From Haladaptatus paucihalophilus DX253 (GTDB taxonomy: Archaea > Halobacteriota > Halobacteria > Halobacteriales > Haladaptataceae), in assembly GCF_000376445.1 (NCBI RefSeq), contig NZ_AQXI01000001.1, forward strand, positions 62,001-126,000: DNA of 64,000 nucleotides, written 5' to 3'. The notes beneath the pieces were generated by a model that saw only the letters and a program-made list of their open reading frames with translations, searched no databases and was not told the origin of the DNA. Shown here piece after piece: positions 1 through 64,000 of this stretch. How positions within the stretch are numbered: position 1 is the stretch's first letter; every line of letters starts with the position of its first letter. A program made the translations under genes and the position numbers.

Positions 1-139
1 CGGCATCATTACCGGTCTCGACGCGATGTTCGTCAGCTTCGCCGAGGTGGTCAACTGGGCGTACGATAGGGAAGTCGTGCCGCTAGGGAGCACACCCATC
101 GGATCGAGCTCGAGTCAGCAGACACAGCCCGCGGATTGA
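1..139 (+). CDS. C-terminal end of an unidentified protein (5' truncated by window)
   Basis: An open frame runs in from the window edge (first full codon at base 2) and stops at TGA 137-139, giving 45 residues. The visible part has a mixed hydrophobic stretch (MFVSFAEVVNWAY) followed by a polar Ser/Gln tail, consistent with the end of a membrane or membrane-associated protein. There is too little to name a family. A 216-bp spacer separates it from the next gene, so it is probably not part of the transporter operon. Confidence 0.5.
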   Translation, partial: GIITGLDAMFVSFAEVVNWAYDREVVPLGSTPIGSSSSQQTQPAD

Positions 140-310
140 GCGTTCGAGCTCGCTTTTAAGAGAACGGGAAACATCGAAGCGCGATTCTGCGAAGTATGTA
201 TTTTTTAACATTAATCCGATGCTGATACAAGTCAGACATAACTGTTACCGTAGTGGTGGAAATATATGCTCTCCCCTTTCGGCATTTATTATGCGTTCTA
301 TCTGCGCTGA

Positions 311-331
311 AATAATACGTTAACTATTATT
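311..331. promoter_or_regulatory. AT-rich inverted repeat upstream of the transporter operon
   Basis: AATAATA (311-317) and TATTATT (325-331) form a perfect 7-bp inverted repeat around CGTTAAC. It lies 25-45 bp before the ATG at 356, where a haloarchaeal TATA element would be expected. A repressor bound here could block promoter access. A second AT-rich stretch (GGAAATATATGC, about 259-270) could be another promoter. Nothing in the sequence identifies the regulator. Confidence 0.35.
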
Positions 332-355
332 ATGGACTGATTGGTGGGTGTTAGT

Positions 356-1723
356 ATGGCACACGTCAAAGATGGGCTAACTCGTCGAGATGTCGTTAAG
401 GTCGCGGGAGCGGCTGGAACAACTGGTATCGCGGGTCTGACCGGCTGCTTGAGCGACGACGGTGGCAGCGGTGACGGCGGTGGCGGTGGGGGTGATGAGG
501 ATTACCCGGCACTTGGTAACTATCCCGTCGAGGGGGACAAAGTGACGTTCGGATTTAACGTTCCGCAGTCCGGTTCCTATGCTTCGGAGGGGAAGGACGA
601 ACTTCGGGCGTACAAGTTGGCGGTAAAGCATCTGAACAACGGCGGCGGCTGGGTCGATAGCTGGGACGATCTGTCGGGCGACGGCGTTCTCGGCAAACAA
701 GTCGATTACGTGACCGGCGACACCGGGACCGACGCCGACCGAGCCCGTAAGCAAGCTTCACGAATGATAAGCCGTGACAACGTCATGATGATCTCCGGTG
801 GCTCATCGAGCGCGGTGGCCATCGCCGTCCAAGGCCTTTGTCAGAAGGAGAAGGTGATGTTCATGGCCTGTCTAACTCACTCCAACGATACGACAGGAAA
901 GGACTGTGCGCGATACGGCTTTCGTGAAATGTTCAACGCCTACATGACGGGGCAGGCACTCGCACCCGTGGTGACAGAAGAGTACGGGAAGGACCTCAAG
1001 TTCTATCAACTGTACGCCGACTACAGTTGGGGGAAAACCCAGCAGGCATCGATGAAGAAATTCTTCGAGGAGGAGGGGTGGTCGCAAGTCAAAAGCGTTG
1101 CTACGCCACTGGGAACCAAGGATTTCTCCTCGTACCTTTCGGAAGCGTCCAATTCCGGAGCCGACGCCCTGTTCTTGAATCACTACGGACTGGACGGTGC
1201 GAACTCCCTCAAAGGGGCGATTCAAGCGGGGTTGGACCAGGACATGGAAATCGTGATGCCTCTCTACAACCGGCCGATGGCACAAGCCGCGGGCGGCGCG
1301 ATCGATGGCATCTACGGCACCGTCGCGTGGGACTCACAAATCGACAACGAACCCTCGAACTCGTTCACGAAGTTCTTCGGGGAGGAGTACAACGGACGGG
1401 TTCCGTCGGGTCCGGCACAGCTCGCCTACGCCCAAACACTCCAGTACGCGGCGGCGGCGGAGCGAGCCGAGACGTTCTATCCACCGGAGGTCATCAAGCA
1501 GCTCGAAGACTACGAGTACAGCGACCTCGGGATGGAACAGGAGACGATGCGCAAGTGTGATCACCAGGCCCAGCGCGCGGTACCGGTCGTGAAGGGACTG
1601 CCGAAATCGGAGCAGAAGTCGGGGAAGTATTTCGAAATCGTCCAGATCACCTCCCGCGACCAACTCGGTTACGAGTGCGGACAGGGTCCGGCCTCGAAGT
1701 GTGAGCTAGGTTCCTACAAATAA
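356..1723 (+). CDS. ABC transporter substrate-binding lipoprotein, branched-chain amino acid/amide type
   Basis: Periplasmic-binding protein of the LivK/urea-amide class, predicted to sit outside the membrane and deliver ligand to the permeases encoded next. The N-terminus has a Tat motif (LTRRDVVK), a hydrophobic stretch and a lipobox (GLTGC, Cys31), then an Asp/Gly-rich linker typical of haloarchaeal lipoproteins. The body (VTFGFNVPQSGSYASEG, then GGSSSAVAIAV) follows the type I binding-protein fold. I chose ATG 356 over the upstream TTG 341 because it gives the normal short Tat signal; TTG would add five residues. The mature domain has several cysteines, including a pair near the C-terminus (YECGQGPASKC). 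Ligand unknown: amino acids, amides and urea are all possible for this family. Confidence 0.88.
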   Translation: MAHVKDGLTRRDVVKVAGAAGTTGIAGLTGCLSDDGGSGDGGGGGGDEDYPALGNYPVEGDKVTFGFNVPQSGSYASEGKDELRAYKLAVKHLNNGGGWVDSWDDLSGDGVLGKQVDYVTGDTGTDADRARKQASRMISRDNVMMISGGSSSAVAIAVQGLCQKEKVMFMACLTHSNDTTGKDCARYGFREMFNAYMTGQALAPVVTEEYGKDLKFYQLYADYSWGKTQQASMKKFFEEEGWSQVKSVATPLGTKDFSSYLSEASNSGADALFLNHYGLDGANSLKGAIQAGLDQDMEIVMPLYNRPMAQAAGGAIDGIYGTVAWDSQIDNEPSNSFTKFFGEEYNGRVPSGPAQLAYAQTLQYAAAAERAETFYPPEVIKQLEDYEYSDLGMEQETMRKCDHQAQRAVPVVKGLPKSEQKSGKYFEIVQITSRDQLGYECGQGPASKCELGSYK

Positions 1724-1851
1724 TCGATTCGATCACGATGCACACCGACGTTTCCGTTCGGTAGCGCCTGACCACACTGATAGAGAATGACTACCATTGA
1801 TGATACAAACTACAGACACATGATATCTGAACACGGCGGGGAGGGGTAGAC

Positions 1852-2814
1852 GTGAGTATCGTTTCACAACTAGCGACGATCTTACTAAACGGGCTTCAGC
1901 AGGGTGCCATTTACGTGTTGGTCGCCATTGGACTGTCGATAATTCTCGGCACGCTGAAGTTCGTCAACTTCGCTCACGGGGCGTTGTACCTCATCGGGAC
2001 GTATCTCGGGCTCCTCATCACGCTCAACATCACCATCTCCGACGGAAAGTTGGCCGAGTGGGGGTACGGACAGGTGGGCCTCGATTTGGGATTCCTTCCG
2101 GCACTCGTTATCGTCCCGATAATCGTTTTCGGAGTCGGTCTCCTGATGGAACGGTTCATCGCAAGACCGTTCTACGACCGCCCCGACACCGACCAAATCC
2201 TGCTTACCTTCGGCCTTGCCATCGTCGTCCAAGAAGCGTTCAAAATCCTGTTCGGCGGTCAGAGCTACAACTTCGCTCGCCCCGCCCAGACTAGTTTGGG
2301 TTCCATCGAACTCCAGTTGAGCGGGCCGATCGACCTACCGCTGGTGGGAACCATCGGAATCTGGCGTCTCTACGTCATCGCCATCACCGCCGTACTGGTC
2401 GCGCTCGTGTACTTGCTCATCGAGTACACCGACTTCGGCCTCGTCGTGCGCGCGGGGACCCGTGACGCCGAGATGGTTCGCCTCCTCGGCGTGAAAATCA
2501 CCCGTCCATATCTCATGGTGTTCGGGGTCGGTGCGGCACTCGCGGGCATCGCCGGTGTGGTCGGTGGGACGCTCTACGCGGTGAACCCGAACATCGGGAT
2601 GGAAGTGCTCGTCCCGTCTTTCCTCGTCGTCGTCATCGGCGGCGTGGGAAGTATTCGGGGTGCGGTCGTCGGCGGAATTCTCATCGGACTCACCCTTTCG
2701 TCGTTGGTCGCGGTCGCACCGCAATGGTCGCAGGTCGGCATCTACGTGCTCGCCGCCATCATTCTGCTGGCGCGGCCACAAGGTCTGCTCGGTAGCGAGG
2801 AGGTTGCACCATGA
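1852..2814 (+). CDS. livH: Branched-chain amino acid ABC transporter permease (LivH type)
   Basis: Integral membrane subunit of 320 residues with about eight hydrophobic segments, forming half of the translocation channel. The opening (LLNGLQQGAIYVLVAIGLSI), the FAHGALY motif and VVVIGGVGSIRGAVVGG near the end (the EAA-like ATPase contact region) are hallmarks of LivH. The start is GTG 1852 with GGGGAGGGG just upstream as ribosome binding site. The 128-bp gap after the binding-protein gene suggests read-through or a weak internal promoter. The 3' end overlaps livM by 4 bp (ATGA), indicating translational coupling. Confidence 0.93.
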   Translation: MSIVSQLATILLNGLQQGAIYVLVAIGLSIILGTLKFVNFAHGALYLIGTYLGLLITLNITISDGKLAEWGYGQVGLDLGFLPALVIVPIIVFGVGLLMERFIARPFYDRPDTDQILLTFGLAIVVQEAFKILFGGQSYNFARPAQTSLGSIELQLSGPIDLPLVGTIGIWRLYVIAITAVLVALVYLLIEYTDFGLVVRAGTRDAEMVRLLGVKITRPYLMVFGVGAALAGIAGVVGGTLYAVNPNIGMEVLVPSFLVVVIGGVGSIRGAVVGGILIGLTLSSLVAVAPQWSQVGIYVLAAIILLARPQGLLGSEEVAP

Positions 2815-3944
2815 ACGACGAAACGTCCGAGCCGACGACCGAAGATGGCCCCTCGCTGATCGAATCGGACGTCGCTTCGACGCTGGACCGATTCGGCAGC
2901 AGCGAACGCTCCATCGTCGGCCTCACCGTGCTCGCCGTCGCCGTTTTCCCGTGGCTGTTCGTCCGTGCGCCGGTCATCAGCGGCCTCTTTCGGGGCTATC
3001 AGTCGCTGGCATCGCTCATCCTCATCTGGGGAATCTTCGCGCTCGGGTTCAACCTGCTCCTCGGTTACACGGGGCTGCTGTCGTTCGGTCACGCCGCCTT
3101 CTGGGGCGGTGCGGCGTACGCCGCCGGAATCTTCAGCGCCAGCGTAAGCGGCAGTCCGGTGCTCATGGTGCTGTTCGGAACCCTGTTCGCCGTGCTACTG
3201 GCGTGGATACTCGGCTTCGTCTCGCTGCGGCGCGGTGGCATCTACTTCTCCATCCTGACGCTCGCGTTCGGCCAGATGGCCTACTATCTTGCCCTTTCGC
3301 CCCTTCAAGGATTGACGAACGGGGAAAACGGGTTCACCGACGTGGACGTGGGGAACCTCTTCGGATTCCTCGATGCGTTCTCGGCGTTCGAGTCGATTCC
3401 ACTCGGTACGCCGGTCCCACTGCTCGGCGACTGGCTCTACGTGTTCGTCGGGGCCATCACCGTCCTCTGCGTCGCCGCCGTCGTTCGAATCCTCCATTCG
3501 CCGTACGGACTTGTGTTCAAGGCGATTCGGGAGAACGAGCAACGCGCATCGTTCGTCGGATTGAACGTCTGGCGCTACAAGCTGATGGCGTTCATCCTCT
3601 CGGGCGCGTTCGCCGGTGTCGCCGGGAGCCTCTTCGTCGTTCACGGCTCGTACGTTCCCGTCGAATCGCTGTACTGGACGACGAGCGGTGAAATCGTCGT
3701 CATGACCGTCCTCGGCGGGGTCGGGTCGATGGTCGGCCCGATGCTCGGTGCCGGGCTTTATCTCTACGTGGAGAACGTCGTCAGCGGCGACCCCGCGATT
3801 CAACCGTACTGGCACCTCATCCTCGGGCTCATCTTCGTCGCCGTTATCGCTCTCTTCCCCGAGGGAATCTGGGGTATCGTAGGGCGGGTTCGCGAAACGT
3901 TCTCGGCACCGTCAACCGACGCCGAACAGGGAGGTGAGAACTGA
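2811..3944 (+). CDS. livM: Branched-chain amino acid ABC transporter permease (LivM type)
   Basis: Second permease subunit, 377 residues. It has a longer acidic N-terminal cytoplasmic segment (about 40 residues), then about ten hydrophobic segments. NLLLGYTGLLSFGHAAFWG and VMTVLGGVGSMVGPMLGAG are diagnostic LivM motifs. It starts on the ATG that overlaps the livH stop and ends one base into the livG ATG, so the permease and ATPase genes are tightly coupled. The predicted complex is LivH-LivM-LivG-LivF plus the lipoprotein. Confidence 0.93.
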   Translation: MNDETSEPTTEDGPSLIESDVASTLDRFGSSERSIVGLTVLAVAVFPWLFVRAPVISGLFRGYQSLASLILIWGIFALGFNLLLGYTGLLSFGHAAFWGGAAYAAGIFSASVSGSPVLMVLFGTLFAVLLAWILGFVSLRRGGIYFSILTLAFGQMAYYLALSPLQGLTNGENGFTDVDVGNLFGFLDAFSAFESIPLGTPVPLLGDWLYVFVGAITVLCVAAVVRILHSPYGLVFKAIRENEQRASFVGLNVWRYKLMAFILSGAFAGVAGSLFVVHGSYVPVESLYWTTSGEIVVMTVLGGVGSMVGPMLGAGLYLYVENVVSGDPAIQPYWHLILGLIFVAVIALFPEGIWGIVGRVRETFSAPSTDAEQGGEN

Positions 3945-4702
3945 TGTCGCTCTTGGATACCGAGGGTCTCACCAAGGAATTCGGGGGCCTCGTGGCCGTC
4001 GATGACGTTGACCTCGAGATTCACGAAAACGAGAGCGTCAGCGTCATCGGCCCGAACGGAGCGGGAAAGTCCACGCTCATCAACCTCATCACGCGGATGC
4101 TCGACCCGACGGCGGGCGATATTCGATTCAAAGGAGAGTCGATAACCGGACTCGAACCCCACGACGTCGTTCAGTCCGGAATCAGTAAATCGTTCCAAAC
4201 CGCGTCCATCTTCCCCGACCTGACCGTCGAGGAAAACGCTCGTATCGCCGCACTCGCCGCCGAACACGGGGCGTTCAGGTTCAATTTCCTCCGTCACCAG
4301 CGACGGTATTCCGAGGTTGACAAGCTGACCCGCCGAACGCTGGATTCGGTCGGGTTACTCGGTCAACGGGAGGCTCCCGCCGCGGACCTGCCGTACGGGG
4401 ACAAACGCCGCCTCGAAATCGGCATCGCGCTGGCGAGCGAACCCGACCTCCTGTTGATGGACGAACCTACGGCCGGGATGTCGCCCGAGGAGACACACGC
4501 CACCGTGGACCTCATCGAGCGCGTCAAGGAGGAACTCGGCCTCACCATCCTGCTGGTCGAACACGACATGGAGATCGTGTTCAACGTCTCCGACCGTATC
4601 ATCGTGCTGAACCGTGGACGCGTCATCACGCAAGGGACGCCCGACGAGGTACAGGGCCATCCGGAGGTTCAGGAGGCGTATCTCGGAGGCGTCGAGCTAT
4701 GA
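3944..4702 (+). CDS. livG: Branched-chain amino acid ABC transporter ATPase (LivG type)
   Basis: Cytoplasmic ATPase, 252 residues. Walker A is GPNGAGKS (about residues 37-44), Walker B is LLLMDEPTAGMSPEE, and the switch His is in LLVEHDMEIV. The insertion between the Walker motifs (SFQTASIFPDLTVEENA) is typical of LivG. The signature region is divergent (LPYGDKRRLEIGIALAS rather than LSGGQ), which is normal for LivG proteins. It overlaps livM by 1 bp and livF by 4 bp. Confidence 0.94.
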   Translation: MSLLDTEGLTKEFGGLVAVDDVDLEIHENESVSVIGPNGAGKSTLINLITRMLDPTAGDIRFKGESITGLEPHDVVQSGISKSFQTASIFPDLTVEENARIAALAAEHGAFRFNFLRHQRRYSEVDKLTRRTLDSVGLLGQREAPAADLPYGDKRRLEIGIALASEPDLLLMDEPTAGMSPEETHATVDLIERVKEELGLTILLVEHDMEIVFNVSDRIIVLNRGRVITQGTPDEVQGHPEVQEAYLGGVEL

Positions 4703-5445
4703 GTCTGCTCAGCCTCGAAGACGTGAACGCCTACTACGGGGAAAGCCACATCTTGCGGGATGTGACCATGCGAGTCGAGGAAGGCGAGGTGTGTGCACTC
4801 CTCGGGCGTAACGGCGCGGGCAAGACGACGACGCTCCGAAGTATCGCCGGCGCACGTCCGCCGGACGTGCGCGGCGGGGCGGTTCGATTCAGGGACGAGG
4901 ACATCACCACGATGGAACCGGAGGACATCTCCACACGAGGCATCTCGCTCGTTCCCGAAGAACGTCGCGTCTTCCCCAACCTCTCCGTCGAGGAGAACCT
5001 CCACCTCGCGGAGGTCGTTCACAACAAGTCGAACACGGTCGGACGGTCGATACCGCAGGTCGAACACGTCGGCATGACGACGGAGGACGTGTACGACGAG
5101 TTCGAGCGCCTACGGGAACGACAGACCCAGAAAGCCGGAACGCTGTCCGGCGGCGAACAGCAGATGCTCGCCATCGCGCGGGCGCTGAAACAGAACACCG
5201 ACCTGTTGATGTTGGACGAACCGTACGAGGGGTTGGCGCCGCAGATAATCGCCAACGTGGAAGACGCCATTCGACGCATCAGCGAGACAGGAACGACTAT
5301 CCTGCTGGTCGAACAAAACGCGGCGGCCGCTATCAAACTCGCCGACCGATGCTACGTCGTAGACCAAGGGAAGATCGTTTTCGACGGAACCGCGGCCGAA
5401 CTCCGCGGCGACGACGAAACGAGGGAGCGATACCTTGGTGTCTGA
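4699..5445 (+). CDS. livF: Branched-chain amino acid ABC transporter ATPase (LivF type)
   Basis: Second cytoplasmic ATPase, 248 residues. Walker A is GRNGAGKTT, the signature is LSGGEQQMLAIARAL, Walker B is LLMLDEPYEGLAPQI, and the switch region is LLVEQNAAAA, all as expected for LivF. An insertion of about 25 residues (VVHNKSNTVGRSIPQVEHVGM) precedes the signature and is longer than in bacterial LivF. It overlaps the next gene by 8 bp. Confidence 0.94.
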   Translation: MSLLSLEDVNAYYGESHILRDVTMRVEEGEVCALLGRNGAGKTTTLRSIAGARPPDVRGGAVRFRDEDITTMEPEDISTRGISLVPEERRVFPNLSVEENLHLAEVVHNKSNTVGRSIPQVEHVGMTTEDVYDEFERLRERQTQKAGTLSGGEQQMLAIARALKQNTDLLMLDEPYEGLAPQIIANVEDAIRRISETGTTILLVEQNAAAAIKLADRCYVVDQGKIVFDGTAAELRGDDETRERYLGV

Positions 5446-6094
5446 AACCAGTAGTTCGGATGCGCTGTTCGACATCCTCGTCGATGAGGGCGTAGTTATC
5501 GAGAACGGCACCGTCGCGCTGACGGACGACTTTGAGCACCGCTGGTCGATATATTACGACACCTACGCGAGCATCACGCCCGAGGCGTTCGCGGAGAGCA
5601 TCGCCGAGACGTTCCACATCTCACGTGACGAGGCTCTCAATAGCGGCGTAACTCGCGCTGGATTCAGCTACTACCTCGCGCTCCGTGCCCATTTGGACGG
5701 GGAGTACACGGAAGGGGAGCTGGGACTGATGTCCGAAATGGTCGCCGAAGTCGGCCCGTCGTCGCCGGTTCCCGACGGGGTGAACCACCTCTCCGACGAT
5801 ACGTATCGGGACTTCCTGGAAACGCATCCCGCCTGTATCGTCTCGGTCTGGAAACGAGACTGCGAACCGTGCGAGGCCGTCGCCGCCAAACTACCCGAAC
5901 TTCGGGCAGGAATCCCCGACGACGTAGCGTTCGCCGGTATCGACGGAGACGACGTTGTGGCGTTCCGACGCGAATTTGAGGTGACGGAGGCCCCATCGTT
6001 CCTCTGCTTCCGGGACGGTGAGTACCGGGAGACGGTAACGGGAGCCATCGGAACCGACGCGTTGGTAGAGTCGCTTCGGGAAGTGTACGACTGA
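5438..6094 (+). CDS. Thioredoxin-like protein at the end of the transporter operon
   Basis: Cytosolic protein of about 218 residues. The N-terminal ~105 residues are helical and acidic, and match no family I recognise. The C-terminal half is a thioredoxin fold with the active-site motif WKRDCEPCEAV (CxxC at about 142-145), a FAGIDGDD strand and the cis-proline (EAPSFLCF). It has no signal peptide. The start is GTG 5438, or TTG one codon earlier; both lie inside livF, so expression should be coupled to the transporter. The CEPC dithiol suggests a reductase or redox-sensing role, possibly tied to a sulfur-containing substrate, but that is inference from position only. Confidence 0.8.
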   Translation: MSETSSSDALFDILVDEGVVIENGTVALTDDFEHRWSIYYDTYASITPEAFAESIAETFHISRDEALNSGVTRAGFSYYLALRAHLDGEYTEGELGLMSEMVAEVGPSSPVPDGVNHLSDDTYRDFLETHPACIVSVWKRDCEPCEAVAAKLPELRAGIPDDVAFAGIDGDDVVAFRREFEVTEAPSFLCFRDGEYRETVTGAIGTDALVESLREVYD

Positions 6095-6177
6095 GAGGTC
6101 ACTGTTCCGAATGCCGGTCGTCTACGACGCATCCGCTCGACCGTTCACCTGTTTTCGTAACGGCTCGCCCTCGCCGT

Positions 6178-6576
6178 CTACCGCTGACCCTCGCCTGCGA
6201 CGAGTACGGGACGCTTCGCGGTCAGGATGACCGACTGAGCGACGCTGCCGAACAGGGCTTTTCCTGCTGGTGAGCGTTTACGCCCACCAACGCAGATACA
6301 ATTGACGTTACGATCTTCGGCGACATCGAGGATTGTGTCCGCCGGGTTTCCGCTCGCTTCGACGATGTCGGTCTCGATCTTGGCGGCTTCGAGGGCATCC
6401 TTCGCTCGTCGGACGCCCGTTACCTGTGGTGCAGAGGCACCACTCGGATTGTCGGTAAAGGAATGGAGAAGCGTGACCCGTACGTCGGCCTTCGCCTCGG
6501 AGAGGTCGATGATAGCATTCGCCTGCGCCACCGCGCGCGATTCGGTCTCGTCCACCGCAAGTAGGACGTGATACAT
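6178..6576 (-). CDS. Universal stress protein, UspA family
   Basis: A single UspA domain of 132 residues, starting MYHVLLAVDETE as the family does. The C-terminal VGGRKRSPAGKALFGSVAQS corresponds to the nucleotide-binding G-x2-G-x9-G-S/T region, so ATP binding is likely. Such proteins are usually soluble dimers. It is convergent with the thioredoxin-like gene and is followed upstream, on the same strand, by the oxidase-associated membrane genes. Confidence 0.9.
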   Translation of the reverse strand: MYHVLLAVDETESRAVAQANAIIDLSEAKADVRVTLLHSFTDNPSGASAPQVTGVRRAKDALEAAKIETDIVEASGNPADTILDVAEDRNVNCICVGGRKRSPAGKALFGSVAQSVILTAKRPVLVAGEGQR

Positions 6577-6600
6577 GGTAACAAGTCAAAGGCAACCGTC

Positions 6601-6906
6601 TTATCCCTTGGGGTGCGCCTCATCGTATCGCTCGGAGACGAACACGACCAGCGAGAGCAAGATGCCGAGGAACAGGCCGATGGTCACCATTCCGAAGATA
6701 GCGAGGTCAACCGGCGACGGCTGTAACTGGATGATGCCGAACAGTTTGACGGGGCGCATGTCCTTCGGACCGAACGCTCCGAGGAGGACGCCCACGAACC
6801 CCGCGAACGACACGATGAGGACGTACAGGCCGACCACGAGCGAGCGACCGCGAAGTCGAGATGGCACGAGAAACCCTTTCGACAGGGCAAGGATTAGCCT
6901 TTTCAT
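6601..6906 (-). CDS. Small membrane protein next to the terminal oxidase genes (DUF7520-like)
   Basis: 101 residues with a basic N-terminus (MKRLILALSKG) and two clear transmembrane helices (LVVGLYVLIVSFAGFVGVLL and FGMVTIGLFLGILLSLVVFV) around a loop that contains FGPKDMRPVKLFGII. It resembles the small haloarchaeal membrane proteins that accompany heme-copper oxidase genes. A role in oxidase assembly or as an accessory subunit is inferred from position only. Confidence 0.7.
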   Translation of the reverse strand: MKRLILALSKGFLVPSRLRGRSLVVGLYVLIVSFAGFVGVLLGAFGPKDMRPVKLFGIIQLQPSPVDLAIFGMVTIGLFLGILLSLVVFVSERYDEAHPKG

Positions 6907-6927
6907 CCACAGGCGCTAAGTCCGAGT

Positions 6928-7014
6928 ATGTCCGAAAAAGAACTGCTCCTGCTCGTCCTCTCTGGCATCGTCGTTCTGATGTTCGTAATGGGTATCGTGC
7001 TCGCGTCGACGTAG
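6928..7014 (+). CDS. Possible 28-residue single-helix membrane peptide
   Basis: An ATG at 6928 opens 28 codons ending at TAG 7012-7014. The product is MSEKE followed by about 20 hydrophobic residues (LLLLVLSGIVVLMFVMGI) and VLAST, a textbook single transmembrane helix with an acidic/basic head. It lies 21 bp from the divergent start of the DUF7520-like gene and 50 bp past the end of coxA. Very small one-helix subunits are known in ba3-type oxidases, which makes a similar accessory role conceivable. No homology could be checked and the ORF is short enough to be chance. Confidence 0.4.
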   Translation: MSEKELLLLVLSGIVVLMFVMGIVLAST

Positions 7015-7064
7015 CTACTTCGTTTTCTACGACCGAAAAAAGTCGACCGACCGCCGTCAGAAGT

Positions 7065-8831
7065 CTACTCGTCAGAGGGTTCTTCGCCGCCGTCGGTGAG
7101 AGCGGTTTCCTGCTTCTTTGCGAACCAGTCCCACTCCTTCGTGAGCATTCCGTCCTCGCCGAGGTCCCACGGGTCGGCGGGGGCCGGTGGGCCTTCGAGC
7201 CACGACTGGGCGATGTTCCAGACGAAGATGAACTGGCCGATACCGAGGATGAACGCACCGACCGTGGCGACCTGATGCCACGTCGTGAACTGCGGCAGGT
7301 AGGTCGCGTACCGGCGGGGCATGCCGCCGTAGCCGAGGAACAGCATGGCGAAGAACGTCACGTTCGTCCCGATCATCGTCAGCCAGAAGTGTGCGTGGGC
7401 GAGCGACTTCTGGTACATCTTACCGGTGTAAATCGGGAACCAGTAGTAGAAGCCTGCGAAGGCTCCCACGGCGATGGCACCCATCACCATGTAGTGGAAG
7501 TGACCGACGACGTAGTAGGTGTCGTGGAGCACGAGGTCGAGCGGAATCGACCCGAGGAAGACGCCCGTCACGCCTCCGATGATGAAGTTGGAGACGAAGC
7601 CGATACAGAACAGCATCGGCGCGGTCAACCGGAGCCGACCGTTCCACATCGTCGTGATCCAGTTGAACGTCTTGACTGCGCTCGGTATCGCGATTGCCAT
7701 CGTCACCGCCATGAAGCTCGCACGAATGCGCGGGTCGATACCCGTTGCGAACATGTGGTGGGCCCACACACCGAACGAGAGGACGCCGATGGCGAGCGTC
7801 GAGTAGACGACGAACTTGAACCCGAACAGCTTCCGACCCGCGAACTTCGGCAGGATGAGACTGACGAGTCCCATCGGCGGCAGGATGAGGATGTACACCT
7901 CCGGGTGTCCGAAGAACCAGAACAGGTGTTGCCACATGACCGGTCCGCCACCGTTCGCCGCGAAGAACGTGGTTCCGAAGTTACGGTCGAGCAGGAGCAT
8001 GATGAGCGCGCTGCCGAGAAGCGGGAACGCGAACAGGATGAGACCCGACTGTGTGAGGATGGTCCACGAGAAGATGTCGAGGTCCGGCCATCCGACGTCC
8101 TCGCCGCGCTCGCTGAAGATGGTGGCGATGAAGTTGATGGCACCCATGGTGGCGCTGACACCGGAGAGGTGCAGGCCGAGCAGCATCATGTCCGTCGCCG
8201 GACTGACCTGTGCCTGACAGCTCGCGCCCGCCGCTGCGGCGGACGGGCCACAGGACGAGAGCGGCGTGTACATCGTCCAGCTCGTCTGTGCCGGTTCGAT
8301 ACCGGCGAACATGAAGAGCGGGAAGCCGATCCAGATGAGTATCGCCGCGGGCGGTAGCAGCCAGAAGGCGATGGCGTTGATGCGCGGGAACGCCATGTCG
8401 TCCGCTCCGATGAGGAGCGGGATGAAGTAGTTCGAGAACGCCGCCAGGACGGGCGTCCCGAACAGGAACAGCATCGTGATGCCGTGCGTCGTCAGCAGGC
8501 TGTTGTACAGGTTCGCGTTGAATAGGTCCGCGTTCGGCGTCAACAGTTCCGTCCGCATGAGGAGCACCGCGATGCCACCCCACGCGAAGGAGATGAGGCC
8601 GAAGGTCCCGTACAGGATGCCGATGTCCTTGTGGTCTACCGTCGTAAACCAACGAATGATTCCGGCAGGCTTCTCGTTATGCGCCTGCCCGGTCGATTCT
8701 GCGTACCCGTAGCCCCCGCTGCTGAGAGGTGTATAAGACCGCCAGTCCTCGATCCGTGCGAGGAACGAAGCGACCGCCAGCAAAAACACTCCCATGACTA
8801 CGGTGAGAGCTATCTGCCCAGTAGCTGCCAT
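7065..8831 (-). CDS. coxA: Heme-copper terminal oxidase subunit I
   Basis: Catalytic subunit of a type A cytochrome c/quinol-type oxidase, 588 residues with about 12 transmembrane helices. It reduces O2 to water and pumps protons across the cell membrane. The low-spin heme ligand is in LLTTHGITM (His116). CuB is bound by His309 of GHPEVY, whose Tyr313 would form the cross-link, and by His358-359 (WAHHMF). HFHYM (His444, His446) holds the heme ligands. An extra N-terminal segment (residues 1-50) and a loop with two cysteines (CGPSAAAAGASC, 194-205) are noticeable. No subunit II or III gene is in this window. Confidence 0.96.
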   Translation of the reverse strand: MAATGQIALTVVMGVFLLAVASFLARIEDWRSYTPLSSGGYGYAESTGQAHNEKPAGIIRWFTTVDHKDIGILYGTFGLISFAWGGIAVLLMRTELLTPNADLFNANLYNSLLTTHGITMLFLFGTPVLAAFSNYFIPLLIGADDMAFPRINAIAFWLLPPAAILIWIGFPLFMFAGIEPAQTSWTMYTPLSSCGPSAAAAGASCQAQVSPATDMMLLGLHLSGVSATMGAINFIATIFSERGEDVGWPDLDIFSWTILTQSGLILFAFPLLGSALIMLLLDRNFGTTFFAANGGGPVMWQHLFWFFGHPEVYILILPPMGLVSLILPKFAGRKLFGFKFVVYSTLAIGVLSFGVWAHHMFATGIDPRIRASFMAVTMAIAIPSAVKTFNWITTMWNGRLRLTAPMLFCIGFVSNFIIGGVTGVFLGSIPLDLVLHDTYYVVGHFHYMVMGAIAVGAFAGFYYWFPIYTGKMYQKSLAHAHFWLTMIGTNVTFFAMLFLGYGGMPRRYATYLPQFTTWHQVATVGAFILGIGQFIFVWNIAQSWLEGPPAPADPWDLGEDGMLTKEWDWFAKKQETALTDGGEEPSDE

Positions 8832-8864
8832 AGAGGAGCGTGTGAACTACAAGGTAAAGAAAGG

Positions 8865-9092
8865 TTAGGTTCCGCCCGTGGCCTCGATTTTCAGTGCCGC
8901 GATATACGTTAACAGGGCGAGGAGCGCGAACGGGACGATGACGAGACCCAAGCTGACGGCTCCGACGAGGGTGCTACCGCCCCACGCACTGAATCCGACG
9001 AAGAGTATCAGGAAGAACGCCAGAATCCCGAGCGGGATTATGTTGACGGTGAGGTCGAGGAGTGTTTCTTTGTCGAAGACACTTTCTGCCAT
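8865..9092 (-). CDS. Small two-helix membrane protein near coxA (DUF6684-like)
   Basis: 75 residues. A short charged head (MAESVFDKETL) precedes two hydrophobic helices (IIPLGILAFFLILFVGFSAW and VGAVSLGLVIVPFALLALLT). It is 33 bp upstream of coxA on the same strand, so co-transcription is likely. It matches the small conserved membrane proteins commonly found with haloarchaeal oxidase genes. Function unknown; an accessory or assembly role is inferred from position. Confidence 0.72.
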   Translation of the reverse strand: MAESVFDKETLLDLTVNIIPLGILAFFLILFVGFSAWGGSTLVGAVSLGLVIVPFALLALLTYIAALKIEATGGT

Positions 9093-9158
9093 GATACCTG
9101 AACGTAGCGAACACGAGGTAAAATAGGTTAGTGGTTCGTGTTCGGCCGTCGGCCCGTC

Positions 9159-9524
9159 TCAGATGGGTTCCGGTTGCCAGAGCGACCCCGCGATGCCCCC
9201 GATGAGGAGGACGCCCGCGCCGATGAGAATCGCCGTCCCACGAAGCTGGACGGACCCCTGTGTCGTCTGCCAGATGACGCCACCGATGACGAACGACACG
9301 ACGGATGCGGCGACGAGCGCCTTCCACGGGTCGCTGATGTACTCCGACTCGCGGAGAATGCCGACGATGCTACCGACGAACATCAACATGCCACCGACGG
9401 CGATGGGAAAGAGGAAGTTCGCCATCACGATACCGGTCTCGAACAGCGCGAGACCGAACGCGACGAACAGCGGCCACGGACTGGATTTTCGGTACTGATC
9501 GGAAAGTCCCGGTTGCTCGTCCAT
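9159..9524 (-). CDS. Four-helix membrane protein near coxA (DUF7541-like)
   Basis: 121 residues from ATG 9524. A 10-residue upstream extension is possible, but MDEQPGLSDQYRKSSPWPLF looks like a natural N-terminus. Four hydrophobic segments follow, ending in LWQPEPI. The length and layout are reminiscent of small subunit-IV-like proteins of haloarchaeal oxidases, but there is no direct motif proof. It is in line with coxA and the DUF6684-like gene on the minus strand. Confidence 0.72.
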   Translation of the reverse strand: MDEQPGLSDQYRKSSPWPLFVAFGLALFETGIVMANFLFPIAVGGMLMFVGSIVGILRESEYISDPWKALVAASVVSFVIGGVIWQTTQGSVQLRGTAILIGAGVLLIGGIAGSLWQPEPI

Positions 9525-9596
9525 GCACGTGGGTTCGGGCTTCAGTGCTTTCACGGTTGCGTCTTTATCGTCGTCGGCTTCGTGGTCGTCAGCGGC

Positions 9597-10898
9597 TCAG
9601 TCCCCGCCCACGGCATCGACGTGTTCGCCGGGCGCGGGTTCGGTGCTGTAGAGGACCGCGAAGACGGCCGACGAGACGATGATGAACCCCGACGCCGCCC
9701 AGAACGCGACGAAAACGCTCGTCGCGTCCCAAATCGCGCCGATGAACACGGGACCGCCGACCTGCCCGACCTTCCAGGCGATGGAACGAAGCGAGAGGCT
9801 GGACCCGACGGCCTCGAACTGCTCCCCCTCCTCGACGAACAGTGCCATGCTCGCCGGGAGACGGAGACTGTCGCCGACACCGAGCACAGCGTAGGCCGCA
9901 AAGAGGACGAAAAACGCCCCCGGAAGCGCCATCTCGGCGCCGAACGCGGAGACGGTCATTCCCGGTATGTAGTCCTCTGCCAGTCCCGCGAACGGAATGA
10001 GTGCCGTCCCGAGCGCGTACACGAGCGCGCCCGCGAGAATAAATTTGTACTTCTCCCCGACGCGGTCGGTCCAGTCGCCGACTTTGCCCTGCGTGAGCGA
10101 CTTCGTTAGCTTTCCGCCCGCCATGATGCCGCCGACGACGAAGGGGTTGATGTCGAACTGCGTGTAGGCGTAGATGGGGAGGAAGGTGATGACGGCCATC
10201 TTCCCGACGCTGAACGAGAGGCGGAAGAACACGAGCGCCTTGATGGCCGACCGCCCGAGGAGGGTTTCGAACGTTTCCCGACTGCTCGCATCCTCCGGGT
10301 CCGTCCGCCCGCCGGGGTTGTCCCGGAGGAAGAAGAACACGGCGAGAAACGCGCCGATGGTGATGAGGCTCAGGGCGGCGTAGGTGGTCTCGAAGCCGTA
10401 CAGGTACAACAGCAGTCCGCCGAAGATATCGCCGAACAGGCTGGAGAACGCGCCGACCTGATTGTACGTCCCGATCCAAAGCCCGCGGGACCCGTCGTCG
10501 CTAATCTCGCCGACGACGGTCGTCCCGGTCAGCCAGAGGATGCTCGCGGCGGTGCCCTGCAACACGCGCATCAGGATGACGTGTTCGACCGTCTCGACGA
10601 AGCTGAAGCCGACGAAGACGAGGACGTTGAGGAACAGTCCGATGAGCAGGATGCGCTTGGAGTCGCGGATGTCGATGTACCGCCCGAGCGGGAGCACGAT
10701 GAGGAGTTGTACCACCGCGAACGCGGTTCCGAACAGCCCTTCGACGGTGCTCGTCGTGTGGAACATGTCGGCGTACAGCGCCAGTGCGATGAGAATGGTC
10801 GAATACGCCTGACTCCGGGCGAATGCGGTGCCCGCCAATGCGATGAACTCGCGGTTTCGAAACAGGCGGAGCGACCCGCCACTCGTCTCTCCCGACAC
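9597..10898 (-). CDS. MFS transporter
   Basis: 433 residues with about 12 predicted transmembrane segments and the MFS loop 2-3 signature in a relaxed form (PLGRYIDIRDSKRILLIG). The start is GTG 10898. There is a cytoplasmic loop in the middle (DNPGGRTDPEDASSRETFE) between the two six-helix halves. Substrate unknown; multidrug or small-molecule efflux is typical of such proteins. It faces away from its upstream neighbour across 78 bp. Confidence 0.85.
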   Translation of the reverse strand: MSGETSGGSLRLFRNREFIALAGTAFARSQAYSTILIALALYADMFHTTSTVEGLFGTAFAVVQLLIVLPLGRYIDIRDSKRILLIGLFLNVLVFVGFSFVETVEHVILMRVLQGTAASILWLTGTTVVGEISDDGSRGLWIGTYNQVGAFSSLFGDIFGGLLLYLYGFETTYAALSLITIGAFLAVFFFLRDNPGGRTDPEDASSRETFETLLGRSAIKALVFFRLSFSVGKMAVITFLPIYAYTQFDINPFVVGGIMAGGKLTKSLTQGKVGDWTDRVGEKYKFILAGALVYALGTALIPFAGLAEDYIPGMTVSAFGAEMALPGAFFVLFAAYAVLGVGDSLRLPASMALFVEEGEQFEAVGSSLSLRSIAWKVGQVGGPVFIGAIWDATSVFVAFWAASGFIIVSSAVFAVLYSTEPAPGEHVDAVGGD

Positions 10899-10976
10899 GG
10901 TTACGAATCGAAATGGTGGGCGAGGTATAAGAATCTCCGCCTTGGTTCGGTGAATTGCCGAAAGAGTAGACGACGA

Positions 10977-11318
10977 TTACTCTTCGAGCGCGTCCGCGAT
11001 GCGCTGGAGCTGTCGCGTGGCGTCCCGAACTTCGTCCCGAAGTTGCCGCACCTCACGAACGAGGTCTTCGTCGCTTCCGCTCTCGCTTCCACGACTGGCA
11101 CCCATACCGCCGGGGCCGCCGCCCATCATGCCGCCCATCATCTGTGCGAACGGGTTACCGCCCATACCACCGGGACCGCCGCCGCCCATCGCCTCCTTCA
11201 GGCGCTCGTCTCGGTCTTCATCGCCCTCTTTCGCGCGTTTCTCTCGGATTTCCTCGACGCGCTCTTGGAACGTCTTTTCTTCCTCGTCTCCGTTGTCGTT
11301 GGCTTCCTCGTCTGCCAT
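10977..11318 (-). CDS. Acidic coiled-coil protein with a Gly/Met-rich linker
   Basis: 113 residues in three parts. The N-terminus is very charged and helical (EEKTFQERVEEIREKRAKEG). The middle is Gly-Met-Pro rich (GGMGGNPFAQMMGGMMGGG). The C-terminus is a heptad-like helix (LVREVRQLRDEVRDATRQLQ) likely to form a coiled coil. No signal peptide or membrane span is present. The Gly/Met segment resembles the tails of archaeal chaperonins and DnaK, but I do not recognise the family. A role in oligomerisation is plausible; the function is unknown. Confidence 0.7.
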   Translation of the reverse strand: MADEEANDNGDEEEKTFQERVEEIREKRAKEGDEDRDERLKEAMGGGGPGGMGGNPFAQMMGGMMGGGPGGMGASRGSESGSDEDLVREVRQLRDEVRDATRQLQRIADALEE

Positions 11319-11622
11319 ACCCTCCCGTTCTGTCGCACGACCGAAAAGGGTTGTGTCCCGTGGAAGAGGCTGTTGGTGAGGCGTGGTCCCGCCGCCGTTC
11401 GGCGAGCAGACACGGTGCTCGCGTCGAACGAGTGCTTATCCCGGTGAAGCCGTCGTTACCGTCGGGTCGTGGTCGGCGAAAGGTTCACACCCCGTCGCGT
11501 GACCGCGAGCAACCGAGGAGAACTCCGACCATCACCGAACTGTGTTCCCGTTACACCGGGTGAACGATGGAAACGGTTGGCAGGGTTGAGATTCGTCCGT
11601 CACGATACGGAAAGCGAGTTCG
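11319..11622. other. Intergenic region, no gene recognised
   Basis: 304 bp between two divergent genes. Short open frames here have haloarchaeal-atypical composition and no ribosome binding sites. The spacer must hold the promoters of both neighbours, but no convincing TATA element stands out. I see no hairpin or repeat of note. Confidence 0.4.
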
Positions 11623-11970
11623 ATGTCTCGGGGAACAGTCGGTTCGGTACTCGCCAGCCTGCCCGAGCGTCGCAACCGGTACGTCCTCTACTCGCTCGCC
11701 TGCCACGCCGAAACCGCGCCGATAGAACTGGAAGTCCTCGTCAGGGATGTCGCGGCGTGGGAACGGAACGAAACCACCGCGTCAGTTTCCGACGACGCGT
11801 TCGAGACGGTCCTCGAAGACTTGTCACAGACGCGACTACCGACGCTCTCATACCGTGGCTTGGTCGAGTTCGACCCGCTGAGCGGGTTGGTCGGCCGCCC
11901 CTCGTATTCCACGCTCGCAAACGTCCTCCTCGATTGGCTCGCCCGCATCGAACTCGCGTCCCGTTTCTGA
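11623..11970 (+). CDS. DUF7344 winged-helix-type protein
   Basis: 115 residues. SLPERRNRYVLYSLACH, then VLVRDVAAWERNET, TRLPTLSYRGLVEFDP and the following strand match the haloarchaeal DUF7344 domain, a winged-helix-like fold thought to be regulatory. It lies 33 bp upstream of grpE on the same strand, so it could share transcription with the chaperone genes or act nearby, but a separate promoter for grpE is also visible. Target unknown. Confidence 0.78.
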   Translation: MSRGTVGSVLASLPERRNRYVLYSLACHAETAPIELEVLVRDVAAWERNETTASVSDDAFETVLEDLSQTRLPTLSYRGLVEFDPLSGLVGRPSYSTLANVLLDWLARIELASRF

Positions 11971-11971
11971 A

Positions 11972-11980
11972 CCCTTAAAC
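11972..11980 (+). promoter_or_regulatory. Probable grpE promoter (TATA element)
   Basis: CCTTAAACG lies 24-32 bp before the grpE ATG at 12004, the right place for a haloarchaeal TATA box of a nearly leaderless transcript. It starts two bases after the stop of the DUF7344 gene. Confidence 0.45.
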
Positions 11981-12003
11981 GCGAGCAAGGACTTACGACG
12001 CAT

Positions 12004-12660
12004 ATGACCGAGGAGGAGGCCGCCCAAACGGTAGACGAAGAGCCAGCCGACGAGGAATCCCCGGCCGACGGAGACGCGACAGGGGACGAGACGCCGGACG
12101 AGGACGTTCTCGGACCGGAAACCACGAGCCTCGTCGCGCGCGTCGCCGTCGAGGACGAGAGCCTCGCCGCCGACGTGGAAGACCGCCTCGTAGCACTCGA
12201 ATCGGAGCGCCGGGAACTCGACGAGGAGGTAGACGACCTCGAAGCGCGCCTGCGGCGCAACCGTGCAGACTTCAAGAACTACAAGAAGCGCGCGAAAAAG
12301 CGCCAGAAACAGCTCGAAAAGCGCGCGACCGAGGACCTCATCGAACGACTCATCGACGTCCGGGACAACCTCCGCCGGGCGGTCGAAGACGAACACGAGG
12401 ACGTCGAAAGCTTGCGCGAGGGCGTCGAACTCACCCTGCGCGAACTCGACCGCGTGTTCGAGGACGAGAACGTCTCGCAAATCCACCCGGAGTCCGGCGA
12501 GGAAGTGGACCCGCAACGCCACGAGGTGATGCTTCGCGTCGAGAGCGACCACCCGGAGGACACCATCGCCGACGTGTACCAACCCGGCTACGAGATGGCC
12601 GATAAGGTTCTGCAAGCCGCGCAAGTCACCGTCAGCGACGGCAGCGGAGACGACGAGTAA
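12004..12660 (+). CDS. grpE: GrpE nucleotide exchange factor
   Basis: Co-chaperone that releases ADP from DnaK. 218 residues: a very acidic N-terminal tail (about 1-55), a long coiled-coil helix (LVALESERRELDEEVDDLEARLRRNRADF, about 60-90) and the C-terminal beta domain (PEDTIADVYQPGYEMADKVLQAAQVTVS), which is the GrpE signature. It precedes dnaK by 280 bp and forms with dnaK and dnaJ the Hsp70 set that archaea acquired from bacteria. Confidence 0.95.
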   Translation: MTEEEAAQTVDEEPADEESPADGDATGDETPDEDVLGPETTSLVARVAVEDESLAADVEDRLVALESERRELDEEVDDLEARLRRNRADFKNYKKRAKKRQKQLEKRATEDLIERLIDVRDNLRRAVEDEHEDVESLREGVELTLRELDRVFEDENVSQIHPESGEEVDPQRHEVMLRVESDHPEDTIADVYQPGYEMADKVLQAAQVTVSDGSGDDE

Positions 12661-12940
12661 CGACCCGCCCCACCGATTTTCCCGCTATCGACCGCGATTC
12701 GAATATCAACTGCGATTCGAAAACGAAACGGCGAGCGCGAGCGTCGGGCGCGGGGATGGCGAGGAGCCGAACCACTCGACGGACCGTGCACGGCGGATAG
12801 TATATCGGTTCGATATAAAGCCCTCGAAGCGGAGAAACGATGAAAAAAGAAACCGACAGACGGCGGAGGGGTGGAGTTCGACGTCCCCTCGTGACATCTA
12901 GTAACCTTTAACCGGCGCAAACGGGTAGGTTGCCCCAACA
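12661..12940 (+). promoter_or_regulatory. grpE-dnaK spacer with the likely dnaK promoter
   Basis: 280 bp without a gene. CCTTTAACC (12905-12913) lies about 30 bp before the dnaK ATG and fits a TATA element. GATATAAAGCC (12812-12822) could be a second one. GCGATTCGAA is present twice near 12690-12720 as a short direct repeat. Heat-shock control is expected for dnaK in haloarchaea, but no specific operator can be named. Confidence 0.45.
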
Positions 12941-14845
12941 ATGACGAGCAACAAGATACTGGGCATCGACCTCGGTACCACGAACAGCGCGTTCGCGGTC
13001 ATGGAGGGTGGCGACCCGGAAATCATCGTCAACGGCGAGGGCGACCGGACCACGCCGTCCATCGTCGCGTTCTCCGACGACGGTGAGCGTCTGGTCGGAA
13101 AACCGGCGAAGAACCAGGCGGTTCAGAACCCGGAGAAGACGATTCAGTCCATCAAGCGGCACATGGGCGACGACGATTACACCGTCGAAATCGAGGACGA
13201 AGAGTACACGCCGGAGCAGATTTCGGCGATGATCCTCCAGAAGATCAAGCGAGACGCCGAGGAGTATCTCGGCGACGACATCGCCAAGGCGGTCATCACC
13301 GTTCCCGCGTACTTCAACGACAAGCAGCGACAGGCGACGAAGGACGCCGGTGAAATCGCCGGCTTCGACGTGGAACGCATCGTCAACGAACCGACGGCGG
13401 CGTCGATGGCGTACGGGCTGGACGACGACACGGACCAGACCGTCCTCGTCTACGACCTCGGTGGCGGGACGTTCGACGTTTCCATCCTCGACCTCGGCGG
13501 CGGCGTCTACGAAGTGGTCGCCACGAACGGGGACAACGACCTCGGTGGCGACGACTGGGACCACGCTATCATCGACTACCTCGCCGACGACTTCGAGTCG
13601 AACCACGGCATCGACCTCCGCGACGACCGACAGGCGCTCCAGCGCCTGAAGGACGCGGCTGAAGAGGCGAAGATCGAACTGTCGAGCCGCAAGGAGACGG
13701 ACATCAACCTCCCGTTCATCACGGCGACCGACAACGGCCCGGTGCACTTGGAAAACAGCCTGACCCGCGCCAAGTTCGAGTCCCTGACGAGCGACCTCAT
13801 CGACCGCACGGTCGAACCGACCGAGCAGGCCCTGTCGGACGCGGGCTACGAGAAGAGCGACATCGACGAGGTTATCCTCGTCGGTGGGTCCACCCGCATG
13901 CCGCAGGTATCCGAGAAGGTCGAGGAGCTCACCGGACAGGAGCCGAAGAAGAACGTCAACCCCGACGAAGCCGTCGCGCTCGGCGCGGCGATTCAGGGCG
14001 GCGTCCTCTCCGGCGACGTGGACGACATCGTGTTGCTCGACGTGACGCCGCTTTCCCTCGGTATCGAGGTGAAGGGTGGCCTGTTCGAGCGCCTCATCGA
14101 CAAGAACACGACCATCCCGACCGAGGAGTCGAAGGTGTTCACCACCGCGGCGGACAACCAGACTTCGGTGCAGGTCCGCGTCTTCCAGGGTGAGCGCGAA
14201 ATCGCCAACCAGAACGAACTGCTCGGCGAGTTCCACCTCGCGGGCATCCCGCCCGCGCCCGCCGGAACCCCGCAGATCGAGGTGTCGTTCAACATCGACG
14301 AGAACGGCATCGTCAACGTCTCCGCCGAGGACCACGGCTCCGGCAACAGCGAGGAGATCACCATCGAAGGCGGTGCCGGTCTCTCGGACGAGGAGATAGA
14401 GCAGATGCAGGAAGAGGCGGAACAGCACGCCGAAGAGGACAAGGAGCGCCGCGAACTCATCGAGGCGCGCAACGCCGCCGAAGGCGCCGTTCAGCGCGCC
14501 GAGACGCTCCTCGAAGAGAACGAGGAGAACATCGACGACGACCTCGAATCGGACATCCGCGACGAAATCGACGTCGTTCAGGAGACGCTCGAAGACGACG
14601 ACGCGTCGAAGGAGGACCTCGAAGACGCGACCGAGAGCCTGAGCAAGTCGCTGCAGGAGATCGGCAAGCAGATGTACCAGCAACAGGAGCAAGCCCAGCA
14701 GGCCGGTGCCGCGGGCCCCGGTGGAATGGGCGGCGGCATGGGCGGCGGCGCGAACCCTGGCGCGGGCGCCGGTGCCGAGGGCGGTGCTGACGACGCCGAC
14801 GAGTACGTTGACGCCGACTTCGAAGACGTTGACGACGACGAATAG
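12941..14845 (+). CDS. dnaK: Hsp70 chaperone DnaK
   Basis: ATP-dependent protein-folding chaperone in the cytosol, 634 residues. The actin-like ATPase domain shows [15 protein letters not shown] (phosphate 1), [13 protein letters not shown] (phosphate 2), [12 protein letters not shown] (adenosine) and [11 protein letters not shown]. The substrate-binding domain begins with [21 protein letters not shown] helical lid and a Gly/Met-rich tail end in [11 protein letters not shown]. The ATPase domain lacks the longer insert of Gram-negative DnaK, as in other archaea and Gram-positives. The start ATG 12941 fits the conserved N-terminus. Confidence 0.98.
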
Positions 14846-14858
14846 TCGTCGTCAGCTA

Positions 14859-14881
14859 ACCAGAACGCGATGCGTTCTGGT
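14859..14881 (+). terminator. Perfect hairpin just after dnaK
   Basis: ACCAGAACGC, a GAT loop and GCGTTCTGGT form a 10-bp perfect stem 14 bases past the dnaK stop. It could stabilise the 3' end of the mRNA or help end transcription. No run of T follows directly, so it is not a classical intrinsic terminator. Confidence 0.5.
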
Positions 14882-15006
14882 GAACGTGGACGACGAAGAC
14901 GAAGACTGAAGGTAGCGCATCGACCCCCCGGACGCTCGTCGTTTTCGGGCGCGCCGACCGGTAGACGGACGATTCAAATACCATCCTACATTAGAAACGA
15001 TAACTG

Positions 15007-16161
15007 ATGAGCGAGGACTTCTACGACGTACTCGGTGTAAGTCGAGACGCCGACGAGGACGAAATCAAGAAGGCGTATCGAAAGAAAGCCGCCGAGTATC
15101 ACCCGGACGTGAGCGACGAACCGGACGCCGAGGAGAAGTTCAAGAAGGTGAAAAAGGCGAAGGAAGTGCTCTCGGACGACGAGAAGCGGCAGGCCTACGA
15201 CCAGATGGGTCACGACCGCTTCGAACAGGCCGAGAAACGCGGCGGCTTCGACGGCGGCCCCGGCGGTGCCGGTCGCGGCAACCCGTTCGGCGGCGGCGGT
15301 GGCGGCGGCATGGGCGGCATGGGCGACATCTTCAACGAGTTCTTCGGCGGTGGCGGCGGCCGCCGCAACCCGAACCGCCCGCGCCAGGGGTCGAACCTCC
15401 GGACCAGCATGGAGATCGACCTCGAAGATGCCTACGAAGGCGTGACGAAGCAGATTACGGTCCGCCGTCCCGAGCGCTGTGACGCCTGTGACGGCGAAGG
15501 CCACCCGCCGGGAGCGGACGTGAACACTTGCCCCGAGTGTAACGGACAGGGACAGGTCACGCAGGTCCAGCAGACGCCGTTCGGGCGCGTCCAACAGTCA
15601 CAGACCTGTCCACGCTGTAACGGCGACGGACAACAATATTCGGAGACGTGTGACCAGTGCGGCGGCGACGGCATCGTCCAGCGCGAGGCGACGCTGAAGG
15701 TGGACGTCCCGGCGGGTATCGCCGACGGCCAGACGCTCCAGATGGAGCGCGAGGGCGCGCCGGGCGAGAACGGCGGGCCGAACGGCGACCTGCTCATCGA
15801 GGTGTCGGTGCGCGAGCACCCCGACTACGAGCGTGACGGGTCCGACCTGTTCTATCGGACGGCGCTCTCGTTCCCACAGGTCGTGTTCGGCGACAAAATC
15901 GAGGTACCGACGCTCGACGGCTCGGTCGAGATGGACGTGCCGGAGGGGACCCAAAGCGGCGAGACGTTCCGTCTCCGCGGCAAGGGAATGCCGCACCTCC
16001 GGCGGCGGGGTAACGGCGACCTCTTCGTCAAGGTGCAGGTCGTCACGCCAGATTCGCTGAACGCCGAACAGCGCGAGGCGCTGAAGGAGTTCGCGGAGGC
16101 GGGCGGTGAAGAGGTCACCGTCGAGAAGGGCTTTTTCGAGCGCATCAAGAGCAGTTTCTGA
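15007..16161 (+). CDS. dnaJ: Hsp40 co-chaperone DnaJ
   Basis: 384 residues, full-length type I DnaJ. The J domain (about 1-70) has the HPD triad in YHPDVS, which stimulates DnaK ATPase. A Gly/Phe-rich region follows (GGGGGMGGMGDIFNEFFGG). The zinc domain has all four repeats: CDACDGEG, CPECNGQG, CPRCNGDG and CDQCGGDG. The C-terminal substrate domains end in FFERIKSSF. It is separated from dnaK by 161 bp with its own AT-rich promoter-like sequence (TTCAAATACC, 14972-14981). Confidence 0.97.
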   Translation: MSEDFYDVLGVSRDADEDEIKKAYRKKAAEYHPDVSDEPDAEEKFKKVKKAKEVLSDDEKRQAYDQMGHDRFEQAEKRGGFDGGPGGAGRGNPFGGGGGGGMGGMGDIFNEFFGGGGGRRNPNRPRQGSNLRTSMEIDLEDAYEGVTKQITVRRPERCDACDGEGHPPGADVNTCPECNGQGQVTQVQQTPFGRVQQSQTCPRCNGDGQQYSETCDQCGGDGIVQREATLKVDVPAGIADGQTLQMEREGAPGENGGPNGDLLIEVSVREHPDYERDGSDLFYRTALSFPQVVFGDKIEVPTLDGSVEMDVPEGTQSGETFRLRGKGMPHLRRRGNGDLFVKVQVVTPDSLNAEQREALKEFAEAGGEEVTVEKGFFERIKSSF

Positions 16162-16191
16162 GCGGCTAGCCGAACAAGCTAAGCCGTTTTG

Positions 16192-16204
16192 GGATGATAT
16201 ATAG
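16192..16204 (+). promoter_or_regulatory. TATA element of the cupredoxin-like gene
   Basis: GGATGATATATAG stands 19-31 bp before the ATG at 16223 in an otherwise GC-rich spacer, as expected for a leaderless haloarchaeal promoter. Confidence 0.5.
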
Positions 16205-16222
16205 ATACTCACACTCACTCGA

Positions 16223-16888
16223 ATGACTGGTCCGAAACTCCCCCGTCGGCGGTTCGTACAGGCGCTCCTCGGAACGACGGCGTTCGTCGGCCTCGCGCGC
16301 GGGCAGGCCGCGACGTTCGAACTCGGTGGACAGCTATCCGGATGGTTGGGTCAATCGCCGCCCCCTATCGAAGGCAAGACGAATCCGACGCTTCAGATGA
16401 AGGCCGGAAAGGAGTACGTCATCGCGTGGGAGAACCTGGACGGCCACTCGCACAACATCGCCATCGGGGACGGGAAGGGAAACGTCCTCGAACGGACGGA
16501 GGTCGTGGACACGAGAGGGGAGAATCAGACCCTCGAATTCACGGCGACCCCGAAGATGAAGACGTACTTCTCGGAGTTCGACTCCGAGACGATGCGCGGC
16601 GAACTCGAAATCGTCCAGCCGACGACGACCCGGACCGCGAACAACACGACCGCTGGGAATCGAACCACGACGGGGACGACGACCACGGGAACGACGCCGA
16701 CTACGACGGGGACGACATCTTCTTCGTCAACACCGTCCGCAACCACCGAGATGACGGAAACGGCGACGAACTCGTCCGAGGGGACGACCACCTCCACGAC
16801 CGACGGCGGGGATTTGCCCGGATTCGGCTGGCTGGCCGCGCTCGGAAGCATCGCCGGTCTCGGCTACCTGCTCCGGCGCAGCGAGTGA
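16223..16888 (+). CDS. Cupredoxin-like surface protein with a PGF-CTERM tail, copper ligands lost
   Basis: 221 residues. The Tat-type signal has the motif PRRRFVQALLG. A plastocyanin-like domain (about 30-131) follows, then a Thr/Ser-rich, probably glycosylated stalk (132-195) and a PGF-CTERM tail (LPGFGWLAALGSIAGLGYLL then RRSE) for archaeosortase processing and lipid anchoring. In related halocyanins the last loop reads YVCEVHPxxM. Here it reads YFSEFDSETM, so the Cys and second His are Ser117 and Asp120, while His77 and Met124 remain. A type 1 copper site therefore looks impossible, and this is probably a structural or binding paralogue rather than an electron carrier. Confidence 0.8.
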   Translation: MTGPKLPRRRFVQALLGTTAFVGLARGQAATFELGGQLSGWLGQSPPPIEGKTNPTLQMKAGKEYVIAWENLDGHSHNIAIGDGKGNVLERTEVVDTRGENQTLEFTATPKMKTYFSEFDSETMRGELEIVQPTTTRTANNTTAGNRTTTGTTTTGTTPTTTGTTSSSSTPSATTEMTETATNSSEGTTTSTTDGGDLPGFGWLAALGSIAGLGYLLRRSE

Positions 16889-16891
16889 CGC

Positions 16892-16920
16892 GCACACGAC
16901 GAGCGAAGCGAGTCGTGTGC
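16892..16920. terminator. Hairpin after the cupredoxin-like gene
   Basis: GCACACGAC (16892-16900) pairs perfectly with GTCGTGTGC (16912-16920) around a loop containing GAGCGAAGCGA. It starts 4 bases after the gene stop and directly precedes the tandem-repeat array. The same GAGCGAAGC loop recurs in other hairpins of this window. Confidence 0.5.
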
Positions 16921-16928
16921 AGTCTGTC

Positions 16929-17000
16929 GGTGACACAACCGTCAGAAGTCAGCCAGTGACACAACCGCCAGATGTCTGCTGGTGACACAACCGCCAGTCG
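16929..17000. repeat. 26-bp tandem repeat array (element copy A)
   Basis: Three units with a 26-bp period share the core GTGACACAACCGYCAG (cores TGACACAACC at 16931, 16957 and 16983). The 3' part of each unit varies. The same core forms an array near 39.63 kb. No open frame or CRISPR-like spacer pattern explains it. Confidence 0.75.
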
Positions 17001-17012
17001 CTACCTCAACCA

Positions 17013-17035
17013 CCGGAAAATCTTCGATTTTCCGG
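17013..17035. repeat. Conserved hairpin of element copy A
   Basis: CCGGAAAATC, a TTC loop and GATTTTCCGG form a perfect 10-bp stem. The identical stem with a TCC loop occurs at 39787-39809 in copy B, again just after the tandem repeats. The conserved sequence of both arms, not only the fold, suggests a protein-binding or RNA-processing site. Confidence 0.7.
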
Positions 17036-17086
17036 GCTAAACGACGACCAAAGCGAACGGCGAACGTCAGTGAGCCGTGAATCGAG

Positions 17087-17233
17087 GGAGGAGTGCAATG
17101 CTTTTGATGAACCTTTTACAGGGAATGCGAGGGAGCGAAGCTCCCTCGTTCCTTCACGGCGAAGCCGTGAAGAAGACAGCCAGCGCCCGGCCGATTTGGC
17201 CGGGCGCTGCCTTTCGACCGTCGTAAAAGGTTC
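17087..17233 (+). ncRNA. Structured domain of element copy A, candidate RNA
   Basis: After GGAGGAGTG (17087-17095) and TGCTTTTG (17099-17106), GAACCTTTTAC (17109-17119) pairs with GTAAAAGGTTC (17223-17233) to close a domain with three internal hairpins. They are CGAGGGAGC/GCTCCCTCG (17128-17148, extended by GGAA/TTCC), TTCACGGC/GCCGTGAA (17153-17171) and CAGCGCCCGGCC/GGCCGGGCGCTG (17181-17209). This looks like a three-armed RNA. Copy B has the same entry and closing sequences but different internal hairpins. The strand is assumed from the orientation of GGAGGAGTG; transcription is not shown. It ends 3 bp from the stop codon of the AtoE gene. Confidence 0.5.
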
Positions 17234-17235
17234 GT

Positions 17236-18678
17236 TCACATCGGCAGGAAGAGTACTCCCGCGCTGATGATGAGACCGCTTCCGAGCAGGACGAGCACGC
17301 AGTAGCCCATGATGTCGCGGACGGAGAGGCCGCTGATGGCGAGGAGCGGAATCGCCCAGAATGGCTGTATCATGTTCGTCCACGCGTCGCCCCACGCGGC
17401 GGCCATGGCGACGCGGGGGACGCTCGTTCCGCTGGCGTGAGCCGCCTTCACGAGGGTTTCGCCGACGACGGCCCACTCGCCGCCGCCGCTGGGGACGAAG
17501 ACGTTAACGATACCCGCCGTGAGGAACGCGACGACGGGGAGCGTACCGTCGGGCGAGAGGTGGACCATTCCCTGTGCGATTTGTGTTGCAAGGCTGGTCG
17601 ATCCTTCCGGCGCGTAGCCCATGATGCCCATGATACCCGCGTAGAAGGGGAACTGGAGGATGATTCCCCAGACGTTCTCCACCCCTTCCTTCATCGCGCC
17701 GATGTACGCCGCGGGGGTGCCGTGGAGGGTGATGCCGAGGAAGAGGAAGGTGAAGTTGACGATGTTCAGGTTGAGGTTGTTCCACGGCATCGTCCCGTCG
17801 GCGATTCCGCGGCCGAAGTACCCGACGACGGCCAGCAACCCCGAGAGGCCGATGGCGTACGCGACGAACGAGGAGTGTTCGATTCGCTCCGCGACGGTCA
17901 GGTCGTCGCTCGTCGCCGACGGCGCGACGACGGCTTCGGCTTCCGTGCCGCCGTCGGTCGCGGTGTCGAGCTGGGCGGGGTCGATGGGGTGTTTCTTCTC
18001 GTCGCTCTCGGGGTACATCAGCAGGAACAGGAGCGGGAGGAAGACGAGACCGATGACGACGAAGATAGCGACGTTGGCGACCGTGAAGATGGTCTGGCCG
18101 GTCGAAATGGTCGAGTTCAGCACGCCGCTGGCGAGCAGGAAGTTATCGTCGCCCGTCGAGTTGAGCACCAGCGGAATCGACCCGGCGAGACCGCCGTGCC
18201 AGACGATGAACCCGGAGTACGCTCCGGCGACGATGATTGGGAAGTCGATGGTGCGAATCTCCTCCGCGATTTTCCGCGCGAAGATGGCACCGACCACGAG
18301 GCCGAGGCCCCAGTGGACGAACGACGCCACGGCGGCGACGACCGGAACCAACGCGGCCGCGCTTCGTTCGCTCGACGGAATCGACGCCACGCGCGAAAGA
18401 AAGCTATCGACGACGGACGACTGTGCGAGGGCGTACCCCGTCATCAGGATGAGCGTCATCTGCATCGCAAAGGAAAGAAGTCCCCAAAAGCCGCCGTACC
18501 AGCCATCGACGAGGATGTTTTCCGCGTGTGTCAGCGTCCCGCCCTGTGGAGCGACGAACGTGAATGCCAACCCGAAGGCTACGAACGAAAGGATGATTGC
18601 GAACAGAAACGCGTCCGGAAGATACCGTTCTACGAGTCGTGAACTGCCTTCTGCCATCCGCCTGATTACGTTTGCCAT
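17236..18678 (-). CDS. Short-chain fatty acid transporter, AtoE family
   Basis: Membrane transporter of 480 residues with at least ten hydrophobic segments. The N-terminal MAEGSSRLVERYLPDAFLFA, FVHWGLGLVVGAIFARKIA, YSGFIVWHGGLAGSIPL and NVFVPSGGGEWAVVGETL are characteristic of the AtoE/short-chain fatty acid uptake family. A central polar loop (about 225-265) is acidic and haloarchaea-specific. It probably imports acetoacetate, butyrate or similar acids for CoA activation. Its 3' end abuts the structured element, so the two are convergent if the element is transcribed on the plus strand. Confidence 0.9.
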   Translation of the reverse strand: MANVIRRMAEGSSRLVERYLPDAFLFAIILSFVAFGLAFTFVAPQGGTLTHAENILVDGWYGGFWGLLSFAMQMTLILMTGYALAQSSVVDSFLSRVASIPSSERSAAALVPVVAAVASFVHWGLGLVVGAIFARKIAEEIRTIDFPIIVAGAYSGFIVWHGGLAGSIPLVLNSTGDDNFLLASGVLNSTISTGQTIFTVANVAIFVVIGLVFLPLLFLLMYPESDEKKHPIDPAQLDTATDGGTEAEAVVAPSATSDDLTVAERIEHSSFVAYAIGLSGLLAVVGYFGRGIADGTMPWNNLNLNIVNFTFLFLGITLHGTPAAYIGAMKEGVENVWGIILQFPFYAGIMGIMGYAPEGSTSLATQIAQGMVHLSPDGTLPVVAFLTAGIVNVFVPSGGGEWAVVGETLVKAAHASGTSVPRVAMAAAWGDAWTNMIQPFWAIPLLAISGLSVRDIMGYCVLVLLGSGLIISAGVLFLPM

Positions 18679-18729
18679 GATTGCGTGTGTGCATCCCTAG
18701 CAAACGATTATAAACGTTCGTCAGACGCG

Positions 18730-18873
18730 TCAGTGGTGAATAGTCGGCCGCGGGTCGTCCAATTCGCCGACGAGTCGTCGAGCGTGCGTTCGAAGTTTTG
18801 ACCAGAGCCAGTCGAGTCCGACCCTCGTCGCCGACGCGTCTTCGGAGTGAAACGAATCGGGTGCTGACAGCAT
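18730..18873 (-). CDS. Possible 47-residue protein upstream of the AtoE gene
   Basis: ATG (18873-18871) to TGA encodes 47 residues beginning MLSAPDSFHSEDASATRVGL, with a tryptophan pair (DWLWSKL) and a basic patch (RTHARRL). The amino-acid composition is haloarchaeal. On the minus strand an AT-rich element (AGATATGTTTTTG) lies about 25 bp upstream, which could be a TATA box. It could alternatively be the regulatory leader of the AtoE gene, 52 bp downstream. No family recognised. Confidence 0.35.
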   Translation of the reverse strand: MLSAPDSFHSEDASATRVGLDWLWSKLRTHARRLVGELDDPRPTIHH

Positions 18874-18959
18874 GATACGCGATATGGTTACATCAAAAAC
18901 ATATCTCTATCGACCATTCGAATCGGGGGGCTTTTGCACGCCCCCGGACGAGAAGCGAT

Positions 18960-19661
18960 ATGGACACTCTGGGTGACCTCGTTGCCCGCGAACGGCGGAG
19001 CGACGACCCGGCGCTTTCCGTCCCGAACTCACGAGGATACGATTACCACCGACTGTGTACGACGGCGTGGAAGACGGGGAATTTCTTTCGACATCTCGGC
19101 GTTCGAGAGGGTGTGACGGTGGCTATCCACGCGACGCCCGCCGCACAGCCCATTCTCGGGTTCTTCGGTTCGGTCCTGCTCGGAGCGAGCGTTCGGTTCG
19201 ACCCGCCGACGGAAATCGACGCGCGGGTGCTCCTCGCGCCAGCGGAATCGGTCGCGGACTACGAACTCCCGCCGGGCGGACAGTACGTCGCGTACGGCGA
19301 CCCCGCCCCGGACCCGACGGTCTCGCACTTCGAAACCGACGTGTGGAGCGAGAATCCGGTGTTCCCGGAGACGCCGTTCCCCCCCGAGACGCTCGCGCTC
19401 CCGGGCGAGCGCGATGCCACCCACGCCGACCTCCTCGATGCGGGGAACGCCGTCGCATCGGATTGGGGCATCGAATCGGGTGATTCAGTCGCGGTTCGTG
19501 CGCCGCTCGCTGACCCCCGAACGGTCGCCGCCGGTATCGTCGCGCCGCTCCTCGTCGGCGGCGAAATCGTCCTCGACGCCGACCGGACCGCCGATTTCGC
19601 CGTCGCGGACGCCGCCGCACCCGAGTCGTCGGTTCTCACACCGGGCGAAGTTTCCCTGTAG
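18960..19661 (+). CDS. Truncated AMP-binding-like protein without the catalytic core
   Basis: 233 residues resembling the N-terminal lobe of acyl-CoA synthetases: YDYHRLCTTAWKTGNFFRHLGVREGVTVAI, then ILGFFGSVLLGASVRFDPP. It lacks the P-loop SSGTTGxPKG, the adenylate-binding motifs and the entire C-terminal domain, and still ends cleanly at a stop. A second half (about 140-230) repeats the GVxxGDSVAV idea (WGIESGDSVAVRAPLADPRT). It is unlikely to activate acids itself. A ligand-binding or regulatory role is inferred. There is no sign of a frameshifted remainder downstream; the aldo/keto reductase starts 77 bp later. Confidence 0.65.
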   Translation: MDTLGDLVARERRSDDPALSVPNSRGYDYHRLCTTAWKTGNFFRHLGVREGVTVAIHATPAAQPILGFFGSVLLGASVRFDPPTEIDARVLLAPAESVADYELPPGGQYVAYGDPAPDPTVSHFETDVWSENPVFPETPFPPETLALPGERDATHADLLDAGNAVASDWGIESGDSVAVRAPLADPRTVAAGIVAPLLVGGEIVLDADRTADFAVADAAAPESSVLTPGEVSL

Positions 19662-19737
19662 CCACCGGACGCCCGTCGGTTTCTCTTCGACGACCGCAAC
19701 CACACCGATTACCTGTCCCGCTCGCAAACGGGGAGCC

Positions 19738-20502
19738 ATGACCGACGAGTTTTCGCCCATCGGTTTGGGAACGATGGGAATCGACGACCCCGAACGAATC
19801 GCCGCCGCCATCGAGATGGGGTATCGCCACCTCGACACCGCACAGATATACGACAACGAGGAAGCGGTCGGCGAGGCCATCGACCGCGCGGACGTTCCGC
19901 GCTCGGAGCTGTTCGTCGCCACGAAGGTCTGGGCGGACAGTCTCGCACCCGACGACGTGCTCGAAACGACGGCGGAGAGCCTCGACGAACTCGGCTTGGA
20001 TACCATCGACCTCCTCTACGTCCACCGGCCGATAGAGGACTACGACCCCGAGGAGACGCTTCCGGCCTTCGACGAACTCCGGGATGACGGGCGAATCCGG
20101 CACGTCGGGGTGAGCAACTTCTCCGCCGAGGAAATCGCCGTCGCGCGCGAGGTGCTCGACACGCCGATATTCGCCCATCAGGTCGAGATGCACCCACTCT
20201 ACGACCAGTCCGAACTCCTCGCGGACGCGCATCGTCACGACACTCACCTCGTCGCCTACTCGCCGATCGCTCACGGCGAGGTGTTCGACCTCCCCGTCCT
20301 GAACGACCTCGCGGAGGACCACGACGCGACGGAAGCACAAATCGCGCTCGCGTGGCTCGTCGAGAAGGGGGCGATACCGATTCCTCGTTCGGCGAGCGAC
20401 GTGCATCTGCGCGAGAACCTCGCGGCCGCGGACATCCGACTCGACGCGGCGGCAGTCGCGCGAATCGACGCTATCGACAGCGAGAAGAAGCTGTTCGAAT
20501 AG
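19738..20502 (+). CDS. Aldo/keto reductase
   Basis: NADPH-dependent carbonyl reductase with a TIM barrel, 254 residues from ATG 19738. Motifs include GYRHLDTAQIYDNEEAVGEA with the catalytic Asp and Tyr, LFVATKVW with the Lys, LLYVHRP with the His, RHVGVSNFSAEEI, and IPIPRSAS for the cofactor phosphate. It belongs to the AKR group close to diketogluconate reductases. Substrate unknown. Confidence 0.93.
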   Translation: MTDEFSPIGLGTMGIDDPERIAAAIEMGYRHLDTAQIYDNEEAVGEAIDRADVPRSELFVATKVWADSLAPDDVLETTAESLDELGLDTIDLLYVHRPIEDYDPEETLPAFDELRDDGRIRHVGVSNFSAEEIAVAREVLDTPIFAHQVEMHPLYDQSELLADAHRHDTHLVAYSPIAHGEVFDLPVLNDLAEDHDATEAQIALAWLVEKGAIPIPRSASDVHLRENLAAADIRLDAAAVARIDAIDSEKKLFE

Positions 20503-20629
20503 GGGAAGGAGTAATCGGACGTTTCGTCGCGGAACGGGATTCGAATCGGACGATACCGTCCCGAACGCGACCGTTAGACGACTGTACGAGAACGCTTTTC
20601 TCGATAGTCGGAATCGAATTCGGTAGCCA

Positions 20630-20911
20630 ATGCCCGTCCGCCCGCACGACCTCGAGTTAGTCGTTAGCCTCGGAATACTGCTCCTCAGCGTGGGGCTAGG
20701 GACGTTGACCTACCTGACGTGGCGACGCGAACGCGAGCGACGGTTGGCTATCGTCACCGTTGCGTACGTGCTGTTCGCCCTCCGAGGGCTCGCGGTCGTC
20801 CTCGAAGAGACGTTCTTGATGTCGGTACGGCCGGAGCTCATCGACCACCTCTCGTCGTTGTTCGTCCTGCTGGGTCTCCTGTTGTTCTTCGTGGCAATCG
20901 CACGGGACTGA
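20630..20911 (+). CDS. DUF7521-like three-helix membrane protein
   Basis: 93 residues with three hydrophobic segments (LVVSLGILLLSVGLGTLTYL, IVTVAYVLFALRGLAVVLEE and LFVLLGLLLFFVAIA) and a basic first loop (WRRERERR). It lies two bases before the winged-helix gene, so the two are co-translated. A similar pair lies at 61043-61659 with the order reversed. A membrane partner for the regulator is inferred from this repeated pairing. Confidence 0.75.
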   Translation: MPVRPHDLELVVSLGILLLSVGLGTLTYLTWRRERERRLAIVTVAYVLFALRGLAVVLEETFLMSVRPELIDHLSSLFVLLGLLLFFVAIARD

Positions 20912-20913
20912 AC

Positions 20914-21429
20914 ATGGACGAGCCCGAACTCGAATCACGGCGCGTCATCTTCGGCGAAATCCGAGAGACGCCGGGGATTCACTTCCGCGAACTGCTCCGG
21001 CGACACGAGTACGCACAGGGGACGATTCAGTACCATCTCCGATGGCTCGAAGACGAAGGACTCGTCGAATCGTCGGACGACGGTAACTTCACGCGCTACT
21101 ACCCGGCCCACTCGTTCGAAGCGGCGGACAAATCGACGATGAACGCGCTTCGCCGGACGTACTCGCGTCGAATTATCGCTCTTCTCGCGTCGGAGGAGCG
21201 ACTCAGTACCGCGGCCCTGAGCGAACGCGTCGGCAAGTCGCGCTCGACCGTCTCGTGGCACCTCTCTCGACTCCACGAGGAGGAAATCGTCGAAAAGGAA
21301 CGCGACGGGCGCACCGTGCTCTACTCGCTTCGGGACCCGGACCAGGTGATGCGCCTCTATGCGACCTATCAAGCGAGTTTCCGCGACCGTCTCCTCGATA
21401 AAGTGCTCGACCTGTGGGACGTCTACTGA
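20914..21429 (+). CDS. Tandem winged-helix transcription regulator
   Basis: 171 residues from ATG 20914. Two consecutive winged helices are visible: IRETPGIHFRELLRR then GTIQYHLRWLEDEGLVES (about 10-65), and RRIIALLASEERLSTAALSE then STVSWHLSRLHEEEIVEKE (about 85-145). A short C-terminal helical tail follows. No ligand domain is present. The 3' end overlaps the convergent membrane gene at 21423 by 7 bp. The apbE operon next door is a candidate target. Confidence 0.85.
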   Translation: MDEPELESRRVIFGEIRETPGIHFRELLRRHEYAQGTIQYHLRWLEDEGLVESSDDGNFTRYYPAHSFEAADKSTMNALRRTYSRRIIALLASEERLSTAALSERVGKSRSTVSWHLSRLHEEEIVEKERDGRTVLYSLRDPDQVMRLYATYQASFRDRLLDKVLDLWDVY

Positions 21430-21962
21430 GTCGGACGGGCCGCGCGGATTCCGCCGAACAGTTTCGAGACGAGCGCGACGCCCACGAAACCGACCGAGGC
21501 GGCGACGAGTTGCCCGAGCAGTCCCGTCATGTCGCTCCCGATAGCGACCGCGTGGATGGTCGCAAACGCGAACCCACCGTAGGCGAGGGCGTGAATCGCT
21601 TTCGGGTGCTCGAACCGACGCGGTTCGAGAAACCCCAACACGGCCACGACGACCAACACGACGGCGACGCCGCCGACGCCGACGCCCGCGATGAACAGGG
21701 GGAACGGATAGTTCGGCGCGGGGGCGATTCCGTCCACCACCAACCACGCGTCGATGGTCCCGACGACGGCGTGCAGGACCATCATACCGACCGCGAAGAC
21801 GGCCAGTTCGATGTGCGTCCGTAGCGATAGCCAGTGTATCGCGCCGAACCGCCGCTCCGTGAAGAACACGCCCGTCAACACGGTGAGCCAGAGCGCCGGA
21901 TAGAGCACCAGCGCCGACGCGCGGTCGAGGTACCAGAGCGCGAGGGTGACGACTTCGTTCAT
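21423..21962 (-). CDS. Ferric reductase-like membrane protein, probable heme b carrier
   Basis: 179 residues with about five transmembrane helices. Histidine pairs are placed as in ferric reductase/MsrQ-like cytochromes: LSLRTHIELAVFAVGMMVLHAV and HPKAIHALAYGGFAFATIHAVA. They could bind one or two hemes across the membrane. It is the last gene of an operon with apbE and a small exported Cys-containing protein, overlapping the latter by 4 bp. The neighbours suggest trans-membrane electron transfer to the outside. Heme binding is inferred from the spacing, not proven. Confidence 0.72.
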   Translation of the reverse strand: MNEVVTLALWYLDRASALVLYPALWLTVLTGVFFTERRFGAIHWLSLRTHIELAVFAVGMMVLHAVVGTIDAWLVVDGIAPAPNYPFPLFIAGVGVGGVAVVLVVVAVLGFLEPRRFEHPKAIHALAYGGFAFATIHAVAIGSDMTGLLGQLVAASVGFVGVALVSKLFGGIRAARPTQ

Positions 21963-22294
21963 GAGGCGCGCGTCGTGGTCACGACGGACTGACAGCCGCT
22001 CTGACAGGTCCCGGCGGCGTTCGTGTTGCCGCCGCCGCTGCCGCCACCGTACTCCCCCTCATCGTCTTCATCGTACTCGTGGTGCTCACCGTACTCGTCC
22101 TCGTGGCTCTCGGAGACCGCTCGCCCGCCGTCGGGCGGTTGATACTGCTGTGGATTGGTCGCTTGCGGCGAATGGTCGTTGCCCGTTCCTTGGTATGCCG
22201 TCCGGTAGGCCATGACTCCGGTCACACAGACGAGCGCGAGCACGACGACGGTCAGCGCGAGCAGCGTTCGGCGGCGTTTACCGGACGTGTTCAT
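21959..22294 (-). CDS. Small exported His/Asp/Cys-containing protein
   Basis: 111 residues. A signal anchor (RRRTLLALTVVVLALVCVTG) precedes an extracytoplasmic tail that is rich in His, Asp, Glu and Tyr (ESHEDEYGEHHEYDEDDEGE), then Gly, and ends with CQSGCQS (a CxxxC pair). This suggests metal or redox chemistry at the cell surface. The flavinylation consensus of ApbE substrates (S/T-G-A-T) is not present. It overlaps apbE by 17 bp and the membrane cytochrome-like gene by 4 bp, so all three are one operon. No family recognised. Confidence 0.68.
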   Translation of the reverse strand: MNTSGKRRRTLLALTVVVLALVCVTGVMAYRTAYQGTGNDHSPQATNPQQYQPPDGGRAVSESHEDEYGEHHEYDEDDEGEYGGGSGGGNTNAAGTCQSGCQSVVTTTRAS

Positions 22295-23174
22295 CGAATC
22301 CCTCCGTTTCGTGGAAGACGCCCTGATGGACGACCAACGCCTCCGCCCCGTCCCAGTCTTCGGCGAGTCGAATCGCGTCCTCGGGTCGGAGCGCGGCGAG
22401 CGTGGTGGCGAGCGCGTCGGCTTCCATGCAGTCTCGACGCGCGACGACCGTCACGAGGTCGTTGTGCGACCGGGTGCGTTCCTCCTTCGGATTGTAGATG
22501 TGCTCTCTCCCGTCGCGGTTGCGGCGGTAGCCGCCCGACGTGGCGACGTTCCACGGCGTCGAGAGCACGCGGAGATTCGTCTCGGTGCCGTACGGACTCT
22601 CGATGCCGACCGGTCCGGTCGGCCGTGCGATGTCGCCGCCGCCGTCGACGAATCCCCGGCGGCCCAGCCCCGAGAGTTCGGCGTGCGCCCGGTCCACGAT
22701 GTATCCCTTGGCGAGACCGTTGCAGTCGAGCGGTCCGTCGGTCGTCACGGTGTCACCATCGACCGCGACCGACGACGGGTCGAACGTCTCGGAGACGGTG
22801 GAACAGTCGCCGCGAATGTACGCCTTCAGTTCGTGTTCGATGGTTCCGTGATGGATATCGAAGACGCCGCCAGTCCGTTCGTAGTAGGCCAGCCCGCGGC
22901 GAACGATTCGTGCGACGTGGGCGTTCGTGACGCGCCCCGACCGATTCAGGCGGGCGACCTGGCTCGATTCGTCGAACGCGTCGAGTTGCCGTTCCAAGCG
23001 GAGCGCGGTGTCTTTCGCCCGCTCGCATGCCAGCTCCGCTCGGACGCCATCCGCGTGTATTCGAAAAGTCGTATCACAACAGTCGAACGACGCGGTGGCT
23101 TCGCCAACCGTCGCGTACAGTCGGTGTTTCGGTGTCGAATCCCCCAATCGGGAACGTATCCGAGGGCGATGCAT
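22278..23174 (-). CDS. apbE: FAD:protein FMN transferase (ApbE)
   Basis: 298 residues. ApbE attaches FMN covalently to Thr/Ser of target proteins. Visible motifs are ERQLDAFDESSQVARLN near the start, then CNGLAKGYIVDRA and VDGGGDIA (FAD and Mg binding), and TSGGYRRN (usual TSGxYxR). ADALATTLAAL at the end matches ADxxxTAL. No bacterial-type lipoprotein signal is visible, so it may act in the cytosol. It is the first gene of the three-gene operon; the target protein is not obvious nearby. Confidence 0.9.
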   Translation of the reverse strand: MHRPRIRSRLGDSTPKHRLYATVGEATASFDCCDTTFRIHADGVRAELACERAKDTALRLERQLDAFDESSQVARLNRSGRVTNAHVARIVRRGLAYYERTGGVFDIHHGTIEHELKAYIRGDCSTVSETFDPSSVAVDGDTVTTDGPLDCNGLAKGYIVDRAHAELSGLGRRGFVDGGGDIARPTGPVGIESPYGTETNLRVLSTPWNVATSGGYRRNRDGREHIYNPKEERTRSHNDLVTVVARRDCMEADALATTLAALRPEDAIRLAEDWDGAEALVVHQGVFHETEGFDEHVR

Positions 23175-23274
23175 ACAACCGAGTTCAAAGGGCGACTCAA
23201 TAGGGATTCGCGTCCATCTATCGAATGTTCGTCCAATCGTCGAATCGAACGGTCACCCGTCGAATCGGGCGACC

Positions 23275-25242
23275 TCAGTTCGCTTCGTCCAATTTTTCGA
23301 GCGAATCGGGATTCTCGATACTCGACATGTCGCCCAAATCCTCGCCCGTGTAGGCCGCCTCGATGGCCCGGCGAATTATCTTCCCCGACTGGGTTTTCGG
23401 GAACTCGTCCACGAAGAGGATTTCGCGCGGGCGGAACGGCTTGCCGAGTTCCTCGCCGACCTGTTCGCGGAGGTCCGCACGGAGGTCGTCTCCCGCGTCC
23501 ACGTCGGGTTCGAGGATGACGTAGGTGACGACGGCCTGTCCGGTCGTGTCGTCAGGGACGCCGACCGCTGCGGCCTGGTTCACCGCGTCGTGGTCCATCA
23601 GCGCGCCTTCCACTTCGGCGGGGCCGACCTTCCGCCCGGCGACGTTGATGGCGTCGTCGGAGCGGCCGTGGAGGAACCAGAATCCGTCCTCGTCCTTCTG
23701 CGCCCAGTCGCCGTGGTTCCACATGTCGTCGAACGTGGACCAGTAGGTGTTCAGATAGCGTTCGTCGCCCGACCAGAGTGATTTCGTCATCGACGGACAG
23801 GAGTCGCGGGCGACGAGGTAGCCCCGTTCGTGCGTATCGGCGATGGACTCGCCGTTAGCGTTCACGATGTCGATGTCCATGCCCAGCCCCGGTCCGCCGA
23901 GCGTGCAGGGTTTGAGCGACTGTATCGGCATCGGCATGAGGAAGCAGCCACAGATTTCGGTGCCACCCGAGATGTTGATTATCGGTGCCTCGCTTCCGCC
24001 GACGTTCTCGTAGAACCAGAGCCACGATTCGGGATCCCACGGTTCGCCGGTCGACCCGAGCAGGCGGAGCGAGGAGAGGTCGTAGTCGTCCAACCACTCA
24101 TCACCGTACTGGCGGAGCGCCCGAATCGCGGTCGGCGAGATGCCGAAGACGGTCAGGCCGTGGCGGTCTATCATCTCCCAGAAGCGGTCGGGGTCGGGGT
24201 AGTCCGGCGCGCCTTCGTACATGAAGACCGTGCCGCCGAACGCGTGGTTGCCGATGAGGGTCCACGGTCCCATCATCCACCCGATGTCGGACACCCAGAA
24301 GAACCGGTCTGCGTCCTTGTGGTCGAAGCCGAAGTAAATCTCCTTCGCACACTGCAGCAACTGCCCCGCGTGCGTGTGGACGATGCCCTTCGGTTTGCCC
24401 GTCGTTCCCGAGGAGTAGAGGAGCATGGACTCGGCGCTCGCGTCCAGTTCCTTCGTCTCGTACTCGTCGTCCTGTTCGAGGACGGCCTCGTCCCATCGCT
24501 CGTCCCGTTCGTCGTCCCACGGAATGTCGTCGCTTCCGAGTCGGTCGTAGACGATGGTGTGTTCGACGTGGCCCGCCTCCTCGATGGCCTCGTCGGCCGT
24601 GTCCTTCAGGACGACCTCGCTGCCGCGGCGGTAGAACCCATCGCCGGTGAACAACACGGAACACTCCGAATCCTCGATGCGGGTCGCGGTGGCGTCGGTA
24701 CCGAACCCGGAGAAGATGGGGACGGCTATCGCGCCGACCTTGAGGATGCCGTAGAGTATCGAGATGACTTCGGGAACCATCGGCATGTACAGGCCCACCG
24801 TATCGCCCGTCTCGATGCCGCGCTCTTCGAGCGCGTTGGCGACCATGTTCGCCTCCCGGTATAGCTCGTGGTACGTGATTTCGCGCACGTCGCTCGGTTC
24901 GCCCTCCCAGATGCAGGCGACGTGGTTCCGTTCCGGGCTATCGACCTGTGCGTACCGGTCGAGTGTGTTGTGGGCGATGTTGATTTTCCCGCCCGGGTAC
25001 CAATCCGAGAACTGCGGCCCCTCGCTGTCGTCCCGAACGGAGTCGTAGTCCTCGTAAAAGTCGATGTCGAGGTAGTCGACCATCTCGTCCCAGAACCAGT
25101 CCACTTCGGAGCACGTGCGCTCGATGAGTTCCTCGTAGTCATCGATGTCGTGTTCCTGCATGAACTCCCAGACGTTCGTCGATTCCACGAACTCCCGTGA
25201 CGGCTCGTGGACGATTTCGTCTACATCCGCGAGTGTATCCAT
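23275..25242 (-). CDS. AMP-forming acyl/acetyl-CoA synthetase
   Basis: 655 residues, full length for the ACS branch of the ANL superfamily, which activates a carboxylate via acyl-AMP to acyl-CoA. The N-terminal cap has WYPGGKINIAHNTLDRY. The P-loop is YSSGTTGKPKG, A5 is ISGGTEICG, A7 is WNHGDWA, A8 is GRSDDAINVAGRKVGPAEVE, and the catalytic lysine is in KTQSGKIIRR. Acetate or another short acid is likely; the exact substrate cannot be read. It has its own promoter region and is the first gene of a minus-strand run. Confidence 0.92.
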   Translation of the reverse strand: MDTLADVDEIVHEPSREFVESTNVWEFMQEHDIDDYEELIERTCSEVDWFWDEMVDYLDIDFYEDYDSVRDDSEGPQFSDWYPGGKINIAHNTLDRYAQVDSPERNHVACIWEGEPSDVREITYHELYREANMVANALEERGIETGDTVGLYMPMVPEVISILYGILKVGAIAVPIFSGFGTDATATRIEDSECSVLFTGDGFYRRGSEVVLKDTADEAIEEAGHVEHTIVYDRLGSDDIPWDDERDERWDEAVLEQDDEYETKELDASAESMLLYSSGTTGKPKGIVHTHAGQLLQCAKEIYFGFDHKDADRFFWVSDIGWMMGPWTLIGNHAFGGTVFMYEGAPDYPDPDRFWEMIDRHGLTVFGISPTAIRALRQYGDEWLDDYDLSSLRLLGSTGEPWDPESWLWFYENVGGSEAPIINISGGTEICGCFLMPMPIQSLKPCTLGGPGLGMDIDIVNANGESIADTHERGYLVARDSCPSMTKSLWSGDERYLNTYWSTFDDMWNHGDWAQKDEDGFWFLHGRSDDAINVAGRKVGPAEVEGALMDHDAVNQAAAVGVPDDTTGQAVVTYVILEPDVDAGDDLRADLREQVGEELGKPFRPREILFVDEFPKTQSGKIIRRAIEAAYTGEDLGDMSSIENPDSLEKLDEAN

Positions 25243-25300
25243 GTCGTGACCTCCATGTGGAAACCGTTGCGCACGCGCCTCAAAATAGTTTATTACATAT

Positions 25301-25609
25301 TTAGGGCAGTTCGCCGCCCGTTAGGTCGAGTCGGGAGACGACTCCCTTGAGATCCGCCGTCTCCTCGATTTCGTCGCGGATTCGCTCGCGCGTCCGTACG
25401 TCGCTCGAATTCGCATCGTACGCACGCACGTACTCGGCGCGTGAGTGCTCGTCGAAGGCGTGGCGGATGGCGAAGTAGCCGTCCGGGACGACCGCCCCGC
25501 AGACTTTGCACTCCTGGCGTTCGTGCTCCGAAGTCTGGTGGACGATGGCGTCTTCGACGCTGTCGAACCGTTCCCCACAGCCGTCGATGTCACATTCCCA
25601 AGCGCTCAT
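25301..25609 (-). CDS. Zinc-finger-like protein (DUF7565-like)
   Basis: 102 residues from ATG 25609; the longer upstream frame is not needed. CDIDGCGERFDSVEDAIVHQ then HER is a C2H2-like finger. CKVCGAVVPDGYFAIRHAF then DEH is a second. A helical acidic C-terminus follows (RTRERIRDEIEE). It is probably soluble and binds nucleic acid or protein. It resembles small haloarchaeal zinc-finger proteins of unknown function. It lies 58 bp from the start of the synthetase. Confidence 0.75.
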   Translation of the reverse strand: MSAWECDIDGCGERFDSVEDAIVHQTSEHERQECKVCGAVVPDGYFAIRHAFDEHSRAEYVRAYDANSSDVRTRERIRDEIEETADLKGVVSRLDLTGGELP

Positions 25610-25658
25610 CTTCGTGTGTTGATTCTCTAATTCCCATGATATAACTGTTTCTTGCTCG

Positions 25659-26294
25659 TCAGGCGAGAACGGGTCGAACCGAAGACAGCGACTCGACGGA
25701 CGCGTCGGCCCGCGGATCGTCCGTCTCAGAAATCCAGATCCCCGTGAATCCGACTGCCTGCGCCGGGAGAACGTCGCGTTCGAGGTCGTCCGCGACGAAC
25801 GCGTGTGCATCGTCGGGCAACTCCCGCCGAGCCAGTTCGAAGATTTCCGCGTCGGGTTTGTTCACCCCGACTTCACAGGAGATGATTTCGGCATCGAAGT
25901 ACTCGGACAGACCGTGGCGTCGCAACTTCTCGCGCTGGACGCGTCCGACGCCGTTCGTCAGGACGCCGAGCGTGTGGTCGGTTTCGAGGTCCGTGAGCAG
26001 TTCGTGCGCGCCGGAAACGAGTTCGGTCCGTTCGAGTTCCGCTTCGATTCGCGCGTCCGCGAACGTCTCGCCGTCGGTCGGGAGGTCGAACTCGGCGCAG
26101 ATGTCGCTCATCGCGGCCCGATACGGCTCGTCGTTACACGCCGAGAAGTAGTCGAGAAACGCCGTCACGTAGCTATCGTGAAGCCCGTCGCGGTCGGGGA
26201 TACCCAGACTCTCCCGTGCCGCAACGAACATCTCCTCGAACGACGCCGTGTGACGTACCAGCGTTCCGTCGAGGTCGAAATAACAGGTTGCCAT
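25659..26294 (-). CDS. HAD-superfamily hydrolase (phosphatase type)
   Basis: 211 residues from ATG 26294 (a TTG one codon earlier is possible). Motif I is CYFDLDGTLV, motif II is LGVLTNGVG, the lysine is in EVGVNKPDAEIF, and motif IV is AFVADDLERDV. A helical cap lies between motifs I and II. Such enzymes dephosphorylate small metabolites such as phosphoglycolate or sugar phosphates. Specificity unknown. Confidence 0.9.
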   Translation of the reverse strand: MATCYFDLDGTLVRHTASFEEMFVAARESLGIPDRDGLHDSYVTAFLDYFSACNDEPYRAAMSDICAEFDLPTDGETFADARIEAELERTELVSGAHELLTDLETDHTLGVLTNGVGRVQREKLRRHGLSEYFDAEIISCEVGVNKPDAEIFELARRELPDDAHAFVADDLERDVLPAQAVGFTGIWISETDDPRADASVESLSSVRPVLA

Positions 26295-26458
26295 CAAGTG
26301 GCGGTATCGAACGGAACGGTTTGTACTTTTGGGAGGAAGTGGGTAGAAGGGTAGTGAGGCCCCACTACCCGACGAGTATCGAACACGATTGTTCGTTCGA
26401 TTAACCGCGCACTTTCGAAACCAGAACCCCTATCGTTCGACACGCGAAACGAACGAGT

Positions 26459-27223
26459 GTGACCGACCGCGACGAGTTCAGGGTAGACATGCACGTCAAA
26501 GTGCTAGACGAGAAGGTTGTCCGCCGGGCGAAGCAACGCGGCCTCGACGCCTTGGTGTACGCGCCGCACTTCGTCCGCCTCCCGGAGATTCGTCGGCGGA
26601 CGGAGCGATTCTCCGACGACGACCTGCTCGTCGTGCCCGCACGCGAGGTGTTTACCGGGACGTGGCGGAACCGAAAACACGTCCTTGCCGTCGGACTCGA
26701 CGAACCCGTTCCGGATTTCATCACGCTCACCGGCGCGATGGCGGAGTTCGAGCGACAGAACGCCGCGGTCTTGGTACCTCACCCCGAGTTCTTGAGCGTG
26801 GGCGTCTCGGAGGCCGATATTCGCGTCCACAGCGACGTGATTCACGCCGTCGAGACGTACAACCCGAAACACTGGGAGCGACACAACCGTCGGGCGAAAG
26901 CCATCGTCGAAACCACCGACAAATCCGCGTTCGGGTCGTCGTACGCCCATCTCCACGGAACCATCGGCGAGGTGTGGACGGCGTTCGACACCCCCGTCGA
27001 AACGGAAGCCGAGTTGGTCGAGCAACTCCGGACGGGGAACGTGACGCGCGTCGTCCACCGCACGGGGCGAAGCCACGAGCTCCGGCGACGGGTGGAGTTC
27101 GCACACCTCGGGTGGGAAAACTCGTGGAAGAAAATCGACCGTCTCGTCCTCTCGGGAATGGAACCGACGCATCCCGACCACGAGGCCTACGACGGACAGT
27201 TCGACGATATCAGCGTTTACTGA
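26459..27223 (+). CDS. PHP-domain phosphoesterase-like protein
   Basis: 254 residues from GTG 26459, close to the divergent HAD gene. The opening FRVDMHVKVLDEKVVRRAKQ followed by LDALVYAPHF is a PHP fold with DxHxK in place of the usual DxHxH. VLVPHPEFL holds a further metal ligand. The C-terminal HLGWENSWKKIDRL is not familiar. It is probably a metal-dependent phosphoesterase or an inactive relative. Confidence 0.8.
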   Translation: MTDRDEFRVDMHVKVLDEKVVRRAKQRGLDALVYAPHFVRLPEIRRRTERFSDDDLLVVPAREVFTGTWRNRKHVLAVGLDEPVPDFITLTGAMAEFERQNAAVLVPHPEFLSVGVSEADIRVHSDVIHAVETYNPKHWERHNRRAKAIVETTDKSAFGSSYAHLHGTIGEVWTAFDTPVETEAELVEQLRTGNVTRVVHRTGRSHELRRRVEFAHLGWENSWKKIDRLVLSGMEPTHPDHEAYDGQFDDISVY

Positions 27224-27226
27224 AAC

Positions 27227-27706
27227 CTACTGAATCCCGACTGCCGTGAGTCCGGCGTGGACGAGGAACTGCCGATTGACGAAGAGCGCCGCGACGACCA
27301 ATTCGAAGGCCGTCACCGCCAGCGTAACCATCGTCGCGTAGTTGCTGCTCACCGAAACGCCGAACGGCGCGCCGAACTCCTTCTCGTACGGATAGAACAG
27401 CGCGAGGCCGCGCTTGCTTCCGAGCATGTCGAGAGCGTAGTGGGTGAGGATGCCGATCCAGACGAACTGCAAATTCCCGAACACCATCGGGAAGACGTAG
27501 AACAGCGCGAGCACCGGGAGATTGTGGAGCGTCTTCCGGTGTTTGCCGAACGCGGTATCCACGTCGGGAAAGAGCGCGCCGAGGATGACCGGAACGCCGA
27601 CCTCGACGATGGTGTAGAACGTGGTCGTGTCCCCCGCCGGATGAAGGACGTATCCGAGTCCGATACCGAGAAGTGCCGCGTTCATGACGTGTTCCTTTCG
27701 ATTCAT
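27227..27706 (-). CDS. Membrane-bound metal-dependent hydrolase-like protein (YdjM/DUF457)
   Basis: 159 residues from ATG 27706, where MNRKEHVMNAALLGIGLGYV is the typical YdjM start. About four transmembrane segments are present, with GALFPDVDTAFGKHRKTLHN and ILTHYALDMLG supplying the conserved Asp/His residues. In bacteria this family is linked to the SOS response; its function here is unknown. It ends 3 bp from the convergent PHP gene. Confidence 0.82.
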   Translation of the reverse strand: MNRKEHVMNAALLGIGLGYVLHPAGDTTTFYTIVEVGVPVILGALFPDVDTAFGKHRKTLHNLPVLALFYVFPMVFGNLQFVWIGILTHYALDMLGSKRGLALFYPYEKEFGAPFGVSVSSNYATMVTLAVTAFELVVAALFVNRQFLVHAGLTAVGIQ

Positions 27707-27747
27707 TCGGTTGCAGGTCCCACCCCGCACTATCAAGGTTTTCCCTT

Positions 27748-28251
27748 TCACTCCAGTTCGACGAAGAGGTCGGAGAGGGCCTGTCGCGCTATTTTTGCCT
27801 TTATCTCCTGTCTCGACCCGTCGAACTCGTGGCGCGCGACCGACGAATAGCTCTCGCCGCTTCCCCACTCACCGGCGTGAGCGACCCCGATGAAGACGGT
27901 TCCAACGGGTTTGTCCTCCGTTCCCCCAGCCGGTCCCGCGATGCCGGTCGTGGCGACGCTCCACGTCGTTCCCGCGGCGTCGCGCACGCCGCGAGCCATC
28001 TGCCGGGCGACGGGTTCGCTCACGGCTCCGTGTTCGTCCAGCGCCTCACGCGTGACGCCGACGTGTTCCATCTTCGCGTCGTACGAGTAGGTGACGAGTC
28101 CCCGGTCGAAGTAGTCGCTCGACCCCGGTACGTCCGTCAACAGCGACCCGATGAGGCCGCCGGTACAGGACTCGGCGGTTGCGACCGTCGCGTCCGACTC
28201 GCGGAGCGCGTCTCCGACCCGCTTCTCGATGGCGTCGTCGTTCGTGCTCAT
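27748..28251 (-). CDS. CinA-family nicotinamide mononucleotide deamidase
   Basis: 167 residues from ATG 28251. The CinA C-terminal domain shows VATAESCTGGLIGSLLTDVPGSS, RGLVTYSYDAKMEHVGV and ATTGIAGPAGGTEDKPVGTV. It hydrolyses NMN to nicotinate mononucleotide in pyridine nucleotide salvage. The N-terminal MoaB-like domain of full CinA is absent, as in the stand-alone PncC form. Confidence 0.92.
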   Translation of the reverse strand: MSTNDDAIEKRVGDALRESDATVATAESCTGGLIGSLLTDVPGSSDYFDRGLVTYSYDAKMEHVGVTREALDEHGAVSEPVARQMARGVRDAAGTTWSVATTGIAGPAGGTEDKPVGTVFIGVAHAGEWGSGESYSSVARHEFDGSRQEIKAKIARQALSDLFVELE

Positions 28252-28350
28252 GCGGGAGTGGACGGGGCGGGCGAGAAAGAAAGTGCGGGTCGGACCGGTG
28301 GACGTGGTCGTGGGCGAAAGAAAGACTTGGCAGTGCTGCAATCGTGCGGT

Positions 28351-29457
28351 ATGGACTACGACACGCCGCTGTTCTTTCACGTGATGTCATACGCGACGGA
28401 CGCCGACCGCGACGTCATCGATATGGTGAGCGGGAACCCCGACTGGGGGTCGCCGCCCGGCATCGCCGAGGGGCTTCACGAGTACGCCGACCTCGGCGGG
28501 GAGGATTTCCAGTACCCGCCGAGCGAAGGACTGGTCGAACTCCGCGAGGAAATCGCCGCGCGGCGCGACGTCGATGTTTCTCAGGTGGTCGTGACCGCTG
28601 GTGGCGGCGAGGCTAACTATCTGGCGATGGCGCGGGCGATGGAGCGCGAAGCGGGCGACGAGTTCATTCTCACCGACCCGGTGTATCCGTACTACCCCGG
28701 CAAGACGACGATGCTGGATGCGAAACAGCGCTTCGTCGCCACCGCCGAGGACGGCACGCTCGACCCAGACGACGTTCGAGAGGCGGCGAGCGAGGACACC
28801 GCCGGAATCGTCGTCAACTCGCCGAACAACCCGACCGGCGCGGTGTACGACGAGGAGTCGATGCGCGAACTCGTGGAAATCGCCGAGGAGTACGACGCGC
28901 TCCTCGTGAGCGACGAGGTGTACGACCACTTCGACTTCTCCGGGAAGTTCACCAGCGCGTTGACGTTCGATTCGGACCACCGCGTCGTCACGAACTCGTT
29001 TTCCAAGTCGTTGGCCATCACCGGCTTCCGAGTCGGCTACGCTATTTTCCCGCCGGACCTCGTGGACGTGGCGAAGACGCGCCACATGCTGACGAACGTT
29101 GCCGGAAGCAGGCCGTCGCAGTACGCGGTGCTCCACGCGCTCCGCGAGACGACGCGGGAGTACTACGAGGAAAACCGCAGGCTCCTCGAATCGCGCATCG
29201 AGACGTTCACCGACGCGCTCGACGCGGCGGGCGCGGACTACACCACGCCGGACGGTGCCTTCTACGTCATGGCTCGCTTCCCCGACTTCCCCGGCACGCT
29301 CTCGAACGTCGAGAAACTCATCGACGAGGCGGGCGTGGCTGGCATGCCCGGCGAAGCCTTCGGCTCCTCACGCGACGACTGGGTTCGCTTCGCGCTCGTC
29401 ACCCCCCGCGCCGAGGAGGCGGCCGAACGACTCGCGGACTACTTCAGCGACCGTTGA
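28351..29457 (+). CDS. PLP-dependent aminotransferase, class I/II
   Basis: 368 residues from ATG 28351. The PLP lysine is in TNSFSKSLAITGFRVGY. VNSPNNPTGAVY and LLVSDEVYDHF are the conserved cofactor-binding motifs, and WVRFAL near the end has the substrate-carboxylate Arg. It resembles the aspartate/alanine aminotransferase branch. It is divergent from cinA across 99 bp. The amino donor cannot be read from sequence. Confidence 0.93.
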   Translation: MDYDTPLFFHVMSYATDADRDVIDMVSGNPDWGSPPGIAEGLHEYADLGGEDFQYPPSEGLVELREEIAARRDVDVSQVVVTAGGGEANYLAMARAMEREAGDEFILTDPVYPYYPGKTTMLDAKQRFVATAEDGTLDPDDVREAASEDTAGIVVNSPNNPTGAVYDEESMRELVEIAEEYDALLVSDEVYDHFDFSGKFTSALTFDSDHRVVTNSFSKSLAITGFRVGYAIFPPDLVDVAKTRHMLTNVAGSRPSQYAVLHALRETTREYYEENRRLLESRIETFTDALDAAGADYTTPDGAFYVMARFPDFPGTLSNVEKLIDEAGVAGMPGEAFGSSRDDWVRFALVTPRAEEAAERLADYFSDR

Positions 29458-29651
29458 CTCGCCCGATTGGCGCACCCGTGGTGGGTTAGGCAGACTGTGG
29501 GTCGCGAATCGGTCGGAACTCCGCGACCCGAAACCGTCCATCGGGGTTGGTTTCGGGTTGGTATTTAAATTCTCGTGAGCGAAGCGAGAACGCTCGACCC
29601 CGGTACGCGGACAACAGAAGGTACGTAAACCCTCACCCGATAGCTCCCGGT
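29458..29651 (+). promoter_or_regulatory. Promoter region of the Get3/ArsA-type gene with a small hairpin
   Basis: The 194-bp spacer has GGTATTTAAATT (about 29561-29572), a strong TATA-like element, followed directly by TTCTCG/CGAGAA around TGAGCGAAG. The loop again contains GAGCGAAG, as in the hairpins at 16.9 and 39.9 kb. The hairpin would lie in the 5' leader. Confidence 0.45.
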
Positions 29652-30692
29652 ATGGCTGAAATCGACGTCGAACCCGTCGAACGAATCGAGGAGGATGTCG
29701 TTCCAACGGGTATCGACGCACCCGAGTACGTTCTCTACGGCGGGAAAGGCGGCGTGGGGAAGACGACGATGGCCGCCGCGACCGCGCTGGCGAGCGCGCG
29801 CGACGGAACCCGAACCTTGGTCGTCTCGACCGACCCGGCCCATTCGCTGTCGGACACGTTCGAGTACGACATTCCGTCGGAGGCGACGCGCATTCGGGAG
29901 GAGATTCCGCTGTACGCCGCCGAAATCGACCCGGACGCCGCGCTGGAAGAACAGGCCGGAATGCTCGGCGGCGAGAACCCCCTCGGCGGGATGCTCGGCG
30001 ACGAGGACGACGGCCCGATGGCCTCGCTGCTGGGCGGGGCGATGCCCGGCGCGGACGAGGCGGCGGCGATGCAGAAACTGCTGGAGTTTCTGGACGACGA
30101 GCGATTCGAGAGAGTCGTGGTGGACACCGCGCCGACGGGTCACACCCTCCGGTTGCTCGAACTCCCCGAACTGATGGACACGATGGTCGGTCGGATGATG
30201 AGCCTTCGACAACGGTTTCAGGGCATGATGGACGGCGTGAAGGGGATGTTCGGCGGCGGTGCCGACGACCCGGAGGAGGGAATGGACGACTTGGACGCGT
30301 TCAAAGAGCGGATTCAAGACCTCCGGCGGACGCTCCGTGACCCGTCGAAGACGGACTTCCGCGTCGTCATGATTCCCGAGGAGATGAGCGTGTTCGAATC
30401 GAAGCGCCTGCTCGCGCAACTCGACGAGTTCGGCATTCCCGTCGGGACGGTCATCGTCAACCGCGTGATGGAGAACCTCGCCGACGTGACCGATTCGGTC
30501 GATTCGAGTCGGTTTGCGACGCCGAACCTGGAGGAATGTGAGTTCTGTCAGCAGCGGTGGGAGGTCCAGCAGGGTGCGCTCCGAGAGGCACAGGACGTGT
30601 TCCGCGGCCATACCATCAAACGAGTGCCGCTGTTCGCCGACGAAGTTCGCGGCGAGGAGATGTTGCGCGTCGTCGCGGCCTGTTTGGACTGA
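29652..30692 (+). CDS. Get3/ArsA-family ATPase
   Basis: 346 residues from ATG 29652. The deviant Walker A GGKGGVGKTT (about 30-39) has the signature lysine, with STDPAHSLSDTF (switch I) and VDTAPTGHTLRLLELP (switch II). ECEFCQQRW carries the CxxC that bridges the dimer with zinc in Get3. A Met/Gly-rich middle (FQGMMDGVKGMFGGGADD) fits the tail-anchor-binding region. It therefore looks more like a Get3/TRC40 homologue for membrane-protein targeting than an arsenite pump; no ars genes lie nearby. Confidence 0.88.
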   Translation: MAEIDVEPVERIEEDVVPTGIDAPEYVLYGGKGGVGKTTMAAATALASARDGTRTLVVSTDPAHSLSDTFEYDIPSEATRIREEIPLYAAEIDPDAALEEQAGMLGGENPLGGMLGDEDDGPMASLLGGAMPGADEAAAMQKLLEFLDDERFERVVVDTAPTGHTLRLLELPELMDTMVGRMMSLRQRFQGMMDGVKGMFGGGADDPEEGMDDLDAFKERIQDLRRTLRDPSKTDFRVVMIPEEMSVFESKRLLAQLDEFGIPVGTVIVNRVMENLADVTDSVDSSRFATPNLEECEFCQQRWEVQQGALREAQDVFRGHTIKRVPLFADEVRGEEMLRVVAACLD

Positions 30693-30731
30693 CGCGTTCC
30701 GTCGGGAAGCGGTTTTGAATCGGATTCGGAA

Positions 30732-31583
30732 TCAGTCGAAGAACTTCTTCACCCAGTCGCTTGTCGAAAGCTCGGAAACCGTCCCGTACAGCTTGTCGAG
30801 CCACGACGCGGGGAGGATGCGCGCGTAGTCGGTGAGCTGGGCCACCGTCCCGACCGGATACCGGGCGTCCGGATGTTGGACGTTCGCCGCGTCGAGGATG
30901 GTGTCCGCGACCTCTTTCGGGTGAACCGCGCCGGGCATGCCGCCGTCGACGGCCTGCCGGTCGCCGTACATCTCGTAGAAGCGGTCGTAGCCGCCGGAGC
31001 GCTCGACGCCTTCGATTTCGTCACTCGCCCGGTCGTAAAACTCGGTATCGACCGGACCGGGTTCGACGAGCACGACGTCGACGTCGTACTCGTCGACTTC
31101 GCCACGGAGGGAGTCCGAGATGCCTTCCAGCGCGAACTTCGATCCGCTGTAGATTCCCATGCCGGGGACGGCCACGCGGCCGACCGCGCTGGAGACGTTG
31201 ATGATAGTCCCCTTCCCGCGCTCCCGCATGTGGGACAGCGCGGCCCGCGCCAGTCGAAGCGGTCCGTAGACGTTCACGTCGAACTGCGCGTGGACCTGTT
31301 CTATCGGCACGTCCTCGACCGGGCCGGGTTGGGCGTACCCCGCGTTGTTGACGAGACAGTCGAGATGACCGTGCTCGTCGATGATTTCGTCGATGACGCG
31401 CTCTACGTCGTCGGCTTCGGTGACGTCGAGCGTCGAAATGTGACAGCCCTTCTCCCCGAGCGTCTGAATGTCGGCGGGGTTCCGGGCGGTCGCGTACACC
31501 TCCCAGCCGTCCGCGAGGAACGACAGGGCGGTTTCCCGTCCGATGCCCGACGAACAGCCGGTTATCAGCACAGTCTCATCCAT
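30732..31583 (-). CDS. Short-chain dehydrogenase/reductase
   Basis: 283 residues of the classical SDR fold. The cofactor motif is TGCSSGIGRETA, the structural motif is VNNAGYAQPG, and the catalytic set is NVSSAVGR (Ser) and YSGSKFALEG (Tyr, Lys). The C-terminal extension (about 225-283) is longer than minimal SDRs and has a hydrophobic patch. Substrate unknown. It is convergent with the Get3-like gene. Confidence 0.9.
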   Translation of the reverse strand: MDETVLITGCSSGIGRETALSFLADGWEVYATARNPADIQTLGEKGCHISTLDVTEADDVERVIDEIIDEHGHLDCLVNNAGYAQPGPVEDVPIEQVHAQFDVNVYGPLRLARAALSHMRERGKGTIINVSSAVGRVAVPGMGIYSGSKFALEGISDSLRGEVDEYDVDVVLVEPGPVDTEFYDRASDEIEGVERSGGYDRFYEMYGDRQAVDGGMPGAVHPKEVADTILDAANVQHPDARYPVGTVAQLTDYARILPASWLDKLYGTVSELSTSDWVKKFFD

Positions 31584-31607
31584 GGGGTTTCCTTCGGACG
31601 GGGGTGG

Positions 31608-32459
31608 CTAAGTATCAACGGTTTCCGTTACTTCATCGGCGTACGCGTCCGCCCGCCGCGTCGGTTCGGGAAGTTTGTAGCCTGCACAGAGTTGCCAGAC
31701 CAGTTCCGCGGCCGTTTCGGCGCTCACGCGATGGCCTGAACTGACGTACAGCGGGTTGACGTGGCGCTTATCGGGATTCGGGTACTGGCGCGACTGCAGC
31801 GCGTAGCCGATGACCGTCCCGTCGGGCGCGCTGACCCGCGAGTTCGACACCACGGGAACGCGCTCGCCTTCGGCCATGTGTCCCTCCGGCGGGTCGCGGA
31901 GGTCGCCGCAGAGCAGGTTCTTGGCGACGCCGATGGCGGGCAGGTCGAGCATCACGCCGATGTGGGTGGCGATTCCGGCCTCCCGGAAGTGAATCCGTCC
32001 GCTCCCGTCCACGATTGCGAGGTCCGGTTCCACGGTCAGTTCCTCGAAGGCGCGTAAAATCGCCGTTCCCTCCCGGAACGACAGCAGGCCGGGGATGTAC
32101 GGAATCTCCGTCTCGACGGCGGCATGGGCGCGCTCGACGACTTCGCCGTCCCGCGACGCGACGACAGCGCTCACCGCAAGGTCGCCGACGAACGCTTGGT
32201 CCACGCCGACGACGACGGGGGATTCGGGGGACTCGGTGGGCACGGCGACATCCGAATCGTCGTCCTCGCCCTCGTTCTCATCCTCGCCCGTCGGGAGGTG
32301 AGTCTGCGCGTCGTCCGTCGGTTCGGCGCGGACGCTCTCGGGGTCGAACTCGAACGCGTCCTCGAAAATCGCCGCGTCGGCCACCTCGTGCTGGAGTTCT
32401 TCCATCTCTTCGCGCGACAGCGAAGCGTCCGGCGCGAATTCGGGATGTGCGAGGCGCAT
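31608..32459 (-). CDS. Endonuclease V
   Basis: 283 residues. It cleaves DNA or RNA next to deaminated bases such as inosine. VVGVDQAFVG has the first catalytic Asp, PYIPGLLSFREG is the family hallmark, and IVDGSGRIHFREAGIATHIG carries further active-site residues, followed by GVAKNLLCG. Between the N-terminal helix and the catalytic core an acidic insert (about residues 55-80, EDENEGEDDDSD) makes it longer than the usual ~220 residues. The lipid-like tail of other enzymes is absent. It lies 25 bp before the SDR start. Confidence 0.92.
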   Translation of the reverse strand: MRLAHPEFAPDASLSREEMEELQHEVADAAIFEDAFEFDPESVRAEPTDDAQTHLPTGEDENEGEDDDSDVAVPTESPESPVVVGVDQAFVGDLAVSAVVASRDGEVVERAHAAVETEIPYIPGLLSFREGTAILRAFEELTVEPDLAIVDGSGRIHFREAGIATHIGVMLDLPAIGVAKNLLCGDLRDPPEGHMAEGERVPVVSNSRVSAPDGTVIGYALQSRQYPNPDKRHVNPLYVSSGHRVSAETAAELVWQLCAGYKLPEPTRRADAYADEVTETVDT

Positions 32460-32465
32460 CGGAAA

Positions 32466-33359
32466 TCAGAATCGCCTACGTCCGCCCATGCCGCCGCCCC
32501 GCCGTCCACCGATGTCCAACTCGGAGGGGCCGCGCTTTCCTTCCCTCTTCAGTTTCGCGCCGTAGAGCAGACCGATTCCCAGTCCGGTGAGGTGGGCCAG
32601 TTGGGCGACGCCGCCCGCACCCGCACCGCCGATGACGCTGGCGAATCCGGAGTAGACGGCGAAGAGGGCCGTCGCGAGCCAGAGGGGCATCGGGATGATG
32701 AAGTAGATGAGAATCTTCATGTTCGGGTTCAGCACCGTGAGGACGCCCATGACCGCCATGATAGCGCCGCTCGCGCCGAGAACGGCGGAGGTGCTGCCCA
32801 TCATCGCGACGATGCCGACCTGCGCCAACCCGGCGAGGATGCCGCTGCCGAGGAACAGCGCCGTGAACTTCTTGCTCCCGATGCGCCGTTCCAACACGGG
32901 GCCGAAGAAGTACAGCGCGATGCCGTTGAAGAGGATGTGCGTGAAGCCGGTCGGGTTGTGGGCGAAGATGGACGTGACCCACGTCCAAACCCGTCCGATG
33001 TGTGTCGATTGGAGGACGAACAGTTCGGAGAACAACTGGGCGTCGCCCATGACGTTGATGACGAACACCTCGGCGATGAACGTCCCCACCATCAGCGTGA
33101 GGAACACGAACGTCATGTTCCCGCGGAAGTAGCTCAGCGGTCCGCCGGGACTCGTGTCCACGCTGAACCGACCACCGCCCTGCTTGTTCGCGCTATCGTC
33201 GAAGCCGCTGTCGAACACTCCCTTCGGGTCGTTCCACTGATTCAACCCCGGACAGGAGTGGTTTTCCGGCAGTCGGTGTTCGGCGCAGAACGTCCCGCCG
33301 CACATTCGACACTGGTACGGCATGTTCTCGTCCTGCCCACACACGTCGCATTGCGCCAT
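32466..33359 (-). CDS. Rhomboid-family intramembrane protease with N-terminal AN1-like zinc finger
   Basis: 297 residues. The N-terminal finger (CDVCGQDENMPYQCRMCGGT then FCAEHRLPENHSC, about 1-37) is AN1-like. Six transmembrane helices follow. HILFNGIALYFFGPVLER, GASGAIMAVMG with the catalytic Ser, and AHLTGLGIG with the catalytic His are the rhomboid motifs. A Gly/Arg-rich tail ends the protein. It cleaves membrane-protein segments inside the membrane. It sits 6 bp from the endonuclease V start, so they are co-transcribed. Confidence 0.92.
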   Translation of the reverse strand: MAQCDVCGQDENMPYQCRMCGGTFCAEHRLPENHSCPGLNQWNDPKGVFDSGFDDSANKQGGGRFSVDTSPGGPLSYFRGNMTFVFLTLMVGTFIAEVFVINVMGDAQLFSELFVLQSTHIGRVWTWVTSIFAHNPTGFTHILFNGIALYFFGPVLERRIGSKKFTALFLGSGILAGLAQVGIVAMMGSTSAVLGASGAIMAVMGVLTVLNPNMKILIYFIIPMPLWLATALFAVYSGFASVIGGAGAGGVAQLAHLTGLGIGLLYGAKLKREGKRGPSELDIGGRRGGGMGGRRRF

Positions 33360-33449
33360 TAGTCCATGGTTTGAACCGATAGGCCAAATGGGTTTGGGTG
33401 AAGAGGATGCGAGAATTAGGGGAGAACGCGGCGGCCGAACGGGTGACGG

Positions 33450-34139
33450 TCAGGCCGGTTTCCGCGCGCCGTAGACGGCGAAGTTGTAGTACTGCCAGAC
33501 CGACGTCACCGACTCGAATCCGGCCTCTCGAAGCCACAGCAGTTGGTCCGTCAGCGCGTCCGGGTCGTCGAACTCGTCGCTGGCCTGCCAGCGGTTCATG
33601 AACTCCTCTTCCTCCCAGCCCTTCGAGCGAACCCAGTTCGCTATCATCGCCGACGAGACCGTTTCGAGGTGCGACGCGTCGAATCGAATCACGTCGCCGT
33701 TGACGAACCATCCGCCGGGAACGAGGGCGTCGGCGAGCGAGTCGAAGAGGGTCCGTTTTTCCGCCGACGGGAGGTGGTGGACCGCGAGCGAGGTGATTAC
33801 GAGGTCGAACTCGTCGCTCGCCGTCGGATAGTCGTCCGGGAAGGTTCCCTGCACGATGTCGGCGCGGTCCCCGAACGTCTCCAGTTTTCGCTCGGCCTCG
33901 GCGAGCATTCCCTCGCTGTGGTCCACCGCAAGGACCGTGCTCTCCGGAAAGCGGGTCAGCAGTTTCGCCGTGAGTTCGCCCGTCCCCGCACCGAGTTCGA
34001 GGACGCGTATCTCCTCGGTTCGGTCCTGCGGCGGCGAGTTCAAAATCGCGTCGTGAAGTTCGTCGTACCGCGGGACGATGGCCTCGATACCGGGGTCGTA
34101 GAGGCTCGAATCCGCGAACACTTCGCCGGGCTTTTTCAT
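33450..34139 (-). CDS. SAM-dependent methyltransferase
   Basis: 229 residues from ATG 34139. Motif I is VLELGAGTGELTAKL, motif II is VLAVDHSEGML, and the later motif is FDLVITSLAVHHLP, all class I methyltransferase. The C-terminal FESVTSVWQYYNFAVYGARK is the usual last strand pair. The substrate cannot be read. The start was chosen because the upstream 15 codons lack family features. Confidence 0.88.
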   Translation of the reverse strand: MKKPGEVFADSSLYDPGIEAIVPRYDELHDAILNSPPQDRTEEIRVLELGAGTGELTAKLLTRFPESTVLAVDHSEGMLAEAERKLETFGDRADIVQGTFPDDYPTASDEFDLVITSLAVHHLPSAEKRTLFDSLADALVPGGWFVNGDVIRFDASHLETVSSAMIANWVRSKGWEEEEFMNRWQASDEFDDPDALTDQLLWLREAGFESVTSVWQYYNFAVYGARKPA

Positions 34140-34257
34140 GGCACCAGTTCCCCACGGGCGAAGTAATGCTTTTTCTGGCCTCATTCGAGCGGGGGAGAAT
34201 TATGACCGAAACGCATAGGGCATGAGGTTTTTGCCCTCACGACGACGAGTATGGGGT

Positions 34258-34695
34258 GTGAAGGGGTACGAACGCAAAGGATTGCTGGAACGGGTCGAGC
34301 GGGAGGGCGCGACCGTCGGCGCATCGATTCCCGAGACGATTTCGGTCCAGGGACAGGACATCGACCTCCGGGAGTTCGTCTTCGAAATCAAGCGGCTGGA
34401 CACGGTTCCCCCGGGAGAACGGGAGCGCGTGGAGCAGGCGAAGACGAACCTCCGCCGAGAACGGCTCCAGCGCAAGGAACGACTCGAAGAGGCGGACATC
34501 AGCTTCGAGGAAGGCGAGCGACTGGTCGAGAGCATCATCGGCATCGACCGAGCGCTGAACGCGCTCGAAAGCCTCGGGGCGACGAACCTCGAAGCCGAAG
34601 AGAAGGCGAAGGAGGCGGCCGACCAGAAGCGGTGGGTGTCGTTCCTCCAGAAAGCGCTCGGGAAGGAGAGCGCCGGAAAACGGTCTCGACTATGA
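34258..34695 (+). CDS. DUF5788 family protein
   Basis: 145 residues from GTG 34258, since KGYERKGLLERVEREGATVG is the family's natural N-terminus; an in-frame ATG at 34222 would add 12 basic residues. The rest is helical and charged (IDLREFVFEIKRLDTVPPGE, then RERVEQAKTNLRRERLQR). The family is conserved in haloarchaea with unknown function. It overlaps polX by 4 bp, and that coupling to a repair polymerase is a hint of a DNA-related role. Confidence 0.82.
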   Translation: MKGYERKGLLERVEREGATVGASIPETISVQGQDIDLREFVFEIKRLDTVPPGERERVEQAKTNLRRERLQRKERLEEADISFEEGERLVESIIGIDRALNALESLGATNLEAEEKAKEAADQKRWVSFLQKALGKESAGKRSRL

Positions 34696-36431
34696 CTCGA
34701 AACGCCGAAGTCGCGGCGCTGTTCGAGGAGTACGCCGATTTGGTCGAAGCACAGGACGTGCAGTACAAGCCACAGGCCTATCGCCGCGCCGCGGACAACA
34801 TCCGCGACTACCCCGAGGACATCGAGGAGTTGGCGGCCGAGGGTCCCGATGCAGTCGGGCAAATCCCGCAGGTCGGCGACTCCATCGCGAGCAAGGTCAT
34901 CGAGTACTTCGAGACGGGCGAAATCGAGGAACTCGAAGAGGAACGCGCGAACCTCCCGGTCGAGATGGCGGAACTGACGCGCGTCGAGGGCGTCGGCCCG
35001 AAGACGGTCGGCGACCTCTATCACGAACTCGGCGTGCAGACGCTGGACGATTTGGAGGACGCCGCCCGCAAGGGGAAGATTCAGGAGATAAAGGGCTACG
35101 GTCCCAAATCGGAGCAGAACATCCTCGACGGCATCGAGTTCGCGCGGACGGTTCGCGGACGGGAACTGCTCGGCGACGCCCGTCCGGTCGGCGAGCAGGT
35201 GCTCGCCTTCTTCGACGAGATACCGACCGTCGGGCGACACGAACTCGCCGGGTCGCTCCGCCGCTGGCGCGAGACCATCGGCGACATCGACGTCCTCGCC
35301 GAGAGCGAGGAGAAGGAGGCGGTCATCGACGCCTTCACCGACTGGGGGCGGGCGACGGAGGTTATCGAGGCGGGGACGGACAAGGCCGCCGTCCGCGTCT
35401 CCGACATGCGAATCGACCTCCGGGTCGTCGTTCCCGAGGAGTTCGGCAGCGCCCTCCAGTACTTCACGGGAAGCAAGAATCACAACATCACCCTCAGAAA
35501 CTACGCGATAGAGCAGGGCTACAAGGTGAACGAGTACGGCGTGTTCGATGTGAGTGATGTCGAAAACCCCGACGCTGGCCAGCGCGTCGGCGAGCGCGTC
35601 GCGGGCGAGACGGAAGCCAGCATGTACGACGCCCTCGGTTTGCCCCTGATTCCGCCCGAAATGCGCGAGGACAACGGCGAAATCGACGCCGCCCTCGCCG
35701 GGGACCTGCCCGACCTCATCGAAGAAGGTGACGTGCGCGGCGACCTGCACCTGCACACGAACTGGTCGGACGGGAACGACACTATCGCGGAGATGGTCGA
35801 AGGGGCCGCCGACTTCGGTCACGACTACATCGCCATCTCCGACCACGCGACGGGTTCGGGAATGGTCGGCGGCGTCGGCTTGGACGACGAGGAACTCGAA
35901 GCACAGATAGACGAGGTTCGAGCGGTCGCCGAGGATGCCGCCATCGACGTGTTCACGGGCGTCGAGGCGAACATCGACCCGGACGGGGGGATCAGCGTCG
36001 GCGACGACGTGCTCGCCGACTTGGACATCGTGGTCGCCTCGCCGCACAGCGGTCTCGACGGCGACGGAACCGACCGCCTGATTCGAGCGATAGAGCATCC
36101 GAGCGTCGATATTCTGGGCCACCCGAGCGGTCGGCTCATCAACCGCCGTCCCGGTCACGATTTCGACGTCCGAGCGGTGGCGCGCGCCGCCGCGGACAAC
36201 GGCGTCGCGCTGGAGATCAACAGCAACCCCCACCGACTCGACCTCTGGGGTGCGGCGGTACAGGTGGCGGTGGAGGAAGGTGCCACCATCGCCATCGACA
36301 CCGACGCCCACAGCCCCGCGGAATACCGGAACGTCAGGTACGGCGTTCACACCGCACGACGGGGGTGGGCCGAGGCCGCGGACGTGCTCAACGCCCGCGA
36401 CGCGGCGGGCGTCCGCGGGTTCCTTCACTGA
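34692..36431 (+). CDS. polX: Family X DNA polymerase with PHP domain
   Basis: 579 residues. The N-terminal helix-hairpin-helix region is AEVAALFEEYADLVEAQDVQ, followed by VEGVGPKTV. The polymerase palm has GSLRRWRETIGDIDVL (catalytic Asp pair) and RIDLRVVVP. The C-terminal PHP exonuclease domain starts at GDLHLHTNWSDG and includes AISDHATGSGMVGG, GVEANID, LDIVVASPHSGL, DILGHPSGRL and IDTDAHSP. Such proteins do gap filling in base-excision repair with 3' exonuclease activity. It is coupled to DUF5788 upstream and Mut7-C downstream (1-bp overlap). Confidence 0.96.
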   Translation: MTRNAEVAALFEEYADLVEAQDVQYKPQAYRRAADNIRDYPEDIEELAAEGPDAVGQIPQVGDSIASKVIEYFETGEIEELEEERANLPVEMAELTRVEGVGPKTVGDLYHELGVQTLDDLEDAARKGKIQEIKGYGPKSEQNILDGIEFARTVRGRELLGDARPVGEQVLAFFDEIPTVGRHELAGSLRRWRETIGDIDVLAESEEKEAVIDAFTDWGRATEVIEAGTDKAAVRVSDMRIDLRVVVPEEFGSALQYFTGSKNHNITLRNYAIEQGYKVNEYGVFDVSDVENPDAGQRVGERVAGETEASMYDALGLPLIPPEMREDNGEIDAALAGDLPDLIEEGDVRGDLHLHTNWSDGNDTIAEMVEGAADFGHDYIAISDHATGSGMVGGVGLDDEELEAQIDEVRAVAEDAAIDVFTGVEANIDPDGGISVGDDVLADLDIVVASPHSGLDGDGTDRLIRAIEHPSVDILGHPSGRLINRRPGHDFDVRAVARAAADNGVALEINSNPHRLDLWGAAVQVAVEEGATIAIDTDAHSPAEYRNVRYGVHTARRGWAEAADVLNARDAAGVRGFLH

Positions 36432-36865
36432 TGGGTCGCCGCTTCTTTCTCGACGTGATGCTTGGGTCGCTCTCGACGTACCTCCGCATGTGCGGGTACG
36501 ATGCGGCGTACGCGCTGGATAGGGGCGTCGAGGCGGACGACGCGATTCTCGAACTGGCCGGAACGGAGGACAGGACGCTCGTGACGCGGGACGTGCAACT
36601 GGCCGAGCGCGCCGACGACGCCTTCCTCATCGAATCGCTCGACGTCCGCGACCAACTCCGCGAACTCCGGAACGACGGGGTGAACCTCTCGCTGTCCGAA
36701 CCCGCGCGGTGTTCTTCCTGTAACGGAAAACTGGTTCGGGACGACGGACCCGCGCCAGACCACGCGCCGGACGGCAAACCCGTCTGGCGGTGTCGAGACT
36801 GTGGAAAGCGGTTCTGGAAAGGGAGCCACTGGGAGTCGGTCGAGCGGACGCTTTCGGAGTTGTAG
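36431..36865 (+). CDS. Mut7-C (PIN-like) RNase-domain protein
   Basis: 144 residues. The N-terminal PIN-like nuclease half is FFLDVMLGSLSTYLRMCGYD then RTLVTRDVQLAERA, with acidic residues for metal binding. The C-terminal zinc ribbon has CSSC and CRDCGKRFWKGSHW. This matches the stand-alone Mut7-C family of predicted ribonucleases. It overlaps polX by one base, so these three genes form one operon with possible nucleic-acid processing roles. Confidence 0.9.
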   Translation: MGRRFFLDVMLGSLSTYLRMCGYDAAYALDRGVEADDAILELAGTEDRTLVTRDVQLAERADDAFLIESLDVRDQLRELRNDGVNLSLSEPARCSSCNGKLVRDDGPAPDHAPDGKPVWRCRDCGKRFWKGSHWESVERTLSEL

Positions 36866-36873
36866 GGGCTTTT

Positions 36874-37689
36874 CTACCGATTCGATTCCCACCGCTCGCA
36901 CGCGTCCATGTCGGTCATCCGCCGGTCGTGCAGGCCGCAGTAGGGCGTCATGCCGGAGTCGGTGCGGACGTAATCGAAGTGGGCGCAGTTGCCGCAGTAG
37001 GCGTCCGTTGGGTTCGCCGGGGTCGATTCGGTCGCGGCGGTCCCGCTCGTCCCTTGACCTGCCGTGTCCACGGGGGAGGAGATGTCGTCGCTCGCCGCGC
37101 CGCCATCGCTGACGGCTTCGGTACCGACCGGGTCGTCGCCGAAGACGCCGATGCCGCCGAGACCGCTGGGTTTCTCGACTTCGACGATTTTCGTCTCGCC
37201 CTTGCGCGTGACCTCCATCGTGACGGTTCCGCCGGGGTCGTTGCGCGTCTTGAAGTTCACGACGGCGGAGAACAGACACCAGAACGTCGTGATGAGGCCG
37301 GTGAAGTACACCGCGACGACGGGCAGGGTGAGGTGTTCGCCGTGTCCGCGCCAGTGTTGCGGGTAGGCGTACCAGAACATGGCGACGCCGAGAATCGTGA
37401 TGCTGGACCCGATGGCCGCCGCCGCCCGCACGCGGTCGCTCGTGGCGGGGAGAACGACGAACACGCCGACGAAGACGGCGGGGACGCCCAACCCGGCGGT
37501 GATGCCCGCGAGTCTGTACGATCCGTAGTTGTCGAGACCCATCGCCGCGAAACTGTTCGTCGTCGCCGCGAGGATACCCACGACGACGAGCAACGACCCG
37601 ACGAGAAACAGGCCGACGCCGAGATAGAGGCGTCGGGGGCGTTTTTTCACGCCGCCGTGCCCTTCGTACGTTTCCCCGAGGCTTGTCAT
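36874..37689 (-). CDS. DUF7139 membrane protein with C-terminal zinc-binding tail
   Basis: 271 residues with four transmembrane helices (about 20-155), then a cytoplasmic NFKTRNDPGGTVTMEVTRKG segment and a low-complexity linker. The C-terminal metal-binding module is DAYCGNCAHFDYVRTD, then TPYCGLHDRRM and DACERW (four Cys, one or two His). The family is conserved in haloarchaea with unknown function. It is convergent with the Mut7-C gene, 8 bp apart. Confidence 0.85.
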   Translation of the reverse strand: MTSLGETYEGHGGVKKRPRRLYLGVGLFLVGSLLVVVGILAATTNSFAAMGLDNYGSYRLAGITAGLGVPAVFVGVFVVLPATSDRVRAAAAIGSSITILGVAMFWYAYPQHWRGHGEHLTLPVVAVYFTGLITTFWCLFSAVVNFKTRNDPGGTVTMEVTRKGETKIVEVEKPSGLGGIGVFGDDPVGTEAVSDGGAASDDISSPVDTAGQGTSGTAATESTPANPTDAYCGNCAHFDYVRTDSGMTPYCGLHDRRMTDMDACERWESNR

Positions 37690-37800
37690 GTGTCTGCCAT
37701 TGTAGTGTGGGTACTAAACTACTGCGTCAGACAACTATCACTATCGTTTGATATCGACCACGAGAACGGGGAAAAGTCGTGTACGCAGACGGAAATAATG

Positions 37801-37808
37801 GTGGATTT
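37801..37808. repeat. Left flanking direct repeat of the transposon-like island
   Basis: GTGGATTT directly precedes the first terminal inverted repeat (37809). GTGGATTC directly follows the last one (39524). Seven of eight bases agree, and 8 bp is the usual target duplication for the IS6 family, so the whole block probably moved as one unit. Confidence 0.55.
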
Positions 37809-38039
37809 GGCACTGTCTAGTTAAGCGATTCTGCTGTAAAGCAGTAGCTCACGTCCTCTACCGAACGCAGCTAACAAATCGATTATAACCATCGGTACAA
37901 CATTCTTGTGAATGCTGTCGAATTCTAGATTTTCATAGCGCAACCGATCTTATTCTCTAGAGTATCTCACTACTGGTCGGTGCATTGAATCTCAACAACC
38001 GTACCGTGGTCACTCGGTTTCCCTTAACTAGACAGTGCC
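37809..38039. mobile_element. MITE with IS6-like terminal repeats
   Basis: 231 bp bounded by GGCACTGTCTAGTTAAG and its exact inverted complement (17 bp). There is no coding sequence. The ends match those of the IS at 38791, so the IS transposase could mobilise it. The internal sequence is not derived from that IS. There are no matching 8-mers on its two sides. Confidence 0.7.
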
Positions 38040-38176
38040 CTTGGTTCTTAAATAGACAATCTCAGATTGATCAGTAGTATAAAAGCTAAAATTGGACGAT
38101 AAATATATAATATCATATGATAAATTGACTGGAAGAAACGGAAGTACTAACGTCATTAAGATTGAATAGCTAGTGC

Positions 38177-38497
38177 ATGAGTGTAATTTCCAAATCAACC
38201 CCATCAGGTCGTAGTCTACTCCAACCCAAACGGTTAGTCCCAGTAATCATGGGCTTCATATGGTTCTTGATCTTCCAGTATTACGCTCGAATACTTCTCG
38301 GTATCCCAGAAAACCCCATTTCCAAGATCCTTGATGCATTGCTTGAGATTACATTGATGCCACTAGATATTCTTTCAGGATCCGTTGTAAATACAGTGGA
38401 GTGGGGAGATATCGCACAATTTTCAATGATATTAGTCTACACATTTATTGTTGCAATATTTTTCACGACTATAATCCAAGTGGTAAGAAAGATATAA
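38177..38497 (+). CDS. Orphan membrane protein inside the AT-rich island
   Basis: 106 residues with about three hydrophobic segments (LVPVIMGFIWFLIFQYYARI, ILDALLEITLMPLDIL and FSMILVYTFIVAIFFTTII). Codon use is clearly more AT-rich than the rest of the window, a sign of transfer. The upstream region is rich in A/T with several TATA-like sequences. There is no recognised family, and no partner gene lies in the island. It may be cargo such as a phage or plasmid protein. Confidence 0.6.
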   Translation: MSVISKSTPSGRSLLQPKRLVPVIMGFIWFLIFQYYARILLGIPENPISKILDALLEITLMPLDILSGSVVNTVEWGDIAQFSMILVYTFIVAIFFTTIIQVVRKI

Positions 38498-38790
38498 TTA
38501 GCCATCAATACAGATATTGTGTTTCTACATTTGCCAGAGATTATAGAATGATATTGTCAACCAGCAGTGGTTTTATAATTATACACAAAATTTGCCATCG
38601 TCTATAAAAATCTTAGGTTTGGGGTATGAGATGAAATCATATCATTCTCCATCTGACTTCATTCGATAGAATAATTATTAGGCTGAGTAAGGAACAATTC
38701 CTTGGTTCCTCTATTGTACAGTACTTTATTTCGAAGATTTCGATCCGAGATGTCAATGCATACAATCATATCATACACAGTCAGTACAAA
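38498..38790. other. AT-rich non-coding stretch in the island
   Basis: 293 bp with no credible gene. GGAAC and GTTCC around 38691-38708 form a weak inverted repeat. The 8-mer CTTGGTTC at 38701 also occurs directly after the MITE at 38040, which may be chance. Nothing else stands out. Confidence 0.4.
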
Positions 38791-39524
38791 GGCACTGTCT
38801 AGTTAAGCTCCTCCTCGACAGGTGTTCGGTTTTCAAGCGATTGATGCGGTCTCTGACGGTTATAATAATGCACAAACTGTTCAAGCCATCGCTGAACGCT
38901 CGGCCGACTGCCAACCCATGACGTATGGAAGCGGCCGATCCGCTATTTAAGCGTGTGAAACCACCTTTCGATCAGGTTTCGCTCTGTGTAGTCGAGTTGA
39001 CCGCTCAACCCAATTCGGAAGAAGGCAGTCCGATATCCATAGCCATCAACGAGAAACACGGCGTCCGAAAGATCGTGTTTCTCAGCTAGTTGACCGAGAA
39101 ACGCAGCCGCCGAATCAGTGCCATGCCGATCAAACACTTTGACATCGAGCAGCAGTTTTGTTTCGGTGTCTATTGCATCGTACACCCAAGACCATTCGCC
39201 GTTGATTTTGACAGCGGTTTCGTCCACCGCGACCCGCGTCGGCGCTGCCGACGGCGGGTCGGAGACACTGTCAGATACTCGATGAACCCATTGAAAAATC
39301 GCTTGATGCGACCGATTCACGCCGAGAAGCGCAAGAATCGATTTTGTTTCCCTGAGCGAACAACCGGTCGCGTGGAGCCGGACAGCGAACGCCCTGACGG
39401 GCGTTGCCGTCCGCTCAGGCTCCCAACATTCAAGCGTAGCCGTGTCTAAACACTCTCTGAGCAGGTTTGAGAGTAGCATCAATCACTAACTCTTCGACCT
39501 GTTCGTCCTTATCTAGACAGTGCC
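38791..39524 (-). mobile_element. IS6-like insertion sequence
   Basis: 734 bp with terminal inverted repeats GGCACTGTCTAGTTAAG (left) and GGCACTGTCTAGATAAG (right, read inward), one mismatch in 17. It contains a single transposase gene on the minus strand that fills almost its whole length, as usual for the IS6 family. The flanking 8-mers differ (AGTACAAA left, GTGGATTC right). Confidence 0.8.
38799..39479 (-). pseudogene. IS6-family transposase interrupted by a nonsense codon
   Basis: From ATG 39479 the frame runs in phase to the TAG at 38799-38801 but is broken by an in-frame TAG at 38943-38945. The N-terminal helix-turn-helix part is LHATGCSLRETKSILALLGV. The DDE residues lie in VAVDETAVKI, FLVDGYGY and NLIERWFHTLK, all before the stop. 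The lost C-terminus (RIGRFHTSWVGS to RPHQSLENRTPVEEEL) is well preserved in frame, so the mutation is recent. A single A-to-T change from AAG would explain it. The remaining part may be inactive unless the stop is read through. Confidence 0.8.
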
Positions 39525-39532
39525 GTGGATTC
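39525..39532. repeat. Right flanking direct repeat of the island
   Basis: GTGGATTC follows the right end of the IS and matches GTGGATTT at 37801-37808 in seven of eight bases. Confidence 0.55.
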
Positions 39533-39627
39533 GAATGGGAAATATTCCCGATAAAATGTCAGACGGGATACCCTCGAATGCGGCAGTCTTCGGACATCAC
39601 GACAGCGACCGAAGGGAGCGATAGGCC

Positions 39628-39728
39628 GGTGACACAACCACCAGATACGAAATTTTCACAAACAACAGCAGTCCGCCGGTGACACAACCGCCGAAATCTG
39701 CCAGTGACACAACCGCCAAAATCTGTCG
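39628..39728. repeat. 25-bp tandem repeat array (element copy B)
   Basis: The core TGACACAACC starts at 39630, 39680 and 39705. The 50-bp gap holds a decayed unit (TTCACAAACAACAGCAG), so the period is 25 bp with about four units. The units read GGTGACACAACCRCCRRA as in the array at 16.93 kb. It starts about 100 bp after the IS-bearing island. Confidence 0.75.
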
Positions 39729-39733
39729 CTCAC

Positions 39734-39754
39734 CGAAAGACCGGCGGTCTTTCG
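39734..39754. repeat. Hairpin between array and conserved stem in copy B
   Basis: CGAAAGACC (39734-39742) and GGTCTTTCG (39746-39754) pair perfectly around GGC. It has no counterpart in copy A, so this part of the element is variable. Confidence 0.55.
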
Positions 39755-39786
39755 AGCCGTCACAATCGCGGTGCGACTGTAAGCCA

Positions 39787-39809
39787 CCGGAAAATCTCCG
39801 ATTTTCCGG
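39787..39809. repeat. Conserved hairpin of element copy B
   Basis: CCGGAAAATC, a TCC loop and GATTTTCCGG. The stem is identical in sequence to that at 17013-17035 in copy A, while the surrounding spacers differ. Confidence 0.7.
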
Positions 39810-39827
39810 GCCGACGACAGAATGGAG

Positions 39828-39856
39828 ACGAACGACTCGCGGTGCGAGTCGTTCGT
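39828..39856. repeat. 13-bp hairpin in copy B
   Basis: ACGAACGACTCGC (39828-39840) and GCGAGTCGTTCGT (39844-39856) pair perfectly around GGT. It precedes the GGAGGAGTG block by 9 bases. Confidence 0.6.
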
Positions 39857-39865
39857 CGAAATGAA

Positions 39866-40031
39866 GGAGGAGTGTCTTCGTGAGCGCAGCGAACGAAGGC
39901 TCGAAAGTCGCATGCCCGCGGAGCGAAGCGAGCAGGAACGTCTTTCGGTGCTTTTGGTCCAGCTTTTGCAAGGGAGGAAGGTCGAATCCGGCGCGAATCG
40001 CGCCGGATTCGGCTCCCGACCACAGCAAAAG
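39866..40031 (+). ncRNA. Structured domain of element copy B, candidate RNA
   Basis: It begins with GGAGGAGTG (39866-39874) and contains TGCTTTTGGTCCAGCTTTTG (39949-39968), aligned to copy A at 17099. CTTTTGC (39963-39969) pairs with GCAAAAG (40025-40031) to close the domain. Inside, GGGAG/CTCCC (39972/40013) and the 14-bp stem CGAATCCGGCGCGA/TCGCGCCGGATTCG (39983-40011) form one long hairpin, instead of the three found in copy A. A further hairpin (CTTCGT/ACGAAG, 39876-39898) follows GGAGGAGTG. It ends 43 bp before the DUF5789-like gene, so it could be its leader. Confidence 0.5.
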
Positions 40032-40074
40032 GTGGTTCGAAAAACCTAATCCCCACCCTGTCAAACGGCCCAGT

Positions 40075-40365
40075 ATGGCTGACGATACCGAAGACGAAGG
40101 GCCCGCTGTCGAACTCGGCGAGCGCGAGCCCGTCGATGGCGCACCGCTCGCACGAGTCACCTCGCGGTTGTTCTGGCCCGTCCAGAAGAGCGAAGTCGAA
40201 CGAAAGGAGGGAGGCGAGACGATTCGGACCCCGGACGGCCCGCAGGAACTCGCCGACGTGCTGGAAGCGGTCGACGAAACGTACTTCCAGAGCGAACAGG
40301 AGTTCACCAACGCCGTCGAGGACGCCATCGGAACCGGACCGATTCCCACCGCCGACGATTCGTGA
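40075..40365 (+). CDS. DUF5789-like small acidic protein
   Basis: 96 residues from ATG 40075. An acidic N-terminus precedes LFWPVQKSEVERKEGGETIR and TPDGPQELADVLEAVDETYF, the pattern of DUF5789/DUF2795-type haloarchaeal proteins. It is soluble, with no catalytic motif. The stop overlaps the GTG of the CPBP-like gene by 4 bp, so the two are coupled. Function unknown. Confidence 0.78.
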   Translation: MADDTEDEGPAVELGEREPVDGAPLARVTSRLFWPVQKSEVERKEGGETIRTPDGPQELADVLEAVDETYFQSEQEFTNAVEDAIGTGPIPTADDS

Positions 40366-41048
40366 ACTTCTCCCGGACCGTCGGGGACCGGACGTTCGGC
40401 CTGACGTGGGTACGGTTGTCGCTCCTCGTCGGGGCGCTCATCGCGGTCGCGTGGTCGTACTGGCCGAGCACCGGCGGGAGTCTGAACCTCCGCGTTTTCC
40501 GCGACGTGACGCTGTATATCGCCATTCCCGGCGCGCTCGCGGTGACGCACGGTCGCCGCATCGGCTATCGGGTGAACCGAAAAGCGATTCGCAACACGCT
40601 CGTTCTCTTGGCGTTCGTCGTTCCGATATACGTCGTCGGGTCGTCGCTCCCGACGATTCGGACCTACTACCCGATGTGGGAGACGAACGCCGCGCTCGGG
40701 AGCTTTCTCCCGCACGCGGTGAAGCAGTTCATCGTCGTTCTCGCCGCCGAAACGTACTATCGCGGCTTTCTCTGCGTCGGCGTTCGGAAGATCGGTTTCA
40801 AGAGCGTCTTCGTGAGTCCGATAATCTACGCGTTTCACCACTTGGGTAAGCCGCCGGTCGAGGTCATCCTCTCGGGACCGACGGACGTGCTGTTCGGCGC
40901 GGTGGATTACAACTGCGATTCGGTGTTGCCGTCCGTCGTCGCCCACGGTATCGGCCTGATGCTCCTCGACTGGTTGGTGCTCCACGAACCGCTCATCCCA
41001 CAGGATACCGTGTTGAACTGGCTGTCGTGGCTTCCGGTGCATCTGTGA
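40362..41048 (+). CDS. CPBP-like membrane protein, divergent protease motif
   Basis: 228 residues with about six transmembrane segments. AAETYYRGFLC stands where CPBP proteases have EExxxR, so one Glu is Ala. YAFHHLGKPP corresponds to the FxxxH motif. VVAHGIGLMLLD is where the last HxxxB motif sits, but the usual Asn/Asp spacing is off. It may therefore be an inactive or altered relative of the CAAX protease family. The start is GTG 40362 inside the previous gene. It overlaps the EamA gene by 1 bp. Confidence 0.75.
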   Translation: MNFSRTVGDRTFGLTWVRLSLLVGALIAVAWSYWPSTGGSLNLRVFRDVTLYIAIPGALAVTHGRRIGYRVNRKAIRNTLVLLAFVVPIYVVGSSLPTIRTYYPMWETNAALGSFLPHAVKQFIVVLAAETYYRGFLCVGVRKIGFKSVFVSPIIYAFHHLGKPPVEVILSGPTDVLFGAVDYNCDSVLPSVVAHGIGLMLLDWLVLHEPLIPQDTVLNWLSWLPVHL

Positions 41049-41971
41049 TGTCCGGCATGGTCGGAATGGTCGAGCGGATGGAAGATGAAGTGTCTCCGAT
41101 GACGGCGCTCGCCGTCGCCATCGTCGCGGTGAGCACGAGCGCCATCCTCATCGAACTCAGCAACGCGCCGAGCATCGTCAAGGCGCTGTACCGGTCGCTG
41201 TTCACGACGCTGTTGCTCGCGCCGTTCGCGGTCACGCGCTATCGGGACGACCTCCGGACGTTCTCGCGTCGGGATTTGCTCATCGCGGTCGTCACCGGGT
41301 GTGCCCTCGCCGGACACTTCATCGCGTGGTTCGAGAGTTTGGACTGGACCACGGTCGCCGCGTCCGTGACGCTCGTTCAGTCACAACCGCTCTTCGTGGC
41401 ATTCGGCGCGTGGGCGCTGTTGGACGAGCGCGTCACTCGAAAAACGATGGTCGGCATCCTCGTCGCCCTGCTCGGGATGGTGGCGATGTCGTTCGGCGAC
41501 TTCCTCTCTCCCGCGACGGTCGCGGGACAGCGCCCGCTCTACGGCAATGCGCTCGCGGTCATCGGGGCGATTGCGGCGGCGGGCTACGTCCTCGCCGGGC
41601 GCTCGCTCCGCCAACGGGTGTCCCTGATTCCCTACGTGACCGTGGTGTACGGCGTCTCCACGGTCGTACTGTTCGGTGCCGCGCTGACGAGCGGTGCGCA
41701 GGTTTCCCTCGCCGCGTACCGACCGACGGAGTGGGTGCTGTTTTTGGGTATGGCCGTCGGTCCCGGCATCTTCGGTCACACCGTCATCAACTGGGCGCTG
41801 AAATACGTCGAATCGAGCGTCGTGAGCGTCACGCTCCTCGGCGAACCCGTCGGTAGCACGGTGCTCGCGTTGGTTATCCTCGGACAGGTACCGGGCGTCG
41901 CAACGATGGTCGGCGGCGCCGTCGTCCTCGGCGGCATCTACGTCGCCTCGACCGGACGGGAAAGCCAGTAG
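41048..41971 (+). CDS. EamA-family transporter
   Basis: 307 residues with ten transmembrane helices in two EamA repeats (for example KALYRSLFTTLLLAPFAV then FIAWFESLDWTTVAASVTLV, and GPGIFGHTVINWALKYVESS then VVSVTLLGEPVGSTV). It is a drug/metabolite superfamily exporter or importer of unknown substrate. ATG 41048 overlaps the previous stop. A longer start at 41027 is possible but runs through the CPBP gene. Confidence 0.9.
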   Translation: MSGMVGMVERMEDEVSPMTALAVAIVAVSTSAILIELSNAPSIVKALYRSLFTTLLLAPFAVTRYRDDLRTFSRRDLLIAVVTGCALAGHFIAWFESLDWTTVAASVTLVQSQPLFVAFGAWALLDERVTRKTMVGILVALLGMVAMSFGDFLSPATVAGQRPLYGNALAVIGAIAAAGYVLAGRSLRQRVSLIPYVTVVYGVSTVVLFGAALTSGAQVSLAAYRPTEWVLFLGMAVGPGIFGHTVINWALKYVESSVVSVTLLGEPVGSTVLALVILGQVPGVATMVGGAVVLGGIYVASTGRESQ

Positions 41972-42042
41972 TCCGGACGGGAAAACCAGTAATTCGGCCG
42001 TGACGGTCGGTACTTCGGCCGCGAACCGTCAGTAGTCAGTAG

Positions 42043-42813
42043 TCAGTAGCTTGGCCGCTCTTCGTACTCGATGGGGTCGTGCTCGCCGACGTTCTGGAAG
42101 GCTTGCAGGCGGAGCGCACAGGAATCACAGGTGCCACAGGCGGGTTCTTCCGCGCGGTAGCAACTCCACGTCAGTTCGTACGGCACGTCGAGTTCGACCC
42201 CGCGTTCCGCGATATCGGTCTTGCTGAACTCGACGAACGGCGCAACGAGTTCGATGGACGTGTCGTCCTTCGTTCCGGTGTCGACGACGGCCTGAAACGC
42301 CTCGAAGAACTGCGGGCGGCAGTCCGGATACCCCGAAAAATCCTCGCTGTGTGCGCCGATGAACACGGCGTCACAATCGTTCGCTTCCGCACAGGAGACG
42401 GCCATCGAAAGCAGGTTCGCGTTCCGGAACGGGACGTAGGTGTCGGGCACCTCGTCGCTCTCCAAGTCGGCGTCCTCCACGGTCATCTCGTCGTCGGTGA
42501 GACTCGACCCGCCTATTTTGGCGAGGTGACTCGTCTCGACGTGGAGGAATCCGGCGTTGAGTTCGTCGGCCTGTCGTTTCGCACAGTCGAACTCCTTGCT
42601 CTCGGTTCGCTGGCCGTAGGACGTGTGCAGGAAGAACGGTTCGTAGCCCCGTTCGCGTGCTTCGTAGGCGGCCGTGGCGCTGTCCATCCCGCCGGAAGCG
42701 AGGATGACCGCGCGCTTTTCGGGTCGGCCGGTATCAGTCGTCTCGTTGGCGGTCGTCTCGCTGGCAGTCGTCTCGTTTTCGCTCGTCTCGTCGCTTGTGT
42801 CGTTTCGTATCAT
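42043..42813 (-). CDS. queC: 7-cyano-7-deazaguanine synthase QueC
   Basis: 256 residues from ATG 42813. It converts 7-carboxy-7-deazaguanine to preQ0, the archaeosine precursor. The PP-loop is ILASGGMDSATAA, then FLHTSYGQRTESKEF, VPFRNANLLSMA and the C-terminal zinc site (CYRAEEPACGTCDSC). The first ~30 residues are an acidic Thr/Glu repeat (ETSENETT, ASETTANETT) coded by imperfect DNA repeats; this tail is outside the fold. It is third in the queD-queE-queC operon. Confidence 0.95.
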   Translation of the reverse strand: MIRNDTSDETSENETTASETTANETTDTGRPEKRAVILASGGMDSATAAYEARERGYEPFFLHTSYGQRTESKEFDCAKRQADELNAGFLHVETSHLAKIGGSSLTDDEMTVEDADLESDEVPDTYVPFRNANLLSMAVSCAEANDCDAVFIGAHSEDFSGYPDCRPQFFEAFQAVVDTGTKDDTSIELVAPFVEFSKTDIAERGVELDVPYELTWSCYRAEEPACGTCDSCALRLQAFQNVGEHDPIEYEERPSY

Positions 42814-42844
42814 GGTATCGTTGCTACGTCTGTCTTGTCGTCGT

Positions 42845-43639
42845 TCAAGTACCCGGTGCGTCGTTCCACAGGTCAACGTGCAGTCGCGGCGTGTAGCGAT
42901 AGCCGTACTCCATCGCCAGTTGTGCGACTCGCTCGCGGGTTTCGTCGAGTTGCTCGCGGGTCGCTCCTTCCGGCATCAGGAGCACGTCGGTATCGGAGAG
43001 CGGTTCGTCGGCGGTCGCGCGAACGTCCGAAACCAGTTCCTCGATTTCTTCGAGGTCGCCGTCGTCGGTGACGACGAACTTCATCTGGGTGTCGTAGGCG
43101 TCCACCAGCGCCGCGAGCGTCTCCACGTCGATTCGCCGCTCCTCGTGCCGGTCCTCCCACTCGCCGTCGCCTTTCGGGTCGGTTTCGGGCGTCGGCGTCG
43201 AGGAGGCCAGTTTCGGGCTGACGCTCGCCAAGTCGATGGGCGCGTCGCGGAATATCGTCCCGTTCGTCTCGACCGTCGTGTGATAGCCCCGCTCCGAAAG
43301 GCGGTCGAGCAGGGTGACGGACTCCTCGTGTACCAGCGGTTCGCCGCCCGTGAGGACGATGTGGTTCGCGTCGTAGGATTCGACCTCCGCGACGATTTCG
43401 TCCACCGTCATCCGGGCGTGCGTCGGTTCCCACGAGGTGTGATACGAATCGCAGAACCAACAGCGGAGGTTACAGCCGCTCGTCCGCACGAACACGCTCG
43501 GAACGCCCGCGAGCGTCCCCTCCCCCTGCAGGGAGTAGAACAACTCGTTGATGGGCAACGACGGTTCGTCCGAGTCCGCCCCCTCGTGCTCGACGTCGGC
43601 GCGTTTCCCGTCACTCGGTTCGGTCGCGTTCACCGGCAT
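42845..43639 (-). CDS. queE: 7-carboxy-7-deazaguanine synthase QueE (radical SAM)
   Basis: 264 residues. The radical SAM cluster is SGCNLRCWFCDS (CxxxCxxC). FYSLQGEGTLAGVPSVFVRT is the family start, with GGEPLVHEE and VETNGT for SAM binding. It converts carboxytetrahydropterin to CDG. It starts 3 bp after queD ends. The N-terminal ~30 residues are a disordered acidic extension. Confidence 0.95.
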   Translation of the reverse strand: MPVNATEPSDGKRADVEHEGADSDEPSLPINELFYSLQGEGTLAGVPSVFVRTSGCNLRCWFCDSYHTSWEPTHARMTVDEIVAEVESYDANHIVLTGGEPLVHEESVTLLDRLSERGYHTTVETNGTIFRDAPIDLASVSPKLASSTPTPETDPKGDGEWEDRHEERRIDVETLAALVDAYDTQMKFVVTDDGDLEEIEELVSDVRATADEPLSDTDVLLMPEGATREQLDETRERVAQLAMEYGYRYTPRLHVDLWNDAPGT

Positions 43640-43641
43640 AA

Positions 43642-44079
43642 TCAGACGGGGGCACCACAGAGTTCAGCCGTCTCGCTCACCTCGACCGCCACCTCGGAGA
43701 CGTTCTCCGGCAGTTCCTCGCGGAACCGGCGTTCGAGTTCGAGGCTCATCACCTCCGCCGTTGGCGGGTCCTCGAAGAGGACGACCGCCGACCCGTCGCC
43801 GCTCTCCTCGAAGGCGTCCACGAGCGGGTCGCCCTTCTCCAGCAGGAACATGTGGTCCCACTCGGAGAGTATCGCAGTAATATCTCCCTTGTCCACGACC
43901 CACCCCTCTTCGGTGAGTTCACCGGTGACGGTCACCTCGATTTCGTAGTTGTGGCCGTGCGGTCGGCTGCATTTCCCGTCGTGGTGCAACAATCGATGAC
44001 CCGCGCTGATGCGAATCGGGCGGTCGCGCCCGATGTGAAGCGTTCGTTCGTGAGATGATTCGAGTAAAGATGTAGGCAT
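43642..44079 (-). CDS. queD: 6-carboxytetrahydropterin synthase QueD
   Basis: 145 residues of the PTPS fold. Zinc histidines are in ISAGHRLL and RPHGHNYEI. The catalytic Cys is in DGKCSRPHGH. DKGDITAILSEWDHMFLLEK is the typical middle, and a C-terminal Glu lies in VSETAELCG. It makes the first archaeosine/queuosine-pathway intermediate from dihydroneopterin triphosphate. First gene of the operon. Confidence 0.95.
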   Translation of the reverse strand: MPTSLLESSHERTLHIGRDRPIRISAGHRLLHHDGKCSRPHGHNYEIEVTVTGELTEEGWVVDKGDITAILSEWDHMFLLEKGDPLVDAFEESGDGSAVVLFEDPPTAEVMSLELERRFREELPENVSEVAVEVSETAELCGAPV

Positions 44080-44245
44080 ATTCGGAGATTATCGAGAGAA
44101 TACTTAAACGCATCACTCTCAATCGGTCGTGAGGTGAGATGGGTGTGTGGGAACCTTCGATTTCCTTCTCCAGAATCGTGGTCCCGTCTCTTTCGGGGAT
44201 TTCAATCGTAATGAATATGTGTCGTTAGTATTACACTCGTGTAGT

Positions 44246-44479
44246 ATGGGAAGTACTGTCGAAAACCTGCAAAATTTTGCCGACCTCGAAGATCACACCA
44301 AACTTCGGTATCTGATAATGGGAAGCGGGGTTATGGTGATTTTCGTCGGAATCGTACTGTTCGTGCTGATAGATGACCCCCTCATTGCACTGCTTGCCAT
44401 CGCCGCTGGCATCCTCGACATTACCGTCGTCTCGAAATTCATCGCCAAACAGAGCAAGCGGGCCAACGAGGACGCCTGA
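44246..44479 (+). CDS. Small two-helix membrane protein
   Basis: 77 residues from ATG 44246; upstream in-frame codons look like leader. A soluble start (TVENLQNFADLEDHTKLRYL) precedes two helices (MGSGVMVIFVGIVLFVLI and LIALLAIAAGILDITVVSKF), then a basic-acidic tail. A TATA-like TCGTTAGTATT lies about 25 bp upstream. No family recognised. Confidence 0.62.
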   Translation: MGSTVENLQNFADLEDHTKLRYLIMGSGVMVIFVGIVLFVLIDDPLIALLAIAAGILDITVVSKFIAKQSKRANEDA

Positions 44480-44720
44480 CACTATCGCACTGCAGTCGAG
44501 ATTCCACGAATCGTGTTCTGACTCGAAAACGAAGGGAAGTGTAACCTCATCTCTTGGGATTCAAACCTTTCGCATTTCGAGTTCGCAAACGCCTCGCTGT
44601 CGCTCGGACGTTTACTTCCTGAAAATGCTCCGTCAGGGATATCGAACTCGCCGAGACGGTCCGGGCGTGCGACTCGCCTGCTCGAATCCCCGAGCGTCCG
44701 CTTTTCCTCGTTTCACTCGG
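44480..44720. other. Spacer holding a copy of the tRNA 3' end
   Basis: 241 bp without a gene. It carries the 20-bp repeat of the tRNA 3' end listed separately and a GC-rich stretch between the copies. Confidence 0.5.
44621..44640. repeat. Duplicate of the tRNA-Glu 3' end (possible att remnant)
   Basis: GAAAATGCTCCGTCAGGGAT occurs exactly at 44621-44640 and at 44720-44739, the latter covering the acceptor-stem and T-arm end of the tRNA gene. A displaced tRNA 3' end lying downstream of the gene is the trace left by integrases. No integrase is present in between, so the element would be deleted. Confidence 0.55.
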
Positions 44721-44724
44721 AAAA

Positions 44725-44799
44725 TGCTCCGTCAGGGATTCGAACCCTGGTCCTTGCCGTGAGAGGGCAAGATGATTGGCCGGACTACACCAACGGAGC
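44725..44799 (-). tRNA. tRNA-Glu (anticodon CTC)
   Basis: On the minus strand the acceptor arms GCTCCGT and ACGGAGC pair perfectly, followed by discriminator A. The anticodon arm is TTGCC-CTCTCAC-GGCAA with CTC at the anticodon, so it reads GAG. The T arm has GGTTCGAATCC. CCA is not encoded. It is a 75-nt gene with no intron. Confidence 0.95.
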
Positions 44800-44930
44800 G
44801 CGTGTACTCATTCGTAATCGCACGGACTGTTTAACAGTTGCGTTTAGAGAGCGCCGTGGCTGTCGGTCACACATTCAGAAACGCGAACAGGCGCGGCTCT
44901 CGACGGAGTGATTATCCGAAAAAACGACCC

Positions 44931-46118
44931 TTATCTGTCGAGCGGCGACCCGGCGGCGTCGGGTTCGTGACCGTCGAGGCTGATGATGTTCTCGCGGCCG
45001 ACGCGGAGTTTGCTTATCTCGCCGTCCTCCTCCATCTCGGAGAGCAGCATGCTGACTTTGGATTTCGACCAGCCGGTTTCGTCCACGATGTTAACCTGCT
45101 TCATCCGACCGCCGTTTTCGCGGAGCAGCTTTTTCACCCGTGCCTCGTCGGTGAGCAGTTCCTCGTCGCTGACCGCCGGTTCGGCAGAGCCGGTGGTCGA
45201 TTCGGTTGCGGCGGACCCACCGGCGCCCCCGCCTCCGCCTCCACCGCTCGGGGTACTACGACCGGAGGACAGCGAGCCGAGGCTTCCCTGTCGCCACGCG
45301 AACACCGCGGCCAAGCCGATGAGGACGACGAGCGCCGCGATGAAGAACATCATCGGCGAGTTCGAGCCGGATCTTTCGCCGCCGCTCCCCGGTGGCACGT
45401 TCGCGCCGCCCGTGGTCGATGTCGTGCTCGTGGACGAACTCGACTGGGGTGGCGAGGAGAACTTCACCATCGGACGCTGGTCGTTGAACTCACGGGGACC
45501 GGTCCACGAGACGGAATCGCTTTCCGCCAGCGTATCGCCCGCTATGCTTCGTCCCTTCGCCGGTTGTGCGGATTTGAAGGACATACCGTCCGCGGGATAG
45601 ACGACGAGTTTCTGATTATCCCCGAGGTAGAGTCCTCCTTGAAATACGTCACCGAAGACGGTCGTGTTTCCGCTGCCGTAAGCGAATCCCGACCATCGGA
45701 ACGACATCTCGACGACGCCGCGGGTCGTGTCTCCGGTCAGTCCCGCTTGGTTGATGAAGGCCCGCTTGGAGAAGTTACCAGCGGTCATCTTCCGTTTCGT
45801 TCGGTTGTTCGCCGTCGAGGTCAGTTCGACCGCGTTCTCCCTGAAATTCTTATACAGTTCCGTGTCGGAGGTGTTGAAGTTCTGTGCGAACTCCTCGAAC
45901 TGCTTGCGTTCCTGTTGCGTTTCTAACGTTTTTTCGTAGCGGAATGTCCATATCGCAGTGCTGTCACTGTGGACGAGAATGTGAAATTCGACGTCATCGA
46001 ACTCCTGGGAGGTAGTGATCTTCTGCGGAGTCGGGGCGTTGCTCTGGGCCGTCCCGAACGTGGGAAACGACGCGATGAGCAGCACCGTGATGAGGCCGAC
46101 AGCCAGGAGCCGTCTCAT
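44931..46118 (-). CDS. Membrane-anchored winged-helix protein with extracytoplasmic domain
   Basis: 395 residues from ATG 46118. The signal peptide is RRLLAVGLITVLLIASFPTF. An extracytoplasmic domain follows (about 25-230, DUF7345-like), then a Ser/Thr linker, one transmembrane helix (MMFFIAALVVLIGLAAVFAW), a Gly-rich linker and a cytoplasmic winged helix (TDEARVKKLLRENGGRMKQV, then TGWSKSKVSMLLSEMEEDGE). The order implies an outside-sensing one-component regulator or a membrane-tethered DNA-binding protein. Confidence 0.85.
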   Translation of the reverse strand: MRRLLAVGLITVLLIASFPTFGTAQSNAPTPQKITTSQEFDDVEFHILVHSDSTAIWTFRYEKTLETQQERKQFEEFAQNFNTSDTELYKNFRENAVELTSTANNRTKRKMTAGNFSKRAFINQAGLTGDTTRGVVEMSFRWSGFAYGSGNTTVFGDVFQGGLYLGDNQKLVVYPADGMSFKSAQPAKGRSIAGDTLAESDSVSWTGPREFNDQRPMVKFSSPPQSSSSTSTTSTTGGANVPPGSGGERSGSNSPMMFFIAALVVLIGLAAVFAWRQGSLGSLSSGRSTPSGGGGGGGAGGSAATESTTGSAEPAVSDEELLTDEARVKKLLRENGGRMKQVNIVDETGWSKSKVSMLLSEMEEDGEISKLRVGRENIISLDGHEPDAAGSPLDR

Positions 46119-46168
46119 GTACCTTATCGTCCATGCCCGGATATAAAAGACCTTGTGACGTGCGGTCG

Positions 46169-47320
46169 TCAACGAACCATGTTACCATTAGACATAACCG
46201 TTACGGGGTTCTGCCACGCCGTTTCGTCGGCGCGAGGATTAGTATCAAGAACCACGAGGTCGGCACGGTATCCCTCCTCGACCAGTCCGACATCCGATAG
46301 CCCGAGGAGGTCGGCCGCGTTGACCGTCGCCGCCTCGAGCGCGCCGTCCGGCGAGAGACCGTACTCGACCATCAGTTCGAGTTCTTCCGGGATGTCGCGG
46401 TGGAAGTTGAACGGCGTTCCGGCGTCGGTTCCCATCGCTATCGTCACGTCCGCATCGAGCGCGTGACGGAACGCGTCTTCGAAGGCGTCGCCCGCTTCCT
46501 CCGCCTTCTCGACCGCGTAGGGAGGGATTCCGGCGTCCGTCCCCTGCTCGACGATTCCGTGGAGCGCCTTCGCAGTCGGCACCCAGTAGGTCCCTCGGTC
46601 TGCCATCATTTCGGCCGCTTCGCGGTCCATGAACGTCCCGTGTTCGATGCTCGAAATACCTGCCCTGACGGCGTTCTTGATGCCTTCCGTCCCGTGGGCG
46701 TGAGCCGCCGTCGGTACGTGTTTCGCGGCGGCGGTTTCGACGAGCGTGTTCAACTCTGCTTCGTCGAGTTCGGGCGAGCCGGTGACCGCACCCTCGGTGA
46801 GGACGCCGCCGGTCGCCATGCACTTGATAACTCCCGCGCCGCGCTTGAGCTGTTCTCGGACGGCCTTTTTGACTTCCGCTTCGCCGTCCGCTTCGCGCCC
46901 GAACCAGTGGCCGTGGCCGCCAGTCATCACGACGTTCTGGCCGCAGGCGACGACTCGCGGTCCGTCGATGAGCCCCGATTCGATCGCTTTTCCGGCGTCG
47001 AGCGCGAGCGTCGTCGGTGAGCCGAGGTCACGAACCGACGTCACCCCGGCGTGGAGCGCGTCGCGGAGGTTCGCCGTCGCGCGATACGACAGCGTCATCT
47101 CGCTGTCGTGATTCATCGTGGTCACGTCCGGTCGGCCGTCCATCGAGGCGTGGATGTGCGAGTCGATGAGCCCCGGCGCGACGAACTTCCCGCTCACGTC
47201 GATCTCTTCGTCGGCCTCGGGAACGTCCCCCACCGAGACGATTTCGCCGTTTTCGACCGCGACGTCGGCGTCCCGAATACCGGTCGCGTCTACGATATCT
47301 GCACCGCGGAGTACGAGCAT
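46169..47320 (-). CDS. Amidohydrolase, imidazolonepropionase/prolidase-like
   Basis: 383 residues. The metal site begins with PGLIDSHIHASMD (HxH). GAGVIKCMATGG has the bridging Lys, TAAHAHG and SSIEHGTFMD the further His, and AMGTDAGTP the catalytic Asp. It is a TIM-barrel metal-dependent hydrolase acting on cyclic amides or dipeptides. It starts with a urease-type beta sandwich (MLVLRGADIVDATGIRDADV). Substrate unknown. Confidence 0.92.
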   Translation of the reverse strand: MLVLRGADIVDATGIRDADVAVENGEIVSVGDVPEADEEIDVSGKFVAPGLIDSHIHASMDGRPDVTTMNHDSEMTLSYRATANLRDALHAGVTSVRDLGSPTTLALDAGKAIESGLIDGPRVVACGQNVVMTGGHGHWFGREADGEAEVKKAVREQLKRGAGVIKCMATGGVLTEGAVTGSPELDEAELNTLVETAAAKHVPTAAHAHGTEGIKNAVRAGISSIEHGTFMDREAAEMMADRGTYWVPTAKALHGIVEQGTDAGIPPYAVEKAEEAGDAFEDAFRHALDADVTIAMGTDAGTPFNFHRDIPEELELMVEYGLSPDGALEAATVNAADLLGLSDVGLVEEGYRADLVVLDTNPRADETAWQNPVTVMSNGNMVR

Positions 47321-47457
47321 GAGCGGTGTGAGACGCGCTACGTGATAACCATCCGGGTCGCGGCAGGGTGAGACGGTGAGGGTGTCAGCGGCGTAGGCGA
47401 CGGAACGTCAGCACGGTGGGCGAAAGAGGCAACTCGCTTCCCTCTGAACGAAAGTGT

Positions 47458-48198
47458 ATGGACGGAACCGACAGCTCGGAGCGAAACGCGTTGATAACCG
47501 GTGCGAGTTCAGGCATCGGACGGGCGACCGCACACGCCCTCGCCCGCGACGGTGCGAACGTCGCGCTCGCCGCGAGACGCGAATCGGAACTGGCCGACAT
47601 CGCGGACGCGCTGGAAGCGGAGTACGGCGTCGAAACCGCGGTTTGTCCCGTCGACGTGCGCGACGAGTCGGCCGTCGAGTCGATGGTCGAGGAGGCGGTG
47701 GCCGCGCTCGGCGGCCTCGACGTACTCGTGAACAACGCGGGACTCGCGCGCGGCGAAGCCGTCGAGGACCTCTCGACCGAGGAGTTTCGTGCGATGCAGG
47801 ACACGAACGTCGATGGCGTCTTCTTCGTCACGCGGGCCGCACTCCCGCACCTCCGCGACTCCGCGGGCAACCTGATATTCGTCGGAAGCTTCGCGGGCCA
47901 GTACCCCCGCCCGTTCAACCCCGTCTACGCCGCGACGAAGTGGTGGGTGCGCGGATTCGCCCACAGCCTCGAAGGTCGCGTCGGCGAGGACGGCGTGGCG
48001 GTCACGGTCGTCAATCCGACCGAAGTTCGGACGGAGTTCGGCTCCGAGGACGGCGAACCGTTCGAGGACCGATTCGAACCCGGCAGCGTCACCGAACCCG
48101 AGGAGATAGCCGACGCTATCGCGTTCGCGGCGGGGCAGGAGAACTCGACGGTCAGCGAAATCGACGTCTACCGTCGGGACAAGTTTTCGGGGTTTTAG
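47458..48198 (+). CDS. Short-chain dehydrogenase/reductase
   Basis: 246 residues from ATG 47458. Cofactor motif TGASSGIGRATA, then LAARRESEL, VNNAGLARGE, and the catalytic set FVGSFAGQ (Ser) and YAATKWWVRGF (Tyr, Lys). VNPTEVRTEF follows in place of PGxVxT. It is similar to NADP-dependent serine/3-hydroxy acid dehydrogenases. Substrate not known. It is divergent from the amidohydrolase. Confidence 0.92.
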   Translation: MDGTDSSERNALITGASSGIGRATAHALARDGANVALAARRESELADIADALEAEYGVETAVCPVDVRDESAVESMVEEAVAALGGLDVLVNNAGLARGEAVEDLSTEEFRAMQDTNVDGVFFVTRAALPHLRDSAGNLIFVGSFAGQYPRPFNPVYAATKWWVRGFAHSLEGRVGEDGVAVTVVNPTEVRTEFGSEDGEPFEDRFEPGSVTEPEEIADAIAFAAGQENSTVSEIDVYRRDKFSGF

Positions 48199-48245
48199 GG
48201 CCGCTTCGTCGTGATTTTCGGCAGTCCGACTATCCGTACCGTTCG

Positions 48246-49283
48246 CTACCCGTACCCTTCGTACTGCACGTGGTCCTCGGGGACGCCGAGGTCCCGCGCC
48301 GCGCCCGCGAGCATCGACACCATGGCGTTGACGCCGCAGGCGTACACTTCGAGGCCGTCAGGGTCGATTCGCGCGTCGATGTCGTAGGCCGGTTCCGTGG
48401 TGTACTCCGCGAGGTCGTCGGAGAGGTTCTCCTCGGCCCTCTCGACGAGATATTTCACGAGCGTCTGCTGGACGTAATCGGTTTCCCCCTCCCAGTCGGT
48501 GAGGTACTCCTCGCGCGAGCAGGTCGGGACGAAGTGGAAGTTCTCGTGTTCGTCGTCCAGTTCCTCGAACTCCTCGCGGTAGGCCAAGTCGTCCTTCCAC
48601 GACGCGCCCAGAAAGAGCCACACGTCCCGCCGTTCGCCCTCGTACTCGTCGCGGCCTTCCTCGAAGGTGTACTTAATCATACTCCGGAGTGGCGCGACGC
48701 CCGTCCCCGTGGCGAGGAAGGCCATGTCCCGGCCGGACGGTTCTTCGAGGACGAAATCGCCGTTCGGTCCCCGAACCGTCACCCGGTCGCCCTCCGAGAG
48801 GTCTTCGAACAGCTTCGACGTGAGGCGGCCGTGTGGCACCCGTCGAACGCAGAGTTCGATGCCGTCCGCGTTCGGCGAACTGGCGATGGAGTACGGCCGC
48901 GGCGTGTGTTCGTAGCGCATCGTGGCGTACTGGCCGGGCACGAAATCGAACTCCTCCTCGAAGTCGATGGCGACGCTCATCAGCGACGAGAACGGTCGCT
49001 GATAGCGATCTCTTAGTGAGGTGAGTTCCGTCAACAGGTTCTCGTGGCCGCGCTCTTCGCCCTCTATCGCCGATTTCAGTTCGTCCCAGTCGGCGTCCTC
49101 GGATGCGACTCGCTCGGCCCACTCCTCGCGGCCGTGAACGTCGAGGAGTTCCGCGGCCCGTTCGACGACGCGCTCGGTACGGTCCTCGTCGAGGGGCTCC
49201 ACGCGCTCGACCCTCGCGGAATCCGTCACCAGCGGCAGCTCTTCCGCCCGTCTGTGTTGTGAGTGCTGTGATGGAATCTCCAT
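48246..49283 (-). CDS. FAD/NAD(P)-dependent oxidoreductase (FNR-like)
   Basis: 345 residues from ATG 49283. An N-terminal helical segment of about 100 residues has no familiar match. The FAD domain has FVPGQYATMRYEHTPRPYSI then ASS, and RLTSKLFEDLSEGDRVTV. The NAD(P) domain has LATGTGVAPLRSMIKY and VYACGVNAMVSML. It lacks an iron-sulfur domain, so electrons probably pass to a separate ferredoxin or flavoprotein. Confidence 0.87.
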   Translation of the reverse strand: MEIPSQHSQHRRAEELPLVTDSARVERVEPLDEDRTERVVERAAELLDVHGREEWAERVASEDADWDELKSAIEGEERGHENLLTELTSLRDRYQRPFSSLMSVAIDFEEEFDFVPGQYATMRYEHTPRPYSIASSPNADGIELCVRRVPHGRLTSKLFEDLSEGDRVTVRGPNGDFVLEEPSGRDMAFLATGTGVAPLRSMIKYTFEEGRDEYEGERRDVWLFLGASWKDDLAYREEFEELDDEHENFHFVPTCSREEYLTDWEGETDYVQQTLVKYLVERAEENLSDDLAEYTTEPAYDIDARIDPDGLEVYACGVNAMVSMLAGAARDLGVPEDHVQYEGYG

Positions 49284-49431
49284 AGCCGCACCGTGTACCG
49301 CGACGGGTGCGAGCGGTAAAACGCTTCTCGCCGTTTCGAAAGCCGGTGAAAACATCCCTGATGCGGCCGTCTTCGCGGAGAACGGCGGCGGTCACCGAAA
49401 CGCGCCCACGACTATCGAAACGCGCCCACGA

Positions 49432-52400
49432 TTATCGAAGCGCTTCGTCGACTTTCTGGATGGGATGTGGCGGTTCCTCGCCCTGCCAGTCGCCGAGTTG
49501 CGTGCGACAGGACGCGCCGGGCGCGACGACTTCCCCGCCGTCGCTCTCTTCGACCTGCTCGAACAGAATCGACCCGACCGCCTTGCTCATCGAGTAGTGT
49601 TCGGCCTCGTAACCGAAACTGCCCGCCATGCCGCAACACCCGCTGTCGAGGGCGTCCACCTCGTAGCCCGCAGTGCGGAGGACGGTCACGGCGTGGCCGT
49701 CCTTCTTCGTCGCCTTCTGGTGGCAGTGACCGTGGTAGGTCAGCGACCCCTCGCCCGACAGCGGCAGGTCGAGGTCGAACGCGTCGAGGTACTCGCAGAT
49801 TCCGTACGTGTTCGCGGCGAGGCGTTCGGCTTCCGTTCGGAGTCCTCCAGCCTCGGGGTCGGCGGAGCGCGGTTCGGTGTACTGACCGCTCGACGACCCG
49901 GACGACTCGTCCGTCGGCAGCAAATCGAGGTAGTCCGACTGGAACATCACCGCGTCGGACGGTTCGACCACCACGACGTCCCAGCCGTCCCGGACGAACG
50001 ACGAGAGGGCGTCCACGTTCGTCTCGGCCTGCTCGCGGGCCGTATCGAGCAGTCCTTTCGAGTGGGCGGGTCGCCCGCTCCCGGCCACGCCGGACGGGAT
50101 TCGGACGTGCACGTCCGCCGCTTCGAGGACGCGAATCGCCGCCTTCCCGGCCTCCGGGTGGTTGTGGTTCGTGTAGGTGTCGGGAAAGAGCAGGACGCGC
50201 CGGGTGGCCTCCTCCTCGGAAACCCGCGTTCCGCGCTCTTCGAACCAGTCTTCGAGGGTTTCGCGGTGGAACGTGGGCAGACTTCGCTCGCTGGCGATGC
50301 CCAGCACCTTCTCCGCGACGAACCGCGCGCCGGGGAGTTCGGTCGCCCAGTTCGAGACGGGCGCGAACGCGCTCCCGAGCGAGGAGAGGCGGTCGATGTT
50401 CCCGAAGATGCGGTCGCGGAGGCTCGCCCCGTGTCGCTCGTGGTACTCGTGTTCCACCTCGGCCTTCAGCTTCGCCATGTCCACCTCCGAGGGGCAGTCT
50501 TTCGCACAGCCCTTACAGCCGATACAGAGGTCCATCACCTCGTGCATGAACTCCACGTCGAACTGCTCCTCGTCGGAGAGCGAACCGCTCATGGCCTGCC
50601 GGAGCATGTTCGCCCGTCCCCGGGTGCTCGTTATCTCCTCGTCCGCCGCGCGGTAAGTCGGGCACATCACGCCGCCGGTGGTCTCCTGCCCGCCGCGACA
50701 GCCGCCACAGCCGTGACAGAGTTCGACCATCCCCTCGAAGCCGTTCTCGTTCTCCCAGTTGAGGGTCGGGGCGAAGCCGGAGTCGAACTCGTAGCCGGGG
50801 TCGAACCGGAGGTTCTCGGTCATGTCCACGTCACCACAGACCTGTCCGGGGTTGAGGAGCCAGTCGGGGTCGAAGGCCGTCTTCAGGTCGCGAAAGACCT
50901 CCCACACGTGGTCGCCGTACAGTTTGTGGTTCCACTGGGTTCGCGCGCGGCCGTCGCCGTGCTCGCCCGAGACGCTGCCGCCGTACTCGACCACGAGGTC
51001 GGTCACGGCGTCGGCGATGGATTCCATCTGGTTGACCCCCGCGGGACTCTTGGTGTTGACGAGCGGGCGAACGTGCAGACACCCCGGTCCGGCGTGGGCG
51101 TAGACGCTGGCGAACGTGTCGTTGTCCTCCAACACCTGCTGGAAGTCGGCGACGTATTCGGGCAGGTTCTCCGGCGGAACCGCGCTGTCCTCGATGAACG
51201 AGATGTGTTTCGCGTCCGTCGTCCGCGAGAGCAAAATTGGCAGGCCGGATTTGCGCAGTTTCCAGAAGCGGGCGCGCTCGTCCTCGTCGTGGGCCTCCAT
51301 CGCGGAGAGCGCCCGGACTCCCTCGCGGTCGTCCCGGAGCTTCGAGACTTTCTCCCGCCCGTCCTCGTCGTCGGTCGCGTAGAACTCCACGAGGAGGACG
51401 GAATCGGTTCCGTCCGGGAGCATCTCCACCACATCGCGGAACTCCTCGGTATCCTCGGCAAGCGATATGAGCACGTTGTCGAGCACCTCGACGGCCGACG
51501 GGTCGTGGTCGAGAATCGGCGCGACGTCCTCCATCGCGTCGTTCAGGCTTCCGTAGGTCAACAGCGCCATCGCCTTCGTTTCGGGGATGGGTTCGAGCGA
51601 GACGGTCGCCTCCGTGACGATGGCGAGCGTTCCCTCGCTCCCGGCGAGCAGGCGCGCGAGGTTGACGTGTCCTTCCTCGGCTTCCTCGACGAGTCGGTCG
51701 AGGTTGTAGCCCGAGACGTTGCGCTTGAGTTGCGGGAACACCTCCGCCACCGCGTCCCGCTCCTCCTCGACGATGCGGAGCACTTCCGCGTAGATGCGGC
51801 CTTCGAGCGAGTCGTCTCCGGCACCCTCGCGGAGTTCGTCCAGCGTCACGTCGCCGAAGCGCGTCACGGTGCCGTCGGCGAGGACGACCTCGCACTCCTC
51901 GATATAGGCGTCCGTCTTCCCGTACTTCAGGGAGTGTGACCCCGTGGAGTTGTTGCCGATGGCTCCGCCGAGGGCGCTCTTGTCGCGCCACGCCGGGTCG
52001 GGCGCGAACTTCAGGCCCTCCTCGGCCAGCGCGCGGTTCAACTCACCGAGGACGATTCCGGATTGGGCGCGGGCGGTTTCCGCTTCCGGGTCGAAGTCGA
52101 GCAGGTCGACCATGTGGCGCGTGAAGTCCAGCACGACGGCCTCGTTGACAGACTGCCCGGCGAGACTCGTCCCGCCGCCGCGGGGGAGGACGGGTATCTC
52201 GCGGTCGGCGCAGTACTCCATCACCGACGCCACGTCGTCCGTCGAGGTCGGGAAGACGACGCCGATGGGCGTCACCTCGTAGGCGCTCGCGTCGGTCGCG
52301 TACAACTGTCGGGAGTACTCGTCGAAGCGGACCTCGCCGTCCACCAGCGTCACGAGGTCGGAGACCAATCCTGTGCGTGCCACGCTATCCGAATGATAGT

Positions 52401-52452
52401 CGTAGTTCGCGCGGTCGTCGCGGGCCGGGTCACCCGCGTCACGTGTTGCCAT
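49432..52452 (-). CDS. FAD-linked oxidoreductase fused to Fe-S subunit (GlcD-GlpC type)
   Basis: 1006 residues. The N-terminal half is an FAD-binding PCMH oxidase (LPRGGGTSLAGQSV, then GAIGNNSTGSHSLKYG and VSGEHGDGR), as in D-lactate or glycolate dehydrogenases. The second half carries CHGCGGCRG and CIGCKGCAKDCPSEVDM (4Fe-4S ligands), then CCG-domain motifs (HGHCHQKA and CCGMAGSFGYE). It oxidises a 2-hydroxy acid and feeds electrons to the respiratory chain. The fusion is common in haloarchaea. Substrate not determinable. Confidence 0.93.
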   Translation of the reverse strand: MATRDAGDPARDDRANYDYHSDSVARTGLVSDLVTLVDGEVRFDEYSRQLYATDASAYEVTPIGVVFPTSTDDVASVMEYCADREIPVLPRGGGTSLAGQSVNEAVVLDFTRHMVDLLDFDPEAETARAQSGIVLGELNRALAEEGLKFAPDPAWRDKSALGGAIGNNSTGSHSLKYGKTDAYIEECEVVLADGTVTRFGDVTLDELREGAGDDSLEGRIYAEVLRIVEEERDAVAEVFPQLKRNVSGYNLDRLVEEAEEGHVNLARLLAGSEGTLAIVTEATVSLEPIPETKAMALLTYGSLNDAMEDVAPILDHDPSAVEVLDNVLISLAEDTEEFRDVVEMLPDGTDSVLLVEFYATDDEDGREKVSKLRDDREGVRALSAMEAHDEDERARFWKLRKSGLPILLSRTTDAKHISFIEDSAVPPENLPEYVADFQQVLEDNDTFASVYAHAGPGCLHVRPLVNTKSPAGVNQMESIADAVTDLVVEYGGSVSGEHGDGRARTQWNHKLYGDHVWEVFRDLKTAFDPDWLLNPGQVCGDVDMTENLRFDPGYEFDSGFAPTLNWENENGFEGMVELCHGCGGCRGGQETTGGVMCPTYRAADEEITSTRGRANMLRQAMSGSLSDEEQFDVEFMHEVMDLCIGCKGCAKDCPSEVDMAKLKAEVEHEYHERHGASLRDRIFGNIDRLSSLGSAFAPVSNWATELPGARFVAEKVLGIASERSLPTFHRETLEDWFEERGTRVSEEEATRRVLLFPDTYTNHNHPEAGKAAIRVLEAADVHVRIPSGVAGSGRPAHSKGLLDTAREQAETNVDALSSFVRDGWDVVVVEPSDAVMFQSDYLDLLPTDESSGSSSGQYTEPRSADPEAGGLRTEAERLAANTYGICEYLDAFDLDLPLSGEGSLTYHGHCHQKATKKDGHAVTVLRTAGYEVDALDSGCCGMAGSFGYEAEHYSMSKAVGSILFEQVEESDGGEVVAPGASCRTQLGDWQGEEPPHPIQKVDEALR

Positions 52453-52570
52453 ACGGTGTCGTAAGGAAGGCGACCCGAAAAGTCATGTGGGGTTGGGGCA
52501 ACCGATGGGGGCGATGCGCGACACGCCGGACGCCGCGCACTCGCGTCAGTTCGTCCCTCGTTTGGTCGTA

Positions 52571-52644
52571 GTTCGTTTCGACCGATCGTCGTTCGCGCGG
52601 TCATCTTCCCCCGTTCGTTTCGAACGGTCGTCGTTCACCCGGTC
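52571..52644. repeat. Two imperfect 32-bp direct repeats
   Basis: GTTCGTTTCGACCGATCGTC and its continuation (52571-52602) recur at 52613-52644 with four mismatches in 32 bases, 42 bp apart. They lie in the 280-bp spacer between the fusion oxidoreductase and the EamA gene. They could be paired regulator sites or a decayed repeat. No gene is seen in the spacer. Confidence 0.45.
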
Positions 52645-52732
52645 CGAAGCGATTCCGCGCTGGTACTGAATTCAACTATTTCTCCCTGAATACTACTGAA
52701 CTATACTAACAGGACATCGACCGGACGCTCGT

Positions 52733-53677
52733 TCAGACTCGTCGGACGCTCGGCGAGGCCGCGCGCCAGAAGTCGAAGAGCACGTCGCGCTTCAGCAGGG
52801 CGAAGCCGGTGAAGATGGCGGCGAAGCCGATGACCGTCGTGCTGGCGACGAGTTCGCCCAGCACCAACCAGCTGAGAAGCGTGGCGACGACGGGTTCGAG
52901 GTAGCCGACGAGGTTGAGTTCGGTCGCGCCGATGGTGTCCAGCAGGTGGAAATAGATGAGGAACGCGACGACGCCCGAGATGAGCACCAAGTAGGTCAGG
53001 GACGCGACGGCCGACATCGACCAGTCGATTGCGGCGGGGGACTCACCAGTCCCGAGGCTGACCGCGTGGATGAGGATCGAGCCGAACAGCATGGACCAAC
53101 CCTGCAGCGCGGGCACCGAGACGCCGGTTTCGAACGGTTGGCTGAGCACCGACCCGAGGGCGAAACTCGCGGCGGCGAGAAAGACGAGGCCGATGCCGAC
53201 CGCATCAGTCGAGAGGAGGTTGGCGGGGGTCGGGTTGGCGACGATGGCGACGCCGACGACGCCACAGAGCAGGCCGACGGCACCGAGCGGGGTGACGTGT
53301 TCGTCGGCGAAGAGGGTGCTGGCGAAGACCGCCGTGAGAACCGGTGAGAGGCTGACGATGACCGCCGCCAGCGCACCGGGCACGTGTTCTTGGCCGAGGT
53401 AGAGGAGGCTGTGGTGGCCCGCGATGATGAACGCGCCGATAGTCACGATTCCGAGCACGTCCCCTCTGGTCTGCGGCTTCCAGCGGTCGGTCGTCACGGC
53501 GGCGTAGCCGAGGATGAGCAGGCCAGCCACGTCGTAGCGCACCGCCGCGAACAGGAGCGGCGGGAAGTGGTGAAGCCCCACGTCGATGGAGACGAACGAA
53601 CCGCCCCAGAACAGCGCCAATAATGCAAACATCACTCCGTTCATCGGTAGGTATCTACCAAATTTCGTCTGAGTCAT
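52733..53677 (-). CDS. EamA-family transporter
   Basis: 314 residues with ten transmembrane helices in two EamA repeats (FALLALFWGGSFVSIDVGLH, LYLGQEHVPGALAAVIVSLS, then YFHLLDTIGATELNLVGYLE). It is a drug/metabolite superfamily member. The divergent neighbour is an Lrp-type regulator 205 bp away; such pairs often mean amino-acid export under Lrp control. Substrate inferred only from this pairing. Confidence 0.9.
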   Translation of the reverse strand: MTQTKFGRYLPMNGVMFALLALFWGGSFVSIDVGLHHFPPLLFAAVRYDVAGLLILGYAAVTTDRWKPQTRGDVLGIVTIGAFIIAGHHSLLYLGQEHVPGALAAVIVSLSPVLTAVFASTLFADEHVTPLGAVGLLCGVVGVAIVANPTPANLLSTDAVGIGLVFLAAASFALGSVLSQPFETGVSVPALQGWSMLFGSILIHAVSLGTGESPAAIDWSMSAVASLTYLVLISGVVAFLIYFHLLDTIGATELNLVGYLEPVVATLLSWLVLGELVASTTVIGFAAIFTGFALLKRDVLFDFWRAASPSVRRV

Positions 53678-53882
53678 GGATTTCTATCCAATCCTACCAG
53701 ATGCACCTTGTTAAACCCTTCTACAAAGAATAGCACTGATACTGAATCTCATGCAAACTTCAACGCAATCTTTGCACCAATTCGTTATTATGAATCATGA
53801 GGGTGTGTGTGATTCGAACGGAAATCGTCCATCTTCGCCGAACTCCAGACGTTAAGTATGACGGACGTATAATTCGAAATCA
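53678..53882. promoter_or_regulatory. Divergent promoter region between EamA and Lrp genes
   Basis: 205 bp, more AT-rich than its surroundings. GGTTTAACAAGG (minus strand, about 53709-53720) can serve the EamA gene and GTTAAGTATG (53853-53862) the Lrp gene. ATTCGTTATTATGAAT (53783-53798) has weak dyad symmetry that an Lrp protein could bind. Confidence 0.4.
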
Positions 53883-54368
53883 ATGGACGAACGCGACGTC
53901 ACCCTACTCAAGGCGATATCGGACCTCGAAACGGGAAGTCCCGAGAAACTACACGAGGAGACGGACATCCCCGTTTCCACCATCCACTACCGACTGAACA
54001 ACCTCCGGGAGGCAGGTGTCATCGAAAACGACCTCTACGACATCGACTTGGAGGAGTTCGGTCTGGGCGTCACCGTCGTCGTGGAGGTGTTCGCCGATTA
54101 CACGGGGTCCTATCGGGACTTCGGGGAGAAGATACTCGACATCGAGGGCGTTACGCAAGCGTACTTCACGATGGGCGAAACCGACTTTATCGTCGTCGCG
54201 CACCTCACCGGGCGCGAGATGGTCGAACGGCTCATCGGCGATTTCGAGCGCATCGAGGAGGTGGACCGAACGAACTCCACGTTCGTCATCTCCACGCTCC
54301 GCGACTCCCACCGCGTGCTCCAGAGCTACAGTTTGGACACGCTCGTCGACGAACTCGCGGAGGACTGA
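53883..54368 (+). CDS. Lrp/AsnC-family transcription regulator
   Basis: 161 residues. The helix-turn-helix is LLKAISDLETGSPEKLHEET then IPVSTIHYRLNNLREAGVIE. The RAM domain follows with ILDIEGVTQAYFTMGETDFI then VVAHL. It acts as a soluble oligomer. It is divergent from the EamA transporter, its likely target. The effector, probably an amino acid, is unknown. Confidence 0.92.
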   Translation: MDERDVTLLKAISDLETGSPEKLHEETDIPVSTIHYRLNNLREAGVIENDLYDIDLEEFGLGVTVVVEVFADYTGSYRDFGEKILDIEGVTQAYFTMGETDFIVVAHLTGREMVERLIGDFERIEEVDRTNSTFVISTLRDSHRVLQSYSLDTLVDELAED

Positions 54369-54398
54369 ATCGACGAGCCGCCGCCGTTCGCGTTCCCG

Positions 54399-54899
54399 TT
54401 AGTCGCCGCCTCCGCCGTCGCCGGTCGAGCAGCGCGCCGAAAGCGATTCCCTGTCGGCCGCGACACAGGAGATAGAGCTGATGCGACCGGTGTCCGTCGG
54501 GTCCGGTTGGAACGTGATGCTGTCGCCCACCTGAATCTCGTTGAACAGCGTGCGATGCGTGGTGTACAGCGTCCGTTCGCCCTCCTTCGCGTCGTTCGGC
54601 CACGCGGACCGATACTGCTCGATAGTCACCTCGTAGGTCACGGTGCCGAACGACTCGGTGAGTCGAGTTCCTACCGATTCGTTCACGACGACGTTGCCGG
54701 GGTCGCTGCCCGCGTTTCCGGGGTACTCGTCCCGTGCCGACACGCCGCTCGCGGTCGCGGAGAGGACTCGCGTTTCGTCGGCGCGGACGGTCTTTTCGAC
54801 CACGCGGCCTTGATTCGTGCCGAGAACGGCCTTCGTACACCCGGCGACCGAGGCCGCGGCACCGACCGCTCCGACTCGGAGGAACTGGCGGCGGTTCAC
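54399..54899 (-). CDS. Tat-exported lipoprotein of unknown function
   Basis: 166 residues from GTG 54899. The signal RRQFLRVGAVGAAASVAGC ends in a lipobox Cys. The mature part is mostly beta (GTVTYEVTIEQYRSAWPND) with two cysteines near the end (ISCVAADRESLSARC). No domain recognised. It is convergent with the Lrp gene and divergent from the metallo-beta-lactamase-fold gene. Confidence 0.75.
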   Translation of the reverse strand: MNRRQFLRVGAVGAAASVAGCTKAVLGTNQGRVVEKTVRADETRVLSATASGVSARDEYPGNAGSDPGNVVVNESVGTRLTESFGTVTYEVTIEQYRSAWPNDAKEGERTLYTTHRTLFNEIQVGDSITFQPDPTDTGRISSISCVAADRESLSARCSTGDGGGGD

Positions 54900-54985
54900 G
54901 TGCCACGCTTTGGGGAACCCACGGATAATTCTGTCTACCCGCGCCGAACGAAAACACGAAACCCCTGCCGTCCCTACGCCGGGAT

Positions 54986-55564
54986 ATGATTCGAAACATC
55001 GCGGCGAACGTGCAGGCGTTCACCAGCAACGCGTTCCTCGTGGACGGCGACCGCACCGTCCTCGTGGACACCGGGTCGAACTTCGACGCCGTGTCGCGGG
55101 TCGAGGAGGCCGTCGGCGACCTCGATGCCGTCATCGTCACGCACACGCACCCCGACCACGTTGGCACCCTCGATGCGGTCACGGAGGCCTTCGACGTCGA
55201 GGCGTTCGGCTTCGACCCCGACCAACCCGGCGTGGACGTCGGAATCGAGGACGAGGCGGTCGTGACCATCGGCGACGACGACTACCGCGCGCTCCACACG
55301 CCGGGGCACAAGGACGACCACCTCTGTTTCTACTCCGAATCGGCGGACATCCTCTTCGCGGGCGACCTCGTGTTCCAGAACGGCAGTTTCGGCCGAACAG
55401 ACCTCGAAGAAGGCGACCGCGCGGCGCTCATCCAGAGCATCGACCGCGTGCTCGACGCGGTGGACGAGGACCTGCGCGAGATGCACGTCGGCCACGGCCC
55501 GAGCGTGACGACCAACCCGTACCACGACATCGAACTGGCGTCACAGGCCGCGCGGATACGGTAA
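54986..55564 (+). CDS. Metallo-beta-lactamase-fold hydrolase
   Basis: 192 residues. The metal motif is VIVTHTHPDHVG, then LHTPGHKDDHLCF, FAGDLVFQ (bridging Asp) and the final VGHGPSVTT (His). It resembles the glyoxalase II-like group. Substrate unknown; thioesters are typical of the family. It is convergent with the ATPase gene, 10 bp apart. Confidence 0.92.
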   Translation: MIRNIAANVQAFTSNAFLVDGDRTVLVDTGSNFDAVSRVEEAVGDLDAVIVTHTHPDHVGTLDAVTEAFDVEAFGFDPDQPGVDVGIEDEAVVTIGDDDYRALHTPGHKDDHLCFYSESADILFAGDLVFQNGSFGRTDLEEGDRAALIQSIDRVLDAVDEDLREMHVGHGPSVTTNPYHDIELASQAARIR

Positions 55565-55574
55565 CGAACGACGA

Positions 55575-56363
55575 CTAGAGAAGCGACTCATACGCGTCTC
55601 CGTACTCGGATGCGATTTTCTCGGGGTCGTTTCGCTCCGCCTTCGAAAGCGGTTCGAGGGTCATCGTTTCGGCGGGGTCGAGCAGGTTCACCACGTCCGA
55701 CACGCGTTTTTCCATCGTCCCGTCGTGGACGCTGTTGTCGGCGACTTCGCACGCCTTCGCGTAGCGCGCGCCGTCGTACACTCGGACGCGGCGGGGTTCG
55801 ACGACGGCCACGGTGTCGAATTCGACGCCCTGAATCGGGCGGGCGATGTCGCTGTAGGACTCCACGACCGCCCGGTCTTCCGACCGGATGCGCTCGGCCA
55901 GCGCCCGGAAGTGCGGGAGGTAGCGGCGCTCGGTCTGGTCGTTCAGTTCCGCGAGGGACTCGACGACCACGGCGGACGAGAGCGGGAGGGCCTCGCGCAC
56001 GGCGTCGGGCAGCGAGACGGTGCCGTTGACGACGAAGCCGTCTCCAACGCGGTCAACGAGGAACTCGCGGCGGGACTGCCCGAGCAGTCCTTTGCCCGAG
56101 CCGGGAGCGGGCCGCCAGAGTCGATGGACTGGGTTCAAGTCTTCGGGGTCGGCGTCGCCTCGACTCGCGGACGCGAGTCGCTTCGCGTCCTTGCCGTAGA
56201 GTCTTCCGTCCGTAAGCGCGGCCGTGGCGTCGTCGTGGTCGAACCAGAAGTCGTTGCCCGCGCGGGGCTTGAACCCGACGCCGCCGATGTAGTCGAGGAG
56301 GCCGACCGTGAACGTCGTCTTCCCGGCGTCCACGCGGTCGCTTCCGGCGACGAGAACCGTCAT
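55575..56363 (-). CDS. Predicted P-loop ATPase of unknown role
   Basis: 262 residues from ATG 56363. VLVAGSDRVDAGKTTFTVGL is a deviant Walker A similar to dethiobiotin-synthetase-like P-loops. GVGFKPRAGNDFWFDHDDAT follows as expected for the switch region. VNGTVSLPDAV and SAVVVESLAEL look like the later core strands. The C-terminal part is unfamiliar. It overlaps the DUF5827 gene by 4 bp, so both are one operon. Confidence 0.75.
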   Translation of the reverse strand: MTVLVAGSDRVDAGKTTFTVGLLDYIGGVGFKPRAGNDFWFDHDDATAALTDGRLYGKDAKRLASASRGDADPEDLNPVHRLWRPAPGSGKGLLGQSRREFLVDRVGDGFVVNGTVSLPDAVREALPLSSAVVVESLAELNDQTERRYLPHFRALAERIRSEDRAVVESYSDIARPIQGVEFDTVAVVEPRRVRVYDGARYAKACEVADNSVHDGTMEKRVSDVVNLLDPAETMTLEPLSKAERNDPEKIASEYGDAYESLL

Positions 56364-56626
56364 GTCTTCAGGCCGTAGTAGCCCGGTTCCTCGTCGGTCG
56401 GAGGTTCGGCGACCACGAGTTTCTCGGAGTTCCGCATCACCCACGGAATCGCCCAGTCCAACAGGATGTCCTCCGTCTCGACGTCGATTTCGGCGTCCGG
56501 GTCGAGACCCTGTAGCAGTCGAGCGATTTCGTAGACCGAGTACATCGTGTCCTCGTCGAGCAGTTCGTCCGGTTCGTAAAAATCACAGGGGTACAACTGC
56601 TCGAACTCGTCCTTTGGCTTTGGCAT
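56360..56626 (-). CDS. DUF5827 family protein
   Basis: 88 residues from ATG 56626. FEQLYPCDFYEPDELLDEDT, then SVYEIARLLQGLDPDAEIDV and DWAIPWVMRN match the haloarchaeal DUF5827 family. It is small, acidic and soluble. It is coupled to the P-loop ATPase, which it may regulate; that is inference from overlap only. Confidence 0.85.
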   Translation of the reverse strand: MPKPKDEFEQLYPCDFYEPDELLDEDTMYSVYEIARLLQGLDPDAEIDVETEDILLDWAIPWVMRNSEKLVVAEPPTDEEPGYYGLKT

Positions 56627-56769
56627 GGGTGGACGTACGTCCGAACGGGCGTAAAAGCTCTCGAATCGACCCGCGGAGTCTCGGGTATAATTCAGGGAGG
56701 CGGTTATAAATATAACGGACAACCATGACAACCGAGTATTTATAACAGCCGTTCGAGATAGGAACTGAC

Positions 56770-57198
56770 ATGTACGAGGAATCGGAGAACGAGACGAAAG
56801 AGGCGCTCGTCTCCGCCTTCGCTGAATTCGGCGGTACCTATCTCCGGGATATCTGGTTGTTCGACCAATCGGATCACGAACAGCTCTTTCTTCGGGAGGA
56901 CGTGGAGGAAAAGCTCGAAGCGGTCGACGTGGAGAAGTTCGTCGATAACGAGCGGTTCGGGTTCATCACGCAGGACACCTACGACCAACTCTACTACGCC
57001 ACGTATCAGTACACAGTTCGGGGGTTCGACGATTTCGAACAGTTCCGGATGTTCTTCGACGACGACGACCGCCACGTCGGCGTGTTCGCCAGTTTCGACC
57101 GGCAGTCCGGCGGCCACGATTACGAATCGCTGTTTCAACACGTCACGGATATCGCATCCGGCTACGATGTTCCGGTCGTGAGTCCTGACGACGAATAA
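56770..57198 (+). CDS. DUF7522-like protein
   Basis: 142 residues. YLRDIWLFDQSDHEQLFLRE, then QYTVRGFDDFEQFRMFFDDD and VGVFASFDRQ match the haloarchaeal DUF7522 pattern, a PAS-like small soluble fold of unknown role. It is divergent from the DUF5827 gene with an AT-rich promoter region (ACCGAGTATTTATAACAG, 56729-56746). Confidence 0.75.
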   Translation: MYEESENETKEALVSAFAEFGGTYLRDIWLFDQSDHEQLFLREDVEEKLEAVDVEKFVDNERFGFITQDTYDQLYYATYQYTVRGFDDFEQFRMFFDDDDRHVGVFASFDRQSGGHDYESLFQHVTDIASGYDVPVVSPDDE

Positions 57199-57344
57199 GC
57201 CCCACGTACGGCACGGGTATCGTTTCGTTCACGATGGGGTAACGGAACGCTACGAACTATCGCTTCTATTTCGGTACCGCGGAGAGTTCGGTCGTTGACG
57301 GATTCGCCCCGTCCGGCGTCTATTTGAAAAAAGCGTCGTTTGGT

Positions 57345-58004
57345 TTACTTCGGCGTCAGCTTGATGCTATCGAGTTTCAGGTGCTTTCGACCGTTGTTCC
57401 CGGTGTTCCAGTAATCGGAAACCGATGCGGCGCTACCGAGCGAACTCGCCCGCGCCTTCAGTTGGATACCGATGTCGTACCTGGTGCCGCCGACGAGGCT
57501 GAAGTCCTTGGTTTCCGTGTGTCCGCTGTCGTACAGCGTCGAGAGGGTTTCCATCGACTGGTCCTCCAGACCGTAGTCGTTGCTCCGGACGAACGCCGAG
57601 ATGGTCGAGGTCGAATCCTTGTGCGAGCAACGTCGATAATAGTCAAGCGTGACTTTGTAGCCACGGTCTTCCGGTGGGGTGTACGTCCCGTAGAGCCGTG
57701 CGAGGACATATCCTTCGCCGTCCACGGACGAGTTCGCAACCGCCCAAATCTTGTTCTCTATCGTATCGACTTGGACCTCTGCTCTCGTGATCTGCCCGGC
57801 CTTCTTTTTCGTATCGTAGCTCGACGGGGAGAGATAGAACGAGGTCCCCGCCTCGGGGGTAACGTTGGGGCTCGACGCGGACGCCGCCGTCGTCGCGGCA
57901 GTCAGTGACGCGAGTCCGGCACCCGCCGTCTTCAGAACCCGTCGTCGAGAGGTCGTGTTCACAATGCTTCTCTCCTCGGATTTGTCGCGTGTGTCCTCAC
58001 TCAT
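57345..58004 (-). CDS. Tat-secreted protein of unknown function
   Basis: 219 residues. The signal is SRRRVLKTAGAGLASLTAATTAASA without a lipobox, so the product is released. The mature part is beta-rich with many Ser/Thr/Tyr (YLSPSSYDTKKKAGQITRAE, then GGTRYDIGIQLKARASSLGS) and few acidic residues compared with neighbours. The upstream spacer (58005-58187) is unusually AT-rich. No family recognised. Confidence 0.7.
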   Translation of the reverse strand: MSEDTRDKSEERSIVNTTSRRRVLKTAGAGLASLTAATTAASASSPNVTPEAGTSFYLSPSSYDTKKKAGQITRAEVQVDTIENKIWAVANSSVDGEGYVLARLYGTYTPPEDRGYKVTLDYYRRCSHKDSTSTISAFVRSNDYGLEDQSMETLSTLYDSGHTETKDFSLVGGTRYDIGIQLKARASSLGSAASVSDYWNTGNNGRKHLKLDSIKLTPK

Positions 58005-58187
58005 CTAAAGACCACACGAAATTTAATTTTGTACTATAACTTAAAAATTAATATTTTATAAAAGAATATATATGTACTCATAGTTAGATTATTTAGATAG
58101 CCGCTGTGCGGTATTTTCCATCGGTCGCGCTCACGGTAGTGACTCAGAAGCTAATTACTACCGCAAAAAATATCGGTGCGTTCGGGA
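58005..58187. promoter_or_regulatory. AT-rich spacer upstream of the secreted protein
   Basis: 183 bp containing long A/T runs (around 58018-58075). Several could serve as TATA elements for the minus-strand secreted-protein gene. No gene is seen. Confidence 0.4.
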
Positions 58188-58799
58188 TTATTCGAACCGC
58201 GAAACGACGTTTTCGTAGTTGTCAGCAACCTCGTCCCAGTCGATGACTTCGAAGACGTTCTCCACGAAGTCGCCGCGGTCCGGTCCGTAGTCGTAGTAGT
58301 AGGAGTGCTCCCACACGTCCACCGCGAGAATCGGGTGGCTGCCCCAGAGCGCGCCCTGGTCGTGCTTGTCGACCTTGACGTTACGGAGCTGTTTGGCCAC
58401 CGGGTCGTACACGAGGAGTGCCCAGCCACCGGCGGCGCTCGCGGCGGCCTCGAACTCGCCCTTCCATCCCTCGTAGGAACCGAAGTCCTCCTCGATGCGG
58501 TCGGCGAGGTCTCCCTCGGGTTCGCCGCCGCCGTTCTCGTCCATGTTCTCCCAGAAGAGGGTGTGGAGGTAGTGACCACAGCCGTTGTGGGTCACGTTAC
58601 CCAGCGCACCCGCCGTGCTGGAGTAGTCACCGGACTCGCGGTTCTCCGCGAGGGTCTCCTCGGCACTGTTGAGGCCGTTTACGTAGCCCTGGTGGTGGGT
58701 GTCGTGGTGCCACGTGAGAACCTGCTCGGAGATGTGCGGTTCCAGCGCGTCGTAGTCGTACGGGAGCGGTGGTAGTTCCGCGTTCGATTTTTCTGCCAT
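58188..58799 (-). CDS. sod: Superoxide dismutase (Mn/Fe type), copy 1
   Basis: 203 residues. The metal ligands are His in [15 protein letters not shown], His in HYLHTLFWEN, and Asp and His in LAVDVWEHSYYYDY. It converts superoxide to peroxide and oxygen in the cytosol. The ribosome binding site GGAGGT stands 9 bases before ATG. The second copy lies 120 bp upstream on the same strand and is clearly diverged. Confidence 0.95.
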   Translation of the reverse strand: MAEKSNAELPPLPYDYDALEPHISEQVLTWHHDTHHQGYVNGLNSAEETLAENRESGDYSSTAGALGNVTHNGCGHYLHTLFWENMDENGGGEPEGDLADRIEEDFGSYEGWKGEFEAAASAAGGWALLVYDPVAKQLRNVKVDKHDQGALWGSHPILAVDVWEHSYYYDYGPDRGDFVENVFEVIDWDEVADNYENVVSRFE

Positions 58800-58808
58800 A
58801 TATGTATT

Positions 58809-58814
58809 ACCTCC
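58809..58814 (-). promoter_or_regulatory. Strong ribosome binding site of sod copy 1
   Basis: On the minus strand GGAGGT sits nine bases before the ATG at 58799, an unusually good match in a genome where most genes look leaderless. AGATATAG and GGTTTAACA upstream are promoter candidates, so copy 1 has its own promoter. Confidence 0.6.
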
Positions 58815-58919
58815 ACTAACTATATCTCACCTCGGCCTGTTAAACCTTGAGGAGAAGTTCGCTAACATACAGCATGATACGCCGGCAAAATATTCTGCTT
58901 TCGGACGCCAACGCGGCCG

Positions 58920-59522
58920 TTACATCCCGCTGGCTTCGTCGTAACGTTCCTCAACGTCGTCCCAGTTAACGACGTCCCAGAAGTTGTCCACGTACTCGCC
59001 GCGGTTGTTCTCGTACTGGAGGTAGTAGGCGTGTTCCCACACGTCCAGCACCAAGAGCGGCGTCGTCCCTTGCGGTGACTGGTTCTGGTGATTCTCGGCC
59101 ATGCTCACGATGGGAATGTCGGCCACGTGGTCGTAGAGCAACATCCCCCATCCCGAGCCTTCGACGCCCTTCGCGGCCTCCGAGAAGTGCGTTTTGAACT
59201 CCTCGAACGACCCGAACTGTTCGTCGAGGGCGTCGGCGAGGTCGCCGCCGGGTTCGCCGCCGCCGTCCGGGGACATGTTCTCCCAGAAGACGGAGTGGTT
59301 GACGTGTCCCGAGAGGTTGAACGCGAGATTGCGCTCGACGCCTTTGACGTCGCCCCACTCGTCGTTTTCGCGCATCTCTTCCAACTTGTCGAGCGCCGCG
59401 TTCGCACCGTTGACATAGCCTTGGTGGTGTTTGTCGTGGTGCAATTCCATGATGTGCGCGTCGATGCTCGGTTCCAGTGCGTCGTAGCTATACGGTAGGT
59501 CCGGTAGTTCGTAGGTCGCCAT
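58920..59522 (-). CDS. sod: Superoxide dismutase (Mn/Fe type), copy 2
   Basis: 200 residues from ATG 59522. The ligands are His in [16 protein letters not shown], His in [11 protein letters not shown], and Asp and His in [14 protein letters not shown]. It shares the fold and ligands with copy 1 but differs along most of its length, so the duplication is old or one copy was acquired. [19 protein letters not shown] is the conserved stretch both share. Confidence 0.95.
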
Positions 59523-59593
59523 TGGTAACCCCCGGAAGGTGGTCAACGGTCGTCGTGTTAAGTGTTGAGGCGACGCACGCAGACGACGTGTCA

Positions 59594-60130
59594 TCACACG
59601 GTGACCCGGCAGGAACGAGGGTCTCCCGCACGGCCGAGAAACCCGAGGAGGAGCACGATACCGCCGACGCGAAGCAGGTCGCCGTGGAACGGCAGCGCGG
59701 CCATCGCGCCCGCGAAGCCGAGGAAACCGAGCAGGCCCGCGCCGCAACTCGCGCACCCGGACGCGACGAGTCCCGGCAGGACGCCGGTCAGGTCGGAGAG
59801 GCTCGACACACCCGTGACGCGAGCCTGTGCCGCGGCGTTCGTCACCGCGACGCCGGTCAGCACCGCGTAACAGACGATGAGACCCAGCCCGAACCAACCG
59901 TTCGTCGCCAAGACGTTCTCGGTCAGCAGGACGAGCGTATCGTCCGCCCACTGCATCCCCGCCCCGAGCATCTGCATCGACATCTCCGGGAACGTCGAGA
60001 GGATGAGCAGGACGTACGTGACGGCGGCGACGACGGCCGTCCCCACCGCTCGCGGGAGCGAACTCACCGGATAGGCGAGGGCGGCGGCGAGTTGCGAGAG
60101 TAGCCGTCGGGTGCGCGATTTCCCCGTCAT
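59594..60130 (-). CDS. Membrane protein with an intramembrane CxxC motif, partner of the DsbA-like protein
   Basis: 178 residues from ATG 60130. Four to five helices include LPGLVASGCASCGAGLLGFL, which places a CASC pair in a helix. It overlaps the DsbA-like gene by 4 bp, so they are co-translated. This suggests a thiol-redox partner (electron acceptor or reductant) but it is neither DsbB nor DsbD by motif. Alternatively it is a metal transporter-like protein. Unknown family. Confidence 0.68.
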   Translation of the reverse strand: MTGKSRTRRLLSQLAAALAYPVSSLPRAVGTAVVAAVTYVLLILSTFPEMSMQMLGAGMQWADDTLVLLTENVLATNGWFGLGLIVCYAVLTGVAVTNAAAQARVTGVSSLSDLTGVLPGLVASGCASCGAGLLGFLGFAGAMAALPFHGDLLRVGGIVLLLGFLGRAGDPRSCRVTV

Positions 60131-60924
60131 GCGTCTCGAATCTTCCGAATGGCGCTTTCGAACCGCGGATACGGCTGTGCGCCCATTATTTTCCCGGCCT
60201 TCTCCGACTCCCGGTCGAAGAAGATGAACCCCGGCGTCGCGCTCACGTCGCTCCGCGTAGCGGCGTTCACGTCGTCGTCGATGCTCGATTGGAGCGACGC
60301 ACCGTTCTCCCCCAAACACGACTCGACCGCTTTCGCGTCCACCCCATCGACCGTGCGGGTGATGTCGAGCAGGTTCTCCTTCGACGCCCACCCGGAGTTC
60401 GGTTTCCCCTGCTCGTCGAACATCGTCGAATGCCAGCGCTTGAACGCCGCGGGAGAGTCGTCGCGCACCTGTCGCCAGACGCACTTCGCCATCCGCGAGG
60501 CCGTCGTCGAGGCGCTCCCGATGTTCGGCAGTTCGAGGACGACGAAGCGAATCTTCCCCGGCCGGAGGTAGTTCTCGACCAACTTCGGGAACGTGTCCTG
60601 TTCGAACCGGCTGCAGAACGGACACTGATAGTCGCTCCAGTAGTAGATATCGACGTCCGCATCCGGCGCACCGAGGATCGGATTGCCCGCCAGATCGACT
60701 CCGTACGCCGTCGTTTCGTCGCTTCCGAACACGAGCGAGTCGCTCGTATCCCCGTTCGTTCCGCCCCCCGTTCCGCCGTCGCCCCCGTCCGATGACGTCG
60801 ATTTCGTCGTCCCCGTCGTGTCGTTCGAGTCCGTTTGGCCGCTCGCGCATCCGGCCAATCCGGCGGCCACCGCGGCCGACCCGAGAAATGCTCTGCGACG
60901 CATCCGTCTCTCGTTGCCAGTCAT
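60127..60924 (-). CDS. DsbA-like thiol oxidoreductase lipoprotein
   Basis: 265 residues. The Tat-type signal (MRRRAFLGSAAVAAGLAGC) has a lipobox, then a Gly/Ser/Thr linker. The thioredoxin fold has active site YYWSDYQCPFCSRFEQ and cis-proline SATPGFIFF, with a helical insertion between, as in DsbA/DSBA-like DsbG proteins. It is predicted to oxidise or isomerise cysteines of exported proteins outside the membrane. Confidence 0.9.
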   Translation of the reverse strand: MTGNERRMRRRAFLGSAAVAAGLAGCASGQTDSNDTTGTTKSTSSDGGDGGTGGGTNGDTSDSLVFGSDETTAYGVDLAGNPILGAPDADVDIYYWSDYQCPFCSRFEQDTFPKLVENYLRPGKIRFVVLELPNIGSASTTASRMAKCVWRQVRDDSPAAFKRWHSTMFDEQGKPNSGWASKENLLDITRTVDGVDAKAVESCLGENGASLQSSIDDDVNAATRSDVSATPGFIFFDRESEKAGKIMGAQPYPRFESAIRKIRDA

Positions 60925-61042
60925 TATTGAATACCCGTCTCGTGTTCACCCAACACGGGTGTCGGTTAAATCCCCGATGGGACGTTTTCAGAGTCAGAAA
61001 CCACCCGGTACGTTTTAACCGCCGAAGTGCGGTACTCGATTT

Positions 61043-61393
61043 GTGAGTGAGGAGCCGCGTCCGGCCGAGTTGTTTCGCTTGCTGGACGACGAGTACGCGC
61101 GTGCCATCCTCACGAAAACGAGCGAACGACCGATGTCAGCACAGACCCTACGCGACGAATGCGACGCCTCGCTTCCGACGATTTACCGGCGGCTCAACGA
61201 CTTGGAAGCGTGTGACTTGATAGAGAAATACACCCGCCCGGAACCGGACGGAAACCACCGCTCGATGTACGAAGCCGCGGTCGAAAACGTCGAAATCGAC
61301 ATCGAGGACGGCGACCTCGAAGTCACCGTCACCGAGCGCGAGGACACGGCCGACCGCTTCACTCGCGTCTGGGAAGGACTGCGGAGGGACTGA
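61043..61393 (+). CDS. ArsR-like winged-helix regulator
   Basis: 116 residues from GTG 61043. LFRLLDDEYARAILTKTSER, then SAQTLRDECDASLPTIYRRL and NDLEACDLIEKY form one winged helix; the rest is a short acidic dimerisation tail. It is divergent from the DsbA-like gene (118 bp), an evident target, and two bases before the DUF7521-like gene. Confidence 0.88.
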   Translation: MSEEPRPAELFRLLDDEYARAILTKTSERPMSAQTLRDECDASLPTIYRRLNDLEACDLIEKYTRPEPDGNHRSMYEAAVENVEIDIEDGDLEVTVTEREDTADRFTRVWEGLRRD

Positions 61394-61395
61394 CG

Positions 61396-61659
61396 ATGCG
61401 CCTCGAACTCCTCGCCGGGAAACTCCTCGTCATGGCGCTCGGACTGCTCATCGCGTATCAGGGATTCCGCGGCTACCGACGGAATCAGAGCGAACCGATG
61501 TTCTTCGTCGCCGTCGGCTTCGTCTTCCTCACGCTCGGCGGGACGATGGGCTGTACGCTCATCCACACCCTCGGTATCTCCGCGTTCGTGCTCGGCATCG
61601 CGCAGACGATGTTGGTCGCGGTCGGCATGGGCTTCGTCCTCTATTCCCTGTACGGATGA
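61396..61659 (+). CDS. DUF7521-like three-helix membrane protein with Cys
   Basis: 87 residues: three helices (LLVMALGLLIAYQGF, FFVAVGFVFLTLGGTMGC and FVLGIAQTMLVAVGMGFVLY) with a basic first loop (RGYRRNQ). A Cys and two nearby residues (GCTLIHTLG) could sense redox state or metal. It has the same design as the protein at 20630-20911. It is co-translated with the winged-helix gene. Confidence 0.75.
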   Translation: MRLELLAGKLLVMALGLLIAYQGFRGYRRNQSEPMFFVAVGFVFLTLGGTMGCTLIHTLGISAFVLGIAQTMLVAVGMGFVLYSLYG

Positions 61660-61770
61660 CGCGTCGCGGTCCTCGACCGACCGTCACGGACGCTTGGCTC
61701 GACGGCGAAAAGTGCGTCGCAAAAACGAGAGGTACCGCGAAGGAATCGTCCTCGGTCGCGTGCGACCGAG

Positions 61771-62136
61771 TTAGTCGTCTTGGTTCTGGGCGTTCCAGTT
61801 CTGGGCGTTCGACCACGCGGCCTGCACGTTCTCGTTGCTCTGGGCGCTCGCTTGGACGGCAATCGCGTCGCCGGATTCGGCTTCGCCGCTGTCGTAGCCG
61901 TTGTCGCCGTCACTCGGGTTCACGCTGATGGCACCCGAGAGCGCGACGTTATCTTCCTGATGGTTGTAGTTCCCCTGTGCGACCGCCTGACTTTGGTCTA
62001 CGTTCGACACGGCGGCTTGGCCGCTGAGCTGTACTTGGTTGTCGTCCGCCACCGCGGCCGCGTTTCCGGCGAAGCCGACGGCGAACAGACTGGCGATAAC
62101 CGTCATCGAAAGCAGGATTTTGAGCGTCTTTTTCAT
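61771..62136 (-). CDS. Secreted Asn/Gln/Ala repeat protein, curli-like composition
   Basis: 121 residues. The signal peptide is MKKTLKILLSMTVIASLFAV then GFAGNAAA. The mature part repeats loosely the pattern V-x-L-S-G-x-A-x-V-x-N, with QVQLSGQAAVSNVDQSQAVA, DNVALSGAISV and SAQSNENVQAAWSNAQNW. The N/Q-rich, beta-prone makeup resembles curlin-type repeats and phage-tail-like surface fibres. It has no charged core. No family recognised. It is probably a surface or matrix protein. Confidence 0.68.
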   Translation of the reverse strand: MKKTLKILLSMTVIASLFAVGFAGNAAAVADDNQVQLSGQAAVSNVDQSQAVAQGNYNHQEDNVALSGAISVNPSDGDNGYDSGEAESGDAIAVQASAQSNENVQAAWSNAQNWNAQNQDD

Positions 62137-62501
62137 GGTTTTCTCCGCGGGTGCGAGTTCACCTCCCGGTCCCCGTGGTTCGGTCGGTCCTCCCGCGGGT
62201 CGGTCGGAAGGTGACGCAACCCTGTCCTCGCCTGTCGGGGGGTCGCTATTTCAACCCCGGTCACCGTTGAGCGGCGTCCACCGACTCCTTACCGACCGTC
62301 TTCCGTATTACCGCGACGATAGCGGGAGTTACGACGCTCGCCGCATGCACGCACCGCCGCTGACAACGACGACAACGCGCCGACAATCGGCGATTGGTCC
62401 GTCCGTCGAGCGTGAACGACGACGCTTCACGGCCGTTCAAAACGTGCTACGCGCGGTTGTGAACGCTACTCCCGTGGCGCTCACTTCCGCTATCCTCTGA
62501 C
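62137..62501. other. Intergenic region, no gene recognised
   Basis: 365 bp between the secreted repeat protein and the photolyase gene. It includes the promoter of the secreted protein. The overlapping open frames are shadow-like with no ribosome site or family resemblance. No hairpin or repeat stands out. Confidence 0.4.
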
Positions 62502-63896
62502 CTACCCTCTCGCGTTCTCGAACATCGTGATAGCCATCTCGCGGCGCTCCGAGTGGTCCACGATGGGGTCGGGGTAGTCGGGTGCCAGTTCCCGACGTTC
62601 GTCCGGGTCCAACTCGGTCCACTCGTGAACCGTCTTCGGGGGTACGTCCGCCAGTTCGGGGACGAACCGTTTGATGTACTCCGCGTCGGGGTCGAACCGT
62701 TCGCCCTGCGTCGTGGGATTGAAGACGCGGAAGTAGGGTTGGGCGTCGGTGCCCGTCGAGGCCGCCCACTGCCACCCGCCGTTGTCGTTCGCGGTGTCGT
62801 GGTCCACGAGTTTCCTCCGGTACCAGTCGTAGCCCTCGCGCCAGTCCACGAGCAGGTCCTTCGTCAGGAAGGAGGCGATTATCATGCGGACGCGGTTGTG
62901 CACCCACGCCTCCTCGCGGAGTTGGCGCATCCCGGCGTCCACGATGGGATAGCCGGTCTCGCCGTCCTTCCACGCCCGCACGCCGTCGGGGTCGTCGCGC
63001 CACGCGATGTCGTACTGGTAGTCCTTGTAGTTCTCCACGACCACGGACGGGGTGTCGTCGAGGACGTGCGCGTAGAACTCCCGCCACGCGAGTTGTCCCT
63101 GAAACTCCTCGACGGATTCGGCCGCGTCCTCGCTCTCCGCGGCGTCTTTCGCCCGCTCGGTTGCCTCCCACACCTCCCGGATTCCGACGGTGCCGAACTT
63201 CAGATGCGGCGAGAGTCGAGAGGTCGATTCGCGGGCGGGGTAGTCGCGCGCCTTGTCGTACCGATACACGTCGTCCTCACAGAACGCCGAAAGCAGGTCG
63301 CGGGCCGCCTCGGTCCCGGCGGGGGGAATCTCGGCTTCCGGGTCCTCGAAGCCGAGGTCGGCGAGGGTCGGTATCTCGATGCCCTCTTCGACCACCTCGT
63401 CCGGGACGACGATTTCGTCGGGCGCGTCGAACGGCGCGTCCTTTGCCCCGTCGCGCCACTTCTTCCAGAAGTAGGTGTACACCGAGTAGTAGTCGCCCTG
63501 ATTCGTCGTGATGCTCCCCGGCGTGTGCAAGAGCGCGTCGTGGAACGCCCGCCGTTCGATTCCCGCATCCGAGAGCGCGTCCCGAACGTCGGCGTCGCGT
63601 TCCTTCGCCAGCCCGGAGTAATCTCGATTCCAGACCACGCGGTCGGCGTCGGCGGCCGCCGCGATTCGGGGAATCTCCTCGCGCGGGTCGCCGCGGAGGA
63701 CGAGCAGGTCGCCGCCGCGCTCGCGGTAGGACTCCCGGAGCGATTCGAGCGCGGACAGCATGAACGACACCCGAGGCGGGGCCGCGTGGGAGAGCACCGC
63801 CCCGTCGAAGACGAACACTGGAAGGACGGGGCTCCCCCTCGACAGCGCGCGGTTGTCCGCGACCCGAAGGTCGCGGCGGTGCCAATGGACGTGCAT
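62502..63896 (-). CDS. phr: Deoxyribodipyrimidine photolyase (class I)
   Basis: 464 residues from ATG 63896; the upstream 8 codons are not typical. It repairs UV-induced cyclobutane dimers using light and FADH2. The N-terminal alpha/beta domain is MHVHWHRRDLRVADNRALSR. The helical FAD domain has LSPHLKFGTVGIREVW, QLAWREFYAHVL, GYPIVDAGMRQLREEAWVHN, MIIASFLTKDLLVDWREG and the GGWQWAASTGTDAQPYFRVF region. Strong UV-repair capacity is typical of haloarchaea. Confidence 0.95.
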   Translation of the reverse strand: MHVHWHRRDLRVADNRALSRGSPVLPVFVFDGAVLSHAAPPRVSFMLSALESLRESYRERGGDLLVLRGDPREEIPRIAAAADADRVVWNRDYSGLAKERDADVRDALSDAGIERRAFHDALLHTPGSITTNQGDYYSVYTYFWKKWRDGAKDAPFDAPDEIVVPDEVVEEGIEIPTLADLGFEDPEAEIPPAGTEAARDLLSAFCEDDVYRYDKARDYPARESTSRLSPHLKFGTVGIREVWEATERAKDAAESEDAAESVEEFQGQLAWREFYAHVLDDTPSVVVENYKDYQYDIAWRDDPDGVRAWKDGETGYPIVDAGMRQLREEAWVHNRVRMIIASFLTKDLLVDWREGYDWYRRKLVDHDTANDNGGWQWAASTGTDAQPYFRVFNPTTQGERFDPDAEYIKRFVPELADVPPKTVHEWTELDPDERRELAPDYPDPIVDHSERREMAITMFENARG

Positions 63897-64000
63897 AGAG
63901 GACGAACGGCGACGACCCACTTAACCGTCGAACCCACTCAGTGGGGTTTTCTCGACGGTCCGGCGACGGAGTTAACAATGGTAATCCATCCCACAGGATT
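63897..64000. promoter_or_regulatory. Upstream region of the photolyase gene
   Basis: 104 bp to the window edge. It contains CCACTTAACC and CCCACTCAGTGGGG, the latter a short palindrome about 30 bp upstream of the start and possibly an operator. No gene starts here in the window. Confidence 0.35.

Follow-up and report, generated by a model that had tools for sequence, protein, structure and literature searches.

Winged-helix and membrane-protein gene pairs as candidate local switches for envelope redox operons in Haladaptatus

Two gene pairs of Haladaptatus paucihalophilus, each coding for a winged-helix (wHTH) regulator and a three-helix membrane protein, lie beside operons for redox proteins of the cell envelope. 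On balance, we favor the view that each pair forms a local membrane-linked switch for the operon that it adjoins. Local control of these redox genes by the adjacent wHTH protein is the part that sequence comparison supports well. More broadly, the arrangement suggests that these pairs let the cell respond to the state of its surface by switching envelope redox genes directly. We envision that the wHTH protein would bind a short candidate operator placed both beside its own promoter and beside that of the redox operon. The membrane protein would share a transcript with the regulator and form the sensing or tethering half, altering the regulator according to the conditions met at the outer face.

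Results

The window, which is the whole stretch of 64,000 nucleotides analyzed here, holds pair 1 as mem1 (20630-20911, plus strand) followed by wh1 (20914-21429, plus), and pair 2 in the reversed order, as wh2 (61043-61393, plus) followed by mem2 (61396-61659, plus). The genes of each pair are 2 bp apart, and the sequence bears out the coordinates, gaps and gene order that an earlier note on this DNA had given. The mem1 protein (93 aa, without Cys) is modeled by AlphaFold2 as three helices (pLDDT 87.8), and the positions matching its residues E69, E72 and H73 are invariant or nearly so among relatives. The wh1 regulator (171 aa, also without Cys) has two winged-helix domains, one of the HVO_0163 N-terminal type (HTH_HVO_0163_N, PF24266; 74.2 bits for a Pfam cut-off of 31) and one HTH_24/ArsR-like, and in structure comparison its C-terminal half resembles ArsR-family structures. 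The wh2 regulator (116 aa) has a single domain (HTH_20) and belongs to the same family as the likely CsmR orthologue of Haloferax. Its partner mem2 is a three-helix membrane protein of 87 aa, whose Cys53 (codon 61552-61554) is predicted to lie at the outer end of helix 2.

Both membrane proteins had been described as DUF7521-like. This is true of mem2, which scores 64.0 bits against DUF7521 (PF24365, cut-off 27), but not of mem1, which stays below the cut-off at 13.1 bits (E 0.13). Because mem1 falls short and wh1 and wh2 come from different winged-helix families, we rejected the idea that the pairs are one duplicated wHTH-DUF7521 module. The claim of a module "repeated twice" was an understatement as well: the Haladaptatus genome has 11 DUF7521 genes, so that two in one window are unremarkable. 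A profile-profile comparison of the mem1 and mem2 families (hhalign, 32 relatives each) gave a probability of 52% over 42 columns spanning helix 1, the Arg-rich loop and helix 2. A remote common membrane ancestor is possible, and we treat the two as analogous pairs that may share it. No convincing mem1 homologue was found elsewhere in the Haladaptatus genome, and an Rfam search around pair 1 gave no match.

Pair 1 is convergent with an ApbE-containing operon on the minus strand (21423-23174) and pair 2 is divergent from a dsbA-like gene. The pair-1 operon contains apbE, coding for a FAD:protein FMN transferase (22278-23174, minus; PF02424, 118.3 bits for a cut-off of 25.6), a membrane-anchored carrier of 111 aa ending in CQSGCQSVVTTTRAS (21959-22294, minus), and a 179-aa membrane protein that looks dihaem-b or ferric-reductase-like (21423-21962, minus). 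The last of these scores 16.6 bits against Ferric_reduct (cut-off 28), and a fold search with its model gave no significant match, the NOX5 transmembrane domain coming top at E 0.97. Its four His residues (H50, H64, H124 and H137) are nevertheless invariant in 22 sequences and fall in two pairs, each 13-14 residues apart, which is the signature of dihaem ferric-reductase-type proteins. Public annotations call the genes of this cassette hypothetical, thrombospondin type 3 repeat or FAD:protein FMN transferase.

We found relatives of mem1 in 54 of 392 genomes, representing 26 of 95 genera. We read 47 other pair-1 loci at up to 11 kb each, calling genes with a simple codon-score caller written for this analysis, and all 47 have the same order: mem1, wh1, then the convergent cytochrome-like gene and apbE. 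Conversely, every one of the 50 matches to the cytochrome-like profile across the 392 genomes has a mem1 gene within 1.5 kb, in a search that scored at most eight candidates per genome and that a divergent copy could escape. In most cassettes the first gene encodes an anchored protein that is acidic and rich in His and Tyr; the window copy has no such gene.

Flavinylation sites described in the literature follow the pattern D-x-x-[S/T]-G-A-[S/T], whose last residue receives the FMN; substitutions of the Asp make little difference, and terminal tags function well. The carriers of the relatives end accordingly in the [S/T]GA[S/T] core: the tail [ST][GR][AG][ST] is found in 46 of the 47 loci, mostly as DVVETTGAS, and the individual endings are [TN]TGA[ST] in 43, TTRAS in two, TTGGS in one and TTHAS in one, the last in a locus from the same genus as the window (L100). 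The window carrier, which is the counterpart of the TTGAS carriers, ends in TTRAS and does not fit the core. The TTRAS and TTHAS tails are thus seen in the window, in L100 and in two Haloferax loci (L144 and L145), and flavinylation of these carriers may differ or be absent. Carrier relatives also show a TSP3-like calcium loop that scores slightly below the Pfam cut-off. The presumed substrate has one N-terminal helix preceded by positive residues. Inspection of the ApbE N-terminus revealed neither a hydrophobic stretch nor a signal peptide, so that ApbE has the appearance of a cytosolic enzyme, whereas its presumed substrate seems to face outward. To account for this set of genes, we propose that the operon would encode a small electron-transfer chain, in which the dihaem-b-like membrane protein works with an anchored carrier that ApbE would flavinylate, in most relatives at the C-terminal TTGAS.

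What, then, is the role of the membrane proteins? At least one DUF7521 gene is present in 84 of 94 genomes of the order, and most haloarchaeal genomes have several, up to the 11 found here; no publication that names the family turned up among those searched. In a complete listing from 15 genomes, this one included, a wh2-type wHTH gene lies directly upstream of 83 of 104 DUF7521 genes on the same strand. The spacing is within 10 bp in 66 of these 83 pairs, with a 4-bp overlap in 33, as would be expected of translational coupling. The pairing is far beyond chance, but it is general. Fused wHTH-DUF7521 proteins were looked for and none was found.

The other neighbors of DUF7521 pairs include CheW, KaiC, Sensor, DoxX, archaellins and MMPL exporters. 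These rule out the proposal that all DUF7521 pairs are redox-linked, so the redox reading fits the subfamilies of the window and not the whole family. In fact, the redox neighborhood announced by the earlier note holds for pairs 1 and 2 and fails family-wide. Plastocyanin-type genes are found upstream of 5 of 76 pairs and downstream of 4 of 77, and are absent from the families of 75 distant control genes, in tallies that list only the 25 most frequent Pfam families.

These data bear on the alternative that the local wHTH proteins do control the redox operons, with the membrane proteins being effector parts rather than sensors, for example a small subunit aiding the cytochrome or the DsbA-like protein. 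We regard this as unlikely, although mem1 is tied to the cytochrome-like gene as strictly as to wh1, and wHTH proteins of this kind can work without a membrane partner, as in Haloferax (see below). However, DUF7521 follows a wHTH gene in those 83 of 104 cases with the spacing of coupled genes while the other neighbors vary, which makes the regulator, not a redox protein, its constant partner.

The Haloferax case concerns CsmR (HVO_1209) of Haloferax volcanii. According to the published account (PMC13286277), this 13-kDa protein recognizes a semi-palindrome adjacent to the TATA box of archaellum genes. Its own gene lies upstream of arlA1 and arlA2, and the amount of its transcript stays stable, so that its activity is suggested not to be controlled mainly by transcription. 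In Haladaptatus, one DUF7521 pair lies between a CheW-like gene and archaellins, and its wHTH protein is 57% identical to a 112-aa wHTH protein encoded upstream of two archaellins in two other Haloferax species. Copies of the published CsmR site, TATCA(N4)TGATA, occur at these loci, and by position, size and sites the 112-aa protein is probably the CsmR orthologue. Over its own length, wh2 shares 32% identity with this probable orthologue (E 3e-14). In the two Haloferax genomes no DUF7521 gene adjoins the orthologue, so that a membrane partner can be dispensable. DUF7521 is thus coupled to the archaellum-linked wHTH gene, which probably encodes CsmR, in this genome and not in the two Haloferax (L167, 4300-5950; L388, 1489-3290).

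Pair 2 gives a hint of what the membrane half could sense. The gene divergent from wh2 encodes a DsbA-like thioredoxin-fold lipoprotein with a CPFC motif (60127-60924, minus; Thioredoxin_4, 77.9 bits). Conserved beside it is a gene for a 178-aa membrane protein with a CASC motif (59594-60130, minus), whose relatives gave no match in a Pfam scan. The closest homologues of pair 2 also have a DsbA-like neighbor, which may be divergent from, convergent with or co-directional with the pair, and the next group of homologues faces a plastocyanin-type lipoprotein. The earlier note would have given up its idea had the pairs been found near random genes; with the ApbE cassette in 47 of 47 loci and DsbA-like genes beside the closest homologues of pair 2, this is the case for neither pair.

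A Cys at the position of mem2 Cys53 is present in 12 of 153 distinct DUF7521 sequences, and all 12 have a DsbA-like gene within 2.5 kb. Only one of the other 141 is DsbA-linked, and its sequence carries a Cys two positions before this site. The Cys that the earlier note saw in mem2 but not in mem1 thus tracks the DsbA linkage, in an association that may reflect a single evolutionary event, since the Cys-bearing members form one related group. By the positive-inside rule, we infer that Cys53 faces outward, where mem2 would read the thiol state of the outside through this lone outer Cys. If so, mem1, which has no Cys, must read something else, such as a quinone, metal or flavin state.

Could the regulators instead do the sensing themselves, in the cytosol, with wh2 using Cys40 and Cys57 and the membrane proteins being maintenance genes unrelated to the signal? 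We think this improbable, even though Cys40 of wh2 is conserved in the DsbA-linked group and thiol-based wHTH sensing is known in haloarchaea from OxsR (PMC9426492). In fact, wh1 has no Cys, the Cys that separates DsbA-linked from other members sits in the membrane protein, and a Cys at the wh2 position recurs in plastocyanin-linked relatives, as judged from the starts of the sequences.

Two further features of dsbA-like loci stand out. In the window, two genes that by eye look superoxide-dismutase-like adjoin the locus (58188-59522), and several relatives have such a pair nearby (L147, L151 and L152). In two other loci (L154, 900-3900; L155, 2700-5650), genes for a wHTH protein, DUF7521, a DsbA-like protein, a membrane protein of 176-181 aa and a protein that by eye is CcdA-like all share one strand, which makes these dsbA loci more complete.

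The motif TTCGAYNRNTGNACG adjoins the TATA-like region before mem1 in 47 of 47 loci, in one copy, and precedes the apbE operon in 46 of 47, usually in two. Because the motif was derived from these same loci and chosen after their sequences had been viewed, the per-locus counts are only descriptive, and exclusivity across genomes is the stronger test. Elsewhere in the same ~1.02 Mb, with both strands counted, there are 47 matches, some of them tandem again and placed before a divergent neighbor gene. The tandem motif yields 34 matches in 28 of the 392 genomes, of which 33 lie within 4 kb of mem1, while a reversed-pattern control yields none in the same genomes. The single match away from a mem1 cassette (G120:C1:304229, L378) may be chance or a relic.

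In the window, candidate wh1 operator TTAGACGACTGTACG (20574-20588, plus; the motif with one mismatch) lies upstream of mem1, beside the TATA-like CGCTTTT. By the apbE promoter are the copies TTCGATAGATGGACG (23211-23225, minus) and, 19 bp from it, TTCGACGATTGGACG (23230-23244, minus), which together are the only exact tandem match in the whole Haladaptatus genome, and a third, weaker copy, TTCGACGGGTGACCG (23250-23264, minus). We propose that wh1, with its tandem wHTH domains, would bind the single motif upstream of mem1 and the tandem copies at the apbE operon. In two loci, the tandem motif also precedes a gene for an exported protein outside the core cassette (L120, 2309-2328; L105, 1522-1541), so the wh1 regulon may include a further secreted protein.

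Mere hitch-hiking, in which compact mobile cassettes would hold the genes together while the regulator controls none of the redox genes, fits the patchy spread of the pair-1 cassette, which is often on plasmids and near transposases, but we consider it very improbable, given that both promoters retain one and the same motif in different genera despite diverged surroundings and that the tandem form is almost absent outside the cassette.

For pair 2, the candidate operator is the palindrome GTTTTCAGAGTCAGAAACC (60984-61002), which lies between the divergent promoters; on one side of it is the TATA-like TTTTAA of wh2, and on the other a TTTAAC that precedes the dsbA-like gene on the opposite strand. 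A single palindrome bound by wh2 could serve both promoters. Allowing at most one mismatch, TTTCNGANTCNGAAA has 15 sites in the whole Haladaptatus genome (4.3 Mb), three of them in intergenic regions upstream of wHTH-DUF7521 pairs: two less than 70 bp from the wHTH start (C1:122986 and C1:2322930) and one about 270 bp upstream (C4:273831). Palindromes of 17 bp starting at -82 to -48 precede 24 of 82 wh2-type genes and 29 of 395 control upstream regions (p 3e-7), for an interval and a motif that were picked after seeing the sequences. The flanking intervals show no such excess, nor do palindromes of any position or spacing (7 of 83 before wHTH genes, 26 of 395 in controls).

For both pairs, the candidate operators lie upstream of the TATA-like element, which is a position used by activators, whereas the targets of CsmR are de-repressed, rising in the csmR deletion (PMC13286277). 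Hence wh1 and wh2 may act in either direction.

Discussion

To explain these results we go one step further, and more tentatively: haloarchaea may possess modular two-gene membrane switches, built from a CsmR-type wHTH and a DUF7521 sensor or, independently, from an HVO_0163-type wHTH and mem1, with the outer face tuned to the adjacent envelope system, for example by a single Cys where this system is a DsbA-like oxidase. The pair-1 switch would then drive an undescribed minimal electron chain, with FMN on the extreme C-terminus of an anchored protein.

The best working analogy for pair 1 is SdpR-SdpI of Bacillus subtilis, where a small wHTH and a polytopic membrane protein share one operon that is convergent to the ligand gene, and where SdpI, a toxin immunity protein, sequesters SdpR (PMC1626106). 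Neither mem1 nor mem2, however, matches the SdpI family in a Pfam scan. For pair 2 the closest case is CsmR, with palindromic sites next to the TATA box as in the candidate site of wh2. Yet wh2 faces a DsbA-like gene, has another palindrome and is coupled to DUF7521, while the accessible part of PMC13286277 mentions no membrane partner. Like OxsR of Haloferax volcanii, wh2 is a haloarchaeal single-wHTH protein linked to redox functions, but OxsR senses through its own thiol, and the abstract of PMC9426492 reports no membrane partner for it.

The pair-1 operon resembles the ApbE-flavinylated MsrQ-like systems (PMC8238504), whose components are likewise ApbE, a dihaem membrane protein and a carrier that is exported and bears a motif of the [S/T]GA[S/T] type. 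Here, in contrast, the carrier is an anchored protein of 95 aa (111 aa in the window), devoid of an FMN-binding domain and provided with the motif at its very C-terminus; five helices, rather than six, are predicted for the membrane protein; and ApbE has no visible signal peptide. The eLife 2021 flavinylation survey dropped genes without a signal peptide (PMC8238504). The cassette would add a new design of ApbE substrate, of a kind that lay outside the design of this survey.

Should the wHTH half prove to be under the control of the membrane half, these pairs would constitute a widespread archaeal signaling device that passes the state of the envelope to single local operons without a kinase. 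DUF7521 is also a candidate for the missing partner of CsmR-type regulators, and a possible answer to the question of what tunes them, since the CsmR transcript is stable and the archaellum-linked Haladaptatus member keeps its DUF7521 partner.

Two variants illustrate how such pairs are distributed. A 92-aa DUF7521 protein, about 41% identical to mem2 and nearly constant in score, lies beside a DoxX-like gene in L318-L321 and many other loci; its presence on small contigs of many genera suggests recent horizontal spread. In another set of loci (L157, L170, L172-L174, L177 and L178), the wHTH gene is followed by two tandem DUF7521 genes, facing an exported lipoprotein that is plastocyanin-type where scanned.

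Follow-up and report, generated by a model that had tools for sequence, protein, structure and literature searches.

The target motif of ApbE flavin transferases, D-x-x-[S/T]-G-A-[S/T], ends in the Thr or Ser that is modified, and according to a review of these enzymes (PMC12052999) seven residues suffice and tags placed at a terminus perform best. The review also describes minor effects of replacing the motif Asp in one studied substrate, a halving of flavinylation upon exchange of Gly for Ala in another ApbE system, where Ser was less favoured than Thr, and an engineered flavin tag (Tong et al., 2021, in PMC12052999), a short terminal motif with Asp at -7 that is flavinylated by ApbE.

In the MsrQ-like flavinylation systems described by Meheust et al. 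(2021; PMC8238504), apbE stands beside the gene for a membrane protein of PF01794 type in which heme sites are predicted, and a transmembrane electron route to covalent FMN outside the cell was proposed. As described there, these clusters usually contain a gene for FMN_bind (PF04205), occur mainly in Actinobacteria and encode six-helix proteins, often with a NAD-binding domain; the underlying survey set aside genes lacking a signal peptide. The DUF4405 cytochromes associated with flavinylation (mSystems 2024; PMC11334425) are small four-His membrane proteins whose genes lie together with apbE and that of a flavinylated partner, and the systems described are bacterial, with a partner that is often a flavodoxin-type domain. 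In the ferric reductase domain superfamily, comprising NOX, FRE and short bacterial forms (Zhang et al., 2013; PMC3591440), four His recur at spacings of 14 and 13; those of NOX2 are His 101/115 and 209/222, and in the YedZ/STEAP signature Arg replaces the first heme His.

Here we compare these systems with a cassette of three genes found in the window, the whole stretch of 64,000 nucleotides of Haladaptatus paucihalophilus DX253 DNA that was analysed. With the MsrQ-like systems it shares apbE beside a PF01794-type membrane protein, predicted heme sites and a proposed electron route to external covalent FMN, and it is most likely an archaeal form of them with a new proposed class of substrate. 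In contrast to those systems, the cassette is archaeal, lacks FMN_bind and a NAD domain, has five predicted helices and an ApbE without a signal peptide, which the survey's filter would therefore have removed, and its proposed acceptor is the C-terminal residue of a very small TSP3 protein. The four-His spacing is common to the ferric reductase superfamily, whereas the cassette membrane protein has no dehydrogenase domain and five helices. It resembles the DUF4405 cytochromes in size, His number and gene setting, but DUF4405 is absent from the Pfam matches of the cassette membrane proteins. Unlike the engineered flavin tag, the cassette tail is natural, has its Asp two residues farther from the end and usually closes with Ser. 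The preliminary description had suggested a chain of a type not yet described in archaea, and indeed no description of the cassette was found in the open-access full text on flavinylation and ApbE in archaea (articles proper, supplements aside).

A three-gene apbE cassette of haloarchaea

The apbE and small-protein genes overlap by 17 bp (22278-22294), and the small-protein and membrane-protein genes by 4 bp (21959-21962). The same order of the three genes was found in 50 of the 53 apbE loci examined, namely the window and 52 others, with four divergent second-ApbE loci (L084-L087) left out of the count; the three loci dropped to reach 50 comprise one at a contig end (L049) and two with ApbE fragments (L082 and L083). 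RefSeq annotation of the Haloarcula sinaiiensis plasmid pHsi540 gives the order of the window cassette, reading hypothetical protein, FAD:protein FMN transferase, TSP3 repeat protein, hypothetical protein, convergent ArsR family protein and hypothetical protein. Because the arrangement is conserved in 50 complete cassettes among 53 loci and again on pHsi540, it is more than a product of chance, and the earlier proposal that the overlapping genes form one unit holds.

Table 1. Features of the cassette and its flank, in positions of the window.
Feature	Position	Strand	Basis or role
apbE, FAD:protein FMN transferase, 298 aa	22278..23174	-	PF02424 match
Small protein of 111 aa with a signal anchor; proposed flavin carrier	21959..22294	-	Relatives share its position and the 17-bp overlap
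C-terminal tail TTRAS (family consensus TTGAS-COOH); last Ser, proposed flavinylation site	21962..21976	-	Last five residues tallied over 50 cassettes
Membrane protein of 179 aa resembling the ferric reductase domain; five helices predicted	21423..21962	-	His spacing, sub-cut-off PF01794
His codons of the membrane protein: H50, H64, H124, H137	21813-21815, 21771-21773, 21591-21593, 21552-21554	-	Proposed ligands of two b hemes
Winged-helix regulator, 171 aa, convergent with the membrane-protein gene	20914..21429	+	PF24266, 74.2 bits
93-aa membrane protein, upstream of the regulator	20630..20911	+	Clustered in 50/50 loci; Pfam matches weak only

The identification of apbE made in the preliminary description is borne out by a PF02424 score of 118.3 bits, where the cut-off is 25.6, and solved ApbE structures match the protein. 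Its catalytic region contains the general-base His in an HxxDP-like motif, the Asp and Thr of ADALAT, and GGD. Residues H225, D253, A254, T257, G179, G180, D181 and K156 are invariant in all 50 family members; H225 and D253 we take, by motif and not by structure, to correspond to His257 and Asp285 of Vc_ApbE. Neither a signal peptide nor a hydrophobic segment was detected at the N-terminus of any of the 50 family members. The cassette enzyme is the sole ApbE found in the window genome.

ApbE relatives (E up to 1e-5) occur in 49 of 392 genomes of the order, spread over 24 of 95 genera. In the family to which the window genome belongs they occur in just 3 of 28 genomes, and the cassette is therefore patchy. 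A search with the membrane-protein alignment found 50 places in 46 of 384 haloarchaeal genomes, all 46 lying within the 49 ApbE genomes, so that in these searches the membrane protein never appeared outside the cassette; co-occurrence in other haloarchaea, which had been put forward as a check, is thus observed. The three ApbE genomes lacking the membrane protein are G339, with its locus at the end of a contig, and G143 and G180, which hold ApbE fragments. Against genome contigs, the single window membrane protein as query gave no match and the alignment query recovered 44 loci. Named loci belong to Haloarcula, Haloplanus, Halorubrum, Natrinema, Haloterrigena, Halobellus, Halorientalis, Haloferax, Natronomonas, Halorussus and others, with some loci plasmid-borne, and Haloferax denitrificans and Haloferax sulfurifontis are among the carriers of the cassette; among 72,556 plasmid records, 9 carry the membrane protein, named 'hypothetical protein' where annotated.

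Several loci depart from the single intact cassette. Haloterrigena sp. H1 has a frameshifted copy on contig7 (L144) and three other intact copies, and three cassettes each are present in G164 (L044-L046) and in Halorientalis marina (L114, L116 and L117, on plasmids), which suggests mobility. The ApbE-like fragments of G143 and G180 (L082 and L083) span approximately 120-130 aligned residues, the other cassette genes are absent there, and a nearby gene is, we presume from its sequence, heavy-metal P-type ATPase-like. Outside the order, weak homologues of the membrane protein occur in 13 genomes. Eight regions from other members of the phylum (L169-L176) encode ferric-reductase-like membrane proteins, one of them scoring 27.7 bits with PF01794; tblastn of the cassette proteins against these regions and six divergent-ApbE loci revealed no ApbE beside them.

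The small protein and its C-terminal tail

All 50 small proteins have a hydrophobic N-terminal segment, with a positive N-terminus in most. The typical relative continues through an N-terminal helix, a linker and a DYDGDG...CP...NGFQDxDGCPD repeat to the tail VVETTGAS. TSP_3 (PF02412) matches all 23 small proteins of alignment A4 (23 of 40) at E up to 1, that of L102 above the cut-off, and at 26.5 bits it also exceeds the cut-off in L032, from the same genus as the window. The window protein and that of L072 give no TSP_3 match in Pfam. The tail VV-x-T-T-x-A-S is kept in two lineages that lack the repeat, the window and L072/L141 (Halobiforma haloterrestris); since L032 still has TSP_3, the window form probably reflects a recent loss. 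The His/Cys-rich character emphasised in the preliminary description is real for the window copy, which has an Asp/Glu/His-rich stretch and a Cys pair (CQSGC) near its C-terminus, but it is not the conserved part of the protein, most relatives carrying TSP3 in that place.

What the family conserves is the extreme C-terminus. The last five residues of the 50 small proteins are TTGAS in 43, TTRAS in three (the window, L076 and L077) and TTHAS, TTGAT, TTGGS and NTGAS in one each, so that [S/T]GA[S/T]-COOH is the exact ending in 45 of 50 and the window itself deviates (TRAS). The 44 named loci of the genome collection, which overlap the set of 50, comprise 40 with TTGAS, three with TTRAS, all in Haloferax, and one frameshifted copy, these last four read by eye. 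None of 2691 other open reading frames of the same loci ends in [S/T]GA[S/T], in a scan whose filters dropped some true frames and counted 42 of the 50 small proteins. The motif was likewise not found in any of the 50 cassette membrane proteins, and the 18-nt DNA pattern of the tail has a single occurrence in the 4.3 Mb genome, at the window cassette. In TTRAS the window carries a variant form of a tail whose conservation shows only in the relatives. The earlier statement that the small protein has no flavinylation consensus is accurate for the window copy and fails for the family.

Because its extreme C-terminus in the family is the ApbE target motif, the small protein is the best candidate for the flavin carrier, and its earlier portrayal as an unflavinylated metal or redox peptide finds no support. 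No Pfam match to FMN_bind (PF04205) was obtained for it. Agreement with the published motif is partial, position -7 being Val or Ile in all 50 proteins instead of Asp; an Asp stands at -9 in 46 of 50, two residues farther out than in the motif, although not in the window. The Arg in place of Gly in the window tail and the mostly Ser acceptor count against the tail as a flavinylation site. In an AlphaFold model of a TSP3-bearing relative, a single helix is followed by a low-confidence tail whose last three residues have pLDDT <50, which would be compatible with an exposed tail. Changes in ApbE that track the replacement of the tail Gly by Arg or His amounted to two private positions in just four sequences from two lineages and were not usable.

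Given that the small-protein stop overlaps the membrane-protein start in 49 of 50 cassettes, the tail might be kept as a ribosome-binding or re-initiation signal for the downstream gene and not as a flavinylation site, and the Gly at -3 is indeed encoded by GGG in 39 of 50 cassettes, compared with 29% of Gly codons in these genes. This over-use makes some constraint at the DNA level likely, and such constraint may be part of the reason for tail conservation. As the main explanation, however, we consider re-initiation quite improbable. The last five residues are encoded by 22 different codon strings, a GGAG/GAGG string was flagged in just 8 of 50, the Gly codon is swapped for CGC, CAC or AGG while T-x-A-S is kept, and the last codon, whether TCG, TCC, TCA, TCT or ACG, always specifies Ser or Thr. 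Re-initiation would also make the agreement with the ApbE motif, directly beside apbE, a coincidence. The variety of codon strings, the Arg and His replacements and the varied Ser codons instead point to selection on the peptide.

A flavin carrier encoded elsewhere would compete with the small protein. ApbE substrates without an FMN_bind domain exist, as documented in PMC8238504, and our search was for FMN_bind and NqrB/RnfD, among substrate types that also include DUF2271, DUF3570, FMN_red and flavodoxin-type domains; the cassette enzyme could accordingly serve another protein, through an internal tag or another domain elsewhere, leaving the small and membrane proteins as an independent redox pair. 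Against such a division stand the one-to-one co-occurrence and fixed overlaps of the cassette genes and the outcome of the searches. No FMN_bind protein was matched in the window genome, and NqrB/RnfD was neither found there nor above cut-off in any of 49 genomes. FMN_bind occurs in 3 of 48 genomes with a cassette or ApbE fragment, each time with a second, divergent ApbE of its own roughly 2 kb away, so that no FMN_bind target for the cassette ApbE was found in 45 of the 48 relatives or in the window genome. We therefore give little credence to another target. The preliminary description had named, as what would overturn it, an ApbE serving only a remote NqrC-like protein beside unconserved neighbours; the findings are the opposite, since searches of the genome gave neither FMN_bind nor NqrB/RnfD and the neighbours are strictly conserved. 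The divergent ApbE genes themselves (L084-L087, L177 and L178, in G198, G295 and G372) lie about 2 kb from an open frame of 765-804 aa with FMN_bind and represent, in one haloarchaeal genus, a flavinylation system distinct from the cassette.

The membrane protein and the neighbouring genes

The histidine pairs that the preliminary description had thought suited to heme prove to be a family trait. All 50 cassette membrane proteins have four His, in two helices, arranged as H-x13-H and H-x12-H (spacings of 14 and 13), which in the window copy are H50/H64 and H124/H137. The first heme His is kept in 50 of 50, and the Arg signature of YedZ/MsrQ and STEAP is absent. PF01794 (Ferric_reduct) matches residues 17-134 of the window protein at 16.6 bits, below the cut-off of 28, and is the Pfam family matched by most members, 28 of 37 at E up to 1. 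Of the membrane-protein alignments, A1 comprised 23 of the 50 sequences and A3 comprised 37, made up of the window and 36 of 40. An AlphaFold2 model from 37 sequences has five helices (pLDDT 76.9). The top Foldseek row is the NOX5 membrane domain, with a weak E of 0.43 and a probability of 0.82, and STEAP and DUOX are among the top rows; in VIA-align NOX5 reaches Z 11.3, but unrelated designed helical bundles reach 12.3. Lys/Arg counts in the loops are 1.88, 0.04, 3.48, 0.82 and 1.18, with basic residues concentrated in the predicted inner loops, and these charges fit the orientation of the superfamily, with H50 and H124 inside. From the His pattern we infer a di-heme-type protein in which the four His would ligate two b hemes.

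The convergent regulator combines HTH_HVO_0163_N with an ArsR-like HTH; its cluster is present, at the equivalent position, in 37 of 50 loci, and a regulator is also annotated on pHsi540. The small membrane protein next to it (93-95 aa), clustered in 50 of 50 loci, weakly resembles DUF2157, DUF5985 and DUF7521. This pair (20630-21429), tied to the cassette in relatives, is possibly a membrane-coupled sensor. Upstream of apbE, most loci carry a further gene, X (46 of 50 by BLAST cluster, 44 of 50 by regular expression), whose anchored product bears the motif APTPN-x-x-FTPAV and a long tail of Asp, Glu and His residues. This poly-Asp/Glu/His/Tyr tail is variable, its repeat number differing between strains (e.g., L036, L040 and L072). 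In the window and L032 another gene, presumably acs-like judging from its sequence, takes the place of X, and a search for X elsewhere in the window genome was negative, although the same search also missed the diverged X of G349.

Across the 50 loci no donor, acceptor, enzyme or transporter gene was found conserved beside the cassette. Together with the constant 93-95-aa membrane protein and the regulator at its side, the lack of a conserved enzyme or transporter lends some appeal to a cassette that acts as a redox or metal sensor feeding the ArsR-like regulator and its membrane partner, and not as a respiratory or metal-reducing chain. We nevertheless regard a sensor as unlikely, for it would need less than a two-heme conduit and a covalent flavin, and the regulator may simply control the cassette.

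A proposed electron route to the cell surface

We consider it likely that the cassette encodes a dedicated flavin-tail carrier and a di-heme conduit which together act as a surface electron carrier; flavinylation and heme binding would follow from the family tail and the His spacing, and the final acceptor is conjectural. The surface electron-transfer chain envisaged in the preliminary description appears likely. ApbE would move FMN from FAD onto the hydroxyl of the C-terminal Ser of the small protein, which, judging from its charges, would be held in the membrane by its one N-terminal helix with the C-terminus outside. In most relatives the TSP3 calcium-type repeat with its two Cys, as recognised by Pfam, would space the flavin tail from the membrane, and in the window copy an acidic, His-rich linker would take the place of the repeat. 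The four invariant His of the short ferric-reductase-domain protein would coordinate a stacked pair of b hemes; electrons from a donor on the inner side, either quinol or a cytosolic partner, would pass to the outer heme and on to the flavin tail. From there they would reach an external acceptor, perhaps a metal ion, and the gene X protein of most relatives may hold metal or form a surface platform.

The topology of this route contains a mismatch, as ApbE looks cytosolic in 50 of 50 cassettes, yet the tail of the small protein is predicted to lie outside. The flavin could be attached before export, ApbE could leave the cell by some route, or the tail could stay inside. Extracytosolic flavinylation in bacteria needs FAD export. 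More tentatively, we propose as one possibility that FMN is loaded in the cytosol onto the last residue and that the tail is then exported, yielding a one-residue flavin wire beside the di-heme conduit; because ApbE lacks an export signal in all 50 cassettes while the tail is predicted outside, FAD export would then be bypassed.

The cassette supplies a concrete candidate substrate for orphan archaeal ApbE enzymes, one belonging to a proposed class in which the C-terminus itself is the modified residue and no flavin-binding domain is present. It also poses the puzzle of how a flavin outside the cell is served by a transferase in the cytosol, and the proposal can be tested directly in cassette-bearing Haloferax species. 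A compact cytochrome-flavin chain is predicted in 24 haloarchaeal genera and, if true, would represent a route, not previously described in archaea, by which electrons reach the cell surface.
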